DNA of 64,000 nucleotides from Fibrobacter succinogenes (GTDB lineage Bacteria; Fibrobacterota; Fibrobacteria; Fibrobacterales; Fibrobacteraceae), in assembly GCA_902756345.1 (NCBI GenBank), contig CACVQR010000007.1:1-64000 (forward strand), in the 5' to 3' direction. The translations under genes and the position numbers were made by a program. Numbering within the stretch: the first letter of the stretch is position 1; each line of letters begins with the position of its first letter. Under the pieces are notes generated by a model that saw only the letters and a program-made list of their open reading frames with translations, was not told the DNA's origin and made no database searches. This document shows positions 1 to 64,000 of the stretch, in pieces.

Positions 1-1
1 C

Positions 2-475
2 TACGCCCTCGCTTACTACAAGAGCCAGGAAGCCGCAGGTTCCTTCCTCCCGAACGAAGGTGCCGTGCTCATCAGCCTCTCCGACAAGGTTAACTTGTCT
101 GAACAGGCTATTGAAATCGGCAAGGAATTCCAGAAGCTCGGCTTCAAGATTTACGCTACCGAAGGCACCGCCAAGTTCTACGAGAAGGCCGGCGTCAAGT
201 GCGAAGTGGTGAACAAGATCGCCGAAGGCCGCCCGAACGTCCTCGACATCATCCTGAACAAGCAGGTGAACCTCATCATCAACACGCCGTGGGCAAAGCG
301 CGACGCCATCAAGGACGAAAGCGCCATCCGCAAGGCCGCTATTAAGTACAAGGTTCCGTACATCACGACCCTCGCCGGTGCCTACAACACCGTCAAGGGC
401 ATCGCGGCAGCAAGGAACGGACATGGCGCGGTTAAATCTCTTCAGGAATATCACGCGAGCATCGAAGAGATTTAA
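2..475 (+). CDS. carB: Carbamoyl-phosphate synthase large subunit, C-terminal end (partial)
   Basis: The reading frame is already open at the left edge, so only about 157 C-terminal residues are present. CarB makes carbamoyl phosphate from bicarbonate, ammonia (from the CarA glutaminase) and two ATP, for arginine and pyrimidine synthesis. The visible part is the MGS-like allosteric domain: the stretch GAVLISLSDKVN opens the fold, KIYATEGTAKFYEKAG is the typical phosphate-binding segment, and NLIINTPW with RKAAIKYKVPYITTLAGA is the conserved end. It stops at TAA 473-475. ArgF, which uses the same product, lies on the other strand 2.6 kb away. The last 29 bases of the gene are repeated at 575-603. 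A good intrinsic terminator follows only at 803-835, so the repeat-rich spacer should be in the transcript. Confidence 0.95.
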   Translation, partial: YALAYYKSQEAAGSFLPNEGAVLISLSDKVNLSEQAIEIGKEFQKLGFKIYATEGTAKFYEKAGVKCEVVNKIAEGRPNVLDIILNKQVNLIINTPWAKRDAIKDESAIRKAAIKYKVPYITTLAGAYNTVKGIAAARNGHGAVKSLQEYHASIEEI

Positions 476-603
476 CTGAAGAGTCTGCAGGAGTAGCGTG
501 CAAGGCGAATGCCGCGACAGAGAGCTTGCTCTCTCTGGCATGGCTGAGCCGAAGCCGCTGACGCCGTAGGCGTCAATACCACGCGAGCATTGAAGAGATT
601 TAA
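447..603 (+). repeat. Duplicated carB 3' end flanking a hairpin-rich spacer
   Basis: Bases 447-475, which encode the last eight CarB residues and the stop codon, recur at 575-603 with only two mismatches. The 99 bases between the copies hold two tight palindromes, GAGAGC-TT-GCTCTC (about 514-527) and GACGCC-GTA-GGCGTC (about 560-574). The layout looks like insertion of a small palindromic element with duplication of its target, or a recombination scar. The downstream copy carries its own in-frame stop. Confidence 0.75.
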
Positions 604-610
604 TGCTTAA

Positions 611-790
611 TGTCATCCCCGCGAAGGCGGGCGGACAGCACTTAGCACTTTAGTGCTTAGTGCGCATGGCCACCAAGGTGGGGATCTCCTAGCGTAAGCG
701 TGTCATCCTGAGCGAAGGGCGTAGCCCGAAGTCGAAGGATCCAGACCCGCATTTGTCACCCTGGAGCGTCCATAGGATGCGATAGGGTCC
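611..790. repeat. Three consecutive REP-like intergenic elements
   Basis: Three units lie in a row at 611-689, 701-742 and 754-790. Each starts TGTCATCC or TGTCACCC and ends in a complementary GGATC/GGGTCC-type sequence, so each can fold as a stem-loop. The first has an inner AGCACT-TT-AGTGCT hairpin. They belong to the loose class of TGTCAT...GGATC extragenic palindromes; related copies in this window are at 20792-20831 and 59329-59356. No coding potential was seen in 476-850. Confidence 0.65.
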
Positions 791-802
791 AAAAGCATTA
801 AA

Positions 803-835
803 GACCGTAGCAATAAAATGCTGCGGTCCTTTTAT
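803..835 (+). terminator. Intrinsic terminator after carB
   Basis: GACCGTAGCA (803-812) pairs with TGCTGCGGTC (819-828) around a six-base loop and is followed by CTTTTAT. This is the first convincing terminator downstream of carB. Confidence 0.75.
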
Positions 836-850
836 CATACTTGAAAAAGA

Positions 851-1265
851 TTATTTCGAAACGAACTTGTTGACGAATTCCTGCGGGGTCATTACAGACA
901 ATGCGGAATTGTTGTAATCGGAAGTGTTGCGAGTGATGATACAGTCGAACCGGTGATGTTCTGCGACGGAATTTTGAACGGCATCTTCAAAATCTTCCCA
1001 TCCGCTATCGAGAGCCGCCCAAATGTCGACTTCTGATACGGAAGAAACATGAACGATTTGGAGTAGATTGCGGATAAGCTGTTTTGTTAAAGACGGCTTT
1101 TTCAATTCCTTTTGTGCGATATAATAGATATCCGTAATTGCGGAAGCTGAAATGAATTCTTGGATATCGTCTGATGCTGCCTTGAGAACTGCTGCCGATT
1201 CGTTCACATGGGCGGTTCTATTCAGCAGAACATCTAGAACAACATTGGTGTCAACCGTTATCTGC
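851..1265 (-). CDS. PIN-domain toxin (VapC-like), start codon apparently lost
   Basis: PIN proteins are small metal-dependent RNases and usually act as toxins of type II toxin-antitoxin pairs. The frame reads QITVDTNVVLDVLLNR at its start, with the conserved first acidic residue in VDTN, and has CIITRNTSDY near its end, the usual TRN..D motif. The gene directly follows its antitoxin. No ATG, GTG or TTG lies between the in-frame upstream stop and this N-terminus. The first usable start is GTG at 1207, which would remove the VDTN motif. At the antitoxin stop the sequence reads TAAGCAG; adding one T would give TAATGCAG, a normal overlapping stop/start that opens exactly this frame and yields 138 aa. 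I infer a one-base deletion, or a rare ATA start at 1261. Confidence 0.6.
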
Positions 1266-1484
1266 TTACTTTTCGAGTCTCTCTGAACGGTAGTCTTCTA
1301 GTGACTTTCCTGTATTGGGAATAGCACCAATAAGCGAGTCAACGAGATCCGCTTTTGCATTCTTTTTTTCAGAGGATGCTACGACAGTATATGCGATAAC
1401 AACCTCCTGTCCCGCTTCTAGCCGAACAGGTGGTTCTAGCACAATCTGCTGCCCATCGAAAAATCCTTTTGCAGTTGCTATCAT
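1266..1484 (-). CDS. Antitoxin of PIN toxin pair (DUF104/AF2212-like)
   Basis: This 72-aa protein begins MIATAKGFFDGQQIVLEPPV and continues with LEAGQEVVIAY, the pattern of small antitoxins encoded just before PIN toxins: a beta-rich N-terminal half (xxVKGxYxGxxIxLxxPVxLxxGxxV) and a polar C-terminal tail that would cover the toxin. The ATG at 1484 is preceded by CGGAG at a suitable distance. An AT-rich stretch with a TATATT-like hexamer lies just upstream on the minus strand. In pairs of this type the antitoxin usually represses the operon. The antitoxin looks intact while its toxin seems to lack a start codon, which suggests a decaying module. Confidence 0.75.
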   Translation of the reverse strand: MIATAKGFFDGQQIVLEPPVRLEAGQEVVIAYTVVASSEKKNAKADLVDSLIGAIPNTGKSLEDYRSERLEK

Positions 1485-1660
1485 GGTTTTACTCCGATAA
1501 CGTTCTTTCTAAATATACCTTTTTACACGCTCGAAAGGCAACCCCCTTCCAAGTTGGAATAGCCTTTTCTCTTTACATATTAGCCTGGACTGGTACGCTG
1601 TTGTACGAGTGCGAAATGGTATTGTCATATTCATAGGGTAGTCTGGAAAAAAGACTGAAT

Positions 1661-1699
1661 CAAAAAAATTCCCGGACCGTTCAAACAAACGTCCGGGAA
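1661..1699 (-). terminator. Intrinsic terminator, bioB side
   Basis: On the minus strand TTCCCGGAC and GTCCGGGAA form a 9-bp stem (1669-1699) around a 13-base loop, followed by seven T. It ends the minus-strand transcript that comes from bioB or from the small RNA candidate at 1710-1815. Confidence 0.75.
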
Positions 1700-1709
1700 A
1701 ATGGAGTAC

Positions 1710-1815
1710 AAAAAAAAGCCGCTCTGGTGGGTCTGTCTCGTCTAGAGACTTGCGGCTCGCGATTGCTGACTGGAACGGCTGCGATGCCGGCGCTTCTTAT
1801 CCACCAGAAGGGCTC
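1710..1815 (-). ncRNA. Candidate structured small RNA or 3' UTR element
   Basis: The spacer 1485-1893 has no credible gene, but on the minus strand it holds a closed structure. AGCC plus TCTGGTGG near 1814-1801 pair with CCACCAGA plus GGCT near 1730-1717, and eight U follow. Inside is a GTCTC-TAGAC-GAGAC hairpin and a GC-rich arm. It begins about 80 bases after the bioB stop and is followed by a second terminator. I could not match it to SRP RNA, 6S RNA or tmRNA. It may be a free RNA or a processed bioB 3' end. Confidence 0.4.
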
Positions 1816-1893
1816 AATGATTAATATACCACTTTATTTCTAAAGTGGTACGGTTTTCTTTAATTTCGATATTCCAATTTGGAATAGTCGGCG

Positions 1894-2865
1894 CTAGCCG
1901 ATGAATCCATGCGGCTTGAATCCGAGGCCCTTTACGAGTTCGAAGTCCTTGCAGCTGTTGACGCCTGCGGTGGTGAGCATGTCGTCGGTGATGGCTGCGT
2001 TTGCGCCGCTCTTGAAGGCGCGTTTGCCGTCGTCGCCCAAGACGCCGCGGCCACCCGCGAGGCGGATGAATGCTTTCGGGTTGATGAACCTGTAAATTGC
2101 CACGATGCGGCAGAATTCGTCGTTCGTGAGTTTCGGAAGATTCTCGTAGGGCGTGCCCGGGATGGCATTCAACACATTCACCGGCGTGGACTTGACGCCG
2201 AGCTTGCGGAGATCGAGGCACATGTCGATGCGGTCTTCCATGGTCTCGCCGAGGCCCATGATGCCGCCGCTGCAGATTTCAAGGCCTGCGGCAAGGGCGT
2301 TTTGGAGTGCACCGATTTTGTCGTCATAGGTGTGCGTGGTGCATACGTCCGGAAAATGCCTGCGGTAAGTTTCCAGGTTGTTGTGGAAGCGGGTGAGGCC
2401 TGCCTCCTTGAGCTTGTCGAACTGCTCGCGGTTCAAGAGCCCTGCCGAAAGGCATACGGAAAGCTTGGTTTCTTTCTTGAGGCGTCGAATGGCTTCGCTA
2501 ATTTGTTCTACGTCGCGGTTCGAGAGCGTGCGGCCCGAGGTCACGATGGAGTAACGCGGAATGCCTGCGGCTTCTTTCTTCTTGGCGTCGGCTACGATTT
2601 CGTCGGCGCTGAGGAGCTTGTATTCGGGGGCGCCGGTGTGGTAGTAGCTGCTCTGGGCGCAGTACTTGCAGTTTTCGGAGCAGCGGCCGCTGCGGGCGTT
2701 CACGATAGAGCAAAAGTCAAAAACGTTGCCGTGAAATTTTTCGCGAATCTCGTTGGCGGCTTTCGTGAGTTCGTCGAGGTCGGCGTCGAGCAGTTTCACG
2801 GCCTCTTCGCGGTTGATTTCGTAACCGCCTAAAACCTTTTCCTTAAGTTCCTGGATAAAAGACAT
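1894..2865 (-). CDS. bioB: Biotin synthase
   Basis: Radical SAM enzyme that inserts sulfur into dethiobiotin, the last step of biotin synthesis. The 323-aa length is typical. The SAM cluster motif CSENCKYC sits at residues 62-69 with Cys62, Cys66 and Cys69. Further BioB landmarks are YSIVTSGR, the NLET box, CSGGIMGLGE and IPGTPYENLP. The RLAGGRG stretch carries the arginine expected beside the [2Fe-2S] cluster. The ATG at 2865 has AGGAG eight bases upstream. The gene stands alone: no other bio gene is in the window, and a structured element with two terminators follows. No biotin repressor site was recognised upstream. Confidence 0.96.
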   Translation of the reverse strand: MSFIQELKEKVLGGYEINREEAVKLLDADLDELTKAANEIREKFHGNVFDFCSIVNARSGRCSENCKYCAQSSYYHTGAPEYKLLSADEIVADAKKKEAAGIPRYSIVTSGRTLSNRDVEQISEAIRRLKKETKLSVCLSAGLLNREQFDKLKEAGLTRFHNNLETYRRHFPDVCTTHTYDDKIGALQNALAAGLEICSGGIMGLGETMEDRIDMCLDLRKLGVKSTPVNVLNAIPGTPYENLPKLTNDEFCRIVAIYRFINPKAFIRLAGGRGVLGDDGKRAFKSGANAAITDDMLTTAGVNSCKDFELVKGLGFKPHGFIG

Positions 2866-2962
2866 ATCTTACTCCTTGAACATTTTCGCGTGCAAATATA
2901 AAAAAGTGAAGCTCGGCAGTTGTCGAGCTAAAATCTGTTTTTTGAGAAACTATCTATGGTAT

Positions 2963-3060
2963 TGCATTTCGCTAAAGAAACGAGACGAAAAAACTTTTTT
3001 CAGAGAAGCGAGCTAGACAAAGTTCTAAAATGCATTTTGCTTAAGAAACGAGTGAGACGA
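2963..3060. repeat. Two diverged copies of a short extragenic repeat
   Basis: A stretch beginning TGCATTTCGCTAAAGAAACG (2963-2988) recurs as TGCATTTTGCTTAAGAAACG plus GTGAGACGA (3031-3060). A CGTAC...GTACG palindrome follows near 3078-3094. The pair lies in the bioB-argF spacer and probably belongs to a dispersed family. Confidence 0.5.
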
Positions 3061-3127
3061 GGCGTCGCTCGCCCGTAGCGTACGAGAATTGTACGTGAGG
3101 TGCGAGTGCAACGAAGTATCACGAAGT

Positions 3128-4087
3128 TTATTTAGCAAAAGGCGGCATGACCTGCCACAGCACGGCTTTGTGTGCGTGCAAGCGGTTTTCGGCTTCTTCG
3201 AAGCTCATGTTCACATCGAGGTTGTCCATCACGGAGTCCGTGATTTCTTCGCCGCGGTGTGCGGGCAGGCAGTGGCTGACCTTGCAGTGTGCCGGAGCAA
3301 GCTTCAGGAGTTCGTCGTTAATCTGGAACGGCAAGAAGTGAGACTGCTTCGTAGCCTTTTCGCCTTCCTGACCCATAGAGACCCACACGTCGCTATAGAG
3401 AATGTCGGCGTCCTTGACGGCTTCCTTCGGGTCGTGGAACACGCGGTACTGGCAGCCGTGTTTCTTCAAGCCTTCTTGAGCTTCTTCGACCACCTTGGCG
3501 GGCTGTTCAAAGCCCTTCGGGCAGGCGAGCGTGAAGTTCATGCCCACCTTGGAGGCAAGTGCGAGGAAGGAGTTTGCCACGTTGTTGCCGTCACCGATAA
3601 AAGCGACTGTCTTGGGCTTGCCGTCTGCATTCTTGAAACCGCCGAGGTTTTCCTTGATCATCTGGGCGAATGCGATTGCCTGGCACGGGTGGTAGTCGTC
3701 GGTCAAGGCGTTCACAACGGGGACGCTGCCGTATTCGGCGAGCTGTTCCACCAGGTCCTGCTTGAAGCAGCGGACCACGATAGCGTTCACCCAGCGGCTA
3801 AGGCAGCGGGCCACATCCTTGACGCTTTCGCGCTTGCCAAGGCCAATGGAATCGGGTGCGAGCAACACGGCGTGGCCGCCGAGCTGGTTCATGCCTACCT
3901 GGAATGTGGTGATAGTTCGCAGCGAGGGCTTTTCGAAGAACATGGCGATGTTCTGGCCGTGCAGGCGGTCAGACACCTTGCCGGCGTGGACTTCTGCCTT
4001 CAGGCGAGAAGCGATTTCGATAGTTTCCAGGATTTTTTCTTCGCTCCAGTCCATGAGGCGGAGGAAGTGCTTGTTGCGATCAATCAT
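3128..4087 (-). CDS. argF: Ornithine carbamoyltransferase
   Basis: Transfers the carbamoyl group of carbamoyl phosphate to ornithine to make citrulline in arginine synthesis. The 319-aa length fits. The carbamoyl-phosphate loop is FEKPSLRT (about residues 51-58), the substrate box is DYHPCQA, the nucleotide-fold-like C-terminal domain starts with VAFIGDGNNVANS, and HCLPAHRGEEIT carries the catalytic cysteine typical of ornithine rather than aspartate transferases. The ATG at 4087 is used. Upstream, 100 bases away on the same strand, is the gene for a 31-aa ribosomal protein. Substrate type is inferred from HCLP; an N-acetylornithine transferase is less likely but was not excluded. Confidence 0.93.
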   Translation of the reverse strand: MIDRNKHFLRLMDWSEEKILETIEIASRLKAEVHAGKVSDRLHGQNIAMFFEKPSLRTITTFQVGMNQLGGHAVLLAPDSIGLGKRESVKDVARCLSRWVNAIVVRCFKQDLVEQLAEYGSVPVVNALTDDYHPCQAIAFAQMIKENLGGFKNADGKPKTVAFIGDGNNVANSFLALASKVGMNFTLACPKGFEQPAKVVEEAQEGLKKHGCQYRVFHDPKEAVKDADILYSDVWVSMGQEGEKATKQSHFLPFQINDELLKLAPAHCKVSHCLPAHRGEEITDSVMDNLDVNMSFEEAENRLHAHKAVLWQVMPPFAK

Positions 4088-4188
4088 TTTTGATTCCTTT
4101 GGGCAAGCCCGTAAAACAAAAAAAATTAAAAAACGGAGCTTTTACACTCCGTCTTTAACAGGAAATCACAATAGAATGCTAACGGATA

Positions 4189-4284
4189 TTAGCGAAGTTT
4201 CTTTTTGTGACGGTCACGACGACGGCGCTTCTTACGCTTGTGAGTCGCAATCTTCCTGCGCTTTCTTTTCTTTCCGCAAGGCAT
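4189..4284 (-). CDS. Small ribosomal protein bS22-like (AURKAIP1/COX24 domain), 31 aa
   Basis: A 31-codon gene reading MPCGKKRKRRKIATHKRKKR followed by RRRDRHKKKLR. About two thirds of the residues are Lys or Arg. The MPxGKKRKRxKxATHKRKKR pattern is that of the very short ribosomal proteins annotated as AURKAIP1/COX24-domain proteins in Bacteroidetes, related to mitochondrial mS38 and mycobacterial bS22. It would bind 16S rRNA in the small subunit. GGAGAA precedes the ATG at 4284, and the TAA is at 4191-4189. It is easily missed because of its length. It sits between argF and the CE15 gene on the same strand. Confidence 0.85.
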   Translation of the reverse strand: MPCGKKRKRRKIATHKRKKRRRRDRHKKKLR

Positions 4285-4411
4285 GTTGTTTCTCCGTTAA
4301 GGGTTAAACTTGAAAATGTGCCTCCAAATAGAGAAAATTTTAGGGGCTTTGTCAAGGTGAACGACCCTTAAAAAAGGTAAAAACGCATAAAAATATGCAA
4401 AAAGAGCATGT

Positions 4412-4444
4412 AAAAAAGCCCCCCAGCTTGCGCCGAAGGGCTTT
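4412..4444 (-). terminator. Intrinsic terminator after the CE15 gene
   Basis: On the minus strand AAAGCCC and GGGCTTT close a hairpin that runs into six T, 25 bases past the stop codon of the esterase gene. Confidence 0.75.
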
Positions 4445-4469
4445 CGAGGTGTCTGGTTTTCTAGGGGAG

Positions 4470-6101
4470 CTAGTTCAAAGTGGGTGTTTCCCAGTCGATC
4501 CATTCGGACTTCTTGAAGTTGATTGTCTGCGTATTCTTGGAATAATCAATCTTACCCGTCTTGGCGTCCTTGCCGAGCAGGAACTTGTTCATAAAGTCCT
4601 TGACTTCGTCGAACTGTCCGTTCGGGAGCGAACAGTGCGCGTGGCCGCCTTCCTGGCTATAGGTGTAATTTTCCGTCACGCCGAGAGCCTTGTAGGTTTC
4701 GAGAGAAGCCTGGCCGCAGTAGTTCGACGGCACTTCGCCCAGCCATTCCTGGCCAGCGTTATCGATGATGAGGAGCGGACGCGGAGCGACCATGCTTACG
4801 AGCATGTGCTGGTCGAACGGGAGCGTATTTTCCCTGCCGTCGTAGTTCTTGAAGCTAGAAATCATCCACTTGCCTTCGGAGCCGGCGCTGGCCAGACCCT
4901 GCACAAACTGCTTGCCCTTCTGCTTGTTGACCTGGGCGCCTACACGCCAAAGCGATGCGCCGCCCGAACCGGATTCCTGCGGAATGGTGAGCGCGATGCG
5001 TTCGTCAAAAGCGCCGATGGCGAGAGCTGCCTTCCCCAGGCGGGAACAACCGCTAACAGCCAGGTGCTTGACATCGATGCCTGCATCGGGGTCTTTTTCC
5101 AAAGCGTCGATTAGGCGGCTCACGCCCCATGCCCAGGCGATAATGGTGCCCTGGCCGCCGTTGTAAAGCTGGAAGAACTTGCCGCCACCGCTTTCGGGAG
5201 CGACATTGTTCGTATTGAAGGTTATCATGGCGATGTCCAAGCCGTTGGTCGAGGAGCCGAGGCTTCCGCATGAGCCAAATCCCTGGTCCAGGCCGATGAG
5301 GGCCGGCTTCGGCTTGTCCTTGGTGCCGGCGCTGTTGATGGTGACGTCGAAGGAGACGGACTTGCCCTTGTCGGTAACGGTGACGGTGTACTTGTTGCCG
5401 GACTTCTTGCCCTCGACCTTTTCGGGATTGCGCGGCTTTTCGCCGAACATGAGTTTTTCGTACATGGCGCCGATTTCTTCGCGACGGCACTTCCAATCGG
5501 CCTTGCTAGAAATACGCTTGCCGTCAAGTCCCATGAACGGGTCCGGGAGTTTGGCATTGTTCACGCTAGAGGGAATATTGCCAATCTGGCATTCGCTGCG
5601 GTGGTCTTCCACGAAGTCGTTGCCGGGTGTCGGCGGAATGACTTCTTCTTCGCTGGAACTGGATTCGGCGGGTTTCACGTCGCCTGCAGAGCTGCTAGAA
5701 GTGTGGTGATGGTGTCCGCTGCTCGAAGATCCGACGACGGGTTCTGAGGCCAAAGAACTCGAAGATGTGTAAGAATTATTTGGAATAGAGTCGTTTTGAG
5801 CATTGGCGAGACTATCCGTTTGGCTGGAATCTTGAGGCGTTACGACAGGTTCTTGGGAGGTTGCTCCCGAAGAGTCTGCCGGCACGTCAATCACGTTCGG
5901 CCCTTCGTTGATTTCAAAGTCGATTGTCTCGACAGGCGTCTGCTGATTGGCTAAATTTGCTGAATCTGCGTTAAATTCGCCATATTTGTCAATGAGACAC
6001 TGTTCTGTGGTACATTCGGTAGCGGTCGTGCTTTCGTCGCCGCATGCCCAAAAACCGGCGGCAATAATTGCCGCTGGCAATAGATATTTATATTTGTTCA
6101 T
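4470..6101 (-). CDS. CE15 glucuronoyl-esterase-like lipoprotein
   Basis: CE15 enzymes cleave esters between lignin alcohols and 4-O-methyl-glucuronic acid on xylan. The protein (543 aa from ATG 6101) starts with a lipoprotein signal ending in FWAC (Cys20). A long Ser/Thr/Pro-rich linker with several SSSS blocks, including a HHHH run, reaches to about residue 165. The alpha/beta-hydrolase follows: the nucleophile elbow is SGCSRLGK, the CE15 form of GxSxG, then TIPQESGSGGASLWR, PRPLLIIDNAGQEWLG, and GGHAHCSLP with the catalytic His. A longer frame opens upstream, but its extra 39 residues do not look like a signal peptide, while the ATG at 6101 has GGAT-type purines upstream and the signal. The lipid anchor suggests display on the cell surface, next to xylan or lignin-carbohydrate material. 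Confidence 0.87.
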   Translation of the reverse strand: MNKYKYLLPAAIIAAGFWACGDESTTATECTTEQCLIDKYGEFNADSANLANQQTPVETIDFEINEGPNVIDVPADSSGATSQEPVVTPQDSSQTDSLANAQNDSIPNNSYTSSSSLASEPVVGSSSSGHHHHTSSSSAGDVKPAESSSSEEEVIPPTPGNDFVEDHRSECQIGNIPSSVNNAKLPDPFMGLDGKRISSKADWKCRREEIGAMYEKLMFGEKPRNPEKVEGKKSGNKYTVTVTDKGKSVSFDVTINSAGTKDKPKPALIGLDQGFGSCGSLGSSTNGLDIAMITFNTNNVAPESGGGKFFQLYNGGQGTIIAWAWGVSRLIDALEKDPDAGIDVKHLAVSGCSRLGKAALAIGAFDERIALTIPQESGSGGASLWRVGAQVNKQKGKQFVQGLASAGSEGKWMISSFKNYDGRENTLPFDQHMLVSMVAPRPLLIIDNAGQEWLGEVPSNYCGQASLETYKALGVTENYTYSQEGGHAHCSLPNGQFDEVKDFMNKFLLGKDAKTGKIDYSKNTQTINFKKSEWIDWETPTLN

Positions 6102-6238
6102 ACATCCAATCCCAATTAGAGTGTAGTGAATTCTGCACTCGTAAATGTGTAAATAAAATATATTCTTTTTTTTAAAGTGGAAACTTTTGTTCCGATTTTT
6201 TACGTTAATTTTTATCAACAGGGCGGGTCGCTTGCTTT

Positions 6239-7144
6239 TTAGCGCCTAATTTGTGCGAAAACGATAGCGACCATCATGATGGCGCAACCGCAGATTTCGC
6301 GGGCTGAAAGTTGTTCCCCTAGAATTGCCCAGCCTGCAAGCACGGCGAAAACCGATTCCAGGCTCATCGTAAGCGAAGCGATGGTGGGTTTTACTTTGTC
6401 TTGAGCAACAATCTGTAACGTGTAGGCGATTCCGCTAGAGCAGAAGGCGGCAAAGCAAAGTCCTGCGACGGCTCTTGGATTGACAAGCGCGGCAGCAATC
6501 GTGCTAAATTCCATAACAGGGAATTTCATGTCGAAAACAATCATGAGCGGAGCCGTCAAAACGCCGATAGTGAGGAACTGGATCGCCGAAACGCGAATCG
6601 GGTCGACTTTGTTCACGAACTTGTCGATGACCAAAATATGGATTGAAAAGGCGAGGGCGCACAGCAGCGAAACACCATCCGAAAGTTCCAATGAAAAACC
6701 GTCCTTGATGCAGAGCAGGTAAAGCCCGACGGTGGTAATCGCGACGCAAATCCATGTCTTTGCCGAAATGCGGTGCCCGAGAATGAGCCTTACGACTGGC
6801 ACGAGCACGATGTAGCACGCTGTCAGGAATCCGGACTTGCCGGCGGAGGTGCCGAGAAACATTCCCAGCTGTTGCAGGTTCATGGCCGTGCACAAGGCGA
6901 GCCCGTAAAAGAATCCGGCTTTCCAAAGAAGCTTGGTTTCGGCGGGGGAGCGCGGCCTGCGCGGACTTTTGCCGAAAATGTCGAGAATCTTGAAAATCAG
7001 GGCCAAAAAGCCAGCCGCGATAAAGCAACGTATGCACGAAAAGGTGAACGGCCCGAAGGCGTTGCCCTCAATTTGGGCTACAAAGCCCGACCCCCAGATG
7101 GCGGCGGTTAGAACGAGTAAAAGCGTATACCATAAATTGGTCAT
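6239..7144 (-). CDS. DMT/EamA-family transporter
   Basis: Integral membrane protein of the drug/metabolite transporter superfamily, about 301 aa from ATG 7144, with ten likely helices in two EamA repeats. The first repeat begins LWYTLLLVLTAAIWGSGFVAQ, the typical WGSGF start. The second shows SGIAYTLQIVAQDKVKPT and SLESVFAVLAGWAILGEQLS, the family signature at the end of the repeat. The substrate cannot be told from sequence; relatives export amino acids or metabolites. An in-frame extension of 54 residues upstream is rejected because it would break the usual N-terminus. It is divergent from coaX with a 70-base gap, which must hold both promoters. Confidence 0.88.
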   Translation of the reverse strand: MTNLWYTLLLVLTAAIWGSGFVAQIEGNAFGPFTFSCIRCFIAAGFLALIFKILDIFGKSPRRPRSPAETKLLWKAGFFYGLALCTAMNLQQLGMFLGTSAGKSGFLTACYIVLVPVVRLILGHRISAKTWICVAITTVGLYLLCIKDGFSLELSDGVSLLCALAFSIHILVIDKFVNKVDPIRVSAIQFLTIGVLTAPLMIVFDMKFPVMEFSTIAAALVNPRAVAGLCFAAFCSSGIAYTLQIVAQDKVKPTIASLTMSLESVFAVLAGWAILGEQLSAREICGCAIMMVAIVFAQIRR

Positions 7145-7214
7145 GTATACATATATAGAAATCCTCAAGATTTGAAAAAAAATTATATCTTTTAAGGAAA
7201 AGACTATTTTACAG

Positions 7215-8054
7215 ATGAAAAAGACTGCTGAAAAGAAGAATACGATTTCCTTTGTGGTCGATGTGGGCAACTCCCACACGGTGATTGGTATTTTCAAGGA
7301 TACCAAGGTGGTGGATTATTGGCGCTTGACGACCCGCAAGGAAACGACCTCTGATGAAGTGATGAATAAAGTGGGCGGCCTATTGAGGTTCTCCAAGATT
7401 AAGTCAGAAGAGATTACCCACGTGGGACTTTCTACCGTGGTGCCCGCTTTGGAACGCCCTTGGATCAAGGCTTTGGATTCCTTGCTAAAAAAACGTGTGC
7501 AGGTGGTGAATTCCAAGAACTGCATGGGTTTGCAGATTAATTACCAGAACCCGTCGATGGCCGGTGCCGACCGCTTGTGCAATGTGGTTGCCATGCGTGA
7601 GGCTGGTTTCAAGAATGCGATTGTCGTGGATATGGGGACCGCTACCACTTTCGACGTCATGAAGGATGGCGCCTTTGCGGGTGGCGTGATTATTCCCGGC
7701 ATTAATGCAAGCCTGGATGCCTTGACGGAAAAGGCCGCGCGCCTTTTGCCTGTGACGATTGAATGGCCCGAGGCTGTGGTGGCGGACAATACCGATGACG
7801 CAATCCGCGCTGGTCTTCTGTATGGATTCCTTGCTCAGTTGGAGTTCCTCATCGGAAAAATCAAGAAGGAAATGGGCTGCGATGACATGCCCGTCTATGC
7901 AACCGGTGGTTGGGGGAAAACCATCGCTCGTAGAACATCCTTGATTGATAAATACGATCCGTTTTTGACGCTGCGAGGGATTCGTCTGGTAGCGTTGAAC
8001 GGGACGGCAACTTCTGCTTACAGCGACGAATCGCGGGACTCGGAAGAAGAGTAA
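7215..8054 (+). CDS. coaX: Type III pantothenate kinase
   Basis: Phosphorylates pantothenate, the first step of CoA synthesis; type III enzymes belong to the ASKHA fold and resist CoA feedback. The 279-aa frame has DVGNSHTVIGIF (about 16-27, phosphate loop 1), GADRLCN (motif 2, pantothenate site) and VVDMGTATTFD (motif 3), then GGVIIPG and YATGGWGK. The N-terminus carries a short Lys-rich extension (MKKTAEKKN) before the first strand, and the C-terminus ends in an acidic tail. The ATG follows an AGGAAAAGA-type purine stretch. A run of eight G lies shortly after the stop codon, in the promoter region of the next gene. Confidence 0.95.
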   Translation: MKKTAEKKNTISFVVDVGNSHTVIGIFKDTKVVDYWRLTTRKETTSDEVMNKVGGLLRFSKIKSEEITHVGLSTVVPALERPWIKALDSLLKKRVQVVNSKNCMGLQINYQNPSMAGADRLCNVVAMREAGFKNAIVVDMGTATTFDVMKDGAFAGGVIIPGINASLDALTEKAARLLPVTIEWPEAVVADNTDDAIRAGLLYGFLAQLEFLIGKIKKEMGCDDMPVYATGGWGKTIARRTSLIDKYDPFLTLRGIRLVALNGTATSAYSDESRDSEEE

Positions 8055-8070
8055 TTTTTCTCAATTAAGA

Positions 8071-8135
8071 GGGGGGGGATTAATGTCACTTATGGCCATA
8101 ATAGCTATATTATGCTCATATAATTGGAGCTTAAT
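8071..8135 (+). promoter_or_regulatory. G8 homopolymer and AT-rich leader upstream of the UDP-glucuronate decarboxylase gene
   Basis: Eight consecutive G (8071-8078) are followed by an AT-rich segment with TATATT/TATTAT-like hexamers near 8106-8112 and GGAG at 8126-8129 before the ATG at 8136. A G tract this long near a promoter can change length by slipped-strand replication. That would alter expression of the polysaccharide-precursor gene. The promoter assignment is tentative. Confidence 0.4.
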
Positions 8136-9077
8136 ATGCGCTGTCTAGTTACTGGTGGGGCTGGGTTTTTGGGAAGTCACTTGTGTGAACGTCTTTTGAA
8201 CGACGGACACGAGGTTATTTGCCTTGACAACTACTTTACGGGTCGTTTGATGAATGTCGACCACCTGCGCGACAATCATCGCTTCGAACTGATCCGCCAC
8301 GATGTGACAGAACCGATTCTGTTGGAAGTGGACCGCATCTTTAACTTGGCATGCCCCGCAAGCCCCATCCATTACCAGTTTAATCCGGTAAAGACCATCA
8401 AGACGAGCGTGATGGGTGCCATCAACATGCTTGGCATGGCCAAGCGCGTAAAAGCACGCATCTTGCAGGCAAGTACCAGCGAAGTCTATGGCGATCCGGC
8501 CGTGCATCCGCAGACCGAAGACTATTGGGGAAACGTAAACCCCATCGGCATCCGTAGCTGCTACGACGAAGGCAAACGCGTCGCCGAAACCCTGTTCATG
8601 GATTACCACCGCCAGAACAATGTGGATATCCGCATCGTGCGAATTTTTAACACCTACGGCCCGCGCATGCTCATGAACGATGGCCGCGTCGTCAGTAACT
8701 TTATTGTGCAGGCGCTCAAGGGCGAAGACATCACCATTTACGGTGACGGTAGCCAGACCCGTAGCTTCTGCTATGTAGACGACTTGATCGAAGGCTTTAT
8801 CCGCATGATGAACCAGGACAAGATTATTGGACCGGTCAACATCGGAAACCCCGGCGAATTTACGATGCTTGAACTTGCTAAAGAAGTTCTTGAACTCACG
8901 AGTTCCAAAAGCAAGATCGTGTACAAGCCGCTTCCGGGTGATGACCCCAAGATGCGCCGTCCGAACATTGACCTTGCAAAATCCGCTCTCGGCTGGGAAC
9001 CGACGATTCCCTTGCGTCAGGGCCTCGAAAAGACGATTGTGTATTTCGACAAACTTTTAAAAGACAATAAACAATAA
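8136..9077 (+). CDS. UDP-glucuronate decarboxylase (UDP-xylose synthase)
   Basis: Extended short-chain dehydrogenase that oxidises and decarboxylates UDP-glucuronate to UDP-xylose. The 313-aa protein starts [20 protein letters not shown] with the GxxGxxG NAD site (residues 7-13). It has [13 protein letters not shown], a UXS hallmark, the active-site run [11 protein letters not shown], and Tyr/Lys in SCYDEGKR. The C-terminal part has [26 protein letters not shown], again typical of UXS rather than GalE. Start: an in-frame TTG four codons earlier lies inside the GGAG ribosome site, so ATG 8136 is chosen. UDP-xylose probably feeds surface polysaccharide; two polyprenyl-phosphate sugar transferases lie 7-11 kb downstream. 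trpS follows after 16 bases and may be co-transcribed. Confidence 0.93.
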
Positions 9078-9093
9078 ACCCTAAAATCGTTCC

Positions 9094-10089
9094 ATGAAAA
9101 AAATTTCACTCACGGGCATTAAGCCCACCGGCACACCTCACTTGGGTAACTACTTGGGCGCAATTCGCCCGGCTCTTGAACTTTCGAAGACCTACGATAC
9201 GGTATATTTCATTGCCGATTACCATGCTTTGACTACGGTGCAGAACGGTGCAGAGATGCGGGCCAACATCTACAAGATTGCGGCTACCTGGCTTGCTCTT
9301 GGTCTGAACCCGGAAGAAGGCCTGTTCTACAAGCAGAGTGACATTCCCGAGATTTTCGAACTTAGCTGGGCTCTCAGCTGCTTTACGCCGAAGGGATTCA
9401 TGAACCGCGCCCACGCCTACAAGGACAAGGTGGCGAAGAACGAAGCCGCCGGCGAAGATCCGGATGCCAACGTGAACATGGGGCTCTACTGCTACCCGTG
9501 CTTGATGGATGCCGACATTTTGATGTTCAGCGCAGACATCGTGCCCGTGGGCAAGGACCAGAAGCAGCACGTGGAATTCGCCCGCGATATCGCCATCAAG
9601 TTCAACAAGCATTTTGGCGAAGACGTATTCACCATTCCGGAACCGGTGTTCCAGGAAACGACCGGCATCATCCCGGGTCTTGACGGTCGCAAGATGAGCA
9701 AGTCCTATGACAACGTCATCGACATCTTCCTGGAAAGCAAGGCTTTGAAAAAGAAGATTGGCAAGATCGTGACGAACTCCCAGGGGATCGAAGAACCCAA
9801 GGATCCGGACACCTGCAACGTGTTCAAGCTGTACAAGCTGTTTGCGACACCGGAACAGACCGAGGCGCTCGCCGCCCGCTACCGCGCTGGTGGCATGGGC
9901 TGGGGCCATGCCAAACAGAAACTCCAGAACGTGCTGGAAGAACACCTGGGTGCAGCCCGTGAAAAGTACTTCTACTTGCTGAACCACACCGAAGAAATCG
10001 ACAAGATTCTTGCTTACGGCAAGGAGAAGGCCCGCGTGAAGTCCAAGGCCATGATGGAGAAGGTTCGTTCCCTGTTGGGAACATACTAA
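9094..10089 (+). CDS. trpS: Tryptophanyl-tRNA synthetase
   Basis: Class I aminoacyl-tRNA synthetase that charges tRNA-Trp. The 331-aa frame has the HIGH-equivalent TGTPHLGNYLGA at residues 12-23, the KMSKS loop in GRKMSKSYDN, and the TrpRS-type helical region with IADYHALTT. Middle residues AAGEDPDANVNMGLYCYPCLMDADIL match the bacterial subgroup with a shortened body. It ends with a Lys/Arg-rich helix. It starts 16 bases after the UXS stop and has no obvious ribosome site beyond purines in AATCGTTCC, so translation may depend on coupling. Palindromes follow the stop codon. Confidence 0.96.
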   Translation: MKKISLTGIKPTGTPHLGNYLGAIRPALELSKTYDTVYFIADYHALTTVQNGAEMRANIYKIAATWLALGLNPEEGLFYKQSDIPEIFELSWALSCFTPKGFMNRAHAYKDKVAKNEAAGEDPDANVNMGLYCYPCLMDADILMFSADIVPVGKDQKQHVEFARDIAIKFNKHFGEDVFTIPEPVFQETTGIIPGLDGRKMSKSYDNVIDIFLESKALKKKIGKIVTNSQGIEEPKDPDTCNVFKLYKLFATPEQTEALAARYRAGGMGWGHAKQKLQNVLEEHLGAAREKYFYLLNHTEEIDKILAYGKEKARVKSKAMMEKVRSLLGTY

Positions 10090-10091
10090 TA

Positions 10092-10169
10092 AGACCGCTC
10101 GGTCTAATGCCGCGAGGTTCGTACCCCGGAGCCCTCGCTCTCGCCATCACGACTCGTTAATACGAGTCG
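10092..10169. repeat. Two perfect palindromes between trpS and the OLD gene
   Basis: AGACCG-CT-CGGTCT lies at 10092-10105, and CGACTCGT-TAAT-ACGAGTCG at 10150-10169. Between them is a GC-rich stretch that starts AATGCCGCGA, a ten-mer also present after carB. The spacer separates two convergent genes, so the hairpins may end both transcripts even though T tracts are missing. Confidence 0.55.
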
Positions 10170-10180
10170 CTTATGGCTCA

Positions 10181-11974
10181 CTAGTTCCCGCGGCTGCCTT
10201 CGATAATCCAATTACACAGCTCCTCGATACTTGCGTAGTCGGGGAGTGTTTTTATAAAGTTCGATGATTTGCTGCGTTCGATGAACTTGCTCCAAGCCTG
10301 TTCATTCTTGGCTTCGAGACCCAAGTGTTCTTCGATGGCGCCGCGCGTCCACACCCAAATGCCTTGGCTGCGGAGCTTCGCGTGAATGCTGCGGATGGGT
10401 TGTTGCGCTTCTTCCATTTCGGCCATCATGGCATAAGCGGTGGAGGCGCTAATGTTACTGTGCTTGTTGACGGGCAGCCCGTTTACCAAGCGCAAATGAT
10501 TGTGGAAGGCGAGTTCGCGGAACAGGTCGCGGCAATACTTGATGTCGGGATCGTTCGCTTCCAGGAATCCGTCGCGGGTGGCGGTGGTGAATGCGTAATC
10601 TAGGTCCACGATGGCGCGCACGGGCATGTCCATGGCGTCGAGCACTTGCATGCTCTTGCGGGTGTTGCTCACGCCGCCCTGGCGGACCAGCGCGCATTTA
10701 ATGAGGGCGAAGGACTGCCCGGTAATGCGCTCAAAAAGCGCCGGAAGCACGCGCCATTCGGTCTTGCCTTCGGTCAAAAGTACATAGTCGGCAAACAGGA
10801 GCTCGTTGCTGTTGCTAAGGCTGAATAGCATTTGCAACTGGCTGGGAGCATCTTGCACCACCTGGTGCACGGCGTCTTCCATTCGCTTGCGCATGTAGGT
10901 GCCGCGCTCCTTGTTCTTGCGGATGAGTAGCGAGGTGCTTACGTCTTCGCTGGTAACCATCTGGGCGCTGTGGGTGGCAAATACCACCTGGTAACCTTCG
11001 TTCGAAAGGTTCTTGAGAGCCACGCGCACGAGTTCTACTGCTTGCGGGTGCAAGTAAAGTTCCGGCGAATCGATAAGCAGCAGCGTGCGGCTAAGGTAAT
11101 GGTTGTGATGATGCTTTTTTACATCGGCCAGGTAACGCACCAGTGCCATCTGGATAGCTCGCTTGCTGCCTTCACCCATGCGGCTGATGTCGCGTTCAAA
11201 ACCGTCGTCTTCGTCGATGACCTTGAGGCTTGCGCTCTTGAGGAATGTTTCAAGGGTCGGCATGGGAATGTCGAATTCCACTTTGACGCTTGGGAATAGC
11301 GGCGAAAGTTTTTCGTTGACTTCCCGGTCAAAGGTCTCGATTTCGGCGGCGCGGTTTTCGCTGTCGGGCGAAAGCAGGTCGCTGAATTTGTTCAAAAGCG
11401 TGTTGATTTCGTTGCCGAAACGGCGTTCCAGCGGCTTGAAAATTTCATGCAAGAGCTTGGTGAACGCCTGGTTCCCTTCGAAATCCCAAATGGCAATCGA
11501 TTCGGGGAACATGCGGTGGTAAGCGAACTTGAACGCTTCACTGGGGCGAACCCATTCGCGTTTGTCGCCCTTGCGGTGATTGCTCGGCACGAATACGAAA
11601 AGCTCGAGCGCTTCGGGATTTTCGTTGGGAATGCGCTGCACTTTCTTGACGCGCAGGCGGCCGGGGCCTTGTGGCGTATTCTGCAAAAACGGTCGCACTT
11701 CGGAGGCGTATTCTTCACCAAGGCGGTTGAGCACTTGCTCTGTAATGCCATCAAAAACGCCGATGACTTCTACGGGGTCGTTAGGGTCGTCAAAATACGA
11801 AATATCCAGCGAAAATTTGGACAAAAGCCAGCGAATACCCATCAAGATATTCGTTTTGCCCGCGTTATTGTAGCCGATGAGTGCGGTAAAGCTACTGAGC
11901 GGAAACGTCTGCCTCTGAATAGAGCGCAGATTCGAAATAGTAATCTCGGATAATCTCAGTGCTTGTTGTGTCAT
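10181..11974 (-). CDS. OLD-family ATP-dependent nuclease (ABC ATPase + TOPRIM)
   Basis: OLD proteins join an SMC/ABC-type ATPase to a C-terminal TOPRIM nuclease and act in DNA processing or phage defence. In this 597-aa protein Walker A is GYNNAGKT (residues 34-41), the family form, and the ABC signature region is ISRMGEGSKRAIQMALVRYL. Walker B reads LLLIDSPELYLHP (near 300), with ATHSAQM as the H-loop. The TOPRIM domain has LLTEGKTEWRVLPALF (near 400) and IVDLDYAF (near 455). No UvrD-like helicase gene (the GajB partner of class 2 systems) is adjacent, so it looks like a class 1 single-gene form. Walker B has Ser where a catalytic Glu usually follows the Asp, which may lower ATP hydrolysis. 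It runs divergently from bamA. Confidence 0.85.
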   Translation of the reverse strand: MTQQALRLSEITISNLRSIQRQTFPLSSFTALIGYNNAGKTNILMGIRWLLSKFSLDISYFDDPNDPVEVIGVFDGITEQVLNRLGEEYASEVRPFLQNTPQGPGRLRVKKVQRIPNENPEALELFVFVPSNHRKGDKREWVRPSEAFKFAYHRMFPESIAIWDFEGNQAFTKLLHEIFKPLERRFGNEINTLLNKFSDLLSPDSENRAAEIETFDREVNEKLSPLFPSVKVEFDIPMPTLETFLKSASLKVIDEDDGFERDISRMGEGSKRAIQMALVRYLADVKKHHHNHYLSRTLLLIDSPELYLHPQAVELVRVALKNLSNEGYQVVFATHSAQMVTSEDVSTSLLIRKNKERGTYMRKRMEDAVHQVVQDAPSQLQMLFSLSNSNELLFADYVLLTEGKTEWRVLPALFERITGQSFALIKCALVRQGGVSNTRKSMQVLDAMDMPVRAIVDLDYAFTTATRDGFLEANDPDIKYCRDLFRELAFHNHLRLVNGLPVNKHSNISASTAYAMMAEMEEAQQPIRSIHAKLRSQGIWVWTRGAIEEHLGLEAKNEQAWSKFIERSKSSNFIKTLPDYASIEELCNWIIEGSRGN

Positions 11975-12090
11975 ACCCTGAATGTATATAAAAAGTGTGG
12001 GGTGCGAACACTAAAAATGCCGTTTTTTTACTTTTTGGAAAGAATCATGCGGGTCTCCCGCTTATAACTTTTGTATTTTTGTCCCGAATT

Positions 12091-14892
12091 TTGTTTATAG
12101 GTAGGTTTATTCTGCGCTTTCGCTGGCTGTTTCTATTTGCTGTGTTTGTTGGGCTTGCTCAGGCCCAGCTTTTGGACATGTCCGAAATGTCCGAGAGCTA
12201 TATGGTCGAAAATAAAATCCATAAGGTAAAGGTCGAAGGTACCGTCCACATGGACGACCGCGCGGTCCTTAGCCGTATCGGTATTCGCGATGGTCAAAGC
12301 TATTCTCCGACGGCCCTGACCGAAAAGGTGCAGTCCTCGGTGACGTCCCTTTACAAGTCGGGCCTGTTTGACGATGTGACTGCCTGGATTGACTATGTGG
12401 GCGATGGCACCGATGTCGACCTCATTTTCAAGATTAAGGAACTCCCGGCATTGGATACGGCCGTATTCGAAGGCTGTGATGAAGAATCCGAAGAAGATTT
12501 GAAACTCAAGATCCGTATGATTCCGGGTCAGGTTTACAGCAAGAGCCAACTCGAACGCGACCGCCAGGCTATTTTGGATTTTTACCGCGCCGAAGGCTAC
12601 TTGCTGGCCGAAGTGGGCTACCGCGAAACGCCGGTCGACGAAAACAAGAATATGGTGACCTTCATTATCCGCGAAGGTGAAAAGGTCAAAGTCCGCCAGT
12701 TCGATATCCAGGGCAACGATCATGTGCCTGCCGAAGATATCATGGAACACATGGTGACAAAGCTCGACCAGTGGTGGGGCGGCGGCGAATTCAAGGAAAA
12801 CATTTTTGAGGCTGACCGCGACACGGTGTTGAACGCTATTCGTCATTTCGGTTACCTGGATGCAGAACTGACCGAATTCAGTGCCGAATACCTGCCGGAC
12901 TCCACCTGCTTGTTCTATATGGGCCGCATGGTTCCGCTGGGCGAAAACCTGGAAGTCCTTTACAAGCAGCTGAACCTCGCCTTGGGCGACTCCGCAACGC
13001 CCTTGTACAAGATGGCGGGCAAGCCCACCATGCAGGTGACGCACTTCTTCCGCAGGCACCGCGAAGTGGGCGAAATGCCGTGGGTGTCTAGACCTAAGGT
13101 CACGGTCAAGGCCGAAGAAGACGCCTGGAAGATGTTGAACGACATTATCCGCTACGAAAGCGCCCGTAAGGAATTCCTGGACATTGTCGACGGTCGCAAG
13201 TGGAAGAACCCCAAGATCGATTCCTTGCGCAAGGTCAAGAAACGCTCTACTTATCAAGAAAAGTTGATGGTCCGCTACATGATCGAAGACATGTTCCCGG
13301 TCCTCAACAAGTACGACAATATCAAGACTTCGAGCTCGATTCTCATTCATATCCACATGATTGAAGGTCGTAAGTACTACATGGGTGGTTTGCACTTCTC
13401 GGGTAACGAAGTGCTCAACGACAAGATGCTTGCCTATGCCTACCGCCTCGACAGCGGCGAAGTCTTTGACCAGTACAAGTACGACGCTTCCCGCAAGGCC
13501 CTTCTGGATGCCTACCGCGAAGACGGCTACCTGTTTGCCCAGTACGAAGAAACCCGTACGTTCGAAAACGATTCTATTGTGAACCTGTCCTACAGGATGA
13601 CCGAAGGCCTGCCTGCCCAGATTCACAAGGTGCATATTCACGGCAATACCAAGACCAACGAAAAGGTAATCCGCCGCGAAGTCCGCCTGTATCCGGGCGA
13701 TACTTATCGTCAGTCCTTGTTGGAACGTAGCTTCCGTGAAATCATGCAGCTCAACTACTTCGACATGGTCGTGCCCGACATCAAGGTGGTGGGCGAGCAG
13801 GACGTGGACCTCGACTTTACCGTGCAAGAAAAGGAAGCCGGTACCGGCCAGTTCAGCTTGGGCGTGTCCTATAGCGAAAGCGACGGTGTCGTGGGTACGG
13901 CTAGCGTGTCTATTCCGAACTGCTGTATGGGTGATGGCCAGGCTGCATCGTTCAGCGTGGAATACGGTGCCGACAAGAAGAGTGCTTCTATCAGCTTCCA
14001 GGAACCCTGGTTCATGGATAAGCCGATCACCTTGGGTGCAAGCCTTAGCTACTCCTGGTGGAACATGTCCAAGTATGACGACCCCGACATTACCCGTTAC
14101 GGCGGTTCTGTCTACCTGGGTAAGCGCCTCAAGTGGCCCGATGACTATTTCTACGGCCAGATCGGTTACAGCTGGCTCATGAACAAGCAGGGCCCCAACA
14201 TCGATGACAGCTACGTGGTTTACACCGGTGTGGAATCGGCCTTGAACTTCCGCCTGTTGCGTGACGACAAGAACCTGCCTCAGTTCCCGACCGAAGGTTC
14301 CCGCTACGTGCTCGATATCCAGTGGGCAGACGATGTGCTGTTTAGTGACTTCAACTTCGTGAAGACTGAACTTACGGTGAAGTGGTGGTTCCCGCTGTTC
14401 CGCGACCGCCTGGCCATAGCCCTTACGAACCAGTACGGCGTGATCTTTGGCGACCAGTTGCAGTACCGCACGCTTTACACTATGGGTGGCGTGATGGGCT
14501 ACGAAGGCATGATGCGTGGTTACAGCTCGGGTTCTATCGGCTACCGCCGCTTGGGTCGTAGCTACCAGTACACGGGTGCCGAACTCCAGCTCGGCCTTGT
14601 GCCGCAGACCTTCTACCTGTTGCCGTTCTTCTTTGACGCCGGTAACGTGTTCGGTGAACGCTACAACCCGCGCACCAAGGTGCCCGAACCCTCCAGGAAC
14701 CCGCTCAACGAATGGGATCCGACGAGCCTCAAGAAGGATATCGGTTTCGGTTTCCGCGTGATTGTTCCGATGCTCGGTATTATCGGCTTCGACTTTGCCT
14801 GGCCCTTGGATGTGGGCGAAACCTATAGCGGCACACAGCGTACCGAAGTGGGCGACATGCAGTTCAACTTTGTCATTGGCCAGGGATTCTAA
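12091..14892 (+). CDS. bamA: Outer-membrane assembly factor BamA
   Basis: Omp85-family channel that folds beta-barrel proteins into the outer membrane. After a signal peptide (FRWLFLFAVFVGLAQA), POTRA repeats follow (KIHKVKVEGT, DTAVFEGCDE, VRQFDIQGNDHV, YMGGLHFSGNEV, IHKVHIHGNTKT). The 16-strand barrel begins GTGQFSLGVSYSESDG and ends in FNFVIGQGF with a terminal Phe. Strand L6 carries the motif MRGYSSGSIG, equivalent to the VRGF box. A stretch of about 140 residues (roughly 300-445 counted from an upstream GTG) interrupts the third POTRA between two strands. The start is uncertain: no ATG is available. TTG 12091 is reported; GTG 11995 lies within 21 bases of the divergent gene, and CTG 12112 has AGGTAGG six bases upstream. 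The OmpH/Skp gene follows after 9 bases. Confidence 0.9.
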   Translation: MFIGRFILRFRWLFLFAVFVGLAQAQLLDMSEMSESYMVENKIHKVKVEGTVHMDDRAVLSRIGIRDGQSYSPTALTEKVQSSVTSLYKSGLFDDVTAWIDYVGDGTDVDLIFKIKELPALDTAVFEGCDEESEEDLKLKIRMIPGQVYSKSQLERDRQAILDFYRAEGYLLAEVGYRETPVDENKNMVTFIIREGEKVKVRQFDIQGNDHVPAEDIMEHMVTKLDQWWGGGEFKENIFEADRDTVLNAIRHFGYLDAELTEFSAEYLPDSTCLFYMGRMVPLGENLEVLYKQLNLALGDSATPLYKMAGKPTMQVTHFFRRHREVGEMPWVSRPKVTVKAEEDAWKMLNDIIRYESARKEFLDIVDGRKWKNPKIDSLRKVKKRSTYQEKLMVRYMIEDMFPVLNKYDNIKTSSSILIHIHMIEGRKYYMGGLHFSGNEVLNDKMLAYAYRLDSGEVFDQYKYDASRKALLDAYREDGYLFAQYEETRTFENDSIVNLSYRMTEGLPAQIHKVHIHGNTKTNEKVIRREVRLYPGDTYRQSLLERSFREIMQLNYFDMVVPDIKVVGEQDVDLDFTVQEKEAGTGQFSLGVSYSESDGVVGTASVSIPNCCMGDGQAASFSVEYGADKKSASISFQEPWFMDKPITLGASLSYSWWNMSKYDDPDITRYGGSVYLGKRLKWPDDYFYGQIGYSWLMNKQGPNIDDSYVVYTGVESALNFRLLRDDKNLPQFPTEGSRYVLDIQWADDVLFSDFNFVKTELTVKWWFPLFRDRLAIALTNQYGVIFGDQLQYRTLYTMGGVMGYEGMMRGYSSGSIGYRRLGRSYQYTGAELQLGLVPQTFYLLPFFFDAGNVFGERYNPRTKVPEPSRNPLNEWDPTSLKKDIGFGFRVIVPMLGIIGFDFAWPLDVGETYSGTQRTEVGDMQFNFVIGQGF

Positions 14893-14901
14893 GGAGGCTT
14901 T

Positions 14902-15417
14902 ATGCTTAAACATCTGCTGATGGCTTTAATGCTTGCGTTTGCGACCGTCTCGTTTGCCGAAGATGGACTCCGCATTGCACATGTGGATTCCAAGCTGATC
15001 TTTGACGGCTACAAGGGCACCAAGCGCGCCCAGGAAGAGTACGACCGCCAGGTGGCCAAGTGGGAACAGCAGGGCAACTTGCTGCAGAAGGAACTTGCCG
15101 CCATTAAGGAAAAGCTCGACAAGCAGGTGCTTATGCTCAGCGACGAAAAGAAGCGCGAGCTCGAAGCCGAGTACAACAAGAAGGATATGGAACTCAAGAG
15201 CTTTATCGACCGCGTGTACGGCCGTAAGGGAGAACTGATTTCTGAAAACGAAAAGGTGAGCGGTCCGATCATTCAGTTGATCCGTAAGGCCATTAACGAA
15301 ATCGCCTTGCAGGAAGGCTACGACATGGTGGTTGACCGGGCAACGGGCGCCGTAGTGTTCTGGAAAAAAGAGAACGACCTAACGCAGAAAGTGCTTGACT
15401 ACCTGAACAACAGATAA
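14902..15417 (+). CDS. OmpH/Skp-family periplasmic chaperone
   Basis: Skp-like proteins hold unfolded outer-membrane proteins in the periplasm and pass them to BamA. The 171-aa product has a signal peptide (MLKHLLMALMLAFATVSFA). The first strand RIAHVDSKLIFDGYKGTK is typical of the family. Long charged helices (about 45-125) would form the tentacles, and a closing strand reads YDMVVDRATGAVVFW. AAGGAGG lies ideally before the ATG, nine bases after the bamA stop, so the two genes form an operon with matching functions. A strong terminator follows at 15442-15477. Confidence 0.92.
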   Translation: MLKHLLMALMLAFATVSFAEDGLRIAHVDSKLIFDGYKGTKRAQEEYDRQVAKWEQQGNLLQKELAAIKEKLDKQVLMLSDEKKRELEAEYNKKDMELKSFIDRVYGRKGELISENEKVSGPIIQLIRKAINEIALQEGYDMVVDRATGAVVFWKKENDLTQKVLDYLNNR

Positions 15418-15441
15418 TCAAGCCTCGACAATTTAATCAAC

Positions 15442-15477
15442 AAAAAAGAGCAATGAAATTTTTTCATTGCTCTTTTT
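15442..15477 (+). terminator. Intrinsic terminator of the bamA operon
   Basis: GAGCAATGAAA (15448-15458) pairs with TTTCATTGCTC (15462-15472) and is followed by TTTTT. It is preceded by A6, so it could also act on the opposite strand, where the sugar-transferase gene ends. Confidence 0.85.
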
Positions 15478-15480
15478 AAA

Positions 15481-15557
15481 TTTCACATTTCACATTTCAC
15501 ACTTCACACTTCACACTTCACACTACACATTTCACATTCCTCACTACACACTGACTA
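15481..15557. repeat. Heptanucleotide array (TTTCACA/CTTCACA), eleven units
   Basis: From 15481 the spacer is built from consecutive seven-base units: three TTTCACA, three CTTCACA, then CTACACA, TTTCACA, TTCCTCA, CTACACA and CTGACTA. The last unit contains the stop codon of the minus-strand sugar transferase, so the array fills the whole gap between the terminator and that gene. The same TTCACAT-type unit occurs at 19689-19758. Confidence 0.8.
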
Positions 15558-16727
15558 GTACGCGCCTTCGCCCTTGAACACGACCTTGAAGGTCTTGAGG
15601 ATAAGCGAGACATCATCGCTCAGCTTGCCATTGCGCTTGATGTAGTCGTTGTCGAGGCGCATCTGGCCTTCGAAGCTGATGTTGCTGCGACCGCTGACCT
15701 GCCAAATGCAGGTGAGACCTGGCGTTACGGACAGACGCATGCGGTGCCAGGGCTCGTATTCCGCCACTTCGGACGGAATCGGCGGACGCGGACCCACAAT
15801 GGACATGTCGCCCTTGATGATATTGAAAAACTGCGGGAGTTCGTCGAGGCTGAACTTGCGGAGCACGTGACCGAACGGATAGATGCGCGGGTCGTTCTTC
15901 ATCTTGAACGTCTTGCCGCCCGTTTCGTTCTGGGCCATGAGTTCCTTTTTGCGTTCTTCGGCGTCCACGTACATGCTGCGGAACTTGTACATGGTAAAGA
16001 GCTTGCCGTTCTTGCCTACGCGGGTCTGCTTGAAGATGACAGGTCCCTTCGGGTCGCTGATCTTGACTGCGGCCGCGCAGAAAAGCAGTAGCGGGGAACA
16101 AAGTACAATCGCGATGCTGGTGCAGGTCACGTCGACAATGCGCTTGACCATGTGGCGGTAGCGAATGGTGTGCGGGTGTTCCCAGATGTGGTCAAGGTTC
16201 AGGCGGCTAAGCGAGAAGAATCGACCGTTAGCGCTGTTGAAGTCCTTGATTTTATCTTCGAGTTCCAGGTTGTCTTTTTCCTGGTATCCGGTATAGATAT
16301 AGGCTTCAAAGATGGGCTTCTTGGGGTTGATGCGCAACGTCTGGATAAGGCCTGCGTCGTTCAGCTTGTGCAGAATCTCCTTGCGGATCGATTCCAGCAC
16401 CGAGAGGTCGGAATTCAGCAAGATGATGCCGAGACCGCTACCGTCGGAAAGGTAGCCCAAGACATCGATAAAGCGCAGGTGCGAAAACATGGTCAAAATG
16501 CTGATTCGCCAGGTGTTTTCGACGGTCTTGTTCGGGCTACCCCAACCGAAGAAGTCGTACTGGTGCGAATACATCTTGATGTACAGGAACGGCTTGCGGG
16601 TGCGGTTCGCACGCATGAATTCTTCGTTCAAGCGCGTTCTGAAGAGCTTTGCCGGGTAGACAATGTTCTTCAGTTTCTGCTCGTCGAGAATTGAGCCAAT
16701 TGCCGGGTTAACGGATTCCTGTTCCAT
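15555..16727 (-). CDS. Sugar transferase with GGDEF-like N-terminal region
   Basis: The C-terminal half is a bacterial sugar transferase (polyprenyl-phosphate glycosyl-1-phosphate transferase, WcaJ/WbaP catalytic type) that starts surface-polysaccharide synthesis on undecaprenyl phosphate. Visible are one membrane helix (about 200-225), GPVIFKQTRVGKNGKLFTMYKFRSM, LRKFSLDELPQFFNIIKGDMSIVGPRPP and GLTCIWQVSGRSNISFE. The first ~190 residues are not the usual four-helix membrane part. They contain FMRANRTRKPFLYIKMY and GYLSDGSGLGIILLNSD, which resemble the fold of a degenerate GGDEF domain without its catalytic motif. That would make it a possible regulatory module. The gene is 390 aa and lies between two heptamer arrays. 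Confidence 0.85.
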   Translation of the reverse strand: MEQESVNPAIGSILDEQKLKNIVYPAKLFRTRLNEEFMRANRTRKPFLYIKMYSHQYDFFGWGSPNKTVENTWRISILTMFSHLRFIDVLGYLSDGSGLGIILLNSDLSVLESIRKEILHKLNDAGLIQTLRINPKKPIFEAYIYTGYQEKDNLELEDKIKDFNSANGRFFSLSRLNLDHIWEHPHTIRYRHMVKRIVDVTCTSIAIVLCSPLLLFCAAAVKISDPKGPVIFKQTRVGKNGKLFTMYKFRSMYVDAEERKKELMAQNETGGKTFKMKNDPRIYPFGHVLRKFSLDELPQFFNIIKGDMSIVGPRPPIPSEVAEYEPWHRMRLSVTPGLTCIWQVSGRSNISFEGQMRLDNDYIKRNGKLSDDVSLILKTFKVVFKGEGAY

Positions 16728-16746
16728 AATGAGAAATGTAGAAAAA

Positions 16747-16846
16747 AGTGGTCAGTAAATAGTGGCTAGTAAACAGGATTGCAAATGAGAAAAGCTTCAT
16801 TTTGCCCCTAACCCCTAACCCCTAACCACTAACTACTAATCATTAA
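16747..16846. repeat. Inverted heptanucleotide arrays around a hairpin
   Basis: Right arm: three CCCCTAA units, then CCACTAA, CTACTAA and TCATTAA at 16805-16846. Left arm: four seven-base units (AGTGGTC, AGTAAAT, AGTGGCT, AGTAAAC) at 16747-16774, whose complement resembles the right-arm unit. The centre GCAAATGA...TCATTTTGC (16781-16805) is a hairpin. The element fills the divergent spacer between the sugar-transferase gene and hom. Confidence 0.75.
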
Positions 16847-16889
16847 TTTCTATCTTTACGCCCGTAAAAATTTAAAATGGAGACGCCTT

Positions 16890-18179
16890 ATGTTGCGTAT
16901 TGGTCTTATTGGTACTGGAACCGTTGGTGGCGGTGTTATCCAGATTCTGGAACAGAAGATTGCCGAGTACAAGGAAAAGCTCGGTGTCGAACTCGAACTC
17001 GCCTGCATCTGCGCGAAGTCCGAAGAAGAAGTTGCCCCGTACAAGGCGAAGGGCTACAAGGTTTCGACCAATGCCGACGAAATGATCGCCGGTAACGACA
17101 TCGACGTGCTCGTGGAACTCGCCGGTGGCTACAACATGCCGCGCAAGTGGATCCTCGCTGCCCTCGAAAGCGGCAAGCATGTGGTGACCGCGAACAAGGC
17201 CCTTCTGGCCAAGTACGGTCATGAAATTTTCCCGCTTGCAGCCAAGAACGGCCTGCATGTGCTGTTCGAAGCAGCCGTGGGCGGTGGCATTCCCATTATC
17301 CGTAGCCTGCAGGAAGGCCTGCTCGGCTCTACGGTGGAACACCTGAGCTGCATTATCAACGGTACTTGTAACTACATCTTGAGCCGCATGGCCGACGAAG
17401 GCCTCGACTTCGATGTGGTCCTGAAGGATGCCCAGAAGCTCGGCTTTGCCGAAGCTGACCCGACTTTCGATATCGAAGGTATCGACTCCGCCCACAAGAC
17501 GGCTTTGCTCGCTAGCCTCTGCAGCGGCAAGCGCGTGGACTTCGAAAAGATTCACGTGACCGGTATCTCCAAAATTACCGCCCAGGATATCGCATTCGCC
17601 AAGGAAATCGGCTGCTGCGTGAAACTCCTTGGCATTTACCACCGCGACGGCGACCGTGTGGACGCCCGTGTGCATCCGTGCTTTGTCTCGAACGACAACC
17701 TGCTTTCGAACGTGAACGGCGTGATCAATGCCGTGTACCTGAAGTGCGACAATCTGGGCGAAACGGTTCAGACCGGTGCCGGTGCAGGCCGCTTGCCGAC
17801 CGCTTCTGCCGTGGTGGCCGACCTCGTGTCCTTGGCTCGCTCCGTGGACCAGGGCAGCCGCAAGGCGCTCCCCATGGGCTGGTTCAACGTCGACAATTCC
17901 GCGACGCTCGTGCCGATTTCGGAAACGACTTCTCGCTACTATCTGCGCTTCACCTCTCGTGACGCTTGCGGTGTGCTTGCCAAGATTACGAGCATCCTGG
18001 CCGAAAACAAGATTTCCATCGAAACCATTATCCAGAAGAACGTGAAGGATCCGGGTAAGGTTTCTATTGTGGTAATCACCGAAAAAACGCAGGATTGCAA
18101 GACCTCGAAGGCTGTCGACGCTATCGACGCCCTGCCTGAAATCGTGGAAAAGAGCCAGGTGATTCGTTTCCTTGCCTAA
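16890..18179 (+). CDS. hom: Homoserine dehydrogenase
   Basis: Reduces aspartate semialdehyde to homoserine, the branch to threonine and methionine. The 429-aa protein has the NAD(P) motif GLIGTGTVGGG (residues 5-15), the catalytic region VVTANKALLAKYG and FEAAVGGGIPIIRSL, the substrate box GTCNYILSRM with GFAEADPTFDIEGIDSAHK, and a C-terminal ACT domain (from about 350, YYLRFTSRDACGVLAKITSIL) for feedback control, probably by threonine. It is not fused to aspartokinase. GGAG precedes the ATG. It sits between two sugar-transferase genes but is metabolically unrelated to them. Confidence 0.96.
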   Translation: MLRIGLIGTGTVGGGVIQILEQKIAEYKEKLGVELELACICAKSEEEVAPYKAKGYKVSTNADEMIAGNDIDVLVELAGGYNMPRKWILAALESGKHVVTANKALLAKYGHEIFPLAAKNGLHVLFEAAVGGGIPIIRSLQEGLLGSTVEHLSCIINGTCNYILSRMADEGLDFDVVLKDAQKLGFAEADPTFDIEGIDSAHKTALLASLCSGKRVDFEKIHVTGISKITAQDIAFAKEIGCCVKLLGIYHRDGDRVDARVHPCFVSNDNLLSNVNGVINAVYLKCDNLGETVQTGAGAGRLPTASAVVADLVSLARSVDQGSRKALPMGWFNVDNSATLVPISETTSRYYLRFTSRDACGVLAKITSILAENKISIETIIQKNVKDPGKVSIVVITEKTQDCKTSKAVDAIDALPEIVEKSQVIRFLA

Positions 18180-18234
18180 AAACGGCAGTAAACGGAAAAT
18201 CTGGAATCCTGTAATTTGGTAATTTAGGGCTGTT

Positions 18235-19686
18235 ATGATTCGCGCCGCTACATTGGAACGCATTCTCGTTGTCCTTTCGGACTTCGTGGCGTTGTCGATT
18301 TGCTTTGTACTCGCCTTCTGGGTGCAGTTCCACAGTGGTTGGATTGCCGATAAATTTGACCCGAGCAAGTCGTTAGCCGACTATGCCCACATGGGCCTCG
18401 TGCTCAATGTGGGCTGGCTTGTGCTGTTTACTTGCGCCGGGCTTTACCGTTCATGGCTGTTGATGTCGCGTACGCACCAGGTTTTGCGCGTGTTGCGTGC
18501 GGTGCTCATTGGCATCGTGCTTGTAATCGCAGTCCTGTTCGGCGCTGAATTTATCGGTAAGGTCATGGTGAACGAACCGCTCAACCAAGGTTACCTGTAC
18601 GGTTCTCGATTCCCCTGGATTTTTATTTATGGCGGCTTTGCGCTGTTCCTGGTGATTCTCTTCAGAATGCTCATTTACCGCTGTCTGCGTAGGCTCTTGA
18701 GCCTTGGCTTTGGTGCGAACAACATTCTTGTCTTGGGTGCGACCGAGGCGGGCCGAAAGATTGCCGAAGCGCTTGCGAAAACTCCCGAACGCGGCCAGCG
18801 TGTGGTGGGCTTTGTGGATGAACGTTTCCAGGTCATGGAACATGAATTTGCGAATGTTCCGGTGCTTGGAAAATATGCAGACCTAGCTTCGCTCATTAAG
18901 AAGTACAAGGTAACGGGCATTATTATTGCGCACGAAAGTTCTTCTCCGCAAGAAATTATGCGCGTGCTTGTGTGGGTGTGCGACCAGCCGGTTCACATTT
19001 ACCTGGTGCCTGAACTCTACAGCGTGGTGCATGGACAGTTCAAGGCGAACCTGGTTTATGGTTTTGAATTGCAGGAACTGTTTGCGTTTACCATGCCTTT
19101 GTGGCAGGTGCGCGTGAAGCGTGTGATTGATATTCTGTTTGGCGCATTCCTCGGAATAATTTCGTTCCCGGTATGCGTACTCGCCGCCATTGCAATCAAG
19201 CTCGAAGATCGTGGTCCGGTGTTCTATTCGCAGGAACGCATTGGCCTGTACGGCAAGCCCTTTACGGTCTACAAGTTCCGTACCATGCGTACCGATGCTG
19301 AAAAGTTTGGCGCCCAGTGGGCCACCAAGGACGACCCCCGCATAACCAAGGTGGGCAAGTTCTTGCGCAAGACCCGTATCGATGAACTTCCGCAGATTTT
19401 GTGTGTGCTTAAAGGTGACATGAGCATGGTGGGCCCGCGCCCGGAACGTGCCGTGTTTATTGCCAAGCTCCGTGAAGAAATCCCGTTCTATATTAGCCGC
19501 CTGAAAATGAAACCTGGCCTGACCGGTTGGGCTCAGGTGTGCCACCATTACGATACCAGCACCGAAGACGTGAAAATCAAGTTGCAGTACGACATGTACT
19601 ACTTTGAAAACATGAGCTTGTTGCTTGATTTCCAGATTCTGATGCGCACAGTGTATGTGGTGCTGACTGGAAAAGGAGCACAATAG
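18235..19686 (+). CDS. Polyprenyl-phosphate glycosylphosphotransferase (exopolysaccharide initiation)
   Basis: A 483-aa membrane enzyme of the WbaP/WcaJ class that loads the first sugar phosphate on undecaprenyl phosphate. The N-terminal part has four membrane helices (about 10-30, 45-65, 88-108, 122-145). Then comes a nucleotide-binding-like fold (NILVLGATEAGRKIAEAL), a fifth membrane hairpin helix (about 302-325), and the catalytic domain with GPVFYSQERIGLYGKPFTVYKFRTMRTD, RKTRIDELPQILCVLKGDMSMVGPRPER and LTGWAQVCHHYDTS. It shares the catalytic domain with the gene at 15555-16727 but has the full membrane part. It starts 55 bases after hom and may be transcribed with it. A heptamer palindrome follows. 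Confidence 0.92.
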   Translation: MIRAATLERILVVLSDFVALSICFVLAFWVQFHSGWIADKFDPSKSLADYAHMGLVLNVGWLVLFTCAGLYRSWLLMSRTHQVLRVLRAVLIGIVLVIAVLFGAEFIGKVMVNEPLNQGYLYGSRFPWIFIYGGFALFLVILFRMLIYRCLRRLLSLGFGANNILVLGATEAGRKIAEALAKTPERGQRVVGFVDERFQVMEHEFANVPVLGKYADLASLIKKYKVTGIIIAHESSSPQEIMRVLVWVCDQPVHIYLVPELYSVVHGQFKANLVYGFELQELFAFTMPLWQVRVKRVIDILFGAFLGIISFPVCVLAAIAIKLEDRGPVFYSQERIGLYGKPFTVYKFRTMRTDAEKFGAQWATKDDPRITKVGKFLRKTRIDELPQILCVLKGDMSMVGPRPERAVFIAKLREEIPFYISRLKMKPGLTGWAQVCHHYDTSTEDVKIKLQYDMYYFENMSLLLDFQILMRTVYVVLTGKGAQ

Positions 19687-19758
19687 AAATGTGAAATGAC
19701 GAATGTGGAATGACTGATGAAATATTTCATTTCACATTACACATCTCACATTACACAT
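19687..19758. repeat. Palindrome made of ten heptanucleotide units
   Basis: Five ATGTGAN-like units on the left (19689-19723) are followed at once by five NTCACAT-like units on the right (19724-19758). The two 35-base arms can pair imperfectly, with ATGAAAT/ATTTCAT at the tip. It lies three bases after the sugar-transferase stop and 21 bases before nadC. The unit is the one in the array at 15481-15557. Confidence 0.8.
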
Positions 19759-19779
19759 TTTAACAAAAGGTACTAAGTT

Positions 19780-20643
19780 ATGTACGGTGACAATTCGACT
19801 CCGATTTTTCCGACCGAAGATGCTTTGACCATGATCCGTCTGGCTTTGGCCGAAGACGTGCGCACGGGTGACGTGACCAGTGAATGGACGATTCCTGCCG
19901 ACCAGAAGCAGCATGCGCGCCTGATTGCAAAAGAAGATGGCGTGCTCGCAGGCCTTCCGGTGATTGAACTTGTGTTCCAGGAACTCAAGGCGAACGTGAA
20001 GGTGACGCTCCACAAGAAAGACGGCGATGTCGTTAAAAAGGGTGACCTGATTGCCGAAATGGACGGCACGACGCACGAACTCCTGACGGGCGAACGCACG
20101 CTTTTGAATTTTATTCAGCAACTTTCCGGCGTGGCAACCGTTGCGCATACCTTCCAGGAAGCCTTGAAGGCGGGGAAGACCAAGGTTCTCGATACGCGCA
20201 AGACGGTTCCCGGTTTCCGCACTCTGCAGAAGTACGCCGTTCGCGTGGGTGGCGGTTCTAACCACCGCATGGGTCTTTTTGACATGGTGCTGGTGAAGGA
20301 TAACCACATTGCGGCAGCCGGTGGCGTTCTCGAAGCGCTTGAAGTGGTGAAGAAGAACAACAAGCAGGGCCTGATGGTGGAAATGGAAGTCGAAAACTTC
20401 GACCAGCTGCGAGCGCTCCTGAACAAGGGAGTCGACGTCATCATGCTTGACAACATGAGTAACGAGATGATGGCGGAGGCCTTGAAGATTATCAAGGAAA
20501 GCGGCGACAAGTGCCTGGTGGAAGGCTCCGGCAACATGACGCTTGAACGCGCGAAGGAAATCGCGACACTCGGCCTCGACTATATTTCGGTCGGCGCTCT
20601 TACACATAGTGTAAAGGCCCTTGACATTTCCATGAGAATATAA
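19780..20643 (+). CDS. nadC: Nicotinate-nucleotide pyrophosphorylase (carboxylating)
   Basis: Quinolinate phosphoribosyltransferase: converts quinolinate and PRPP to nicotinate mononucleotide in NAD synthesis. The 287-aa frame has EDVRTGDVTSEW near the start, ERTLLNFIQQLSGVAT, the signature DTRKTVPGFRTLQKYAVRVGG, NHRMGLFDMVLVKDNHI, and the barrel end VDVIMLDNMS, EGSGNMTLE and GLDYISVGALTHSVKALDISM. Length and motifs are complete. nadA and nadB are not in this window. The ATG is preceded by AAAAGGTACTAAGTT. Confidence 0.96.
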   Translation: MYGDNSTPIFPTEDALTMIRLALAEDVRTGDVTSEWTIPADQKQHARLIAKEDGVLAGLPVIELVFQELKANVKVTLHKKDGDVVKKGDLIAEMDGTTHELLTGERTLLNFIQQLSGVATVAHTFQEALKAGKTKVLDTRKTVPGFRTLQKYAVRVGGGSNHRMGLFDMVLVKDNHIAAAGGVLEALEVVKKNNKQGLMVEMEVENFDQLRALLNKGVDVIMLDNMSNEMMAEALKIIKESGDKCLVEGSGNMTLERAKEIATLGLDYISVGALTHSVKALDISMRI

Positions 20644-20716
20644 GACCGTTCGCGCCCAAGGCCCAAAAGGGGAGTCTAGACTCCTTTTAGACTGCAAAAA
20701 AATACATCTTTCTTAT

Positions 20717-20752
20717 AAGGGTATTGAAATCTTTACAATGCCCTTTGATTTT
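20717..20752 (+). terminator. Intrinsic terminator after nadC
   Basis: AAGGGTATTG (20717-20726) pairs with CAATGCCCTT (20736-20745), with one G-U pair, and TGATTTTTC follows. A second palindrome, GGAGTC-TA-GACTCC with TTTT, lies just upstream at 20671-20688. Confidence 0.6.
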
Positions 20753-20791
20753 TCTATCTTGCGCGCTGAAATTTGTTATTGGTGTTCAAAC

Positions 20792-20831
20792 GTCATTGCG
20801 AGGAGTCGAAGGCGACGAAGCAATCCACGTA
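20792..20831. repeat. REP-like element (GTCATTGCGAG...GCAATCC)
   Basis: An extragenic palindrome of the widespread GTCATTGCGAG...CGAAGCAATCC type lies directly in front of the ribosome site of the malic enzyme gene, so it should be part of the mRNA leader unless the promoter lies within it. Confidence 0.6.
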
Positions 20832-20854
20832 AGATTTGCCAAAAGGAGAAAAGA

Positions 20855-23176
20855 ATGAGCAAGGACTTAAAGGAAAAAGCTCTCGAATACCATTCCATGG
20901 GCAAGCCCGGCAAGATTGAAATCGTGCCGACCAAGCCGCATAGCACGCAGACCGACCTGGGTCTTGCGTACACTCCGGGTGTAGCTGTTCCTTGCTTGGA
21001 AATTGAAAAGGATAACAACCTCGCTTACGAATACACGGGTAAGGGTAACTTGGTTGCCGTGATCAGTAACGGTACGGCTGTGCTCGGCCTCGGCGATATT
21101 GGTGCGCTCGCCGGTAAGCCGGTGATGGAAGGCAAGGCTCTCCTCTTCAAGATTTATGCCGGTATCGATGTGTTCGACATCGAAATCAATGAAAAGGACC
21201 CGAAGAAGTTTATCGAAATCGTGAAGGGGATTGCCCCGACATTCGGCGGTATCAACCTCGAAGACATCAAGGCTCCAGAATGTTTTGAAATCGAAGACAC
21301 CCTGAAGGCCGAACTCGATATTCCCGTGATGCACGACGACCAGCATGGTACGGCTATCATTTCTTCTGCAGGCCTTTTGAACGCTATCGAAGTTGCAGGC
21401 AAGAGCATTCGCAACGTGAAGATGGTGGTGAACGGTGCGGGTGCAGCCGCTTGCGCCTGCACGCGACTCTACTTGTCGCTCGGTCTCAAGAAAGAGAACC
21501 TGGTGATGTGCGACAGTAAGGGCGTCATCCGCAAGGACCGCAAGGGCTTAACCGAAGCGAAGGCTTTCTTTGCGACCGACCGCACCGATATCGAAACGCT
21601 CGAAGATGCCATGAAGGGTGCCGACGTGTTCGTGGGTCTTTCCAAGGGCAACATCCTTACTCGCGAAATGGTCCGCAGCATGGCCGACCAGCCGATTGTT
21701 TTTGCACTTGCAAACCCGAACCCCGAAATCAGCTACGAAGAAGCCATGGCAAGCCGTGGTGACCTGATTTTTGCAACGGGCCGCAGCGACTATCCGAACC
21801 AGGTGAACAACGTGATCGGTTTCCCGTACATTTTCCGCGGGGCCCTCGACGTTCGCGCTACCTGCATCAACGAACACATGAAGCACGCTGCCGTGCGCGC
21901 CATTGCAGCCCTTGCCCACAAGCCGGTTCCGGATGTGGTGAACATCGCCTACAACGCCCAGCGCTTTACCTTCGGTAAGGAATACTTGATTCCGAAGCCC
22001 TTGGATCCGCGCCTCTTGACCGACGTGTCTATTGCCGTGGCGAAGGCCGCTATCGAAAGTGGCGTGGCCCGCAAGCCGATTACCGATTGGGACGCTTATT
22101 ACGACCGTCTGCGTGACATGATGGGTTACGACAACAAGCTCATCCGTCAGTTCAGCGATACCGCCCGCAGCAACCCCAAGCGCGTGGTGTTTGCCGAAAG
22201 CAATCTCAACATGCTCAAGGCCGCCGTGCAGGCGAAGGTTGAAGGCGTTGCACACCCGATTCTTTTGGGCAACCCCGACCGCATCCAGATTATCGCCCAG
22301 CGCGAACAGCTGGACCTCACGGGCATCAAGATTGTGAACCCGCGTTCTCCGGAAGAATTTGAACGCCGCCGCAAGTATGCCGAAATCTACGCCGAAGAAA
22401 ACGGCCGTAACGGCGTGACGCTCGACGAAGCCCGCGACGACATGTTTGAACCGAACCACTTCGGTATGATGATGGTGAAGGTCGGCGATGCCGACGCCCT
22501 GATTTCTGGTGGCTATTCCAAGTACAGCGAAACGATTGAACTTGCCAAGGAAATCATCGGTATCCGCGAAGAATACAAGCACTTCGGTGCCATGCACATT
22601 TTGAGCACCCGCAAGGGAACGTTCTTCCTGGCCGATACGCTGGTGAACCGCGACCCCGATGCAGAAACGCTCGTGGATATCGTGAAACTCACGCACGACG
22701 CCGTACGCTTCTTTGCCCACGAACCGGTGATGGCCATGCTCAGCTACGCAAACTTCGGCAGCGACAAGGGTGCTCCGCGCGGAACGTCTAACACCGCCCG
22801 CGAAGCCGTGCGCATGATTCACGAACAGTTCCCGGATTACATGATTGACGGCGAAATGCAGGTGAACGTGGCGCTCGACAAGGACCTGCGCGATACCAAG
22901 TACCCCTTCAACAAGATCAAGGGCCAGACGGTCAATACGCTAATTTTCCCGTGCCTCTCTTCTGCAAATACCACTTGCAAGATGCTCCTCGAGATGGGCG
23001 TTGGCGAATCCATCGGCCCCGTGCAGATGGGCCTGAACAAGCCGGTGCACTTTACCGATACCGACGCCTCGGTGCACGATATCTTCAACCTGACGGTTGC
23101 CGCCGTAATCGACGCTATCGTTCAGGAAAAGAAGGACGAAGAAAAGAGCCGCAAGAAATACGACAAGATGTGGTAG
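20855..23176 (+). CDS. maeB: Malic enzyme fused to phosphotransacetylase-like domain
   Basis: MaeB-type protein of 773 aa that decarboxylates malate to pyruvate, usually with NADP. The malic enzyme part (about 1-430) has the Tyr loop [11 protein letters not shown], the metal site in [21 protein letters not shown], and the NAD(P) fold [16 protein letters not shown]. The C-terminal part (about 440-773) is a phosphate acetyl/butyryl transferase fold ([47 protein letters not shown]), which in MaeB proteins is a regulatory acetyl-CoA sensor rather than an active Pta. ATG 20855 has AAAGGAG seven bases upstream; a longer in-frame start at 20738 is rejected because it would run through the REP element. 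In a succinate-forming organism it links the malate and pyruvate pools. Confidence 0.95.
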
Positions 23177-23183
23177 AATAAAT

Positions 23184-24176
23184 CTACTTCTTTTTACTCT
23201 TTTTGGGTTTCGTTTTTTTAGCCTTCGTTTTTACGGAGGCTTTTTTCTTTGTTGTAGATTTTTTGGAAGCCTTTTTCTTTCCCTTGACGTTTTTCGTCTG
23301 CTCGGCGGCTGGCTCGGGTTCAGCCGTTTCTTCAGAAGAAATTTCTGCAGGATTGGTTCCTGCAGAGGCTGCCGCCGGCTCGTTTTCTGCGGAAGCCGCC
23401 GCTGGCTGTGCCGTCTCTACAGGCTGCACAGGTTCTGCGGCTTTAGTAGAATCGACAACTTGTTCGGGGGCGGGGGCGACGCTATCTGCTATAGCGGACG
23501 TGTTTTCGCTATCATCGCTGCCATCGTCGAAAGGTTCTTCTTGTACAGCGGATTCGTCCCTCTTTTCGATTCGGTCGTGGGGGTTGTAAATTTTGTCACG
23601 AGTAATTTCGAAACCGATGGATAGGCGGGCGCCGAATTTGCCTGCCGAAATGCGAAAGTTTTGGTCGCTATGTTCGTAGGACTTGAGCACGGAGGCGTAT
23701 TCGTAGTTGACTTCGACGCCGATTCGGTAGGGGAGTATGACACCGAGGCCTCCGGCGACAAAGAAGTCGAAGGGGCGTTCCCACCAGTTGCCGTTAGCTG
23801 TGATGAGGGGGAGAACGCCTACACGGCCCACGGCATAAGGTGAAAAGAAGGCGTCGGTATTGATGCGGCCGAAAGCGAAGGTTCCCCATACGGGAATAGA
23901 GGCGGGGACAATCTTGGTGTGATCCTCTTTTAGCGGACTCTTGTAGCCTGCGCCGAAACCGTAACGGATGGGACTAAATTCGGCGGCGAAGTTCATTTCG
24001 AGTCCGGCAGAGAACTGCTTTTCGCTGTCCCAGTCCCTTTCGGATTTTACGCTTTTCTGGTGGGTGACGATAGATGCGTTGCTGGGAGCATAGCCGTTGA
24101 AAAAGGGCCTGAGCTCCATGGCCAAAACATTGCTGATTAGGCAAGAAATGCAAACGAGTATAAATTTCCTCAACAT
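23184..24176 (-). CDS. Probable outer-membrane protein with Ala/Glu and lysine-rich C-terminal tail
   Basis: Not recognised as a named family. The 330-aa protein has a signal peptide (MLRKFILVCISCLISNVLA). A region of alternating beta-strand character (about 20-195: FNGYAPSN, SAGLEMNFAAEFSPIRYGFGAGY, PFDFFVAGGLGVILPYRIGVEVNYEY, FGARLSIGFEITRD) fits a small outer-membrane barrel. An acidic then Ala/Pro/Glu-rich linker (about 205-295) follows, and the last ~33 residues are almost only Lys, Ser, Thr and Ala, like a histone H1 tail. ATG 24176 is preceded by ACGGGG; a TTG five codons upstream is less likely. It is convergent with maeB (7 bases apart) and divergent from the giant repeat protein gene. 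Confidence 0.7.
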   Translation of the reverse strand: MLRKFILVCISCLISNVLAMELRPFFNGYAPSNASIVTHQKSVKSERDWDSEKQFSAGLEMNFAAEFSPIRYGFGAGYKSPLKEDHTKIVPASIPVWGTFAFGRINTDAFFSPYAVGRVGVLPLITANGNWWERPFDFFVAGGLGVILPYRIGVEVNYEYASVLKSYEHSDQNFRISAGKFGARLSIGFEITRDKIYNPHDRIEKRDESAVQEEPFDDGSDDSENTSAIADSVAPAPEQVVDSTKAAEPVQPVETAQPAAASAENEPAAASAGTNPAEISSEETAEPEPAAEQTKNVKGKKKASKKSTTKKKASVKTKAKKTKPKKSKKK

Positions 24177-24276
24177 AACCCCGTGAATCAAGAAATTTGT
24201 AGCAAAATATAAAAAAATTTCTAAATTTTTTGTAGGGAAAGGCCCCTCTAAAAAAGATCATGTTAGGAGAACATTG

Positions 24277-27200
24277 ATGATTCGTGCATATATTGCATTG
24301 TGCATTTTGTTTGCTTTTAGTTATGCGCAGGCTGTACAAGTTTCCATAGAAGATAATGGCAATGTTTACCTTCTTTCTACAAAAGGGACTAGGGAGTATT
24401 CTGCCGGCGATACCATTCAACTCAGAGCGTCTACTAGAGATGGCTATGCCTTCGATGAATGGAAAATGGATAATGGTGGTGATTGCGTTATTGACGACGC
24501 TCATTCCATGTCGACCTTTGCCACGGCGTATGAAGGCGGCTATTGCCGTTTTAGACCTTACGCCAAAGAACAAAACTATTTTTATACACTGACTCCTGGA
24601 GCAAGTTCCCCTACTAAGCTGGACTTTAAAAAATATTCGACCATGACGATGAGTAGCGTTTATGGCGTCCGCGTAAAAATCGAACAGGGGGCTAAGAGGG
24701 TGGTTCTTTCCATTTCGAACTATACCCACAAAAAAAGCGTATATAAAAGCCATAGAGGTTTTGATAGCGGAATGTATTCGGGAGGAAATTTCTCAAATGG
24801 TCGACTCGTTTTTTATAGTGATGAATATGAGTACAGTTCTACTCCTTATGATTACTATATCGCTATTCCCGAGGAAAACATTGATAGCGAAGACAAAACG
24901 GCTACGGTTCAGGCGTTTTTAGCCTATTATTTGTCAACTAAAGTGGAGGGCGGCGGTTCTGTTAAACTGGGTCCCTCTGGGAGTGTCCTTATTGAAGGCG
25001 ATACGCAAACTGTTTCCGCCACTCCGAATAAGGGCTATCGCTTTGGCCACTGGAAAACGACCGGCGGCTGCTCTGTTGACGATGAAAATTCTGCCACGGC
25101 GACCATTACCATGGGTGCAAACGATTGCGTTGTCACGGCGGTGTTCAATACGGGCGAAGTCTTTGAACTTTCTTCGACGCCGAGGTCTTTCAACTTGGCC
25201 AAAGATGCTTTCTTGGTAGACGGCAATTATGATTTGCGTACCGTATTCAAGGCACCGGCAACCGGCACCTATGTGATTCATGTAAAGACCAATAGAAGTA
25301 TCAAGTACATTGACAATGGACAAAGTTCCTCATTTAACGCGACCACGGTAAAGACGCTTGCTAGTAATGGACAAATCTCCTTGAGCATGAGTGCGGGAAA
25401 GTCCAACTATATCTTGTTCCGCCAACTGGAAGACTACGGCACAGATGATGTTGAACTGGTGGTGAAGCGAAAATATGCTTTACGCTATGATGTTTATGGC
25501 TCAGGAAGCTATAGCACGAAGAATTGCGACCCCGATTCTTCTTACACGATTACTGCGGGATCTGTGTATGGAAAGATGTTTGACAAATGGAACGTGGTGT
25601 CGGGTACCTGCGAAATAGACAATGAGAACCTTGTGACTGCAAAGGTTCAACTTTCTACGGATTGCTCTGTCAGGGCACAATTTAAAGAGGCTCCCATTCT
25701 GCCCATTACCGAAACCCCCGTCACCTACAAGTTTAGTGTCGATGGCTATGCCAGCGGTTCCAATTACAGAATAAATACGGGATTTGTCCCGACAGATTCC
25801 GGTACCTACAGGCTCACGATTAAACCGGCTCTCTCGACTTCTTTTTATTTGTATGATGATGGCTCCGACAAAACGTTCCCCTCTACAACCGGTAAAAGCT
25901 ATAGCGGAACTGCGACCAAACAGGTTTTCTTAGGAAGCGTCAATACAGACGGCCGGTACCTTCTTTTTAGCACTGGTGCCTCGCAATCCTTAACGCTCAA
26001 CGTCGACCGTACTTACCATATAGAGCTTGTTGGTGACGAAGGTGTTTCTGCCAAGTTTGAAAACGGTTCTTCCCACGACACGACGCACATTAATGGCGAA
26101 ACCATACAAATTACCGCCAGTGCGTCTAGCGGAAAGAGATTTTCGTACATGAAGGTGACTTCGGGTAACTGCACCTTGAGCGACACCGCTGCCCAGAATG
26201 CAAAAGTGACTGTCGATGGAGATTGTAAAATAACCGTATTCTCGGAAGACGATGGTGGTGTTTATCCGATTTCTACAACGTCTTCGAAATTCAACTATGC
26301 CATTCACCGTTCTGAAATCGGTTCAAGTTTTGGCATCAGGACCGTGTTTACGGCGCCTGAAGACGGCGGGTACACTCTTTTTGTAAAAAGTAGCCTGTCG
26401 AACAATGTTTGGGCTTACGACGAAACCTTTACCACAAGGAGTAGCCTCTCGTCCAATGCGTTTAGCGCCACTGAAGGTGAAAAATATTATTTCTACTTGC
26501 AAAGCACCAGTTCTTCCTATTCTCCGGACAAGAACGACACTCTCTCGGTATGGGTTGTCAAAAACGTAAACGTGAGTTCTGCAGTTTCGGGAGCGGGAAC
26601 CGTTAAAGTCAATGGCAAATTGGGTTCCAGCGACGACAAATTTGCCGGAGATTCCATTTCGATTGTGGCGACTGCGGACGATGGGTCGCGTTTTGACCAT
26701 TGGGAAAAAGTTTCTGGTTCCTGTACGATTCGCGATACGGCAAAGGTTAGCACCTTCGTGGCGCTCGCCGGGGATTGCAAGGTAAAGGCGTTCTTTGTAG
26801 AAGGCAAAGTTTTTGAAATTAGCGAAACTCCCAAATGGTTCAATTTCCTTAAAGACGGTGTCATGCGCGACGGTTATATGGGTATACAGACTTCTTTCGA
26901 TGTTCCGACTGCGGGAACCTATAAGTTTGTTACGTATTCTAACACGACCAATTATTATCGTTACCTTTATTCCGATGAAACTTTTGAAGGGGGGACCTAC
27001 AAGTCTTCTAATGTTGATGCCATTGCGGAGGCCGGCAAGCATTATTATGTGTTCCGTGATTATCACAATGTCTCGCAGGTCACGTTTGCCGATTCCATAT
27101 TGATTTCGGTGAAACGTACTTACCGGGTTCATATAGATACCCTGGGAAAAGGCGATGTCACAATCAATGGCTATTACCGTTATGACGATTCTACGGCTGC

Positions 27201-30200
27201 TGCGGGGGATACCCTTCGGCTTGTTGCCACTCCATACACTGGTTATAAGTTCAAAAAGTGGGATATTGTCTCGGGTTCTTGCTCCTTGTCCGATAAGGCG
27301 TCGGCTACGACAACTGTCACGGTCAAGGGGGACTGTAACCTTAAAGCTCACTTTGTTGCAGGTGAAATCTATAGCGTTACCGATACACCCGAGGAATACA
27401 CCTTCAAAGACAATTATTACAGTGGCTCAGCAACTAATGGCGTTCGTTTCCGTTTCGTTGCGCCGGATGACGGTAAGTTCGGTATTGTGGTAAAACGTAA
27501 AAATCAAGCTAACTATGTTACATATTACAAGTGCGCTAATGCGGGCTGCACAAGTACCTCTACTTCCAGAAGTGTGTATACCGCTTATATAGACTCTGTA
27601 ACCGTTTCAAAGGGCGACTCGGTAAACTTCAAAGTGGTGCCCTACAGTGTCGCTATCGCCAACGGGGATACTATTTCGGTCCATTATGTAGATTTGAATG
27701 AAAAACGCCTTGTCATAAAACTCCTGGCTGATTCCTTGGGGACAGTTACTCCCAGCGCGGGCTATACAGATGTGATTTCTGGCATGGACTACAGTATTGA
27801 CGCTGCGGCGACTCGCTTTGGTTACCGATTTGATCAATGGAGTGTGAAGTCCGGTAATGCGACTATTGCGAATAAAGATACTAGCCATACATTTGTCAGC
27901 ACGACCAACGATGCCACCGTTCAAGCTCACTTTAGAAAAGGTGATATCTATGAAATTGACAAAACGGTAAAGTCTTTTGTTTTTAGCACTGACTACTATT
28001 CCGATTCTGTTTACCGCAAAAAATATGAAGTGGCGTTGAAATGGACTCCTCCCGATACGGGAACCTTTATCTTGGATATTGAAGCTCCGCAGGCAAGCGT
28101 GTATGTGTACGCTTTTGGCAGTAGTTCCACATTCAGGTCTTATAATACCTATAAGAGTTTTAGTAATAAGTACAGCTTCCCTGTTACCGTAAAAAATAAG
28201 GGTGAAACACTGTATTGGACCGTTGCTCCCAATAGCTCCAGCTATTTTAACAATTCATTTACGGCGACTATACGGGGCTCGGTATCCCTGAAGGTTGTCG
28301 CTGGCAGCAATGGATCTATATCGAGTTATTCGGAAATAAAACTTGGTGCAGGTCAAGATACTACCGTTACCGCCTATGGAAATATGGGCTATCTCTTTGA
28401 CGAGTGGCGAGTGGTTTCGGGCGGTGCGTCTATAAAGAACCCGACTTCACGCTCTACCAAGGTGACTGTCAACAAGGACGCTGTTATTGAAGCCTCGTTC
28501 CGTAAAGGTTCCATTCAAGATATCGGTTATGACGAAAGTGAGTTTACATTCTATAAGGACAAGTATACCGACAACAGCAGATTCAACAACTATGTATTCA
28601 TGACCTGGACCGCTCCTGATTCTGGTGTGTACTTTATTGATTTCGATATTTCGGGATACAGCTATCTCTATAGTTTTGGTACGGATTCTACGTTCTCAAG
28701 ATCTTCTTCGAAGTATTACTATTCCGGTAAGAACAGCTTCGCTTTCACGGGTGCTTCGGGTATTCCGCAGTATTGGGCCTTGGGACCTTATTATGCTAGC
28801 GACAGTTCTGGATCCAGTAAAGTAAAAATAAGCAGGGGGTATGAACTTTCCGTTAATGTTGATGCTTCTATGGGAACGATTAATACGGATAGCAAGATTG
28901 CTCTGCATAAAGGACGTGATACAATCATTACGGCCAGCAGCAAGGTGGGGTATTTCTTTGACGAGTGGAGTAAAGTTTCTGGTAGTGTGACGATTGGCGC
29001 TTCAACCCAGCGTTCGACAAAGGTATCTATCGAAAGTGATGCTACGGTAAAAGCGAAGTTCCATAAGGGACCTGTTCAGAAAATTGGAACAACAGCAAAG
29101 ACCTTTACCTTTAATAAGGACGCTTTTACGGACCATTCGAGCCATCTGTATGATGTCGCCTTGACATGGACCGCTCCGGATTCTGGCTGGTATTACCTGG
29201 AAATTGAAAGCCCTGATAGTAACATTACCCGTGGCTACCTTTGGAACTATGGTACGGATTCTACCTTTAGAGGTTCCTATAGTACCTACACCTTGCCTGT
29301 CACATACCTGTTCCAGGGGACTGCCGGGGTGCCCCAGTATTGGTCTTTCCAACGGTATTATTCTGCGGATTCCAGTAAACGCATTACGGTGAAAATCGTA
29401 AAGTCCGCTCAAATCATGGTTGTCTCGGATGGTCATGGAACGGTGACGCCCACAACTCCGAAACCTGCAAGTCCGACGAGCACGGTAAGCATTACCGCAA
29501 CATCGGATTTCGGATACAAGTTCAAGGAGTGGGCTGTTACGTCTGGCACCCCGGATATCGGAGATACCAAGAGCGCAAACACCACGGTAAAATCTGCGGA
29601 CAATGCCACCGTCAAGGCTACCTTTAACAAGGGTACTATACACACCATCGGCGCCACCTCCAAGGACTTTGTCTTTGCTAAAGACTACTATACCGACACC
29701 ACCGGGTTCAAAAACCAGGTGTTCATGTCTTGGACCGCGCCTGATACCAACTGGTACTTTATAGAAATCTCTGCCGATTCTGGCGTTAATCTTAATTTAT
29801 ACAGCTACGGAACCGACTTGAAAAATAGGACCGGCCGTTTGAAAAAAGTGAACGGGAAAAGCATTTTGTCCTTCCAGGGAACAAAGGGTGCGGTGCATTA
29901 CTGGTCGCTTGGTCCCGTGCTCGCTCGCGATAGCCTTGCGGAATTTTCTGCAAAGATTGCCATTCCGTACGTGCTTACAGTCGAGTCCGATAATCATGGT
30001 ACGTCACATCCCAACGGGTCCATCGTTTTGCCTTCGGGCGGCGACACTACCGTCATGGCCATTCCGTACGGCGGATATGTTTTCAGCAAATGGTCCGTAA
30101 CCAAGGGGAATGTGACCATCGCAAACCCCACAAGTGAAAAAACGAAAGTAACCCCCATCGATACAACTTGTTCCATAAAGGCAAATTATGTAGTGGACCT

Positions 30201-33200
30201 GACCACCGTTCCGAAAGTTGACATTCAAGGAATCAACACTGCCGACCATCCTAGAATTTGCAGCATCGTTTCTGTGGTGGATTCCAACAGCGGAAAGTCG
30301 ATTTTCGATTTGGATTCTTCTGATTTCGTTTTATTCGAAGACGGGAAATCTCTCCCCGCAACTGTCACAAGCCCGAAAAATGTGATGGGCGTATCCGTCG
30401 TATTTGTTGTTGACGAAAGCGGCTCCATCGGTGCCATTCAAGATGCGGCCAGAGAATATGTAACCCGTTTTGTGAACGAAATGGAGGAGTTCGATAGGGT
30501 TGCCATTATCGGCTACGTAGATACCGTTCGAGTGGTGCAGGGCTACACGGCCGATAAGGACAGCCTCTTAGGTGCCGTGAAACGGCTAAAGTTTACCGGG
30601 GCGTACGAAGACATCGCCCTCGGTGCCTACAAAGGTGTGGAACTCGGGGCCGATTTAGGCGGACCCAAGGCAATCATCGTATTTTCGGACGGTAGATCCG
30701 ACCATAAATTATACACGGCTTCTACTGTTGTAGCGCTTGCCGAGAAATATGCGACTTCCATCTATACTATCGCGTTCAAAAAAAGCGCAGAATATTCCAC
30801 CTCGCATTCCAACTACGGCTTCGACATCTTGCAGGACATGTCCGCAGGAACGGGAGGTCGCTATTACGAAACGGCGGGCATTACGGAAACGAGGGAAATC
30901 CTTGCCCAAATCCGTCATGACATGCAAACCCGTTACACGGTATGCTACACGACGCCGGATACGATAATCGATGGCGACATTCACCATGTTAAAATCGGCG
31001 TCAGCTATCGCGGCAAAAAGGCTTCCGATACGGCGAGCTGGCGAGAGGATTTCTTGCCGCCTAAGGTGACTTTGACTAAGGCGACCGCGGGCCTTGTGGG
31101 CAAGGAACTTAAATCGGATTCCTTGAATATCGGCGTTCTCGTTTCGTCTAGAATCTCCATGAAATCCGTGAAGGCTTTTGTCCGCACGCATGGAGATACG
31201 TTGTCAACATATAAGCAACTTACCATGAGAAAAGTGAAGGATAGCACTTGGACGGTCACGGTTCCTGAAGACTATCTGGTTTCTCCGGGTGTTGATTTTT
31301 ATGTGACGGCGACGGATTCCCTGGGGCGTGATGCAAGCACACCTTCTGTTGTTTCCCCGGAAAGAAATCCGTACACCATTTATGTCAAGAACCTTAAATC
31401 CAGCATTGCGCTTTTGACAGAAGGTTGTGTGGATACGCTTCAAACCGAGGTGAAGTTGAGTTTTGAGGTACGCGACATTGAAGGTGTCAGCTCGGCAAAG
31501 CTTTTGTATAGAAACAGCGACAAGGTGCCTTTCGATACTTTGCCTATGGTGCGCCGTAGCAGAACCAGCGATTACTGGGACGTGATGGTGCCTTCAAAGG
31601 CGTTTGGCAGAAGCGGACTGCAAATCAATGCCGAGGCGTGGGATGTTCTGGGCGAAAAGACCACTTGGCTTACCACAGAGAGAGTCTTGATTGAGGGCTG
31701 CGAAGCTCCGGCCGCTCCAGATGAAAGGGACCGTATCAAAATCGTAAATGCGGATTCTGCCGGAAAGTCTATCAAAAGATCGACGAAAAAGATCAGGTTG
31801 ACTCTAGAAAGTCAAGATTTTACGCGGGGAAAGGATACTCTTAAGGTTTCGCTTTCTTGTCTCTCTTCTGGCGATATTGAAAGCGACCTGAAGGTTGCCG
31901 AAAAGAAGCCCGGCTATTACGAGATTACAAAGGACATCGAGAAAAATGAATATGCGCCGAAACGCGGTGACGGAAAGATTTCTTGCGATGCTACGGATAC
32001 CCTTGTAGCGGAATTCAAGGATCCTGTGTACAAGACCATCGCCCGCAAGAGCGTCGTGGTGTCCGATGACATCGAAATCGCTTACCGTTTCTTGAAAAAG
32101 AAAGGCGGGGCGGATTTGGATTCTGCAGAAACCACCGACAGCGTGGCGTTTGTACTCCGCGTTACGGCCGAAAGCAAGTCGATGTATGACCGCGATACGA
32201 TCAAGGTCATTCTGTTCACTGATACCGGCGATACCATTAAGCTTAAGGCTGTAGAAACCGATGTGTATTCTTCGGAATTTGAAGTGAAATCGGCGTTCTA
32301 CTATGTCGAAGACAAGAAGGAACTGAAAAGTAAGCGCCTCGATGCTGTTTTCGACTACAAGAGTTCCGATAACCGCATCAAGATTTATGCTGAGGTCGAT
32401 GGCGACGAGTCTTCGTTAAAGTCCCGCGACTCGCTGATTGTCTATTCCGATTATTCTGCTGCAGACTATGCCGAAATTTACGACAGCGACAAGGATGGCC
32501 GCGCCGATTCCGTTCGCATTCACTTTATCGAGCGCCTTTCCGAAAATATCGTAAGCATCGATACGGTCTTTTGGAATGCTGCCGGAAAGACGTGGAAAAA
32601 GGCGTCCAAGAGCAAAATGCACTTGAGTGAAGATTCCCACTGGGTGGAATCCATTATCAAGGACCCGTTCGATTACGGCGTGACCTTTGCCGATAAGGAC
32701 AAAACCCCTTACTTGCGCATGACAAAGACTGCTGCCGACCGCCCGCAAAAGGTGGAACTCCGGGATAAAATTGGCCCGGTTCCCGTGAAGGCGGAAAAGC
32801 ACCCTGGCCGTGTCCCGACTGTGGAATACATTGAGGAATCTTACGGCATTCCGCCCGACACCTTGTTCGTAGAAATGTCCGAACCGATTTCCACCAAGGA
32901 AAAGAAGGAACCTTGGAAAAACTTGTTCCGCTATTCCGCTCGCTGCTCCGATACGGCGAGCATGGCACTGCGCGTTCAAGGTGAACCGAAGGTTAGCGAA
33001 TCTGGCAAGGAATGGACGATTGTCCTTAAGGACAACAACTTGCTGGTGGACAACTGCATTCGCACAAACCCCGCCTCGGGTTATGTTGACCCTCAAAAGA
33101 ATGCCGTTGGAATTGGAGGCGTGTCGGTGGGCGGCCAGAACAGCGATATTTACCTTTACGAGGTGTCTTCCAATATTCGCCTTTTAAAGAAAGATAAGAA

Positions 33201-33549
33201 ACCGAAGTGGATACCCCCTGAAGAAGAGGAATGGGAACCTGTTCCTGATTCCTTGCAGACGATCCGCATTTCGTCTATTGCCCCGTACAAGGCCCGCGTC
33301 ATTATTTACGATAACTATTCCAATGTGGTAACATCGTTTAACCAAACATTCACCAAGGAAGAAATGGAAATGGATTCCCGCGGTAATGAAAACGACCATT
33401 CCAAGCTAGGATTTCTTTATTGGAACGAGCGCAGCTCCGAAGGTCGCAAGGTGGGTGACGGCGTGTACATCTGGAGAATTGATTTCAAGTTTAACGATGG
33501 TCACAAGGAATATCGACTGCTCAAGACCGGCGTGAAACGCCACAAGTAA
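24277..33549 (+). CDS. Giant secreted multi-repeat protein with VWA domain (~3,090 aa)
   Basis: Signal peptide (MIRAYIALCILFAFSYAQA), then eleven InlB-type B repeats whose FxxW cores lie near nt 24440, 25034, 25573, 26131, 26685, 27244, 27823, 28390, 28951, 29515 and 30076, a period of about 560 bases (187 aa). Between them are beta modules resembling pre-peptidase (PPC) domains (FxFxxDxYTD...WTAPDSGxYxxxI). Repeats 2-6 carry a conserved Cys pair; 7-10 have none. A VWA domain follows (near nt 30190-30960) with MIDAS residues in FVVDESGSIG and FSDGRSD. The last ~850 residues are Ig-like and Lys/Asp-rich. They end in GDGVYIWRIDFKFNDG, like FlgD/T9SS-type C-termini. AGGAGA precedes ATG 24277. 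Likely an adhesin or surface fibre protein that binds a ligand or metal; the target is unknown. Confidence 0.85.
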   Translation: MIRAYIALCILFAFSYAQAVQVSIEDNGNVYLLSTKGTREYSAGDTIQLRASTRDGYAFDEWKMDNGGDCVIDDAHSMSTFATAYEGGYCRFRPYAKEQNYFYTLTPGASSPTKLDFKKYSTMTMSSVYGVRVKIEQGAKRVVLSISNYTHKKSVYKSHRGFDSGMYSGGNFSNGRLVFYSDEYEYSSTPYDYYIAIPEENIDSEDKTATVQAFLAYYLSTKVEGGGSVKLGPSGSVLIEGDTQTVSATPNKGYRFGHWKTTGGCSVDDENSATATITMGANDCVVTAVFNTGEVFELSSTPRSFNLAKDAFLVDGNYDLRTVFKAPATGTYVIHVKTNRSIKYIDNGQSSSFNATTVKTLASNGQISLSMSAGKSNYILFRQLEDYGTDDVELVVKRKYALRYDVYGSGSYSTKNCDPDSSYTITAGSVYGKMFDKWNVVSGTCEIDNENLVTAKVQLSTDCSVRAQFKEAPILPITETPVTYKFSVDGYASGSNYRINTGFVPTDSGTYRLTIKPALSTSFYLYDDGSDKTFPSTTGKSYSGTATKQVFLGSVNTDGRYLLFSTGASQSLTLNVDRTYHIELVGDEGVSAKFENGSSHDTTHINGETIQITASASSGKRFSYMKVTSGNCTLSDTAAQNAKVTVDGDCKITVFSEDDGGVYPISTTSSKFNYAIHRSEIGSSFGIRTVFTAPEDGGYTLFVKSSLSNNVWAYDETFTTRSSLSSNAFSATEGEKYYFYLQSTSSSYSPDKNDTLSVWVVKNVNVSSAVSGAGTVKVNGKLGSSDDKFAGDSISIVATADDGSRFDHWEKVSGSCTIRDTAKVSTFVALAGDCKVKAFFVEGKVFEISETPKWFNFLKDGVMRDGYMGIQTSFDVPTAGTYKFVTYSNTTNYYRYLYSDETFEGGTYKSSNVDAIAEAGKHYYVFRDYHNVSQVTFADSILISVKRTYRVHIDTLGKGDVTINGYYRYDDSTAAAGDTLRLVATPYTGYKFKKWDIVSGSCSLSDKASATTTVTVKGDCNLKAHFVAGEIYSVTDTPEEYTFKDNYYSGSATNGVRFRFVAPDDGKFGIVVKRKNQANYVTYYKCANAGCTSTSTSRSVYTAYIDSVTVSKGDSVNFKVVPYSVAIANGDTISVHYVDLNEKRLVIKLLADSLGTVTPSAGYTDVISGMDYSIDAAATRFGYRFDQWSVKSGNATIANKDTSHTFVSTTNDATVQAHFRKGDIYEIDKTVKSFVFSTDYYSDSVYRKKYEVALKWTPPDTGTFILDIEAPQASVYVYAFGSSSTFRSYNTYKSFSNKYSFPVTVKNKGETLYWTVAPNSSSYFNNSFTATIRGSVSLKVVAGSNGSISSYSEIKLGAGQDTTVTAYGNMGYLFDEWRVVSGGASIKNPTSRSTKVTVNKDAVIEASFRKGSIQDIGYDESEFTFYKDKYTDNSRFNNYVFMTWTAPDSGVYFIDFDISGYSYLYSFGTDSTFSRSSSKYYYSGKNSFAFTGASGIPQYWALGPYYASDSSGSSKVKISRGYELSVNVDASMGTINTDSKIALHKGRDTIITASSKVGYFFDEWSKVSGSVTIGASTQRSTKVSIESDATVKAKFHKGPVQKIGTTAKTFTFNKDAFTDHSSHLYDVALTWTAPDSGWYYLEIESPDSNITRGYLWNYGTDSTFRGSYSTYTLPVTYLFQGTAGVPQYWSFQRYYSADSSKRITVKIVKSAQIMVVSDGHGTVTPTTPKPASPTSTVSITATSDFGYKFKEWAVTSGTPDIGDTKSANTTVKSADNATVKATFNKGTIHTIGATSKDFVFAKDYYTDTTGFKNQVFMSWTAPDTNWYFIEISADSGVNLNLYSYGTDLKNRTGRLKKVNGKSILSFQGTKGAVHYWSLGPVLARDSLAEFSAKIAIPYVLTVESDNHGTSHPNGSIVLPSGGDTTVMAIPYGGYVFSKWSVTKGNVTIANPTSEKTKVTPIDTTCSIKANYVVDLTTVPKVDIQGINTADHPRICSIVSVVDSNSGKSIFDLDSSDFVLFEDGKSLPATVTSPKNVMGVSVVFVVDESGSIGAIQDAAREYVTRFVNEMEEFDRVAIIGYVDTVRVVQGYTADKDSLLGAVKRLKFTGAYEDIALGAYKGVELGADLGGPKAIIVFSDGRSDHKLYTASTVVALAEKYATSIYTIAFKKSAEYSTSHSNYGFDILQDMSAGTGGRYYETAGITETREILAQIRHDMQTRYTVCYTTPDTIIDGDIHHVKIGVSYRGKKASDTASWREDFLPPKVTLTKATAGLVGKELKSDSLNIGVLVSSRISMKSVKAFVRTHGDTLSTYKQLTMRKVKDSTWTVTVPEDYLVSPGVDFYVTATDSLGRDASTPSVVSPERNPYTIYVKNLKSSIALLTEGCVDTLQTEVKLSFEVRDIEGVSSAKLLYRNSDKVPFDTLPMVRRSRTSDYWDVMVPSKAFGRSGLQINAEAWDVLGEKTTWLTTERVLIEGCEAPAAPDERDRIKIVNADSAGKSIKRSTKKIRLTLESQDFTRGKDTLKVSLSCLSSGDIESDLKVAEKKPGYYEITKDIEKNEYAPKRGDGKISCDATDTLVAEFKDPVYKTIARKSVVVSDDIEIAYRFLKKKGGADLDSAETTDSVAFVLRVTAESKSMYDRDTIKVILFTDTGDTIKLKAVETDVYSSEFEVKSAFYYVEDKKELKSKRLDAVFDYKSSDNRIKIYAEVDGDESSLKSRDSLIVYSDYSAADYAEIYDSDKDGRADSVRIHFIERLSENIVSIDTVFWNAAGKTWKKASKSKMHLSEDSHWVESIIKDPFDYGVTFADKDKTPYLRMTKTAADRPQKVELRDKIGPVPVKAEKHPGRVPTVEYIEESYGIPPDTLFVEMSEPISTKEKKEPWKNLFRYSARCSDTASMALRVQGEPKVSESGKEWTIVLKDNNLLVDNCIRTNPASGYVDPQKNAVGIGGVSVGGQNSDIYLYEVSSNIRLLKKDKKPKWIPPEEEEWEPVPDSLQTIRISSIAPYKARVIIYDNYSNVVTSFNQTFTKEEMEMDSRGNENDHSKLGFLYWNERSSEGRKVGDGVYIWRIDFKFNDGHKEYRLLKTGVKRHK

Positions 33550-33600
33550 ATCGAACGGAACCGATTCGTCTGACGAAAATCGAGACGAGGTTCTTTACCC

Positions 33601-33622
33601 AAAGGCCCTGCGGGCCTTTTTT
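33601..33622 (+). terminator. Intrinsic terminator of the giant gene
   Basis: AAGGCCC-TGC-GGGCCTT followed by TTTT, about 50 bases past the stop codon. Confidence 0.85.
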
Positions 33623-33633
33623 ATGATACGGGG

Positions 33634-33716
33634 TGTATCATTTACGCATAAAATGCGTTTTAATGTTTGTCTAAAATGCTAAAAACGTGTAAAATTCTTT
33701 AACTTTGTATCATTTA
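33634..33716 (+). promoter_or_regulatory. Direct repeat TGTATCATTTA, possible operator
   Basis: TGTATCATTTA occurs at 33634-33644 and again at 33706-33716; the second copy ends four bases before the -35 hexamer of the TIGR02147 gene. The first copy is the right arm of a TGATAC-GGGG-TGTATCA hairpin, and an ACGCA...TGCGT hairpin follows. The exact repeat and its place suggest a regulator site. Confidence 0.45.
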
Positions 33717-33720
33717 ACTA

Positions 33721-33757
33721 TTGACAAGGCAATTTTCACGAAATATATTTATGAATA
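33721..33757 (+). promoter_or_regulatory. Sigma-70-type promoter that predicts a leaderless mRNA
   Basis: TTGACA (33721-33726), a 17-base spacer, then TATATT (33744-33749). Transcription should begin at about 33755-33757, and an ATG lies exactly at 33757. The ATG at 33751 is only two bases past the -10 hexamer, so it should not be transcribed. No Shine-Dalgarno sequence is possible for this start. Confidence 0.7.
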
Positions 33758-34590
33758 TGAAACCGATAGTTGAATATCAAGATTATCGCATCTTCATGAG
33801 CGACTATTACGAGGAACGCAAAAGAAGTTCCGCTTTTTCGTGGCGTGAATTTGCAAAAATTGCGGGGTTTACTTCGCCCTCGTACCTGAAGCTGGTATGC
33901 GAAGGCAAGAGTAGCTTGAGCCGCGTGACCATGGAGCGTGTGGCGGTTGCCATGGGGCTTGTGGGCTACGAGGTGGACTACTTTAAGGCGATGGTGAATT
34001 TTGGCAATGCCAAGAAAGACGTTGCCAAAAGGCGCTACTTTGACGAAATGCATGCGATTGCAAGTGCGCACAAGGTTCGCGTTATTGACAAGGCGGCATT
34101 CGAATTTTATGACAGCTGGAAAAATCCGGTGATTCGTGAACTTGCTCCCATGATGCCGGGTGCCATGCCGGGCGAAATCGCAAAGATGTGCAACCAAGAT
34201 ATTTCTGCCTATGAAGTCCGCAAGTCCCTGATTTTCTTGGAACGCACCGGGCTCCTTAAAAAGGTTGGCGAAGAAACTTACGAACAAACTGAAAAGTCGG
34301 TGAAGGGTTCAAAAGAAGGGCTCCCCATCGCGATTCGTTCAATGCATCGCGAAATGGGACGACTTGCCGTCGATTCGCTTGAAAAATTCGATTCCAGCGA
34401 ACGCAACGTGACTGGTATTACGATGGGCTTGAATCGCGAAGCCTACGAAAAGATTGTTGACGAACTTGATGATTGCCGCAAAAAAATCGTGGCGATTGCT
34501 GCGGAGTGTGGCGAACTGGATCAAGTTTATAGGTTAAATTTACAACTGTTCCCCCTGACCAAGCAAGTCAAGGGCTCTAAGGAGAACTAA
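33757..34590 (+). CDS. TIGR02147-family protein (Fibrobacter paralogous family)
   Basis: A 277-aa cytosolic protein starting MKPIVEYQDYRIFMSDYYEE. This start with YxDYRxFLxDYYxxRK is the hallmark of TIGR02147, a family expanded in Fibrobacter. An N-terminal helix-turn-helix-like part follows (FSWREFAKIAGFTSPSYLKL, then SLSRVTMERVAVAMGL), and the middle contains a winged-helix-like stretch (ISAYEVRKSLIFLERTGLLKKV). The C-terminal ~80 residues (RSMHREMGRLAVDSLEKF) match the rest of the family. A DNA-binding regulator is therefore plausible but unproven. The start is set by the promoter (see 33721-33757). The stop is next to the ATG of a lipoprotein gene, so the pair is co-transcribed; the protein may control its partner's operon. 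Confidence 0.85.
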   Translation: MKPIVEYQDYRIFMSDYYEERKRSSAFSWREFAKIAGFTSPSYLKLVCEGKSSLSRVTMERVAVAMGLVGYEVDYFKAMVNFGNAKKDVAKRRYFDEMHAIASAHKVRVIDKAAFEFYDSWKNPVIRELAPMMPGAMPGEIAKMCNQDISAYEVRKSLIFLERTGLLKKVGEETYEQTEKSVKGSKEGLPIAIRSMHREMGRLAVDSLEKFDSSERNVTGITMGLNREAYEKIVDELDDCRKKIVAIAAECGELDQVYRLNLQLFPLTKQVKGSKEN

Positions 34591-34591
34591 T

Positions 34592-35620
34592 ATGAATCAG
34601 AAACTTTATATGGCCAGTGCGGGTATGTTTGCACTTGCAATGCTCGCTTGCTCGGAGTCTGTGGATTCTCCGGTTTCGGGAACAGCCGAAGAACCGAACG
34701 TGTTGATGGCGAATAACGACTTGCTGTCGAGCAGTTCGATAGTAGAACTGTCTAGTTTTTCTGTAGATACGCCTAATTCTTCTGCAGATGTACCTAACTC
34801 GTCTGCAGAATTGCCGACAATTTCGTCTAGCTCTGAAATCCCGGTATCGTCCTCAAGTTCAAGTGAACCTTCTTGGTTGTACTCGAGCGCTTATATCCCG
34901 CCTGTCTTGTGCAAGATCGGTGGCTTTGGTTGTGCTGTTTCCTATAGTGGTGATTTGTGGAGTCCTGAAACTTATTATGGGAAAGATGAACCTGATGATG
35001 ATGTGAAAACAAGCTCGTTTGCCGAAGATAAATCTCAGTTCGGAATAAATGCGGGAAAATGGTTCCTGGATATAGATACTGCTGATGGCGGAAAGTCAAC
35101 TATCCAATGGGCGGCTCCTGTTGGTGTTGAAGGGGATTCGACCTCGATTCTGCCTGTGGTAGAAGAATGTGGTGAACGTGGAGTTTGTGGTACATTTAAG
35201 TTGGATAGAGGCGACTTGAGTTATGATCCGTTTGTGCGGGTTGGATTCAATGTGGCAGGCTTTGATTCCAATGGGGTTGCCCTTACAGCAGATGTTTCGA
35301 ATTGGACCGGAATTTGCTTGATGTATGAAGCTTCTCAATCTGCGATTCTTGTGCTAGATGTCGGTGATTCGCTCGATCAGGTTTTGAAGTATGACTTGCC
35401 CAATGTGCCTTTAGCGAGGTCCGAAGCCGGTTCTGTTAAATGTTTTGAATGGAGTAAGTTCAAACGTGCTGGTTGGGGTCCCTCTGTCGAAGGGTGGGAT
35501 GATGATGTTGCCGGTGAAATGGCTGCACGTCACCTGTCGAAGGTTTATATTCAATTCCAAGAAAGGAACGGAACTGAGGGCAAATTCCACATTTTCGCGG
35601 TAGGCACGAACCTAGATTAA
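34592..35620 (+). CDS. Ser-rich lipoprotein paired with the TIGR02147 gene
   Basis: Unrecognised 342-aa lipoprotein. The signal peptide ends LAMLAC (Cys20). Residues ~45-95 form a low-complexity linker of Ser runs (SSSSIVELSS, SSSSEIPVSSSSSSEP). The C-terminal ~240 residues form a compact beta-rich domain with paired cysteines (CKIGGFGCAVSY, EECGERGVCGTF) and an ordered end (KVYIQFQERNGTEGKFHIFAVG). That domain resembles carbohydrate-binding beta-sandwiches, but no family was identified. GGAGAACTAAT precedes the ATG, overlapping the end of the upstream gene, so the two form a translationally close pair. A terminator follows at 35661-35685. Probably displayed on the surface. Confidence 0.75.
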   Translation: MNQKLYMASAGMFALAMLACSESVDSPVSGTAEEPNVLMANNDLLSSSSIVELSSFSVDTPNSSADVPNSSAELPTISSSSEIPVSSSSSSEPSWLYSSAYIPPVLCKIGGFGCAVSYSGDLWSPETYYGKDEPDDDVKTSSFAEDKSQFGINAGKWFLDIDTADGGKSTIQWAAPVGVEGDSTSILPVVEECGERGVCGTFKLDRGDLSYDPFVRVGFNVAGFDSNGVALTADVSNWTGICLMYEASQSAILVLDVGDSLDQVLKYDLPNVPLARSEAGSVKCFEWSKFKRAGWGPSVEGWDDDVAGEMAARHLSKVYIQFQERNGTEGKFHIFAVGTNLD

Positions 35621-35660
35621 AACAAATATCCATAACACCAAAGTCGTACTTTCCTAGATT

Positions 35661-35685
35661 AAATTGCTCAAATGAGCAATTTTTC
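35661..35685 (+). terminator. Intrinsic terminator after the lipoprotein gene
   Basis: ATTGCTCA (35663-35670) and TGAGCAAT (35673-35680) form a stem followed by TTTTC, 40 bases past the stop. The downstream SNF2 gene needs its own promoter in the remaining 30 bases or within the stem. Confidence 0.7.
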
Positions 35686-35714
35686 TTGCGAAAAATTGCT
35701 ATATTTGGGCGACT

Positions 35715-38700
35715 ATGGAATATGGTGTTTATGGAAGTACTTGGTGGAGCAAGCAGTGGCTAGACCGCTTGCTTGCGGGTGCTTCTGAACGCGATATCGA
35801 TTACGCCTTCAAGTACGTGGGGCGCGGGCAGGTTCAGCCTTTTACGGTGAACGATAACCGCGTCATGGCCGAGGTCAAGGGCCCGAATGGGGGCTTGCAC
35901 AATGTGTACCTCGTGTTCCCCAAGTTCGACAAGGAACGGGGCGAAGCCTTTGTGGGGCTTTTAAAGCAGCAACCGGTCGAACTCATGGCGCTTTCGAATT
36001 GCGCCCTCAATCCGTCCATAGAATTGATTCTGTCGAAATGTGGGCTTTCGTTGTTCGAAGGCTTTGACCAGGTGAACATGAATTGCGACTGCAAGGATGC
36101 TCTGCCTTGCCGTTACGTGATTTGCGTGTTCCTGAAGCTTGCTGAAATGGCGTCGGCCGACCCGTTCTTGCTGTTCAGGCTGCATGGGCTTGATATTGCC
36201 TACCTCAAGGATTACAAGCCCGAAGAACCGGTAGAATCGGATGTGCCGCGCGAATCGACCTTGGTACGCATTTTGCCGGTGAACAACCGCAGCGCGGCCC
36301 CGCGCGTGCCCATGTTTAAGTTCGAGGAATGGCGCGACTATTCGCATGTGTTGCCGGCCATGCTCAAGAACTTCCCGGATTTTTGTCCGGCAGGGAACTT
36401 TAAGAAGAGCTTTGTCGACGAACTTGCCCGCTGCCGCGAATTCTACAACCACTTCGAAAATTTTGGCCAGTTCGCGCAGGATTTTGGAATTTACCATGCC
36501 CGAACCTTCTTGATGGAACAGGAGCGCCTGCAGTTGATTCACGCGCGCCCCTGGGTGTGGACTTTCGACCAGATGGTTGAAGATACCGTGGTGGCCTCGG
36601 GGCTTTCGGTTGAAAACGTGATGGGAGCCCTTTGCCGCCTGAATCAGGACTGCGTCTGGCATAACCACGTGACGGTCCGCTTTTTGCACCAACTTTTGCA
36701 GGTGGCGTATTACCTGGTGCGCTGCGGGGCGATTTACCCGCAGGTGTTCTGGCTGAATAACGTGACGGCACAGGTGCGCTGGCTACCGGCAGAGATGTTG
36801 CCCGATGTGCTTGCGATTGTGGCTGAACTCGAAAAGTCCGTGCCCGATGATTTTGCGTTTACCGTTCGCGAAGAATCGCGCGAGGAAAATTCTCGTGAAG
36901 AAAAATCTCGTGAAGAAAATTCTCGCGAGGATTTGGATGCCGCGGCCGAGCATATTCTGTCGGTGTTTATCGGCAAGTTGTTGCGATTTGCCCGCACCGC
37001 CCAAAGCTACAAGAAGGGGCCGCACGAAAACTTGCTCGGATTCTTTTTCGATTGCAAGTCGGGGCGCCTTGCCGCGAACGGCCTCAAGATTCCCTCCAAG
37101 ATTCAGGCGTGGTTCTCGGTCTATAATTCGCTGGAATTCAACCACAAGATTGTATTTGTCTGCTCGGAGCTTGGCAAAGAAATTGCGCTGAATGTCTTTA
37201 TTGAAGATGCTTCGGGCCGCGTGCCGCTTGCGCAGCTGTTCCGTGATAGCGATCCGAGACTCTTGTCGCTCTTGAATGTGCTGAACTGCATGGCCGAAAT
37301 CTTTAAGCCCATGAAGGCCTACCTTGAAAATCATGCGGCAGAGCCTGTGGTCATGCATGGTGCCGAACTCAAGGAATTCGTGAATTATACGGTCAAGAAG
37401 TCCGAAGTGTTTGGAATCGTGACCGAAATTCCACGCTCGCTTTTGGAACGCACGCGTCCGAAAACCCAGATGAAGCTGAAGGGTAGCCTTGGAATCGGGG
37501 CGTTTACCGCAGGCGACTTGCTGGACTTTGACTGGGAAGTGGCGCTTGGTGAAGACAAGATTTCGGCCGAAGAATTCCTGAAACTTGCCCGCGATGCCGA
37601 AGGGCTTCTCAAGTTCAAGGACCGCTATATTGAATTCAACAAGGACGACTTGGACTTGTTGCAACAGCGCCTGGACGAACGCGAAAAAGAAAAGGCGAAA
37701 AAACAGAAAGCGGACGCTTCTGACGATGTCGCAGTCATCGATGGCGCCGAGAATGCGGAATCGGCCGAGACGACGGAACAGTTTATTCCGTCTACGGCAA
37801 AGCTGGTTCAGGCGTGCCTTACCGGCAAATGCGACGATATTACGGTCGACATGACCGATGGCCTGAAGGACCAGTTTGACGCCTGGCGCAGCGAAACGAA
37901 CTGCTCGCTGCCCGAAAATTTGAACGCGACGCTTCGCCCGTATCAGGAACGCGGCTATTCCTGGATGTACAAGAACCTGCAAATGGGTTTTGGCTGCATT
38001 CTGGCCGATGACATGGGCTTGGGTAAGACGCTGCAGGTGATTGCATTCTTGCTCAAGCTAAAGCAAGAAGGGCGCCTTGTCGAGAGCCGCGCGCTCGTGG
38101 TGGTGCCGGCGGGCCTTTTGCTGAACTGGCAGATGGAAATCAAGAAGTTCGCGCCCGAGCTCACTGTATTTGCATACCATGGTGCAAGTCGCAAGCTTGA
38201 AAAGTTCGATGCCGACTTGCTGATTACCACGTATTCGACATGCCGCCTCGACTTCAAGAAACTGGAAAAGTTGAATTGGCAAGTGGTAGTGATTGACGAA
38301 GCGCAGAACATCAAGAATGCCGATAGCGAACAGAGCCGTCGCATTCGCGCGTTCCGTGCGCCCATGAAGATTGCCATGAGCGGAACACCGGTCGAAAACC
38401 GCCTCATGGAATTCTGGACGATTATGGATTTCTGTAATCGTGGATTCTTGCCTTCTGCAAATGAATTCCGCGACAAGTTCGAAACGCCAATCCAGAAGAA
38501 TGCGAACCAGGCGGTGGCCGAGCATTTTAAGAAGATTACGGCGCCCTTCATGCTGCGCCGCATGAAGACGGATAAATCTATCATTAGCGACTTGCCCGAC
38601 AAGATTCAGCAGAACGAATACGCCGAACTCACGCGCACGCAGGCCGCCCTGTACAAACGCACGCTCGACGAATTCATGAAGCAGTTGGAACTTTTGGCCG

Positions 38701-39416
38701 AGGGCGCCTCGCTCGATATCAATGACGATGTGCTTGCGGCCGCCGCCGGCAATTCTCTGGATGTCGGAGAAGGTTCGAATGGACCGAATCTCTTCAAGCG
38801 CAAGGGTCTCATTCTGCAGATGATTTTGGCTCTCAAGCAGATTTGCAACCACCCGCGTACGTATCTGAAGGCGGGGGAGGCGAAGGTCGAAGATTCCGGC
38901 AAGCTTGGCATGTTGCTCGATTTGCTCAAGTCTATCGAAGAATCCGGCGAAAAGACAATCATCTTTACGCAGTTCCGCGAAATGGGCGAACTCCTGCAAG
39001 AAACGCTCGACCGCGAACTGTCGATCAAGGCGGATTTCTATCACGGCGGCTGCACGCAAAACCAGCGCAACGAAATGGTCCGCAAGTTCCAGGAAGACCC
39101 GGAAGTCAAGGTGCTAATCTTGTCGCTGAAGGCGGCAGGAACCGGCCTGAATCTGACTGCCGCTTCGCAGGTGATTCATTACGACTTGTGGTGGAATCCG
39201 GCGATTGAGGCGCAGGCAACCGACCGCGCCTTCCGTATCGGGCAGACCAAGAATGTTCAGGTGCACCGCTTTATTACCAAGGGTACCTTCGAAGAAAAAA
39301 TCGACGCCTTGTTGCAGGCAAAGAAGGCTGTCGCCGACATGACCGTGAACGCCGGCGAAACCTGGCTTGCGAACATGGACGACAAGCAACTCACCGAAAT
39401 ATTCAATCTCGATTAA
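35715..39416 (+). CDS. SNF2-family helicase with SWIM-like zinc finger
   Basis: DNA-dependent ATPase of the bacterial HepA/SNF2 type, 1,233 aa. It begins with GSTWWSKQWLDRL, the usual start of SWIM-helicase proteins. A SWIM-like motif CDCKDALPCRYV (about 124-135) has Tyr where the last zinc ligand should be His. The middle has a low-complexity stretch made of SREEN/SREEK repeats (about 388-405). The helicase core holds motif I ADDMGLGKT, Ia VVPAGLLLNW, II VIDEAQNIKN, III MSGTPVENR, and in the second half FTQFREMG, SLKAAGTGLNLTAASQVIHYD and QATDRAFRIGQ. It probably remodels protein-DNA complexes or recycles RNA polymerase. No restriction or defence partner is adjacent. Confidence 0.93.
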   Translation: MEYGVYGSTWWSKQWLDRLLAGASERDIDYAFKYVGRGQVQPFTVNDNRVMAEVKGPNGGLHNVYLVFPKFDKERGEAFVGLLKQQPVELMALSNCALNPSIELILSKCGLSLFEGFDQVNMNCDCKDALPCRYVICVFLKLAEMASADPFLLFRLHGLDIAYLKDYKPEEPVESDVPRESTLVRILPVNNRSAAPRVPMFKFEEWRDYSHVLPAMLKNFPDFCPAGNFKKSFVDELARCREFYNHFENFGQFAQDFGIYHARTFLMEQERLQLIHARPWVWTFDQMVEDTVVASGLSVENVMGALCRLNQDCVWHNHVTVRFLHQLLQVAYYLVRCGAIYPQVFWLNNVTAQVRWLPAEMLPDVLAIVAELEKSVPDDFAFTVREESREENSREEKSREENSREDLDAAAEHILSVFIGKLLRFARTAQSYKKGPHENLLGFFFDCKSGRLAANGLKIPSKIQAWFSVYNSLEFNHKIVFVCSELGKEIALNVFIEDASGRVPLAQLFRDSDPRLLSLLNVLNCMAEIFKPMKAYLENHAAEPVVMHGAELKEFVNYTVKKSEVFGIVTEIPRSLLERTRPKTQMKLKGSLGIGAFTAGDLLDFDWEVALGEDKISAEEFLKLARDAEGLLKFKDRYIEFNKDDLDLLQQRLDEREKEKAKKQKADASDDVAVIDGAENAESAETTEQFIPSTAKLVQACLTGKCDDITVDMTDGLKDQFDAWRSETNCSLPENLNATLRPYQERGYSWMYKNLQMGFGCILADDMGLGKTLQVIAFLLKLKQEGRLVESRALVVVPAGLLLNWQMEIKKFAPELTVFAYHGASRKLEKFDADLLITTYSTCRLDFKKLEKLNWQVVVIDEAQNIKNADSEQSRRIRAFRAPMKIAMSGTPVENRLMEFWTIMDFCNRGFLPSANEFRDKFETPIQKNANQAVAEHFKKITAPFMLRRMKTDKSIISDLPDKIQQNEYAELTRTQAALYKRTLDEFMKQLELLAEGASLDINDDVLAAAAGNSLDVGEGSNGPNLFKRKGLILQMILALKQICNHPRTYLKAGEAKVEDSGKLGMLLDLLKSIEESGEKTIIFTQFREMGELLQETLDRELSIKADFYHGGCTQNQRNEMVRKFQEDPEVKVLILSLKAAGTGLNLTAASQVIHYDLWWNPAIEAQATDRAFRIGQTKNVQVHRFITKGTFEEKIDALLQAKKAVADMTVNAGETWLANMDDKQLTEIFNLD

Positions 39417-39419
39417 AGT

Positions 39420-39438
39420 CGCGCTGCCGCGCGTTTTT
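39420..39438 (+). terminator. Intrinsic terminator after the SNF2 gene
   Basis: CGCGC-TGCC-GCGCG followed by TTTTT directly after the stop codon. Confidence 0.75.
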
Positions 39439-39443
39439 AGTTG

Positions 39444-39525
39444 CAAAAAAATCCGGTCCTATGCAGGACCGGATTTCGCTGCTTTTCCAAGCAGCTCCCG
39501 GCGAGACACTCCAACCTGCCGGGAT
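39444..39525 (-). terminator. Structured 3' UTR and terminator of the first GH5 gene
   Basis: On the minus strand three hairpins follow the cellulase stop: CCCGGC...GCCGGG (39523-39497), GCTGCTT-GGAA-AAGCAGC (39495-39478), and AATCCGGTCC-TGCATA-GGACCGGATT (39475-39450) followed by seven T. The last is a strong terminator; the first two may stabilise the message or form a small RNA. Confidence 0.75.
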
Positions 39526-39542
39526 CCACACCAGACTTTTTT

Positions 39543-41624
39543 TTACTTCAGAATCACCTTCTGCATGTAGCGCTGGCTGCCCTGGCGAACCATGAGCATT
39601 GCCGGACCGCGATAGTTGCTGGAAAGTTCAACTGTGTTCATGCCCTTGTTGGCGGTAAAGTTCTGCTGGGCAATCACCTGGCCGAGGCTGTTCAAGAGCG
39701 TTGCCTTTGCCGGAGCCGTCTGGGCTGCTACAAAGTTTGCGCTCACCATGCCGGGCTGCACGTTCACGAACATCTTGCTTGCCGCGGCAACGGTTGCGGT
39801 CTTGATGGCTTCAGTGCCGTTGAGGGCGACAATCTTACCGGATGCTGTACCTTCGAGCTGCGGTTTCTTGTCAAAGTCGTCAATGATTTCGGTAGAACCG
39901 TCGGCCTTGATACCCTTGATGTAGTCAAAGGTGATGGTGCCGGTGACCTGTGTGCCGTAGAGGTTCAGGCCGATGGCGTTTGCAGAGTTGAGGTCGGTCG
40001 GTTCTTTGCGGAAGTCTTCCCACTTAACTTGGATTGTCTGGAATGCGCTGGCATCGAGGTCCTTGTCGGCCTGTTCCACAACAGAGGCGTCGAACCAAGC
40101 CCAGCTTTCACCCGTCATCATGAAGAGGTCCATGGAGGTCCAGCCGTATTCGCCGCAGCCATCGCTTGCGCCAGTGCAGGGGCCTGCAGTAGCAACTTCG
40201 CCCTTCAAGCGAACTTCAATACCCACATACTTGGAAAGATCCTTTTTCGCACCCTGGAGATTGATACGCAATGTACCCACTTCGCTAGAATCGGAAGTTA
40301 CAGTTTGGTAAGTCACCTGGACGCCCTTGCCAGCTGCGGTTTCGGGAATGTCCGGGTTCTGGGTAACGATAGAATCAATGCTGTTGCCTGGGAGAGATGC
40401 CTGGCCGTAAGCTTCACGCATGGCGTTCAAGGTTTCGACGTCGGTAATGTCGCCGACGTTGCCACCGAACTTGTTCACCTGGCGGCGGATGATGGTGAAG
40501 TTGCCATCGCCTTCGTCACCGGTATCCCATACGCAAGGAACGAGGCCATTCTTCTTGGCTGCGGCGACCGTGTAGCCGTACCATGCGGCGCGTGCCTTCA
40601 GGTGAACCTTCAGGTTATCACCGGTGAGGACTCCGAGACGCTTGACGGCACCCATTTCACCAATCACAACAGGAATGCCCTTGTCGTAGAAACGGCTCTT
40701 GAGTCCGCTGAACAATTCATCGATCGATTTTTTGGAACCGAGGGCGGAGCCGGAACAGGTGTGTGCAGCGTCATTGCCCGGAGTCTGGTCTTCCCAGTAG
40801 TAGAACATCTTGCCCCAGTCTTCGTCACCGCTGGTCATCAAGGAGAACTGATACGGGTAGAAGTGGACTTCGGCCATGGTGTAGCCTTCGCCTGCCGGGT
40901 CAGTCGGGTACATGGACGCGAGCAACGGAGACTTGTCAATTTCGGTACGCGGAGACTGCACGACCACGATACGGGTTGCGTTGTTTCCGCCGGTAGAACG
41001 CACTGCCTTAAGGCATGCTTCGTGATAGCTCTTGAGAACCTGCATGCGGGCTTCGTTGAATGCCCACTGACCATTGTCGGAACCGCCGTTCCACGGGTCG
41101 TTCACGCCCGGTTCGTTGGCAGATGCAAAAATCAGGTGTTCGTCGTATTCGGCGAACTTGGTTGCAATCTGCTTCCAGTAGCTTCCCTGCTTGGCGGCGA
41201 TATCGGCTGCAGAAACAGTCACTTCGCCGGTCTTGTCGAAGCCCTTGCCGTCAAAAACATGGTCTTCGAGCCAACCGCCGTCCCAGTGGCTGTTCAAAAT
41301 GGCGTACATGCCGTTATTGATAACGAGATCAACGACGGTCTTTACGGAGTCAAGCCAGCCGGCATTAATCGTGCCGTTAGAGGCGTGGCTGTCCCAAGCG
41401 CAAGGAATACGAACGGTATTGAAGCCGGCGTCCTTGATTGCCTTCACGTAAGCGGCATCCGGGAAGGGGTTGCCCCAGTCGGTCGGGTTCTTGGGCACTT
41501 CCATGGTGTTGCCGATGTTGTAGCCGAGACCCATGTCGGGGTAAATCTCGGTTGCCTTGGGGAGAGCGAATGCAGCGGTGGCTGCCAAGCCGAAGGCGAT
41601 ACCAAACATTCCAAAACGTGTCAT
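39543..41624 (-). CDS. GH5 cellulase with CBM-like module and T9SS-type C-terminus
   Basis: Secreted endoglucanase, 693 aa. Signal peptide MTRFGMFGIAFGLAATAAFA; GH5 catalytic domain about 30-370 with GLGYNIGNTMEVP, RIPCAWDSH, acid/base Glu171 in FASANEPG and nucleophile Glu323 in VVIGEMGA. Residues about 395-560 form a beta-sandwich (GTLRINLQGAKKDLSKYVGIEVRL, ITFDYIKGIKADGSTEIIDDF) like CBM11/CBM30-type cellulose-binding modules. The last ~75 residues (LLNSLGQVIAQQNF, MNTVELSSNYRGPAMLMVRQG) resemble a type IX secretion sorting domain. AAGGAGT lies before the ATG. The neighbouring gene at 41831-43396 is a paralogue in tandem. It should cleave internal beta-1,4-glucan bonds on the cell surface or outside. 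Confidence 0.93.
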   Translation of the reverse strand: MTRFGMFGIAFGLAATAAFALPKATEIYPDMGLGYNIGNTMEVPKNPTDWGNPFPDAAYVKAIKDAGFNTVRIPCAWDSHASNGTINAGWLDSVKTVVDLVINNGMYAILNSHWDGGWLEDHVFDGKGFDKTGEVTVSAADIAAKQGSYWKQIATKFAEYDEHLIFASANEPGVNDPWNGGSDNGQWAFNEARMQVLKSYHEACLKAVRSTGGNNATRIVVVQSPRTEIDKSPLLASMYPTDPAGEGYTMAEVHFYPYQFSLMTSGDEDWGKMFYYWEDQTPGNDAAHTCSGSALGSKKSIDELFSGLKSRFYDKGIPVVIGEMGAVKRLGVLTGDNLKVHLKARAAWYGYTVAAAKKNGLVPCVWDTGDEGDGNFTIIRRQVNKFGGNVGDITDVETLNAMREAYGQASLPGNSIDSIVTQNPDIPETAAGKGVQVTYQTVTSDSSEVGTLRINLQGAKKDLSKYVGIEVRLKGEVATAGPCTGASDGCGEYGWTSMDLFMMTGESWAWFDASVVEQADKDLDASAFQTIQVKWEDFRKEPTDLNSANAIGLNLYGTQVTGTITFDYIKGIKADGSTEIIDDFDKKPQLEGTASGKIVALNGTEAIKTATVAAASKMFVNVQPGMVSANFVAAQTAPAKATLLNSLGQVIAQQNFTANKGMNTVELSSNYRGPAMLMVRQGSQRYMQKVILK

Positions 41625-41756
41625 TTTGACTCCTTGAATTTGTTTACCTTCTTGAAATTAAATTCTATACGGATTCAAGTAAATAAAATTGTGTCGGTGT
41701 TGAAAAATTGCGGTGCTGAATTCTCAACAAATGTAAACTTGAATTTACTTTGAGAA

Positions 41757-41793
41757 AGAAAAATTGCCGATTTTTAGCGAAAATCGACAATTT
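41757..41793 (-). terminator. Intrinsic terminator after the second GH5 gene
   Basis: On the minus strand AAATTGTCGATTTT pairs with AAAATCGGCAATTT across a short loop and is followed by T6. It separates the two cellulase genes, so each has its own transcript end. Confidence 0.75.
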
Positions 41794-41830
41794 CTGTTAA
41801 TGAGGAAACCTTCGTTTAGTGTAGAGGATT

Positions 41831-43396
41831 CTATTTCACATCAACAAGCAACGTCTTGTTGGCACTTTTGGCCAAGTATACGCCCTGATGGAGTCCCATG
41901 AGCGAAAGTTCGGTGCGTCCGGCGCTTTTTTTGGCTGAGCGAATCTGGTTTCCGTTGATGTCGAACAGGCGAATGGGCTTGTTGGAATAAAGTATGCTGC
42001 CGTTGCGAGTGAATTGCACCGTAGAATTCAGGCCGGCGATGATTGTCGTCGTGGGTGCGCTAGAGCTAGACACGGCTTCGCTCGAGCTAGAGGCGACTTC
42101 GCTGGAGCTAGATGCCGGAGTGGAACTTCCGCCGGTGATGTAGTCTTCGACGTGGGTCACACCGGTGTTGTTATAGTTGCCGAGGTTGTATACGCTGCGC
42201 ATGGCGTTGATGACGTCGGTTTCAAGAACCTTGCCCACTGGCGAAGACTGACGGCGGATGTAGGCCATGTTGTCGTAGCCAGAATTGCTCTCGTTGCCCA
42301 TGTCCCAAAGGATCGGCGTGAGCCCGTACTGCTTGGCGGCGCTCACCACGTCTTTGTGCCACTGCACGCGGCCCTGCTTGTGTAGGTTCAGGTCGTTGCC
42401 GCTCAGTTCCGGAGAGCGCACGTTGGCGCCGAATTCGCCCACGATTACCGGATAACCTTTATCCACGTAATTCGTCTTCATTTTGGCAAACTGTTCTTGC
42501 GGGTGAACGATGCTTCCGAGTTTGGAATCTACGGAGCCTGCCCAGGCATTGTAACCCGCGTTGCGCTTGGGTTCACTCGCCTTGGTGTAGTCGCCATAGT
42601 AGTACTGCGGCAGAATGGGCTCGCTCGCGCCCCAGTCCTGCTGGCTAGTCATAAGCGTGTACTGGTACGGATCGTAGTAGTGCACTTCGAACATCAGGCG
42701 GCTTTCAACGTTGTCTTTCGGAAAGGTTGTCACCGGGGCGTTCGCGACGGACTTATCGATGTCGGTGTTCAAACCCTGAATAATCAGAGTGCGGGTGGCG
42801 TTATTGCCGCCTGTGGCGCGGACTGCGTCAATGAATGTCTGGTAGTAATGCATCAGCGTGCTGACGTGTTGGGCCGTCCAGGTGTTTACATTCGGGCCGG
42901 GTTCGTTCGCACCGGCAAACATCAAACGTTCGTTGTAATCCTTGAACTTGTTCGCAATCTGCGTCCAGTAAGTCTTCATCTTGTTGTCGACGGTCGAGTT
43001 GACGCTCGTGCTGATGTTAGTCTGGAACCAGCCGCCTTCACCCTCGTGGTGAATGTTCAAAATTGTGTAGAGGCCTGCGCGCATGGCGTAGTCGACCACC
43101 GTTTTCACGGAGTCAAGCCAAGTTTCGGTGACCTTGCCGCCGCTCGTGTGGCTGTCCCATGCGCAGGGAATTCGGACCGTGTTGAAACCAGCTGCCTTTA
43201 CGGAGTCGAGCAATGCCTGAGTCGGGTAGGGGTTGCCCCAGGCAGTGGGGTTGTTCGGAACTTCCATGGAGTTGCCGATGTTAAAGCCCATGCCCATTTT
43301 GGCCTGGACTTCCTTGGCGGTGGGGAGCGTCGCTGCCGTTGCAGAAAGGGTTCCTGCAAGGGCAAAGAGGGCTGTTTTTGCAAAAATATGCTTCAT
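41831..43396 (-). CDS. GH5 cellulase with Ser-rich linker and T9SS-type C-terminus
   Basis: Secreted endoglucanase of 521 aa. The signal peptide is MKHIFAKTALFALAGTLSATAA. The GH5 domain (about 30-405) has GMGFNIGNSMEVPNNPTAWG, RIPCAWDSHTSGG, acid/base Glu165 in MFAGANEPG and nucleophile Glu321 in VIVGEFGA. A serine-rich linker (SSSEVASSSSEAVSSSS) leads to a short C-terminal module (FDINGNQIRSAKKSAGRTELSLMGLHQGVYLAK) typical of type IX secretion or cell-surface sorting. It lacks the large CBM-like module of its tandem paralogue. Start: ATG 43396 with AAGGACC upstream; a frame open 78 codons further upstream shows no signal peptide and overlaps polA, so it is rejected. Confidence 0.93.
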   Translation of the reverse strand: MKHIFAKTALFALAGTLSATAATLPTAKEVQAKMGMGFNIGNSMEVPNNPTAWGNPYPTQALLDSVKAAGFNTVRIPCAWDSHTSGGKVTETWLDSVKTVVDYAMRAGLYTILNIHHEGEGGWFQTNISTSVNSTVDNKMKTYWTQIANKFKDYNERLMFAGANEPGPNVNTWTAQHVSTLMHYYQTFIDAVRATGGNNATRTLIIQGLNTDIDKSVANAPVTTFPKDNVESRLMFEVHYYDPYQYTLMTSQQDWGASEPILPQYYYGDYTKASEPKRNAGYNAWAGSVDSKLGSIVHPQEQFAKMKTNYVDKGYPVIVGEFGANVRSPELSGNDLNLHKQGRVQWHKDVVSAAKQYGLTPILWDMGNESNSGYDNMAYIRRQSSPVGKVLETDVINAMRSVYNLGNYNNTGVTHVEDYITGGSSTPASSSSEVASSSSEAVSSSSAPTTTIIAGLNSTVQFTRNGSILYSNKPIRLFDINGNQIRSAKKSAGRTELSLMGLHQGVYLAKSANKTLLVDVK

Positions 43397-43462
43397 TTTC
43401 GGTCCTTTTTCGAAATACGCCCTTAATTTATACCTAAAAATTTGAAACGTATCGTATAATAA

Positions 43463-43538
43463 GTAAGGCCGTTCAAAAACTATTGAACGGCTTACAACGT
43501 ACGAAAAGATTTGGTTACTATGTAAATCTTTTTTTTTG
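43463..43538. terminator. Two hairpins between polA and the GH5 gene
   Basis: GTAAG-GCCGTTCAA...TTGAACGGC-TTAC (43463-43495) is a long stem with one bulged G and lies downstream of polA on the minus strand, without a T tract. AAAAGATTT...AAATCTTTT (43504-43532) is followed by T on the plus strand, where no gene ends. Confidence 0.5.
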
Positions 43539-43586
43539 ACGAGTGCTTCGGGTACGTACTTAGTGTGACTGGGCACGAGCGGTCTG

Positions 43587-46448
43587 TTAATGTGCCACGA
43601 GCCAGTTTTCGCCGAAGCCGACGCTTGCAACGAGCGGAACCTTGAGTTGCATGGCGCCTTCCATTTCGGATTTCACCATCTGGGCCATCGCTTCTACCTG
43701 GTCGCGGGGGCATTCGAATACGAGTTCGTCGTGCACTTGCAGCATCATGCGGAGCGGCAGGTTTTCTTCGTTGATTCGCTTCTGGATGCGGATCATCGCA
43801 ATCTTGATGAGGTCTGCGGCGGAGCCTTGGACGGGAGTATTCACGGCCATGCGCTCGGCCATTTGCGATTCCATGCGGTCGCTAGAGTCGATGCCTGCAA
43901 TGTAACGGCGGCGGCCCGAAAGCGTTTCCACGTAGCCGTCGCGGTGGGCGGCCGCCTTGATGTCTTCGATGTATTGCTGCACGCCCTGGTACATGTCGAA
44001 GTAGCCGGTGATAAAGTCCTTCGCCTGCGACATCGGAATTTTCAGGTCGCGGCTCAAGCGGAAGGCGGTCATGCCGTAGAGTACGCCGAAATTCACCACC
44101 TTGGCATCGCGCCTCATGTCGCTCGTGACGGCGTCTAGGCCAACCCCGTAAATCGCGGCGGCGGTGCGGGCGTGAATATCGATGCCTTCCTTGTAGCTTT
44201 CGATGAGCGCTTCGTCTCCGCTCAAGTGGGCGAGCATTCTGAGTTCAATCTGCGAGTAGTCCACTGCAAGGATGACGTTATCCTTACTCTGCGGTACGAA
44301 TGCGGCGCGGATTTTTTTGCCGAGATCGCTACGAACGGGAATGTTCTGCAGGTTTGGATCGCGGCTCGAAAGGCGGCCCGTCGCAGTACCCCACTGGATA
44401 AAGCTCGTGTGAATGCGCTTGGTATCCGGATTCACCAGCGTGGGGAGCACCGAGATGTAGGTGCTCTGCATCTTCTTGAGTTCGCGGTACTCGATGACGG
44501 CAAAAACAATCGGGTGCGGCGCCTTGTAGCTGAGTTCTTCGAGAACCACGGCGTCGGTACTGCGCTTCTTGATTTCGGGGAGCCCAAGCGTGTCGAAAAG
44601 CACGTCGCCCAGCTGCTTTGGACTTCCGATGTTGAACTCGACGCCCGCCATATCGCAGATTTCCTTTTCCAGATTCTCGATGCGGCGGCCCAGTTCCTGC
44701 TCCAGCGTCTTGAGGGCCGGAACATCAATCGCCACTCCCACGGATTCCATTTGGTACAGTACCTTCAGCAAGGGCATTTCCTGCTCGAAGAAATACTTCA
44801 CATAGTCGAGCTTTTCGAGTTCCTGCTTGAGCGGCTTCCAAAGGCGGAGCGTGTAGACTGCGTCTTCGGCGCCGTATTCGGTGGCTTCCTTGATGGGCGC
44901 GCGGTTGAACGTAATCTGGTTTTTGCCGCGACCAATCAAGTTCTCAATCGGGATCATCTCGTGCTGTAGACGCTGCATCACTTGGTTGTCGAGCCCGAGG
45001 CCGGATTGCCCCGGCGAAAGCATCCAGGCGGCAATCAGCGTGTCGATGATGTTTGCGTTGTCGATAACGGATTGCGGAATCTTGAATGCGCGTGCGAGAA
45101 CATGTAGGTCGAATTTCGCGTTGTGGAAAACGAATTCGCGAGGAATATTTGCGCCTGCGGCGGGTGTGGTGTCGGCGAAAAATTCGCAGAACCATTCCTT
45201 GACCTTGTTCAAGTCGTAATTGCCTTTGGGGCCTGTCGGCAGCGGGAATCCGATTTCATCGGAATGACCGAGCGGAATGTAGTAACCCTTGTTTACTTTG
45301 CCGTCGTTGTCGGCTGCGGCTAAGCAGAGCCCTACCAAGTTGCACTGCATCGGGTCGAGCCCGTCCGTTTCGGTATCCACGCCAATAAGCGACGATGCGG
45401 CAAATTCCGCCTTCATCTGCTCAAAGATTTCGTCGGTATCAACGCAAATGTACGGCGGCGGAACATCGACTGCAAAATCTGCGCGTTCCACTTCTGCGCC
45501 CGTTGCATTTTCGTCGCCTTCTGCACCAACGTTATTCGGGTCGCCTTCCCGCACGAATCCCGCCTTACTCGGGACTTTCTCGAGCAGGCGCAGCAGGCTG
45601 TTGATTTCGTGGTCCTTGAACATCTGCGCCAAGGTATCCACATGCAGACCGTTATATTCAAGCGCATCTAAATTTCCGCTAAAGGCGCGCTTGGTCTGGA
45701 GCGTCACCAGTTCTCGGCTGAGGAATGCCTTCTCGCGGTTGTTTGCCAAATTGTCGTGCAAACCCTTCTTGGTAATCTTGTCGAGGTTCGCGTACAGGTT
45801 GTCCATGTCGCCGTAATCGTTCAGCAACTGGATGGCGGTTTTCGGGCCTACCTTCGGAACGCCTGGAACGTTGTCGCTTGCGTCACCCATGAGCGCCAGG
45901 TAGTCGCGGATTTTTTCCGGTGGGAGCCCGTATTTTTCGAGCACCTGTTCTGGGCCAAAGTCAATACCGTCGGCGCCCTTTGTCAGGTGGAAAAGGTGAA
46001 TCTTGTCGCTTACAATCTGCGACATGTCCTTGTCTTTGCTCAAAATCACCACGTGGTCAAAGCCCGCTTCCACGGCGGCCATGGCGGTACTTGCCATCAC
46101 GTCGTCCGCCTCGTAGCCCGGTTCCGACAAGAGTGGAATTCCGCTCGCTTCAAGACTTTCGCCAAGGAGCGGCATCTGCGCCGCCATCTCTTCGGGCATG
46201 GGGCCGCGATTCGCCTTGTAGTCCGGGTAAAGTTCGTGCCTGAAAGTCTTTGTGTGCGCCACATCGCGTGCAATCGCAAAATGCGTCGGCTTGTGCTGGG
46301 CCAAAATGCGGAGCACCGCACCCCAGTAACCGTGCATCATCGAAACCTCTTCGCCCAGGCTGTTTTTCAGCGGGTTTTGCGAATAGGCGTAAAACATGCG
46401 GAACGCAAGCGCGTAGGAGTCGAGCAATAGTAAAGTCTTTTCAGGCAT
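43587..46448 (-). CDS. polA: DNA polymerase I
   Basis: Repair and Okazaki-processing polymerase, 953 aa, with all three domains. The 5' nuclease (about 1-300) shows LLLLDSYALAFRMFYAY, YEADDVMAS, LSKDKDMSQIV and GDASDNVPGVPKVGPKTA. The 3'-5' exonuclease has GVDTETDGLD with Asp/Glu and FHNAKFDLHVL, so proofreading looks intact. The polymerase domain has RLSSRDPNLQNIP, VDYSQIELRMLAHLSGDE, RRDAKVVNFGVLYGM (O helix) and LQVHDELVFE. An acidic linker (about 308-330) joins the first two domains. The ATG at 46448 starts MPEKTLLLLDSYA. The gene appears monocistronic, 26 bases downstream of the ATPase gene. Confidence 0.96.
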   Translation of the reverse strand: MPEKTLLLLDSYALAFRMFYAYSQNPLKNSLGEEVSMMHGYWGAVLRILAQHKPTHFAIARDVAHTKTFRHELYPDYKANRGPMPEEMAAQMPLLGESLEASGIPLLSEPGYEADDVMASTAMAAVEAGFDHVVILSKDKDMSQIVSDKIHLFHLTKGADGIDFGPEQVLEKYGLPPEKIRDYLALMGDASDNVPGVPKVGPKTAIQLLNDYGDMDNLYANLDKITKKGLHDNLANNREKAFLSRELVTLQTKRAFSGNLDALEYNGLHVDTLAQMFKDHEINSLLRLLEKVPSKAGFVREGDPNNVGAEGDENATGAEVERADFAVDVPPPYICVDTDEIFEQMKAEFAASSLIGVDTETDGLDPMQCNLVGLCLAAADNDGKVNKGYYIPLGHSDEIGFPLPTGPKGNYDLNKVKEWFCEFFADTTPAAGANIPREFVFHNAKFDLHVLARAFKIPQSVIDNANIIDTLIAAWMLSPGQSGLGLDNQVMQRLQHEMIPIENLIGRGKNQITFNRAPIKEATEYGAEDAVYTLRLWKPLKQELEKLDYVKYFFEQEMPLLKVLYQMESVGVAIDVPALKTLEQELGRRIENLEKEICDMAGVEFNIGSPKQLGDVLFDTLGLPEIKKRSTDAVVLEELSYKAPHPIVFAVIEYRELKKMQSTYISVLPTLVNPDTKRIHTSFIQWGTATGRLSSRDPNLQNIPVRSDLGKKIRAAFVPQSKDNVILAVDYSQIELRMLAHLSGDEALIESYKEGIDIHARTAAAIYGVGLDAVTSDMRRDAKVVNFGVLYGMTAFRLSRDLKIPMSQAKDFITGYFDMYQGVQQYIEDIKAAAHRDGYVETLSGRRRYIAGIDSSDRMESQMAERMAVNTPVQGSAADLIKIAMIRIQKRINEENLPLRMMLQVHDELVFECPRDQVEAMAQMVKSEMEGAMQLKVPLVASVGFGENWLVAH

Positions 46449-46474
46449 GCTTTGAATGTAGAAAAAAGGAGGAC

Positions 46475-47881
46475 TCAGAACAGGTCGTCGCCCTTGACTT
46501 CGGCCTGGGCAATGCCGCTGTACATATTGCGTTTTAGCCCGTAGGTGGTGATAAAGACCAGGTGCAGGGCCTTCTTGGTCTTGGTCTCCGTCCTGAAAGT
46601 TTCCATCTTGTTTCGCAAGGCCAAGTCGTATTCTTTATCAATCGCAAATTCGGACTGGGAAAACTTCATTTCGCACAGGTCGATAATCCTGTCGCGGCGT
46701 TCGATGACCAGGTCAATTTGCGCGCCGGGTTCCCCCTTGCTGGACCACGACGACCTTTCGGTAAGGACTCCCGCGATGCCGAGCTTGTCCTTGATTTTGT
46801 CGATATGGTCCTTGCAGACCTGCTCGAAGGAATACCCGCACCACGCCCGCTTCGCCGGATTGTCCAGCGTGTTTTGCCAGTAGTTCTCGTCCTTGCCGTT
46901 TTGGTCTTTCAAAAACCGGAAGTAGAAAAGGGTGTAGTAGTCGGCGAGCTGGTAAGTCATCTGTTTTTTCTTGTTGCCGTAGTAGTTGTAGGGGCGAATG
47001 AATCCTGAATTGGAGAGGTTGTCGAGAATCTTTGTAAGCGTTCCGTTTTCGGGCAACTTTGTCGCTTCGGAAATTTCTTTCTTGGTGAGTCCCTTGTTCT
47101 TTTGGGAAAGCGCCTCCACGACCTTGACGTGCGCGTCCGCATTTTTGAACAACGTTGCGTAAAGGTTGTTGAACTCGTTCCAAAGCTTTCCGTGCGGCTT
47201 GAAAAACAGTTCGTCGATGTTCTGCGCCAGGGTTAGTTCCTTTTGCAAGTGGCTCAGGTAGAAGGGGATTCCTCCCATGACCATGTAGAGCTGGATGATG
47301 TCGTAACGGCTCCAGACGATACCCTTGTCGTTCAGGAACTCTTCGGTCTCTCCCAGGGTGAACGGTTCAAGGAAAATGCGGCCAGTGGCGCGGTTGTAAA
47401 GCCCGCCCACGTTGTTCAAGATGTTGTCCGTAAGCCATGTGGTTGCCGAACCGCATACAATCAGCAAAATGTTGTTGTCCCATGCGGCGTAGCCGTTCCA
47501 AAAGACTTCGAATGCTCTCAAGAAGTCGGATTTCTGGGAATCCATCCACGGCATTTCGTCAAAGAACACGACCAGCTTTTCGCCGGTATTCTTTTTTTCT
47601 AGCCCCGCCTGCAAAAGCGAAAAAGCATCGAGCCAGGTCCTGGGGACTCGCGACTCGCCGAAGTATTTCTGCAGGGCGAGTCCGAAGTTGGCGAGTTGCA
47701 TCTCCTTGCTGCCGTTGCAAATGCCCGTCACCTGAAAGTCGAAAGTGTTGTCGAAGTATTCCCGAATCAGGTATGTCTTGCCCACGCGGCGGCGGCCATA
47801 GACCACGACAAAATCGGAGCGCTTGGATTCGACGAACCGGTCAAGCCTGAGGATTTCCTTTTTTCTGCCGACAATGTGCAT
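46475..47881 (-). CDS. AAA ATPase with DUF234-type nuclease-like C-terminus
   Basis: A 468-aa protein of the archaeal-type/Bacteroides ATPase family. Walker A is VYGRRRVGKTYLI (about 28-40), Walker B FFDEMPWMD with LRAFEVFWNGYAAWDN, sensor IVCGSATTWL. A winged helix lies in the middle (KGLTKKEISEATKLPENGTL). The C-terminal DUF234 part has a PD-(D/E)xK-like core (GAQIDLVIERRDRIIDLCEMKF). Such genes are common as solitary, apparently mobile genes in gut anaerobes; their job is unknown, with DNA binding or toxin/defence roles proposed. AGGGGG precedes the ATG. Four phased palindromic boxes upstream suggest self-regulation by the winged helix. Confidence 0.85.
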   Translation of the reverse strand: MHIVGRKKEILRLDRFVESKRSDFVVVYGRRRVGKTYLIREYFDNTFDFQVTGICNGSKEMQLANFGLALQKYFGESRVPRTWLDAFSLLQAGLEKKNTGEKLVVFFDEMPWMDSQKSDFLRAFEVFWNGYAAWDNNILLIVCGSATTWLTDNILNNVGGLYNRATGRIFLEPFTLGETEEFLNDKGIVWSRYDIIQLYMVMGGIPFYLSHLQKELTLAQNIDELFFKPHGKLWNEFNNLYATLFKNADAHVKVVEALSQKNKGLTKKEISEATKLPENGTLTKILDNLSNSGFIRPYNYYGNKKKQMTYQLADYYTLFYFRFLKDQNGKDENYWQNTLDNPAKRAWCGYSFEQVCKDHIDKIKDKLGIAGVLTERSSWSSKGEPGAQIDLVIERRDRIIDLCEMKFSQSEFAIDKEYDLALRNKMETFRTETKTKKALHLVFITTYGLKRNMYSGIAQAEVKGDDLF

Positions 47882-47903
47882 TTAAACCCCCTGTTTTCAG
47901 ATT

Positions 47904-47996
47904 TCTTGTCTAAATATATAAAAATGTTTTACTTTTAGATTAAATGTGTGATATTTTTAGTCTAAATCTTATAAGTTATTATAGATTTAGACTAAA
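47904..47996 (-). promoter_or_regulatory. Four phased TTTAGNCTAAA boxes upstream of the ATPase gene
   Basis: Boxes at 47904-47914 (TCTTGTCTAAA, two mismatches), 47934-47944 (TTTAGATTAAA), 47956-47966 (TTTAGTCTAAA) and 47986-47996 (TTTAGACTAAA). Their centres are 30, 22 and 30 bases apart, about three, two and three helical turns. The last two lie in a larger 17-base perfect inverted repeat (47953-47969 with 47983-47999). The box nearest the gene overlaps a TATATT on the minus strand. Beyond this, 48000-48100 shows nothing recognisable. Confidence 0.6.
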
Positions 47997-48102
47997 AATC
48001 GCTTGTTTTACGTCAAAATCGGGCCTTTGGCTAAAAACGAAGCTGAAAGTGGGGCCTAAAGGTGTATTGATAAATGGCGGAGAGTTGCCGTAGGTCGACT
48101 AC

Positions 48103-48137
48103 AATAAAAATGGCACAAGCCTTACCTTGCGCCATTT
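48103..48137 (-). terminator. Intrinsic terminator of the lipoprotein operon
   Basis: On the minus strand AAATGGCGCAAG-GTAAGG-CTTGTGCCATTT closes a 12-bp stem with one G-U pair, then TTATT. It ends the transcript that starts upstream at 56338. Confidence 0.8.
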
Positions 48138-48196
48138 GAGAAGTATGTATGCCGAAAAATTAAACTCTTTCGACAATCCTAATTGTCCTGCTAGAA

Positions 48197-51061
48197 TCAT
48201 TCATCCTTGATGCAGCGGACAGAAAACCCATAGCCTTTGTCATAGTTTTGGTCAACTGCTCTATCCGCGTTTAGTTCCAAAACATTGGCGCGATCGAAAT
48301 TGGCGTCAGCGGCACACCAGAAAAAGGCGTAGGAGCCGCCATCATGGAAGGAGCCATTGGCATAATCGCCAGCAGGGAGTGCGGAAAAACCGAACGCATC
48401 GGTTGCACGGTCCCACTTTTCGAAGCCCTTTGCCTGCATGGCGTCAGGATCTAAGTTAGGATATATTATGCCCATTGCCGTAATCAGAGTTTTCCATTCC
48501 GCTTTGGTCGGGATGTGCCAGCCCTCGGGGCAGATTCCGCGGACCGGTTCTTTTACCGTGCAGAGGGAATCATATCGGCCAACATATCCGCAACCCTTGG
48601 TGGTCGTGCTCCATGTACCCGCGCTATCTATCGCCGCAGCCCAGGTGTAAAGGCGCCCGTACTTGGCGCAGCTGTCCACACTGTTATTGTAGCACCAGGA
48701 ACGTTTCTTCATCCCGACATAGGTGACGCTGTCGGAATAGTTCAGGTTTTCGGCCATCCATGTTTGCTCCCCGATTGTTACCATACGGTAGATGGCGCCG
48801 TCGCGTGCATCCAAGAGGGCTTGGCCCCATTCGTATGAACCATCATCGTTTGCGTAACAGATATAGGCCGAGTTCGAATAGATGTCCGACCCGAGATGCT
48901 TTGAACGGTCACGTTCTCCCAAGTTGTTTGCAGTACAGAACTTGCGCATGGCCGTAATCCCGGCCGAAGGGAGGGTGTAATGGTCGTCCTTGCACAGGAC
49001 ATTGGAATACACGGTATCCTCGTAGGTCCACATGTCAACATATCCGCTCCACGCAGGGTTGAATAGGCCGACATATTTGCTAGTGCCCGCGATACTGCCG
49101 TCTTCAACAATGTTATTTTCCACGCTGTAGTTGGAAAAATAATTCGGATATTCGGCATACATTCGTTGAATTCTGTTCTTGAACACGTCGCACGTGGCAC
49201 CGAATACATAATGGAGCTTGGTCGTTTCGATCCACTCTGTTCCGTTGCAGGTGTAATACTTACCCTCCGTGGATTCGTCCGGACGGCCGTTCGTAAAATC
49301 GCCAGTCCACAGGACGGAATCCTTGAGGCTTGCCGTGCAGAAACCCAGTTTTGCCGTCGCTTCGTCAATTTCAGTCCACTCGCCATCCATGCAGGCGTAA
49401 TGTTTTGCAGACAAATGTCCTATGGAACTATCAGGATTTGCCTTGCTGCCGCATACACCCAGTTCCGCTTCTATATCGCTCGCCTTGCGCCAGGAACCCT
49501 TCTTGCCGTCCCATTCGCAGACGTAGCTTTCCGATTTCTTGGTCGTGGCGATTTCCATGTCCCGCTTTTCGGTGCAGAGCTTGAGTTCGTATGTCACGGC
49601 GTCCAGTTCCAGCCACTGCTTGTCGGTACAGACAAAGTATTCGCCGGATTTGGCCGCCACGTACTCGCTTTCGCGTTTCTCGGTGCATTCCTTCAGCTCA
49701 AACTGCGTCTCGGTAATCTGTTGCCAGGTACCGGTTCGGCAAACGTAATACTCCGTTGACTTGCCGCCCTTGTATTCCTTGAAGCTGCCCTCCATCTTGC
49801 CGGTGCAGAGTCCGAGCTCCGTGTCGAGTGCGGTGGCCTTGTGCCAGTGCTTTGCCGTGCAGGCGTAGCCCGCTCCGTAATTGTCGCTCAGCTTGTTCTC
49901 GTTCTTCTTGATGGTGGATTCGAGGCTGTCGGTGCATTCGACGAGGCCGTAGACATCTGTCCAGAACGCATAGAGTGCCGATTCGAAGTCGGGAACGGTC
50001 TCCACGAGTTTCATCGCCTTCACGTTCTCGCGAATTGCTGCGAAGTTGTCTGTAGAATCGGTTTTTGACGCCCAGTCGGCCATGGCGGCGAGCGTCTCCG
50101 CGTCGTCAAGCGTCCCGGAGGTAGCGAACAGCTCGGCGGCATCCGAAAGGCGCTGGCCGAACTTGCCCGCGCTGAGGTCTCCCTGCAGCAGGATGGACGC
50201 GTAAAGCAGCGCCCTGCCCGCAGCGGTCGTGTCGGAGAGGCTGAGCGAGGTCGCCGTCAGGTTTTCGTCGCCCTTGCCGCCGAACACGGCCAAAAGCTCC
50301 TTGGTCGCGCGCTTCTTGGCGGCGGGGACGTTGAACTTTTCCTTGAGCACGAGATTCTTTGCGCGGGCGTATTCCAGTTCCGTGAACAGATTCACATTCG
50401 CTTTTACGGTCTTGCCTTCGCTCAGGTCCACGAGGGCCGAAAGTGTCGTCTTGGTGCCGCTCGTTTTCTTGCCCGTGACCTCGTTCTGGTAGTAGCCGGA
50501 TACTTCTACCAGGGCGAACTGGCTCGGCAATGCGATTTTTTCGATTTTGAAGTAGCCGGAGTCACCCGCAATCTTGCCCGTGAACTTGGTTTTCGTCTTT
50601 TCGAGAAGGTTGTCGAGTCCGTAGACGGTCACCGCAGAACCGCTCGCGAACGGACCCTTTTGGGCAAATCCCGAAACGGTAACGGAATCGACCTTCTTGG
50701 TTTCGACCGTCGCAATTTCGGAACTATCCGCATTCACGCTGCTGGAGGATTTTGGTTTGTCTTCGTCCGCTTCGCTACTGGAACTTGCCGCTGCGAGCAG
50801 GCTGTCGAGTTTCGACTCGTCCATCTCGGCCCAGTCCTCGCTGGTGCATTCGAAGTAGGTGCTTTCCTCTTCGACGAATACGATTTCGCCGTAGTGGCTC
50901 TTGGTGCAGTGCGCGAGGTCGTCGAAGGTTGCGACGGATGCGACTCCGCCTTGTTCTTCGGAACCGTTGCTGTCTCCAGAGTTGCTGTCACCGCCGCAGG
51001 CGGCAAGCATGAGCGCACCAGCCAGGCTGGCGGCAAGACCGAGTTTCTGAGTGATTTTCAT
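48197..51061 (-). CDS. Large TIGR02145 lipoprotein with internal Cys-repeat array
   Basis: A 954-aa lipoprotein (signal ends MLAAC, Cys22) of the Fibrobacter major paralogous domain. An N-terminal polar and Ser-rich part is followed by a large domain starting VSGFAQKGPFASGSAVTVYG (about 130-400). Then come five or more repeats of 30-45 aa, each with a CTEKR- or CTGK-like first Cys, a YxVC second Cys and a W (EYFVCTDKQWLELD, SYVCEWDGKKGSWRK, HYACMDGEWTEID, YYTCNGTEWIE). The C-terminal ~200 residues are TIGR02145: GEQTWMAENLNYSD, GICPEGWHIPTKAEWKTL, FGFSALPAGDY, GFSVRCIKD. ATG 51061 has GGAGG upstream; an ATG eight codons earlier is rejected since the signal begins at MKIT. Last gene of the minus-strand lipoprotein unit, 45 bases after the outer-membrane protein gene. 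Confidence 0.85.
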   Translation of the reverse strand: MKITQKLGLAASLAGALMLAACGGDSNSGDSNGSEEQGGVASVATFDDLAHCTKSHYGEIVFVEEESTYFECTSEDWAEMDESKLDSLLAAASSSSEADEDKPKSSSSVNADSSEIATVETKKVDSVTVSGFAQKGPFASGSAVTVYGLDNLLEKTKTKFTGKIAGDSGYFKIEKIALPSQFALVEVSGYYQNEVTGKKTSGTKTTLSALVDLSEGKTVKANVNLFTELEYARAKNLVLKEKFNVPAAKKRATKELLAVFGGKGDENLTATSLSLSDTTAAGRALLYASILLQGDLSAGKFGQRLSDAAELFATSGTLDDAETLAAMADWASKTDSTDNFAAIRENVKAMKLVETVPDFESALYAFWTDVYGLVECTDSLESTIKKNENKLSDNYGAGYACTAKHWHKATALDTELGLCTGKMEGSFKEYKGGKSTEYYVCRTGTWQQITETQFELKECTEKRESEYVAAKSGEYFVCTDKQWLELDAVTYELKLCTEKRDMEIATTKKSESYVCEWDGKKGSWRKASDIEAELGVCGSKANPDSSIGHLSAKHYACMDGEWTEIDEATAKLGFCTASLKDSVLWTGDFTNGRPDESTEGKYYTCNGTEWIETTKLHYVFGATCDVFKNRIQRMYAEYPNYFSNYSVENNIVEDGSIAGTSKYVGLFNPAWSGYVDMWTYEDTVYSNVLCKDDHYTLPSAGITAMRKFCTANNLGERDRSKHLGSDIYSNSAYICYANDDGSYEWGQALLDARDGAIYRMVTIGEQTWMAENLNYSDSVTYVGMKKRSWCYNNSVDSCAKYGRLYTWAAAIDSAGTWSTTTKGCGYVGRYDSLCTVKEPVRGICPEGWHIPTKAEWKTLITAMGIIYPNLDPDAMQAKGFEKWDRATDAFGFSALPAGDYANGSFHDGGSYAFFWCAADANFDRANVLELNADRAVDQNYDKGYGFSVRCIKDE

Positions 51062-51106
51062 AATTCCTCCGAGAAACCTGAACATGAATGCAAAATTATT
51101 GAGTGA

Positions 51107-52438
51107 CTAGAAGTAGACGAACCCGCCGAAGCGGACAAACACGCCTTCGCCGTTGAAGATTGCCTTCGTATCGGTAAAGAAGGAATCGCCGAATGTAAAT
51201 TCAAGGGCCAGCAAGTCTTCGTACTGATAGCGCAAACCGACAGAAGCGTTAACCTTGTCCGAAATGCTTTCCATGGCCGTATATTCGTCATCGGTAATAT
51301 CCTTGCCCGAAGAATACTTGAACAAATGCCAGTCGTAGGAAGCCCCGCCGAAAAGCATCAGGGATTTCAGCACCGCCACTTCGGCGAGAACGTTCGGGGA
51401 AAGGACCACTTCCAGTTCCGTGAGGGATGTCTTGACGGTATCGCCCACGTCGTTTACCTGTTCCTGTTCATCGAAAAAGGAAACCGGCACCGAGGTATTC
51501 AGGCCCAGCAGCAGGTTGGCGCGGGACGTCTTGAGAGCCGGGGTTCCGTAATTGAAGAACGGCGTGATGGAAATATGCGAGTCCACATCTCCGTTTTGCA
51601 CCTGGCCGCCCACTTTCTTTTCATTTTCGTGACGGAGGAAGGATGCCCCTACGGTCCAGAAATGTTTTTGCGCAGACGGCGCATTGGAAAGGGATGCGGA
51701 TACAAGCAGGTCGCGGTAGTCTTCTTCGGTGGACTTGCCGATTTTGGGGTCGGTGTCGTTTTCTTCGGCAAAGGTAAGCCAGTCCGCGTTCAAGACGAGC
51801 ACGTAATCACCGAGGACCTTGGACACGTCGAATCCGATATCGTCGCCAGCCTTGGCTCCGGCCTTCTTGCCGTTGTCGCCGTCAACATTGAACTGGCCGA
51901 GGCTCACATGGAGCGCTGCACCGAAGCCGTTGGCGGCATAGCCGGCCGTGGCGCGACCGAGGTCGCCGGAAATGTCCATCGCGGCAAAGAAACTGCCGAG
52001 AGAAACCACGCCCATTTCGCCGGAAGGCTCGATGTAGAAGAACTTCTTGCCGTAGAACAGGTCCGGACGGGCAAGCAATCCGTTCACGTTGTCGGCCGCT
52101 GCCTCGTTGCCTACGGTGTTGTAGGCGTTGCCGTGGAGCACGTCAAAAGGCCCCGCTTCGGTTGGCGCGGCGTCCGTAGTCTCGGCTGTGGCGGGAGCTT
52201 CGACCTTGGTTTCGGAAGACGGCGCGACCGTCTTTGCGGAATCCGCCTGGACTACGGGGGCCACGGCAGGAGTCTCGGTAACGGGCTGGGGGGCAGAGGC
52301 TGGCTCTGCTGCGGGCGTTTCGGCTACCGGCTGGGAGGTTTCCGTGGGTTCGGCTGCAGGGGCTACGGGAGCCGTTTCCTGTGCAAGAGCAAAAGCCGTA
52401 GAGACAAACGTAAGCGCAACAAATTTCTTGATATTCAT
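51107..52438 (-). CDS. Outer-membrane barrel protein with Pro/Ala/Glu/Thr-rich N-terminus
   Basis: A 443-aa secreted protein of no recognised family. The signal peptide is MNIKKFVALTFVSTAFALA. Residues ~20-95 form a repetitive linker with repeats of VAETPAAEPASAP type, a likely periplasmic spacer. From ~100 the chain alternates short amphipathic strands with charged turns (GEMGVVSLGSFFAAMDISGD, FWTVGASFLRHENEKKVGGQ, ISITPFFNYGTPALKT, VGLRYQYEDLLALEFTFGDS) and ends in FVRFGGFVYF. The terminal aromatic fits an outer-membrane barrel of a dozen or more strands. AAGGAG lies ten bases before the ATG. It sits between two lipoproteins in one operon (15 and 45 bases gaps), so the three products may form one surface complex. 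Confidence 0.75.
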   Translation of the reverse strand: MNIKKFVALTFVSTAFALAQETAPVAPAAEPTETSQPVAETPAAEPASAPQPVTETPAVAPVVQADSAKTVAPSSETKVEAPATAETTDAAPTEAGPFDVLHGNAYNTVGNEAAADNVNGLLARPDLFYGKKFFYIEPSGEMGVVSLGSFFAAMDISGDLGRATAGYAANGFGAALHVSLGQFNVDGDNGKKAGAKAGDDIGFDVSKVLGDYVLVLNADWLTFAEENDTDPKIGKSTEEDYRDLLVSASLSNAPSAQKHFWTVGASFLRHENEKKVGGQVQNGDVDSHISITPFFNYGTPALKTSRANLLLGLNTSVPVSFFDEQEQVNDVGDTVKTSLTELEVVLSPNVLAEVAVLKSLMLFGGASYDWHLFKYSSGKDITDDEYTAMESISDKVNASVGLRYQYEDLLALEFTFGDSFFTDTKAIFNGEGVFVRFGGFVYF

Positions 52439-52453
52439 AATGCAAAATCTCCT

Positions 52454-54571
52454 TTAGTTCTTCTGCCATGCAAGAGGATTGTAACCACATTCATCTGCGT
52501 CGGTTACCAGCTTGTAGTCCATCAATGTTGTATCATAAACGGAGCATCCGCAGGTGTAGGAATCCGAATCGATGTTTCTCGACTGGCCGATGGTGGCCGC
52601 GCTGCACACCTTGCCAATCTTGAAGGTCGTCTCGTCGGTGGCGCTCCATTCCCACCTTCCCGGGATATAGGCGTTTTCGCCGCAAACCCTGTACACCGGG
52701 GAACCGTCTTTCTTGTAGGTGCTTATGGAATCCATGAGGGCCTCGTTACATACGCCCAGTTCCACTTCGTCTTCGCTGGCCTCGCGGAAATCGATATTTT
52801 CGGCATCGGTGCACACATAATATTTCTTGCCGCTTGCGAACACCTCGTTCACGGCACATTCCGCTTCACGGAGGTCGTAGTTCAGTTCGTTGGTGGGCAT
52901 CCAGGAGTAGCTCAGCATTTCGGTGCCGTCGCCCAGGTCAATTCTATTTTCGCGACAGCGGGCGTAAGTGTCGTTTTTTTCGGCATTCTTGTACTTTTCG
53001 ACCACGTTCTTTGCCGAGGCGTTGCATTCGTAACCGATGCGGAAGGCCGCCTCGGATGCTACGCCCCAGTTGCGGTTAACGCAGGAATAGTAGTTGTCGT
53101 TGCCATCGGCGTCTTCGGTAGAGACTACGGTAAAGGCCATGTCTTCTTCTGCGGTGCAAGACTTGCCGATAACCAGTACGATGGAATCGGGTTCCTTCCA
53201 GCGGGTGGTCGTTCCCGAGCCGAAGCCCGTGGTGTCGAATACGTACATCTTGTCGGTGTTCACGTTGCCGGCCACGAGTTCGCCGTCGGGAGCATTGCCG
53301 AGACCCACCGTATCCCGTTCGATATCCGTAGCCACGCGCCAAGCGGAAGCATCACAAGTAAAGTACGCCTGGGCGCTGTCGCTTGACTCGTTGCGGTTCT
53401 GCACCACGGCATTCTGGCGGGCGCTGGCACAGCCGCCGAGGCCGTAAGAGGCGACCCAGAACTTGGTAAGGTATTCTTCGAAGCCGGCCACCGATTCAAG
53501 GCCGAAGGCTTCCAGGTGCTTGCGGTAATCCGATTCCTTCAGCAAGACTTCGCCTGTTTCTTCGTCCTTGAGCTTGAGGTTTTCGATATTGAAGGCGAAA
53601 TCTGCGAGGGCGGCCCTGTTTTCGTCGTTGTCCCAGGAACCGTCTTCCGCAAAGTCTTCGGCAAGGGCGTTGACGGCATCCACGAAATCATTGCCGTCCA
53701 GGTTAGAACGCAACAAGATGGCTACGGCGAGTGCGGCGGCACTTTCGTCGGGAGAGCTGCCGAACCCGAAGGCGTTGTACAATTCCTTCTTGGCCTGGGC
53801 TATGGCGTATTCCACCTTGTACCCCTTGTTTACCAGGGCAGCGATACGACCGTAAAGGATATGGCTTTCCACGTTCACCTGGACATCGCCGGAATTGACC
53901 CTGACAAAGCCCTTCAGTTCCAGCGTGTCTTCGGAAGTTTCACCGGTCAGGGCGTCCTTGAACAGGCCCTTCACGGTCGCGATACCGTATTCGGAATAGG
54001 AATTGACGTTCGCCACCACGAAGTCGCCGTTGGCCGATGTCACGGAACCCTTAGCAGCTTTTTCCTGTATGCTCAGTTTCTTGGTCCTGGTATCCAGGTC
54101 TGCCTCCTGCAAAAGTACCTCGGAACCGGCCAGGAAGGGGCCGATAGCCGTCGCGAAACCGCTCACAAGCCCGTTTTCCAGTTCGGGAGCCTTGTCTCCA
54201 TTCGAGTTTTCCTCGGATTCAAGCCAACCTGCCGTGCCACAGGAATAATAGACGGAATCGGTCTCCACATAGACCTTCAAACCAAGGTTCCTTCCCCGGC
54301 TCCCGGGGCAGAGTGGCAGGGCATCGAAGGTATTCACCGAAGAAACCACCCATCCGCTGTCAGAACACAGGTAGGTCATTTCCTCTTCGGAAACATAGAC
54401 CTTTTCGCCGACCAGAGGTACCCCGGAAGTACTTCCGTCCATAGAACAGCTCGGAAGTTTTTCGTAAGAGGATACTTCTGATTTCTTCTCGTCGGAAGAA
54501 CTGATGTCGCAACCGACCAGGCTCACTGCAACAAGACTCAGCGAGCAAATTCCAATGGAAAAAGATTTCAT
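52454..54571 (-). CDS. Large Cys-rich lipoprotein, paralogue of the 954-aa protein
   Basis: 705-aa lipoprotein (signal ends SLVGC, Cys21). The N-terminal ~100 residues contain two short modules with Cys...YYSC/YLCSDSGW pairs. The central domain begins VSGFATAIGPFLAGSEVLL, matching VSGFAQKGPFASGSAV in the gene at 48197-51061. Similar helical regions follow. The C-terminal third contains five or more Cys-containing units (YSCVNRNWGVAS, YVCTDAENIDF, YRVCGENAYIPGRWEWS). The TIGR02145 end is missing. The function is unknown; the repeated Cys-Tyr-Trp pattern suggests a modular disulfide-bonded surface protein. It opens a close operon with the outer-membrane protein (15 bases apart). Its own upstream gene ends 69 bases away. 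Confidence 0.75.
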   Translation of the reverse strand: MKSFSIGICSLSLVAVSLVGCDISSSDEKKSEVSSYEKLPSCSMDGSTSGVPLVGEKVYVSEEEMTYLCSDSGWVVSSVNTFDALPLCPGSRGRNLGLKVYVETDSVYYSCGTAGWLESEENSNGDKAPELENGLVSGFATAIGPFLAGSEVLLQEADLDTRTKKLSIQEKAAKGSVTSANGDFVVANVNSYSEYGIATVKGLFKDALTGETSEDTLELKGFVRVNSGDVQVNVESHILYGRIAALVNKGYKVEYAIAQAKKELYNAFGFGSSPDESAAALAVAILLRSNLDGNDFVDAVNALAEDFAEDGSWDNDENRAALADFAFNIENLKLKDEETGEVLLKESDYRKHLEAFGLESVAGFEEYLTKFWVASYGLGGCASARQNAVVQNRNESSDSAQAYFTCDASAWRVATDIERDTVGLGNAPDGELVAGNVNTDKMYVFDTTGFGSGTTTRWKEPDSIVLVIGKSCTAEEDMAFTVVSTEDADGNDNYYSCVNRNWGVASEAAFRIGYECNASAKNVVEKYKNAEKNDTYARCRENRIDLGDGTEMLSYSWMPTNELNYDLREAECAVNEVFASGKKYYVCTDAENIDFREASEDEVELGVCNEALMDSISTYKKDGSPVYRVCGENAYIPGRWEWSATDETTFKIGKVCSAATIGQSRNIDSDSYTCGCSVYDTTLMDYKLVTDADECGYNPLAWQKN

Positions 54572-54640
54572 TTCAACTCCTTATTGCCAAAGCTACGGAA
54601 AGAAGCGAGGCATTCACGATTTATTTTTATCCCAAATGTA

Positions 54641-56338
54641 TCAGTAAACGGAAGTGGTGCGGACGCAACGGATTGAAAAGGCGAATTCCTTATTGAAGTT
54701 GGTGTTCAAGCCTGTTCCATACTCGTCCATGTCCGTGACCTGGAATACGTAGGCGTTTGCTTCGATATGGTCCACTTCCATGGAACTCCAGAAGGCACTG
54801 CCGGCAAAATCCTCACCAATAAGATTGTAATGGTATTCCAGATGGCTCTTCCCGGTGAATTCACCTTCGTCGTCGTACTCTTTTATTGTAAGCGCATAGC
54901 CGGCCGGGATAGCAGAGAATCCGTATTCGTTCGTAGCCTTGGAATTGTCCCAGGCATCTTCGGCCTTGAGAAATTTCGCTCCGAGCCGGGTTCCGCCCAC
55001 GTAGTCCACCAAATATTCCCAGTCGGCCTTGGTGGGAAGATGGTATTGGTCGGGGCAAATGCGGTTTTTGCTATCGGTCGCTTCGGCCCATGTGTACAGG
55101 GCCCCGAACTTTTCGCAGTTGTCGGGCTTGTCTTCGAAACAACGGGCGGTCTTGCCCTCCGGGGCGTAGTTCAGGTTTTCCGCCATCCATATCAGCTTTC
55201 CAATTACAGTTGTTTTGTATGTCTTGTTGTCGCGGGAATCGGTAATAGAACCGTACGTAATGCTGCTGGAGGAACCTTGCTCGCTGGAGCTGGAAGATTC
55301 AATGACTTCGCTGCTGGAGGAAGCCTGTTCGCTGGAACTGGAAGATTCGATGACTTCGCTGCTGGAGGAAGCCTGTTCGCTGGAACTGGAAGATTCGATG
55401 ACTTCGCTGCTGGAGGAAGCCTGTTCGCTGGAACTGGAGGATTCGATGACTTCGCTGCTGGAACTCAGGCTGTTTTCCAATGAATGAATAAAACTTAATA
55501 AGCGAAGTGATTTAAGTATGGGACTGGAATTCGGATCATTTCCCAGCGAAACAATGTCGTACATAATGTAAACATTGTCATCATGAATCATAAGGTACGT
55601 TATGAAAAGCGTCGTGGAGTCGGCGTTTATCGAGTACCACCAAGCCAAGGAGTCGCTCGGGTCGATTTCTGTCGTGAAGGCTTTTGCGAATCCCTCGGAA
55701 GCAGAGGAGTCTCCCGCAAAGATGCCGATAAAATTACTACCCGCATTTTCTGAGATGGCTTCAAATAAATCGGTCGATGTCACTTTTTTGCGAAGGCTTG
55801 CATTATAGTTGTAAGCATCGGAGACTTCCCCTACGACTCGATCAGAGCTTTTTATGCCGTGGTTCCATACCACATACTCATCGAGGAAAGCGAGGCCTTC
55901 CGGGCGTGCCACGGTGCTGTCGATTTCGGTATTTTTGCTCTTTGTGGTCACCAGGGTGTCGCCTCCGCAAATCAGTGTGAAATTGTCGTCAAGGGACACT
56001 TCGCAATCGCCAAACTTGGTTTCCGTGATCAAGCCAAGGGTGTCTTCTCCGCAATAGAGTGTCAAAGAATCTTTCCCGGAAACGTGGGTAGAAAGCGTAA
56101 GTGTATCGCCCTCTTTGTCGGTACCGCAGGTCAGGGCTTTCCAGGATTCGTCTTTGCACAGTGAAATCTCGCCGTCTTCTACAATAAGAGTGCCTTCCAG
56201 GGCTTTGGGGCAGAGGTTTTCCTGCGACGTGCCGGAACTGCTAGAATCGCTGTCGCCACCGCAGGCCACAAGAGTGATTGCCGTGGCCGAACTCAAAATG
56301 ACGCCGGTCCACATTTTCGGATTCAAGAACATCTTCAT
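54641..56338 (-). CDS. TIGR02145 lipoprotein with 16-aa tandem repeats
   Basis: 565-aa lipoprotein (signal ends TLVAC, Cys26). Residues ~35-130 contain three Cys-pair modules (LCKDESWKALTC, LYCGEDTLGLITETKFGDC, LICGGDTLV). A mixed domain follows to ~290. A tandem repeat lies next: four copies of a 16-residue unit (SSSSEVIESSSSSEQA), encoded by four near-identical 48-base repeats at 55263-55454. The C-terminal ~200 residues are TIGR02145: GKLIWMAENLNYAPEGK, ICPDQYHLPTKADWEYL, YGFSAIPAGYAL, AFWSSMEVD, FAFSIRCVRT. First gene of the minus-strand lipoprotein cluster, divergent from another TIGR02145 gene with 177 bases between. TIGR02145 has no known function. Confidence 0.88.
   Translation of the reverse strand: MKMFLNPKMWTGVILSSATAITLVACGGDSDSSSSGTSQENLCPKALEGTLIVEDGEISLCKDESWKALTCGTDKEGDTLTLSTHVSGKDSLTLYCGEDTLGLITETKFGDCEVSLDDNFTLICGGDTLVTTKSKNTEIDSTVARPEGLAFLDEYVVWNHGIKSSDRVVGEVSDAYNYNASLRKKVTSTDLFEAISENAGSNFIGIFAGDSSASEGFAKAFTTEIDPSDSLAWWYSINADSTTLFITYLMIHDDNVYIMYDIVSLGNDPNSSPILKSLRLLSFIHSLENSLSSSSEVIESSSSSEQASSSSEVIESSSSSEQASSSSEVIESSSSSEQASSSSEVIESSSSSEQGSSSSITYGSITDSRDNKTYKTTVIGKLIWMAENLNYAPEGKTARCFEDKPDNCEKFGALYTWAEATDSKNRICPDQYHLPTKADWEYLVDYVGGTRLGAKFLKAEDAWDNSKATNEYGFSAIPAGYALTIKEYDDEGEFTGKSHLEYHYNLIGEDFAGSAFWSSMEVDHIEANAYVFQVTDMDEYGTGLNTNFNKEFAFSIRCVRTTSVY
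55263..55454 (-). repeat. Four 48-base coding repeats
   Basis: Copies at 55263-55310, 55311-55358, 55359-55406 and 55407-55454. Copies 2 and 3 look identical and the outer two differ at a few bases. They encode the poly-Ser linker of the lipoprotein. Near identity implies recent expansion and possible length variation between strains. Confidence 0.9.
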
Positions 56339-56515
56339 TCTTCTGGTTCCTTATTAATAGACAAACAGTCCGCGCGAAATTTAAGGCGTGGAAAAAACAG
56401 TTCTCAATGTAAAAAAAACGATACATTTTCAAGGCCGATTTAGCCGAATATCGCAAATTTTTCTTATTTTTACACGTAATTATGTATCTGAACCGCTTTC
56501 AAAGGAAAATAATCA

Positions 56516-57286
56516 ATGAAAAAATGTCCTAGGAATTTAATAGTCAAGTCGATTGCCGTGCTTCCGTTTATCGCTGCAGGTCTTGCCGGTTGTGGTAGTG
56601 ATTCCTCCAGTTCCGCACATGACGATAGTGGTCTTGTCTCGCACTCCGACGGGACAGAATCGTCATCCAGCATTGAGGAATCGTCATCCAGCACTGACGG
56701 CTCCTCCTCGTCATCCGTTGCCGCTGTCATTTCCGACCCGACCGGAGATTTTACTGACACCCGTGATGGCCAGACCTACAAGTTTGTGACAATCGGCTCG
56801 CAGGTTTGGATGGCGGAAAATCTGAAGTACAGGACCCAAAAAAGTTTCTGTTACGAAGAAGATTCCTCCATGTGCGATGCGTATGGGAGCCTCTATACTT
56901 TTGATGAAGCACTGAAGGCTTGTCCTAAAGGTTGGCACTTGCCAAGTCAGGAGGATTTTGAGGAACTATTGTCTTTTGTAAATGGAAGTAAAGTCCAGGG
57001 GCCCGGTGATTACGAAGGTGCGGCTAAGCTTAAATCTACCGCTGGTTGGGAACTGGATGCTGAGGGAAATGGAGGTGGAACCGACGATTACGGTTTCTCT
57101 GCGGTTCCTGCAGGTTATTGGTGGGCCGAAGCGGGCGAATTTATTTCCGATGGCAGTGCCAGTTTCTGGAGCTCCTCAGAAATTGGGGACGATTCTGCGA
57201 CAATGTTTTACCTGACTTTTAGCTATGCGTCACTCAATTATACAGACCGGAATATGGGAGTATCAGTCCGTTGCGTGAAGGATTAG
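56516..57286 (+). CDS. Short TIGR02145 lipoprotein
   Basis: 256-aa lipoprotein: signal ending AGLAGC (Cys26), a Ser-rich linker with SSSS runs (~30-68), then a minimal TIGR02145 domain: FTDTRDGQTYKFVTIGSQVWMAENLKYRT, two Cys in FCYEEDSSMCDAYG, ACPKGWHLPSQEDF, DDYGFSAVPAGYWW, SFWSSSEIGDD, and GVSVRCVKD. It shows the domain in its simplest form, about 185 residues. AAAGGAAAA stands before the ATG. It is divergent from the 565-aa paralogue, so the two may share a control region (56339-56515, AT-rich, no clear operator seen). Likely surface-exposed. Function unknown. Confidence 0.9.
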   Translation: MKKCPRNLIVKSIAVLPFIAAGLAGCGSDSSSSAHDDSGLVSHSDGTESSSSIEESSSSTDGSSSSSVAAVISDPTGDFTDTRDGQTYKFVTIGSQVWMAENLKYRTQKSFCYEEDSSMCDAYGSLYTFDEALKACPKGWHLPSQEDFEELLSFVNGSKVQGPGDYEGAAKLKSTAGWELDAEGNGGGTDDYGFSAVPAGYWWAEAGEFISDGSASFWSSSEIGDDSATMFYLTFSYASLNYTDRNMGVSVRCVKD

Positions 57287-57408
57287 CCGAGAAACGTGTA
57301 AAGTCAGGAAAACATCGGAGCCTGTGCCAAGGTTTATCGTATTTAGGATAATATATTTTTATTGAAATATAGATTTTTGTATATTGACTCTAAGAAAAGG
57401 AGTTGAAT

Positions 57409-58110
57409 ATGCAATCAAGAGTTAAAGAGTCGATTATTTTGGCGCTTGCCATTTTGTGCCTGGGTGCTTTTTTCTATCGCGCGCAAATCGATGTCAAGGA
57501 ACGCGACCGCGTGGTGTTCGTGCGCGGTCTTGCCGAACGCGAAGTACCGGCTGATTTCGTGATCTGGCCGATCGTTTATAAAGAAGTGGGTAACGATCTT
57601 GCCGAACTTTCTGCAACGCTACAGTCCAAGTCGCAGATTCTTGAAAAGTTCTTGCTCGAAAACGGAATCAAAAAAGAAAACATTACTTACTCAACCCCGG
57701 CCATTGTCGATGCCGATGGCGAACTGTACAGCGGTGGCAAACATAATTATCGCTATGTGGCAACCGTTGTTGCAACTGTTGCGACAAACGATGTAGAACT
57801 TGTTCGTAAGGCCATGGAAAAACAGGGTGAACTCCTGAAACATGGAATCGCCTTTAGCGGCAGCGATTACCAGTACCGCACCGTCTATAGCTTTAATGGT
57901 CTCAACGAAATCAAGCCCGCCATGATTGACGAGGCGACAAAGAATGCACGCACTGCCGCCGAAAAGTTTGCGAAAGATTCCGACAGCAAACTTGGCAAAA
58001 TCAAGACGGCTACGCAGGGAGTGTTCTCCATCGAGGACCGCGACGAAAATACGCCGTACATCAAGAAGGTGCGCGTCGTGACGAACGTGCAGTATTTCCT
58101 GGAAGATTAG
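57409..58110 (+). CDS. SIMPL-domain (DUF541) protein
   Basis: 233-aa protein with one N-terminal membrane helix (VKESIILALAILCLGAFFY) and a SIMPL domain: FVRGLAEREVPADFVIWPIVYKEVG, LATVVATVA-like strands (YVATVVATVATNDVE), and ATKNARTAAEKFAKDSDSKLGKIKTATQGVF near the end. SIMPL proteins are periplasmic or membrane-anchored and poorly understood; some affect oxidative stress or signalling. ATG 57409 has AAAGGAG directly upstream; a TTG two codons earlier is part of that site. It stands 54 bases before the flavodiiron gene, so co-transcription is possible but not shown. Confidence 0.85.
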   Translation: MQSRVKESIILALAILCLGAFFYRAQIDVKERDRVVFVRGLAEREVPADFVIWPIVYKEVGNDLAELSATLQSKSQILEKFLLENGIKKENITYSTPAIVDADGELYSGGKHNYRYVATVVATVATNDVELVRKAMEKQGELLKHGIAFSGSDYQYRTVYSFNGLNEIKPAMIDEATKNARTAAEKFAKDSDSKLGKIKTATQGVFSIEDRDENTPYIKKVRVVTNVQYFLED

Positions 58111-58163
58111 GAATTTACGTTCGATAAATTGTTAAATTCTTATCGATTTTTTTAGGAGTCTAT

Positions 58164-59321
58164 ATGAAGAACTTTAGCGAAAATATCAAGTACATCGGTG
58201 TCGATGATCGTGACATCGATTTGTTCGAAGGCCAGTACGTGGTGCCCGAGGGCATGGCGTACAATTCGTACGTGATTGTAGATGAAAAGATTGCCGTGAC
58301 GGACACGGTCGATGCGCACAAGGTGGGCGAGTGGCTTGCAAACTTGGAAGACGCTCTCGCTGGGCGCAAACCGGATTACCTGGTGATTCATCACTTGGAA
58401 CCGGACCATGCCGGTGGCATAGCTGATTTCGTGGCGAAGTACCCGGAGGCGACGCTTGTGGCGTCCGCAAAGGCTTTCGCGCTGTTGCCGCAGTTCATGG
58501 CGCTCCCCGAATCGGTCAAGAAGCAGACCGTGAAGGAAGGCGATACGCTTTCGCTCGGTGCGCACACCTTGCAGTTTATCGGTGCTCCGATGGTGCACTG
58601 GCCCGAAGTGCTGTTCAGCTACGAGCAGAGCGAAAAGGTGCTGTTCGCGGCCGATGCGTTCGGCAAGTTCGGCGTGTACGATGCCGACCCGGATGACTGG
58701 GCCTGCGAAGCCCGCCGTTACTACTTCAACATCGTGGGCAAGTATGGCAACCAGGTGCAGGCGGTTCTCAAGAAGGCTGCCGCGCTCGATATCAAGACGA
58801 TTTGTCCGTTGCATGGCCCGGTGCTCACCGAAAACCTCGGCTACTACATCGACAAGTACAACACCTGGAGCAGCTACGCTCCCGAAGACAAGGGCGTGCT
58901 CGTGGCGTATGCCTCAATTTACGGCGGAACCAAGAAGGCCGCGGAATTGCTCGGCGAAAAGCTCAAGGCCGCCGGTGTCGAGAAGGTGGTTGTCTCTGAC
59001 CTTGCCCGCAGCGACATGGCCGAAGTCATCGAAGACGCCTTCCGTTACGATCGCATGGTAGTGGCAGCCCCCACGTACGACGCCGGGCTTTTCCCGGTCA
59101 TGGAAGATTTCCTGAACCACCTGAAGGCAAAGAACTACAGTAACCGCAAGGTGGGCGTTGTCGAGAATGGCACGTGGGCCCCGATGGCCGCGAAGAAGAT
59201 GACGGAAATCCTCACCACGCTCAAGAACGTGACGCTTGCCGAAACGGTAGTGACGGTGAAGTCCACGCTCAGTGCCGAATCCGAATCCGCGATGGACAAA
59301 TTGGTTTCTGAACTACTTTAG
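58164..59321 (+). CDS. Flavodiiron protein (FprA-type A flavoprotein)
   Basis: A 385-aa enzyme that reduces oxygen or nitric oxide to protect anaerobes. The N-terminal metallo-beta-lactamase fold binds the diiron centre: HHLEPDH (77-82, the HxExDH motif), the third His in APMVHWPEV, Asp in LFAADAFG and His in CPLHGPV. The C-terminal flavodoxin domain starts near 250 with VAYASIYGGTKKAAELL and has APTYDAGLFPVM and VVENGTWAPMAAKKM. No rubredoxin domain is fused, so the electron donor is separate. AGGAGT precedes the ATG. The hairpin after the stop (59329-59356) is a REP-like element that could end transcription. Confidence 0.95.
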   Translation: MKNFSENIKYIGVDDRDIDLFEGQYVVPEGMAYNSYVIVDEKIAVTDTVDAHKVGEWLANLEDALAGRKPDYLVIHHLEPDHAGGIADFVAKYPEATLVASAKAFALLPQFMALPESVKKQTVKEGDTLSLGAHTLQFIGAPMVHWPEVLFSYEQSEKVLFAADAFGKFGVYDADPDDWACEARRYYFNIVGKYGNQVQAVLKKAAALDIKTICPLHGPVLTENLGYYIDKYNTWSSYAPEDKGVLVAYASIYGGTKKAAELLGEKLKAAGVEKVVVSDLARSDMAEVIEDAFRYDRMVVAAPTYDAGLFPVMEDFLNHLKAKNYSNRKVGVVENGTWAPMAAKKMTEILTTLKNVTLAETVVTVKSTLSAESESAMDKLVSELL

Positions 59322-59328
59322 TAGAAAA

Positions 59329-59356
59329 GGGGATGCCGCATCAAGTGCGGCATGAC
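59329..59356. repeat. REP-like palindrome between convergent genes
   Basis: ATGCCGCA-TCAAG-TGCGGCAT is a perfect 8-bp stem flanked by GGG and GACATTA. Read on the minus strand it starts TGTCATGCCGC and ends GCATCCCC, the same TGTCAT...ATCCC frame as the elements after carB. It separates the convergent flavodiiron and nnr genes and can serve as terminator for both. Confidence 0.65.
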
Positions 59357-59366
59357 ATTAGTAGCC

Positions 59367-61007
59367 TTAGCAGCCGAATGCTGCGGGCAACATTTCAATG
59401 ACGTCAGTCGGGAGCATGCCAAATGCTCCCATTTTTTCGCGCGTGAGTCGGCCTGCTTTCTGGTGCAGGAGTACGCCGAGAACAGCTGCTTCTGCGGTGG
59501 GCAAACCCTGTGCGAGTAGTGCGGTGATAATGCCGGTAAGCACATCGCCTGCGCCGCCCTTGGCAAGTCCGGAATTGCGGGCCGGAATCACGTACACTCG
59601 TCCATCGGGAATCGCCACGTAAGTGGGGCATCCCTTCAGCACAATCGTAATCTTGAACTGCGTTGCAAACTGCTGCAGGTATTCCGGGTAGAAACATTCG
59701 TTAGAGGGCAATGGGCCGAAATTACGTTCCCATTCGCGCTTGTGCGGCGTGATAATCGCATTCGAGGGGCCGCCTTCCATGCAGAAGAATGCGGAACCGC
59801 AAGCGTTAATGGCGTCGGCGTCGACAACTACGGGAATCGTGAGTCCGGTCAGGAACATGCGGACTGCGTCTTGCGTTTCGGTGTCGGTTCCAAGTCCAGG
59901 ACCGATGGCGATGGCGTTTTGGTGCGTCGCGATATCTTGCAACTGCATCAAGTGCATAATCGAAAGTTTGTCGGTGGTTCTGTCGCCGATTCCGAAGAAT
60001 ACAGGTTCATCAAGCTTCGATTGCAATGCAGGGAGCAATGCCTTCGGCGTCGCGGTTGTGACAAGGCCTGCACCGCTTCTTAAAACAGCCTTGGTACAAA
60101 GGGCGGCGGCTCCGGTCATATTGCCGGAACCTGCAATCACCATGGCGGTACCTTGGCTGCGCTTGTCGCCAAATTCATCGCGGTCGGGGAGCAGTGCCGG
60201 AATCATGCTTTCGGTTGCAAGGAATACGCCCGACAAGACTTTGTCAATCAGGTTGTCAGGGTAGTCTAGCGGCTCGACCGTAGTATTCCCGAATACGCGC
60301 GCGCCTTCGTTGGTGTAGGCGTCCAAGCGGGGGAGCCCGAAGACAAGCGTTTCGGTAGCCTGAATGCAGTTTTCGCCGCAGCGGTGTTCTGAAGAATCAA
60401 AACCGGTAGGGGCGTCTGCTGCAAGAATCGGAATGTTCCATTCGTTCAAGTTGATCACGACTCGCGCAAAGGCCGGGCGCAGTTCGCCCGAGGCTCCGTT
60501 GCCGAGCATGCAGTCTACAGCAAGTGCGAATTTCGGTTCGCGTACGGGGAGGTCGTTAATGACAATGAGCTTTCCGCCGCTTTCCGAGAAATCCTGGTAC
60601 GCCATGGCCGCTTCGTTCTTGAAGGTTTCGGCCTTGGCGAGCGAATAGACTGTACAGGGAATGCCTGCTTCAATCAGCAATTTGGAAAGAACGAGGCCGT
60701 CGCCGCCGTTGTTTCCGCCACCGACAAATACGGCGACCGATTTACCTTCGCGGCTTTCGCCGAGCATATCAATTGCTTTTTCAAAGAGTTTTTGCCCCGC
60801 CAATTTCATTAGGCCGTAACCGGCATCGATGGCGGTCGCAAACTCATCTAAGATTTCTGCATCGATTCCGGTTTGGGGTTCCCAAAACGGTGGAAATCCG
60901 GCGCTAGAAACGCGGCTCCTCTTGGTGTCTCCATCCAAGAGGCGCATGGCCTCTGCAGTAACTACAGGGGCGCATTCCTTGTAAGTCAAGTTCGAAAGAC
61001 GTTTCAA
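59367..61007 (-). CDS. nnrD: Bifunctional NAD(P)HX epimerase/dehydratase
   Basis: Repairs hydrated NADH and NADPH. The N-terminal YjeF_N epimerase (to about 250) has FVGGGNNGGDGLVLSKLL and ALAVDCMLGNGASGE. The C-terminal ADP/ATP-dependent dehydratase (about 270-546) has VIAGSGNMTGAAALCTKAVLRSGAGLV, IGPGLGTDTET, VVDADAINA, ITPHKREWERNFG and LAKGGAGDVLTG, all hallmarks. The start is TTG 61007, directly after the stop of the barrel-protein gene (TAATTG), so translation is probably coupled to that gene. The epimerase half carries a Lys/Arg-rich insertion around residues 28-50, before the first strand. Confidence 0.93.
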   Translation of the reverse strand: MKRLSNLTYKECAPVVTAEAMRLLDGDTKRSRVSSAGFPPFWEPQTGIDAEILDEFATAIDAGYGLMKLAGQKLFEKAIDMLGESREGKSVAVFVGGGNNGGDGLVLSKLLIEAGIPCTVYSLAKAETFKNEAAMAYQDFSESGGKLIVINDLPVREPKFALAVDCMLGNGASGELRPAFARVVINLNEWNIPILAADAPTGFDSSEHRCGENCIQATETLVFGLPRLDAYTNEGARVFGNTTVEPLDYPDNLIDKVLSGVFLATESMIPALLPDRDEFGDKRSQGTAMVIAGSGNMTGAAALCTKAVLRSGAGLVTTATPKALLPALQSKLDEPVFFGIGDRTTDKLSIMHLMQLQDIATHQNAIAIGPGLGTDTETQDAVRMFLTGLTIPVVVDADAINACGSAFFCMEGGPSNAIITPHKREWERNFGPLPSNECFYPEYLQQFATQFKITIVLKGCPTYVAIPDGRVYVIPARNSGLAKGGAGDVLTGIITALLAQGLPTAEAAVLGVLLHQKAGRLTREKMGAFGMLPTDVIEMLPAAFGC

Positions 61008-61931
61008 TTAGATAATCCAGTAGCTGAGACCGACCTTGAACTTCATCATTCTTGCGCCAGACATGTCAACCAGGGAGTAATCGCCTGTAGCGAATTCCAG
61101 GTCGTCCAAAGTCTTCACGTCGGGGTAGAGTTCCGTAATGCCCATATAGAAGCGGAAGTCGAAGAAGAGACCGGCGACGATGTTGATGCCTGCGCCGGCT
61201 ACAATGCCGAATCCAAATGTTGCCTGTTCGACCTTTTCGTTGCTAGCAACCGTGATGTCCAACGTGGCGTTTTCAACGGCGTCGATTTTAGCCTTGCTGC
61301 TCAAGGTGAAGTTGAACTGGGCGCCGCCGGTCACGTAGAATCTATTGGCAATCACGCCGCGCATCAGCAAGGGGAGTTCCAAGTCCGTAGAAACGTACTT
61401 GCGCTTGTGGTGCATGAATTCGTGTTCGGTGGTAATATGGGCAATGTTGACCTCGGGGGTAAAGTACAGGTTCGGAATCATCTGGATGCGGAACATGATA
61501 CCGCCGTCAAAACCGATACCCGACGGTGTTCCGTCGATGTCGCTATCGTTTTCAAGGTCTTCCTTGAAGCCGAACATTCTGCCGTAATTGAAGGCGAACT
61601 TCACACCGAAGCCTAAGAAGGGCGTGTTGTTCGTGTTTGCCGGAGCGTATTCGTCGTTCTGGACGTTGGTCTGTTCGCTTTCTTGAAAGCTTGCCTGGAC
61701 CGGAGCCGGAGCGGGTGCCGGAGCAGGTTCTTCTGCTACGTTAGCCTGTTCTTCTTCTGCAGGTTCTGCAACCTGTTCCTGTTCGGCAGGCTGTTCTTCA
61801 GCTTGTTCTTCAACCTGTTCGCTGACCTGTTCTTCGGCCTGGTCTGTGTATTCCGGGTCGAAGTCATCTTGTGCAAAAGCGACGGATGCAGCCAACATGG
61901 TGCTTGCGACGAGCGTCCAAATTTTATTCAT
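61008..61931 (-). CDS. Outer-membrane beta-barrel protein with Glu/Gln-rich N-terminus
   Basis: 307 aa: signal peptide MNKIWTLVASTMLAASVAFA, then an extreme low-complexity stretch (about 25-85) of Glu, Gln, Ala, Pro and Val (VEEQAEEQPAEQEQVAEPAEE, PAPAPAPAP). A barrel follows with strands FLGFGVKFAFNYGRMFGF, IPNLYFTPEVNIAHITT, LPLLMRGVIANRFYVTGGAQFNF, FGFGIVAGAGINIVAGLFFDFRFYMG, MMKFKVGLSYWII. The pattern fits an eight-stranded OmpA/porin-family (OMP_b-brl) barrel. It is the upstream gene of the NAD(P)HX repair gene and shares a divergent 211-base spacer with the esterase gene. Exact function unknown. Confidence 0.8.
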   Translation of the reverse strand: MNKIWTLVASTMLAASVAFAQDDFDPEYTDQAEEQVSEQVEEQAEEQPAEQEQVAEPAEEEQANVAEEPAPAPAPAPVQASFQESEQTNVQNDEYAPANTNNTPFLGFGVKFAFNYGRMFGFKEDLENDSDIDGTPSGIGFDGGIMFRIQMIPNLYFTPEVNIAHITTEHEFMHHKRKYVSTDLELPLLMRGVIANRFYVTGGAQFNFTLSSKAKIDAVENATLDITVASNEKVEQATFGFGIVAGAGINIVAGLFFDFRFYMGITELYPDVKTLDDLEFATGDYSLVDMSGARMMKFKVGLSYWII

Positions 61932-62008
61932 ATTCTCTCCAAACTAGATGTTATTTGCGTAATAAAATAGTATATTCCGGCCTTTTCTTTGCTCTGATTC
62001 GCTTAAAA

Positions 62009-62036
62009 TTGCTGTAAAATGGTGGCCTTGTAAAAT
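62009..62036 (+). promoter_or_regulatory. Candidate promoter of the esterase gene
   Basis: TTGCTG (62009-62014), a 16-base spacer, then TAAAAT (62031-62036), about 100 bases before the ATG of the esterase. It deviates from consensus and is based on position and hexamer likeness only. Confidence 0.3.
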
Positions 62037-62142
62037 CTCTTAAACCTGCTTTTGGATATTTTGTCCAAACCAATTGCCTTTCGGCGTGAACTATGGCTCC
62101 CTTTTGAATTTATTTTCCATAAAAGCAATATAAGGAGCTACT

Positions 62143-63564
62143 ATGAAAAAGAGTGTTTGGGAATCTCTAGCTCTCGCTTGCGCAATGGCTGTATCGGCTA
62201 GTGCCTTTACGCTGACGGGCAAGGTGAGTGATGAACAGGGTAGCGCTGTTAGCGGCGCATCGGTTTTACTTGTCAAACATGGCCTTTCCACAAAGACCGA
62301 TGACAAGGGCGAATTCAAATTCCATGAAGATGAAATGTCCGTGATGGGGCGCGTGCTTCCGGGCTATATAAGCGTCAATAACGGCGTGCTTTCGTTTTCT
62401 CAACGTTCCAGCGAACCCGTACAGGTGCAAATCTTCGACATGATGGGTAACCGCCTGTTGACCGAAACCCTTTATGGTTCCGGAAGCCTTGATTTGCAGG
62501 CATGCGTCAAGGCTCAGGGCGCCTACTATGCGAACGTGAAAATCGGAAGTGCACAACGCAGCATCCGCTTTACTTCTAATGGCAATTACGGGGCCTCTTT
62601 CGCTAACGGCCAAAAGGCTGCTCTTGCAAGGCTGACGACGAACGAAACCCTCAAGGTGATTGCCGATGGTTTCGATACTCTTTCGGTGATTTTAAATAAG
62701 TTAGATACAAACCTTGCTCTTACGGTGAAAAAGCCGAAGGCCGAACCGCAGTACGCCTACGGTTGGGGCCTCAAGAACGATCCCGTGCCCACGCGTGGTT
62801 GCGGCAAGACCTGGAATCGCGTCAAGTCCGGCAGCTACGAATTCCAGTGGAGCAAGGGCAAGCGCACCATCCGTATCGACATTCCTGACAATTACGACAA
62901 CAAGAAACCGTACAAGCTCATATTCGGCATGCACTGCATGGGCGGCTGGGCCGGTGGTGTGCAGCAAGAAGGCTACTATGGTTTGAAACCGCTTGATACC
63001 CAGAAGACGGCAATCTTTGTTGCTCCTGAAGGTAACGGAAACCAGGCCCCGTGGGGTCAGGATGACTACCTGCTCTTCGATGAACTTTTGGCCGATTTGC
63101 AGAGCAACCTTTGCATCGACTCTAGCCGCGTATTCTCTACAGGCTTTAGCTACGGCTCCATGTTCAGCAACGGTCTCTCCTGGAACCACCAGGATGTGCT
63201 CCGCGCTGTAGCCGTGTATGAAACCGCCGAACGTAACATCTGGCTCCCGCAACGTCAGAATAAGGGCGTGGGTTGGATGGGCGTGCTCGGCCTGCAAGAC
63301 AACCTTTGCACTCCGCAGATGGGTCGCGCCGCTCGCGATATCATCTTGACGCTCAACTCCGAAGGCGGCAAGGCCAAGAATGAAAAGGCTCAGGAATATG
63401 GCGGCAGCGGTCCGCACGTGTGCTACGATTACACGACAGTTGAAGAACGTTTCCCGGTCCGCTGGTGCACGCAGAACGGCGGCCACATCTGGGATCACAA
63501 GGATCCCGGCCAGCAAAAGTCCTGGGTTCCGCAGGCCACTTGGGAATTCTTCAGCAAATTCTAG
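62143..63564 (+). CDS. CE1-type esterase (feruloyl/acetyl-xylan-like) with N-terminal accessory modules
   Basis: Secreted 473-aa enzyme. After a signal peptide (MKKSVWESLALACAMAVSASA) comes a carboxypeptidase-regulatory-like Ig fold (FTLTGKVSDEQGSAVSGASVLLV, TDDKGEFKF), then a module (about 83-145: VQVQIFDMMGNRLLTETLYGSGSLDLQ, GAYYANVKIGSAQRSIRF) that looks like a type IX sorting domain but lies in the middle. The alpha/beta-hydrolase (about 200-473) has RIDIPDNYDNKKPYKLIFGMHCMGGWAGG, the nucleophile elbow TGFSYGSMFS and a late His in CTQNGGHIWDH. This matches LpqC/FaeB-like esterases that free ferulate or acetate from xylan. AAGGAG precedes the ATG. Confidence 0.85.
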   Translation: MKKSVWESLALACAMAVSASAFTLTGKVSDEQGSAVSGASVLLVKHGLSTKTDDKGEFKFHEDEMSVMGRVLPGYISVNNGVLSFSQRSSEPVQVQIFDMMGNRLLTETLYGSGSLDLQACVKAQGAYYANVKIGSAQRSIRFTSNGNYGASFANGQKAALARLTTNETLKVIADGFDTLSVILNKLDTNLALTVKKPKAEPQYAYGWGLKNDPVPTRGCGKTWNRVKSGSYEFQWSKGKRTIRIDIPDNYDNKKPYKLIFGMHCMGGWAGGVQQEGYYGLKPLDTQKTAIFVAPEGNGNQAPWGQDDYLLFDELLADLQSNLCIDSSRVFSTGFSYGSMFSNGLSWNHQDVLRAVAVYETAERNIWLPQRQNKGVGWMGVLGLQDNLCTPQMGRAARDIILTLNSEGGKAKNEKAQEYGGSGPHVCYDYTTVEERFPVRWCTQNGGHIWDHKDPGQQKSWVPQATWEFFSKF

Positions 63565-63583
63565 AGTTTCCTATAACACATCC

Positions 63584-63619
63584 AAAAAATCCCCTACTGC
63601 AAAGCGGCAGGGGATTTTT
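63584..63619 (+). terminator. Intrinsic terminator after the esterase gene
   Basis: AAAAATCCCCT pairs with AGGGGATTTTT around an ACTGCAAAGCGGC loop, with T following. Symmetry lets it work on both strands. Confidence 0.85.
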
Positions 63620-63658
63620 CTTTTTTATAAAGTGACCATATTTTCTAAATTTGGGCGC

Positions 63659-64000
63659 ATGGAATTCAAGCGTTTTGAGGCTCTGATTGAAATGTTCCCG
63701 CAGGTGCAGATTTTCAGCACCGAGGGCGAAGATCTCGACAGAGTCATTACCCATTTTTTGAACCAGCGGAAGAATGTTTCCACGATGTCGGAGGCAATGC
63801 AACGTAAAATCCAGCATGCGCTCGCGCCGTTTTTCCAGCAGCGTTTTATTAGCCTGCACGACGAAGAAGCTCCGCTGGTGCGCCACCTGCTTTTGAAAAA
63901 GAAATTCTTTTTGCAGACGGACCGCTATATCGACGATATGGCATGGCCGGAGACCGACCCCGACAAGCTGGAAGAAGCGTTAAAGATTGCCGACTTGTCC
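63659..64000 (+). CDS. Unrecognised protein, N-terminal part (gene runs off the window)
   Basis: From ATG 63659 the frame is open to the right edge (114 codons, no stop). It begins MEFKRFEALIEMFPQVQIFS and contains FLNQRKNVSTMSEAMQRK, FFQQRFISLHDEEAPLVRHL and KKFFLQTDRYIDDMAWPETD. The chain is hydrophilic with predicted helices, no signal peptide and no motif I recognise. Codon use looks like the neighbours'. It lies 40 bases past the terminator of the esterase gene, with AT-rich DNA before it. Opposite-strand frames here look like shadows. No function is proposed. Confidence 0.7.
   Translation, partial: MEFKRFEALIEMFPQVQIFSTEGEDLDRVITHFLNQRKNVSTMSEAMQRKIQHALAPFFQQRFISLHDEEAPLVRHLLLKKKFFLQTDRYIDDMAWPETDPDKLEEALKIADLS

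Follow-up and report, generated by a model that had tools for sequence, protein, structure and literature searches.

A giant repeat protein of Fibrobacter with an exchangeable VWA domain and an adjoining barrel-like partner gene

We analyzed a stretch of 64,000 nucleotides from Fibrobacter succinogenes (contig CACVQR010000007.1, positions 1 to 64,000; hereafter, the window) and found that it encodes a giant protein whose VWA head, as judged from sequence comparison, is exchanged between lineages while the arm before it and the tail after it are kept. We hold with moderate confidence that this giant is a cell-surface adhesin or receptor, probably exported by the type IX route, with an exchangeable VWA recognition domain and held by a small barrel-like partner. 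Fibrobacter is a leading degrader of fiber in the rumen, and its surface attachment and recognition of neighbors are poorly understood; the family described here, in which the binding domain is exchangeable and the outer-membrane partner dedicated, supplies a concrete set of genes for deletion and of domains for assays. Among the listed papers that name both Fibrobacter and von Willebrand, none appears from its listing to be on this topic.

The giant gene is intact and its arm is built of eleven B repeats

The initial annotation of the window had described a secreted protein of about 3,090 aa at 24277–33549, and we confirmed the start (ATG, 24277) and stop (33549) of this forward-strand gene, on which all features of the giant given below lie. 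Residues 1–19 (24277–24333) form a signal peptide, read by eye (MIRAYIALCILFAFSYAQA; orthologs are 89–95% identical). The annotation had also named a degraded pseudogene as the finding that would speak against it; we reject that possibility, since the frame has no internal stop over 3,090 aa and dN/dS is well below 1 (~0.4 in the repeat array and 0.08 at the C-terminus), indicating purifying selection.

Eleven InlB-like B repeats with a period of about 560 bases had been proposed, and they are borne out: PF18998 (Flg_new_2, divergent InlB B-repeat) matched the giant in 11 stretches (E = 4e-87; 286.6 bits against a gathering cut-off of 23.6) with a mean spacing of 187.8 aa, that is, 563 bp. Our own profile made from the 11 B repeats recovered the same 11 and, in between, ten beta modules of ~110 aa. 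The alternation of B repeats and beta modules was therefore correctly seen, but the label PPC-like that had been given to the latter found little backing: they have no Pfam PPC match even at an E of 10, and their top PDB profile match, the C-terminal part of a protease (1wmd), is weak (E = 0.05). Copies of the B repeat share only 18–44% protein identity, so the array is of old origin and escapes repeat finders that work on DNA; a tandem-repeat search at the DNA level found none.

The cysteines divide the arm into two blocks. Block 1 (B1 to B6 with L1–L5; residues 20–1028; 24334–27360) carries a Cys pair in each B repeat, including B1 (C70/C90), for which the initial annotation had not claimed one, and is followed by beta module L6 (residues 1029–1144; 27361–27708), which has a Cys pair of its own (C1086/C1091). 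Block 2 (B7 to B10 with L7–L9; residues 1145–1785; 27709–29631) is without Cys, as had been noted. In the segment that follows (L10 and the last repeat B11; residues 1786–1972; 29632–30192), B11 keeps the second Cys only (C1965), like most relatives. In trees of the window's modules B7–B11 cluster together, as do L7–L10, with moderate support, which makes a duplication lineage of its own the likely origin of the block without Cys; the two blocks thus look like two duplication lineages of the repeat within the ortholog group of the window. The same pattern is present in the same-layout orthologs at loci L102 and L108, whereas in other giants of the family repeats with and without Cys alternate, and giants without a full VWA domain carry the Cys pair in nearly every repeat. 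The block arrangement is therefore real in this giant but specific to its ortholog group, and not a general design rule. Quantification over 258 family repeats revealed that both Cys positions were filled in 114, both were empty in 107, only the second was filled in 36 (mostly in repeats adjoining the VWA domain) and only the first in a single repeat. This co-occurrence supports Cys–Cys pairing, although the Fisher p value computed from it does not count as a true probability, the repeats being mutually related.

The VWA head and its metal site

The VWA head, including its N-terminal strands, spans residues 1973–2250 (30193–31026) and contains the DESGSIG and FSDG motifs reported earlier. PF00092 matched it with an E of 6e-14 (53.2 bits against 23.8), and it scored above the cut-off of NCBIfam TIGR03436, an acidobacterial VWA subfamily whose model spans the VWA region only and not the architecture of the giant. 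The VWA fold itself was recovered by structure prediction: an AlphaFold model of L10-B11-VWA-Ig (585 aa; pLDDT 82) matched known VWA structures, including the inter-alpha-inhibitor heavy chain and Mfa5, with Z of ~20–22, and a VIA structure with a Z of 21.8 over 167 aligned residues at 1.9 Å. This model and that of the region after the VWA domain, discussed below, are usable per domain, with a pTM of ~0.5 and a domain packing that they leave unfixed. Mfa5, the VWA tip adhesin of Porphyromonas type V pili, resembles the head in fold (Z 20.9) and is likewise a secreted surface adhesin, but it is a pilus subunit and its solved part is without such a B-repeat array.

C1995 and C2223 are present in nearly all of 43 aligned heads. 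As for the MIDAS, the head retains D2046-x-S2048-x-S2050 and D2138 and departs from the complete motif (DxSxS, T, D) at the Thr, which is replaced by E2111; this Glu is shared by the ortholog in genome G079, and most relatives keep the Thr. Given this loss, metal-dependent binding is unsure for the window protein. MIDAS residues are also lost in two other giants (L119:1928–9652, VVDEYYGRD; L044:6504–10763, VVDEGDDGW). The head of the window clusters with that of G079 (86% identity) and is at most 45–48% identical to any other head.

The head is exchanged between lineages

We compared the giant with L108, an ortholog of the same 11-repeat layout. Identity was 64–95% in the arm, 88–95% in the C-terminal 340 aa and 94–95% in the last 240 residues, and dropped to 39% in the VWA domain. 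Synonymous divergence was dS ~0.2–0.3 along the array and C-terminus and was saturated over residues ~1855–2266 (29839–31074), where nucleotide identity fell to as low as 46–63%. Saturation of synonymous sites in the head argues for replacement by a divergent allele, as fast protein evolution cannot produce it. Since the head tree does not reject a distant sisterhood of the window head and the L108 head, the case for exchange in this pair rests on the jump in dS.

A second pair, G078 and G005, gave the same picture with support from trees. These giants are 95–99% identical in arm and tail, their partner proteins are almost identical, and their heads are only 59% identical; dS is ~0.05 for most of the gene, rises to 1.0–1.7 in residues 1201–1520 and stays at 0.55–0.95 on to residue 1840. 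The closest head to that of G005 is the one of G035 (75%), although the arms of G005 and G035 are only 43% identical. The tail tree unites G078 and G005 with full support, whereas sisterhood of their heads was rejected (AU p = 9e-26). A tandem pair in G031 showed a like trend (arm 70, head 53, stem 77 and C-terminal domain 92% identity).

These cases come from few genome pairs and mostly from draft assemblies, several of them in tens to hundreds of contigs, and repeated domains favor misassembly. We nevertheless consider an artifact of assembly or binning highly improbable as the source of the exchange: two independent cases were found, in which the breakpoints fall close to domain boundaries and the reading frames are intact; the G005 genome, at 100% completeness, comprises only about 10 contigs; and the heads of the window and G079 concur at 86% identity.

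The exchange could also have been driven from outside. If the exposed VWA domain served phages or predators as a receptor, escape could produce wholesale head replacement, and also the presence or absence of the giant beside its partner gene at one conserved locus (the partner stands alone at L101, L109 and L110); the giant's own job, adhesion to plant fiber or biofilm, would need no change of head. The arm and Ig stem, however, should be at least equally exposed and are replaced less, and we regard this explanation as rather unlikely. Head exchange together with a barrel partner suggests a surface recognition protein pressed to change its binding target, and because it is the VWA domain that differs by replacement from lineage to lineage, this domain is the best candidate for the seat of specificity.

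A barrel-like gene accompanies the C-terminal part of the giant

Upstream of the giant and divergent from it lies a gene on the reverse strand (23184–24191) for a protein that measures 330 aa when translated from its ATG (24176), with an outer-membrane beta-barrel-like domain of ~200 aa, an acidic/Pro-Ala linker and a Lys-rich tail. The linker and tail are present or absent among the aligned relatives of this protein. The 100-bp intergenic region (24177–24276) is possibly a shared promoter region. The conserved partner gene and the exchanged head are the two most telling clues to the giant, yet neither had been noticed in the initial annotation, because one sequence alone cannot show either.

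Pfam OMP_b-brl (PF13505) matched the window partner weakly (E = 0.11) and one relative better (E = 4e-4). We rejected the partner as a PorP/SprF protein by profile searches, as PF11751 had 0 matches in the window genome, partner included. Homologs of the partner adjoin giants at most of the fetched loci, mostly in divergent orientation 68–127 bp apart and otherwise convergently at 1–94 bp. They also adjoin giants lacking a full VWA domain (L111, L117, L118 and L043), indicating that it is the C-terminal part of the giant to which the partner belongs. In tandem arrays of giants a single partner stands beside several giants, and the dispersed extra giants at L044, L048, L107 and L104 have no partner within the fetched stretch. 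Conversely, a partner without a giant occurs in three genomes, that of the window among them, at a transketolase-like locus that elsewhere bears both. The copy in the window genome is a second homolog (41%; G000:C7:135884–136918; L101:7882–8934).

Export is probably by the type IX route

The region after the VWA domain had been described as about 850 aa of Ig-like sequence, and this description agrees with our AlphaFold model (836 aa; pLDDT 79), in which the ~840 aa are all-beta with Ig-like matches. We assign residues 2251–2950 (31027–33126) to an Ig-like stem, whose first domain matched the C-terminal domain of Porphyromonas PPAD in a fold search (Z 14.2 over 103 residues), and residues 2951–3090 (33127–33546) to a basic C-terminal domain (CTD), which is 95–97% identical among orthologs. 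This last domain matched the PorZ CTD (5m11, residues 685–776) with a Z of 7.9 over 88 aligned residues at 3.0 Å, a likeness that may be one of common arrangement only.

The window genome encodes SprA (1,104.6 bits) and has 61 matches to TIGR04183, 54 of them over the cut-off, in agreement with the proposal that Fibrobacter cellulases are type IX exports (PMC6851124). The giant is not among the 61, its CTD reaches none of the curated type IX CTD models searched, and the two matches to TIGR04131 in the genome, both below the cut-off, lie elsewhere. Comparison of the giant's CTD with the type A CTDs of the genome by hhalign aligned 19 columns at 57% probability; this comparison is weak, as two or more tails in the set were wrong (L153 was off-frame, and window ORF 62143 has a non-CTD end). 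In Flavobacterium and Porphyromonas, adhesins with a type B CTD need a cognate PorP/SprF-like barrel that holds them and whose gene often neighbors theirs (PMC9143113; PMC12618676). The giant is probably exported by the type IX system. By analogy, the constant company of its CTD and a small barrel would suit such a role, with the partner as the Fibrobacterota counterpart of the type B CTD barrel.

The likeness to SprB/SprF and other type B adhesins extends to a giant repetitive surface protein, a C-terminal domain, an adjoining gene for a small outer-membrane barrel and SprA in the genome. It ends at several points: the CTD of the giant is below the TIGR04131 cut-off, the partner has no PF11751 match and a barrel of only about 200 aa, the Fibrobacter pair is divergent or convergent where the SprB/SprF type has substrate then shuttle, and the giant carries an exchangeable VWA cassette. 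Should the partner prove to be a shuttle, Fibrobacterota would have their own solution to type B-like export, built on a barrel whose relation to PorP/SprF, if any, profile searches do not show.

A polymorphic toxin was rejected as a reading of the giant: the variable part is internal, the C-terminal 140 aa are the most conserved and Pfam found no toxin domain. In the same window, two tandem GH5 cellulase genes lie at 39543–43630, and one or both of their products end in a type IX-like tail.

Proposed arrangement and function

In the mechanism that we propose, the giant would enter the periplasm through its Sec signal peptide and probably cross the outer membrane through the type IX system, its CTD remaining bound to the divergently encoded small barrel, as in SprB/SprF. 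The initial annotation had inferred a rigid stalk that carries a binding head. If the giant sits in the membrane by its C-terminus, as type IX substrates do, the VWA domain would not stand at the tip of a stalk: the order from the membrane outwards would be CTD, Ig stem, VWA domain and then the long N-terminal arm with its 11 B repeats and its 10 beta modules. The stem would raise the VWA domain above the surface, and the arm would reach farther out. The VWA domain would set what the giant binds. Specificity would change by homologous recombination with related genes, which would swap the VWA domain together with the last B repeat (in one case also some of the Ig domains after it) and retain the parts for export and anchoring.

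Fibrobacter must attach to fiber, and the giant may be a plain adhesin for plant cell wall or mucin whose heads follow diet or host, with exchange incidental to frequent recombination between paralogs. The GH5 cellulase genes lie 6–10 kb from the giant, and paralog arrays in other genomes could act as templates. We find this reading quite unlikely: Pfam found no carbohydrate-binding module in the giant, the window genome holds no second VWA copy of the family as a recombination partner, and the main text of a paper on the envelope proteome of cellulose-grown cells does not mention a VWA protein.

Alternatively, the head might bind identical heads on neighboring cells, as a self/non-self receptor in the manner of TraA of Myxococcus; the barrel partner would then correspond to TraB. 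TraAB of myxobacteria (PMC6372800) offers an analogy, and only that, in its parts: a polymorphic recognition domain, a conserved Cys-bearing body that ends in a C-terminal sorting domain, and an adjoining partner gene with an outer-membrane barrel. The variation of head alleles against a conserved remainder would also suit such a receptor. However, there is no family match to parts of TraA or TraB (neither a PA14-like domain nor MYXO-CTERM, nor an OmpA domain in the partner, was matched by Pfam or NCBIfam), and the giant has its VWA domain in mid-protein, unlike the N-terminal PA14-like domain of TraA. The VWA form is present in only 29 of 80 genomes, and the many different heads in some single genomes look more like a repertoire than like a single tag of identity; we consider this reading fairly improbable. 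A broader proposal, in which swapped VWA heads define self/non-self or partner choice in a polymorphic recognition system of Fibrobacter, displayed by a dedicated type IX route whose barrel shuttle would be of a new class, and with arrays of different heads in some species, strikes us as unlikely. We keep to an adhesin or receptor with an exchangeable recognition head. The VARTIG modules of Thermococcales (PMC8416519) are also large Ig-containing proteins with one region made hypervariable by recombination, but they are archaeal, it is their C-terminal Ig domain that varies, and variable downstream genes accompany them.

Relatives across the genus

The initial annotation had named no described Fibrobacter attachment protein with this layout, and the layout proved to recur in the genus: of 80 genomes, 29 have relatives of the VWA head, and at the threshold used one genome has as many as 12 copies. 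The Ig/C-terminal part is more widespread (35 genomes of the genus, with pieces also outside the family but within the phylum). The ortholog closest to the window giant comes from the metagenome-assembled genome (MAG) Fibrobacter succinogenes RUG14497 (87% over the head), and a search of named genomes returned one MAG ortholog, one distant VWA protein of Acidobacteria and nothing more. In the G079 copy (L102:1–9412) the contig ends within the last residues.

Some VWA copies form head-to-tail arrays of ~1,580-aa and ~2,490-aa proteins. Tandem arrays of 2–4 giants were seen at L029–L030 (G031:C173), L031 (G031:C36), L032 (G008:C9) and L034–L036 (G013:C6 and G048:C51), in genomes whose VWA copies number up to 12. 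Two giants have stems with tandemly expanded Ig domains, in units of about 115 aa and 240 aa (L039:5660–14746 and L046:3315–10928). Beside 2,480-aa giants we observed a cassette of 5–8 alike small secreted proteins (L033:413–3777 and L120:765–6174), whose mature forms start with AQEMDTTF or AQEPPAYY.
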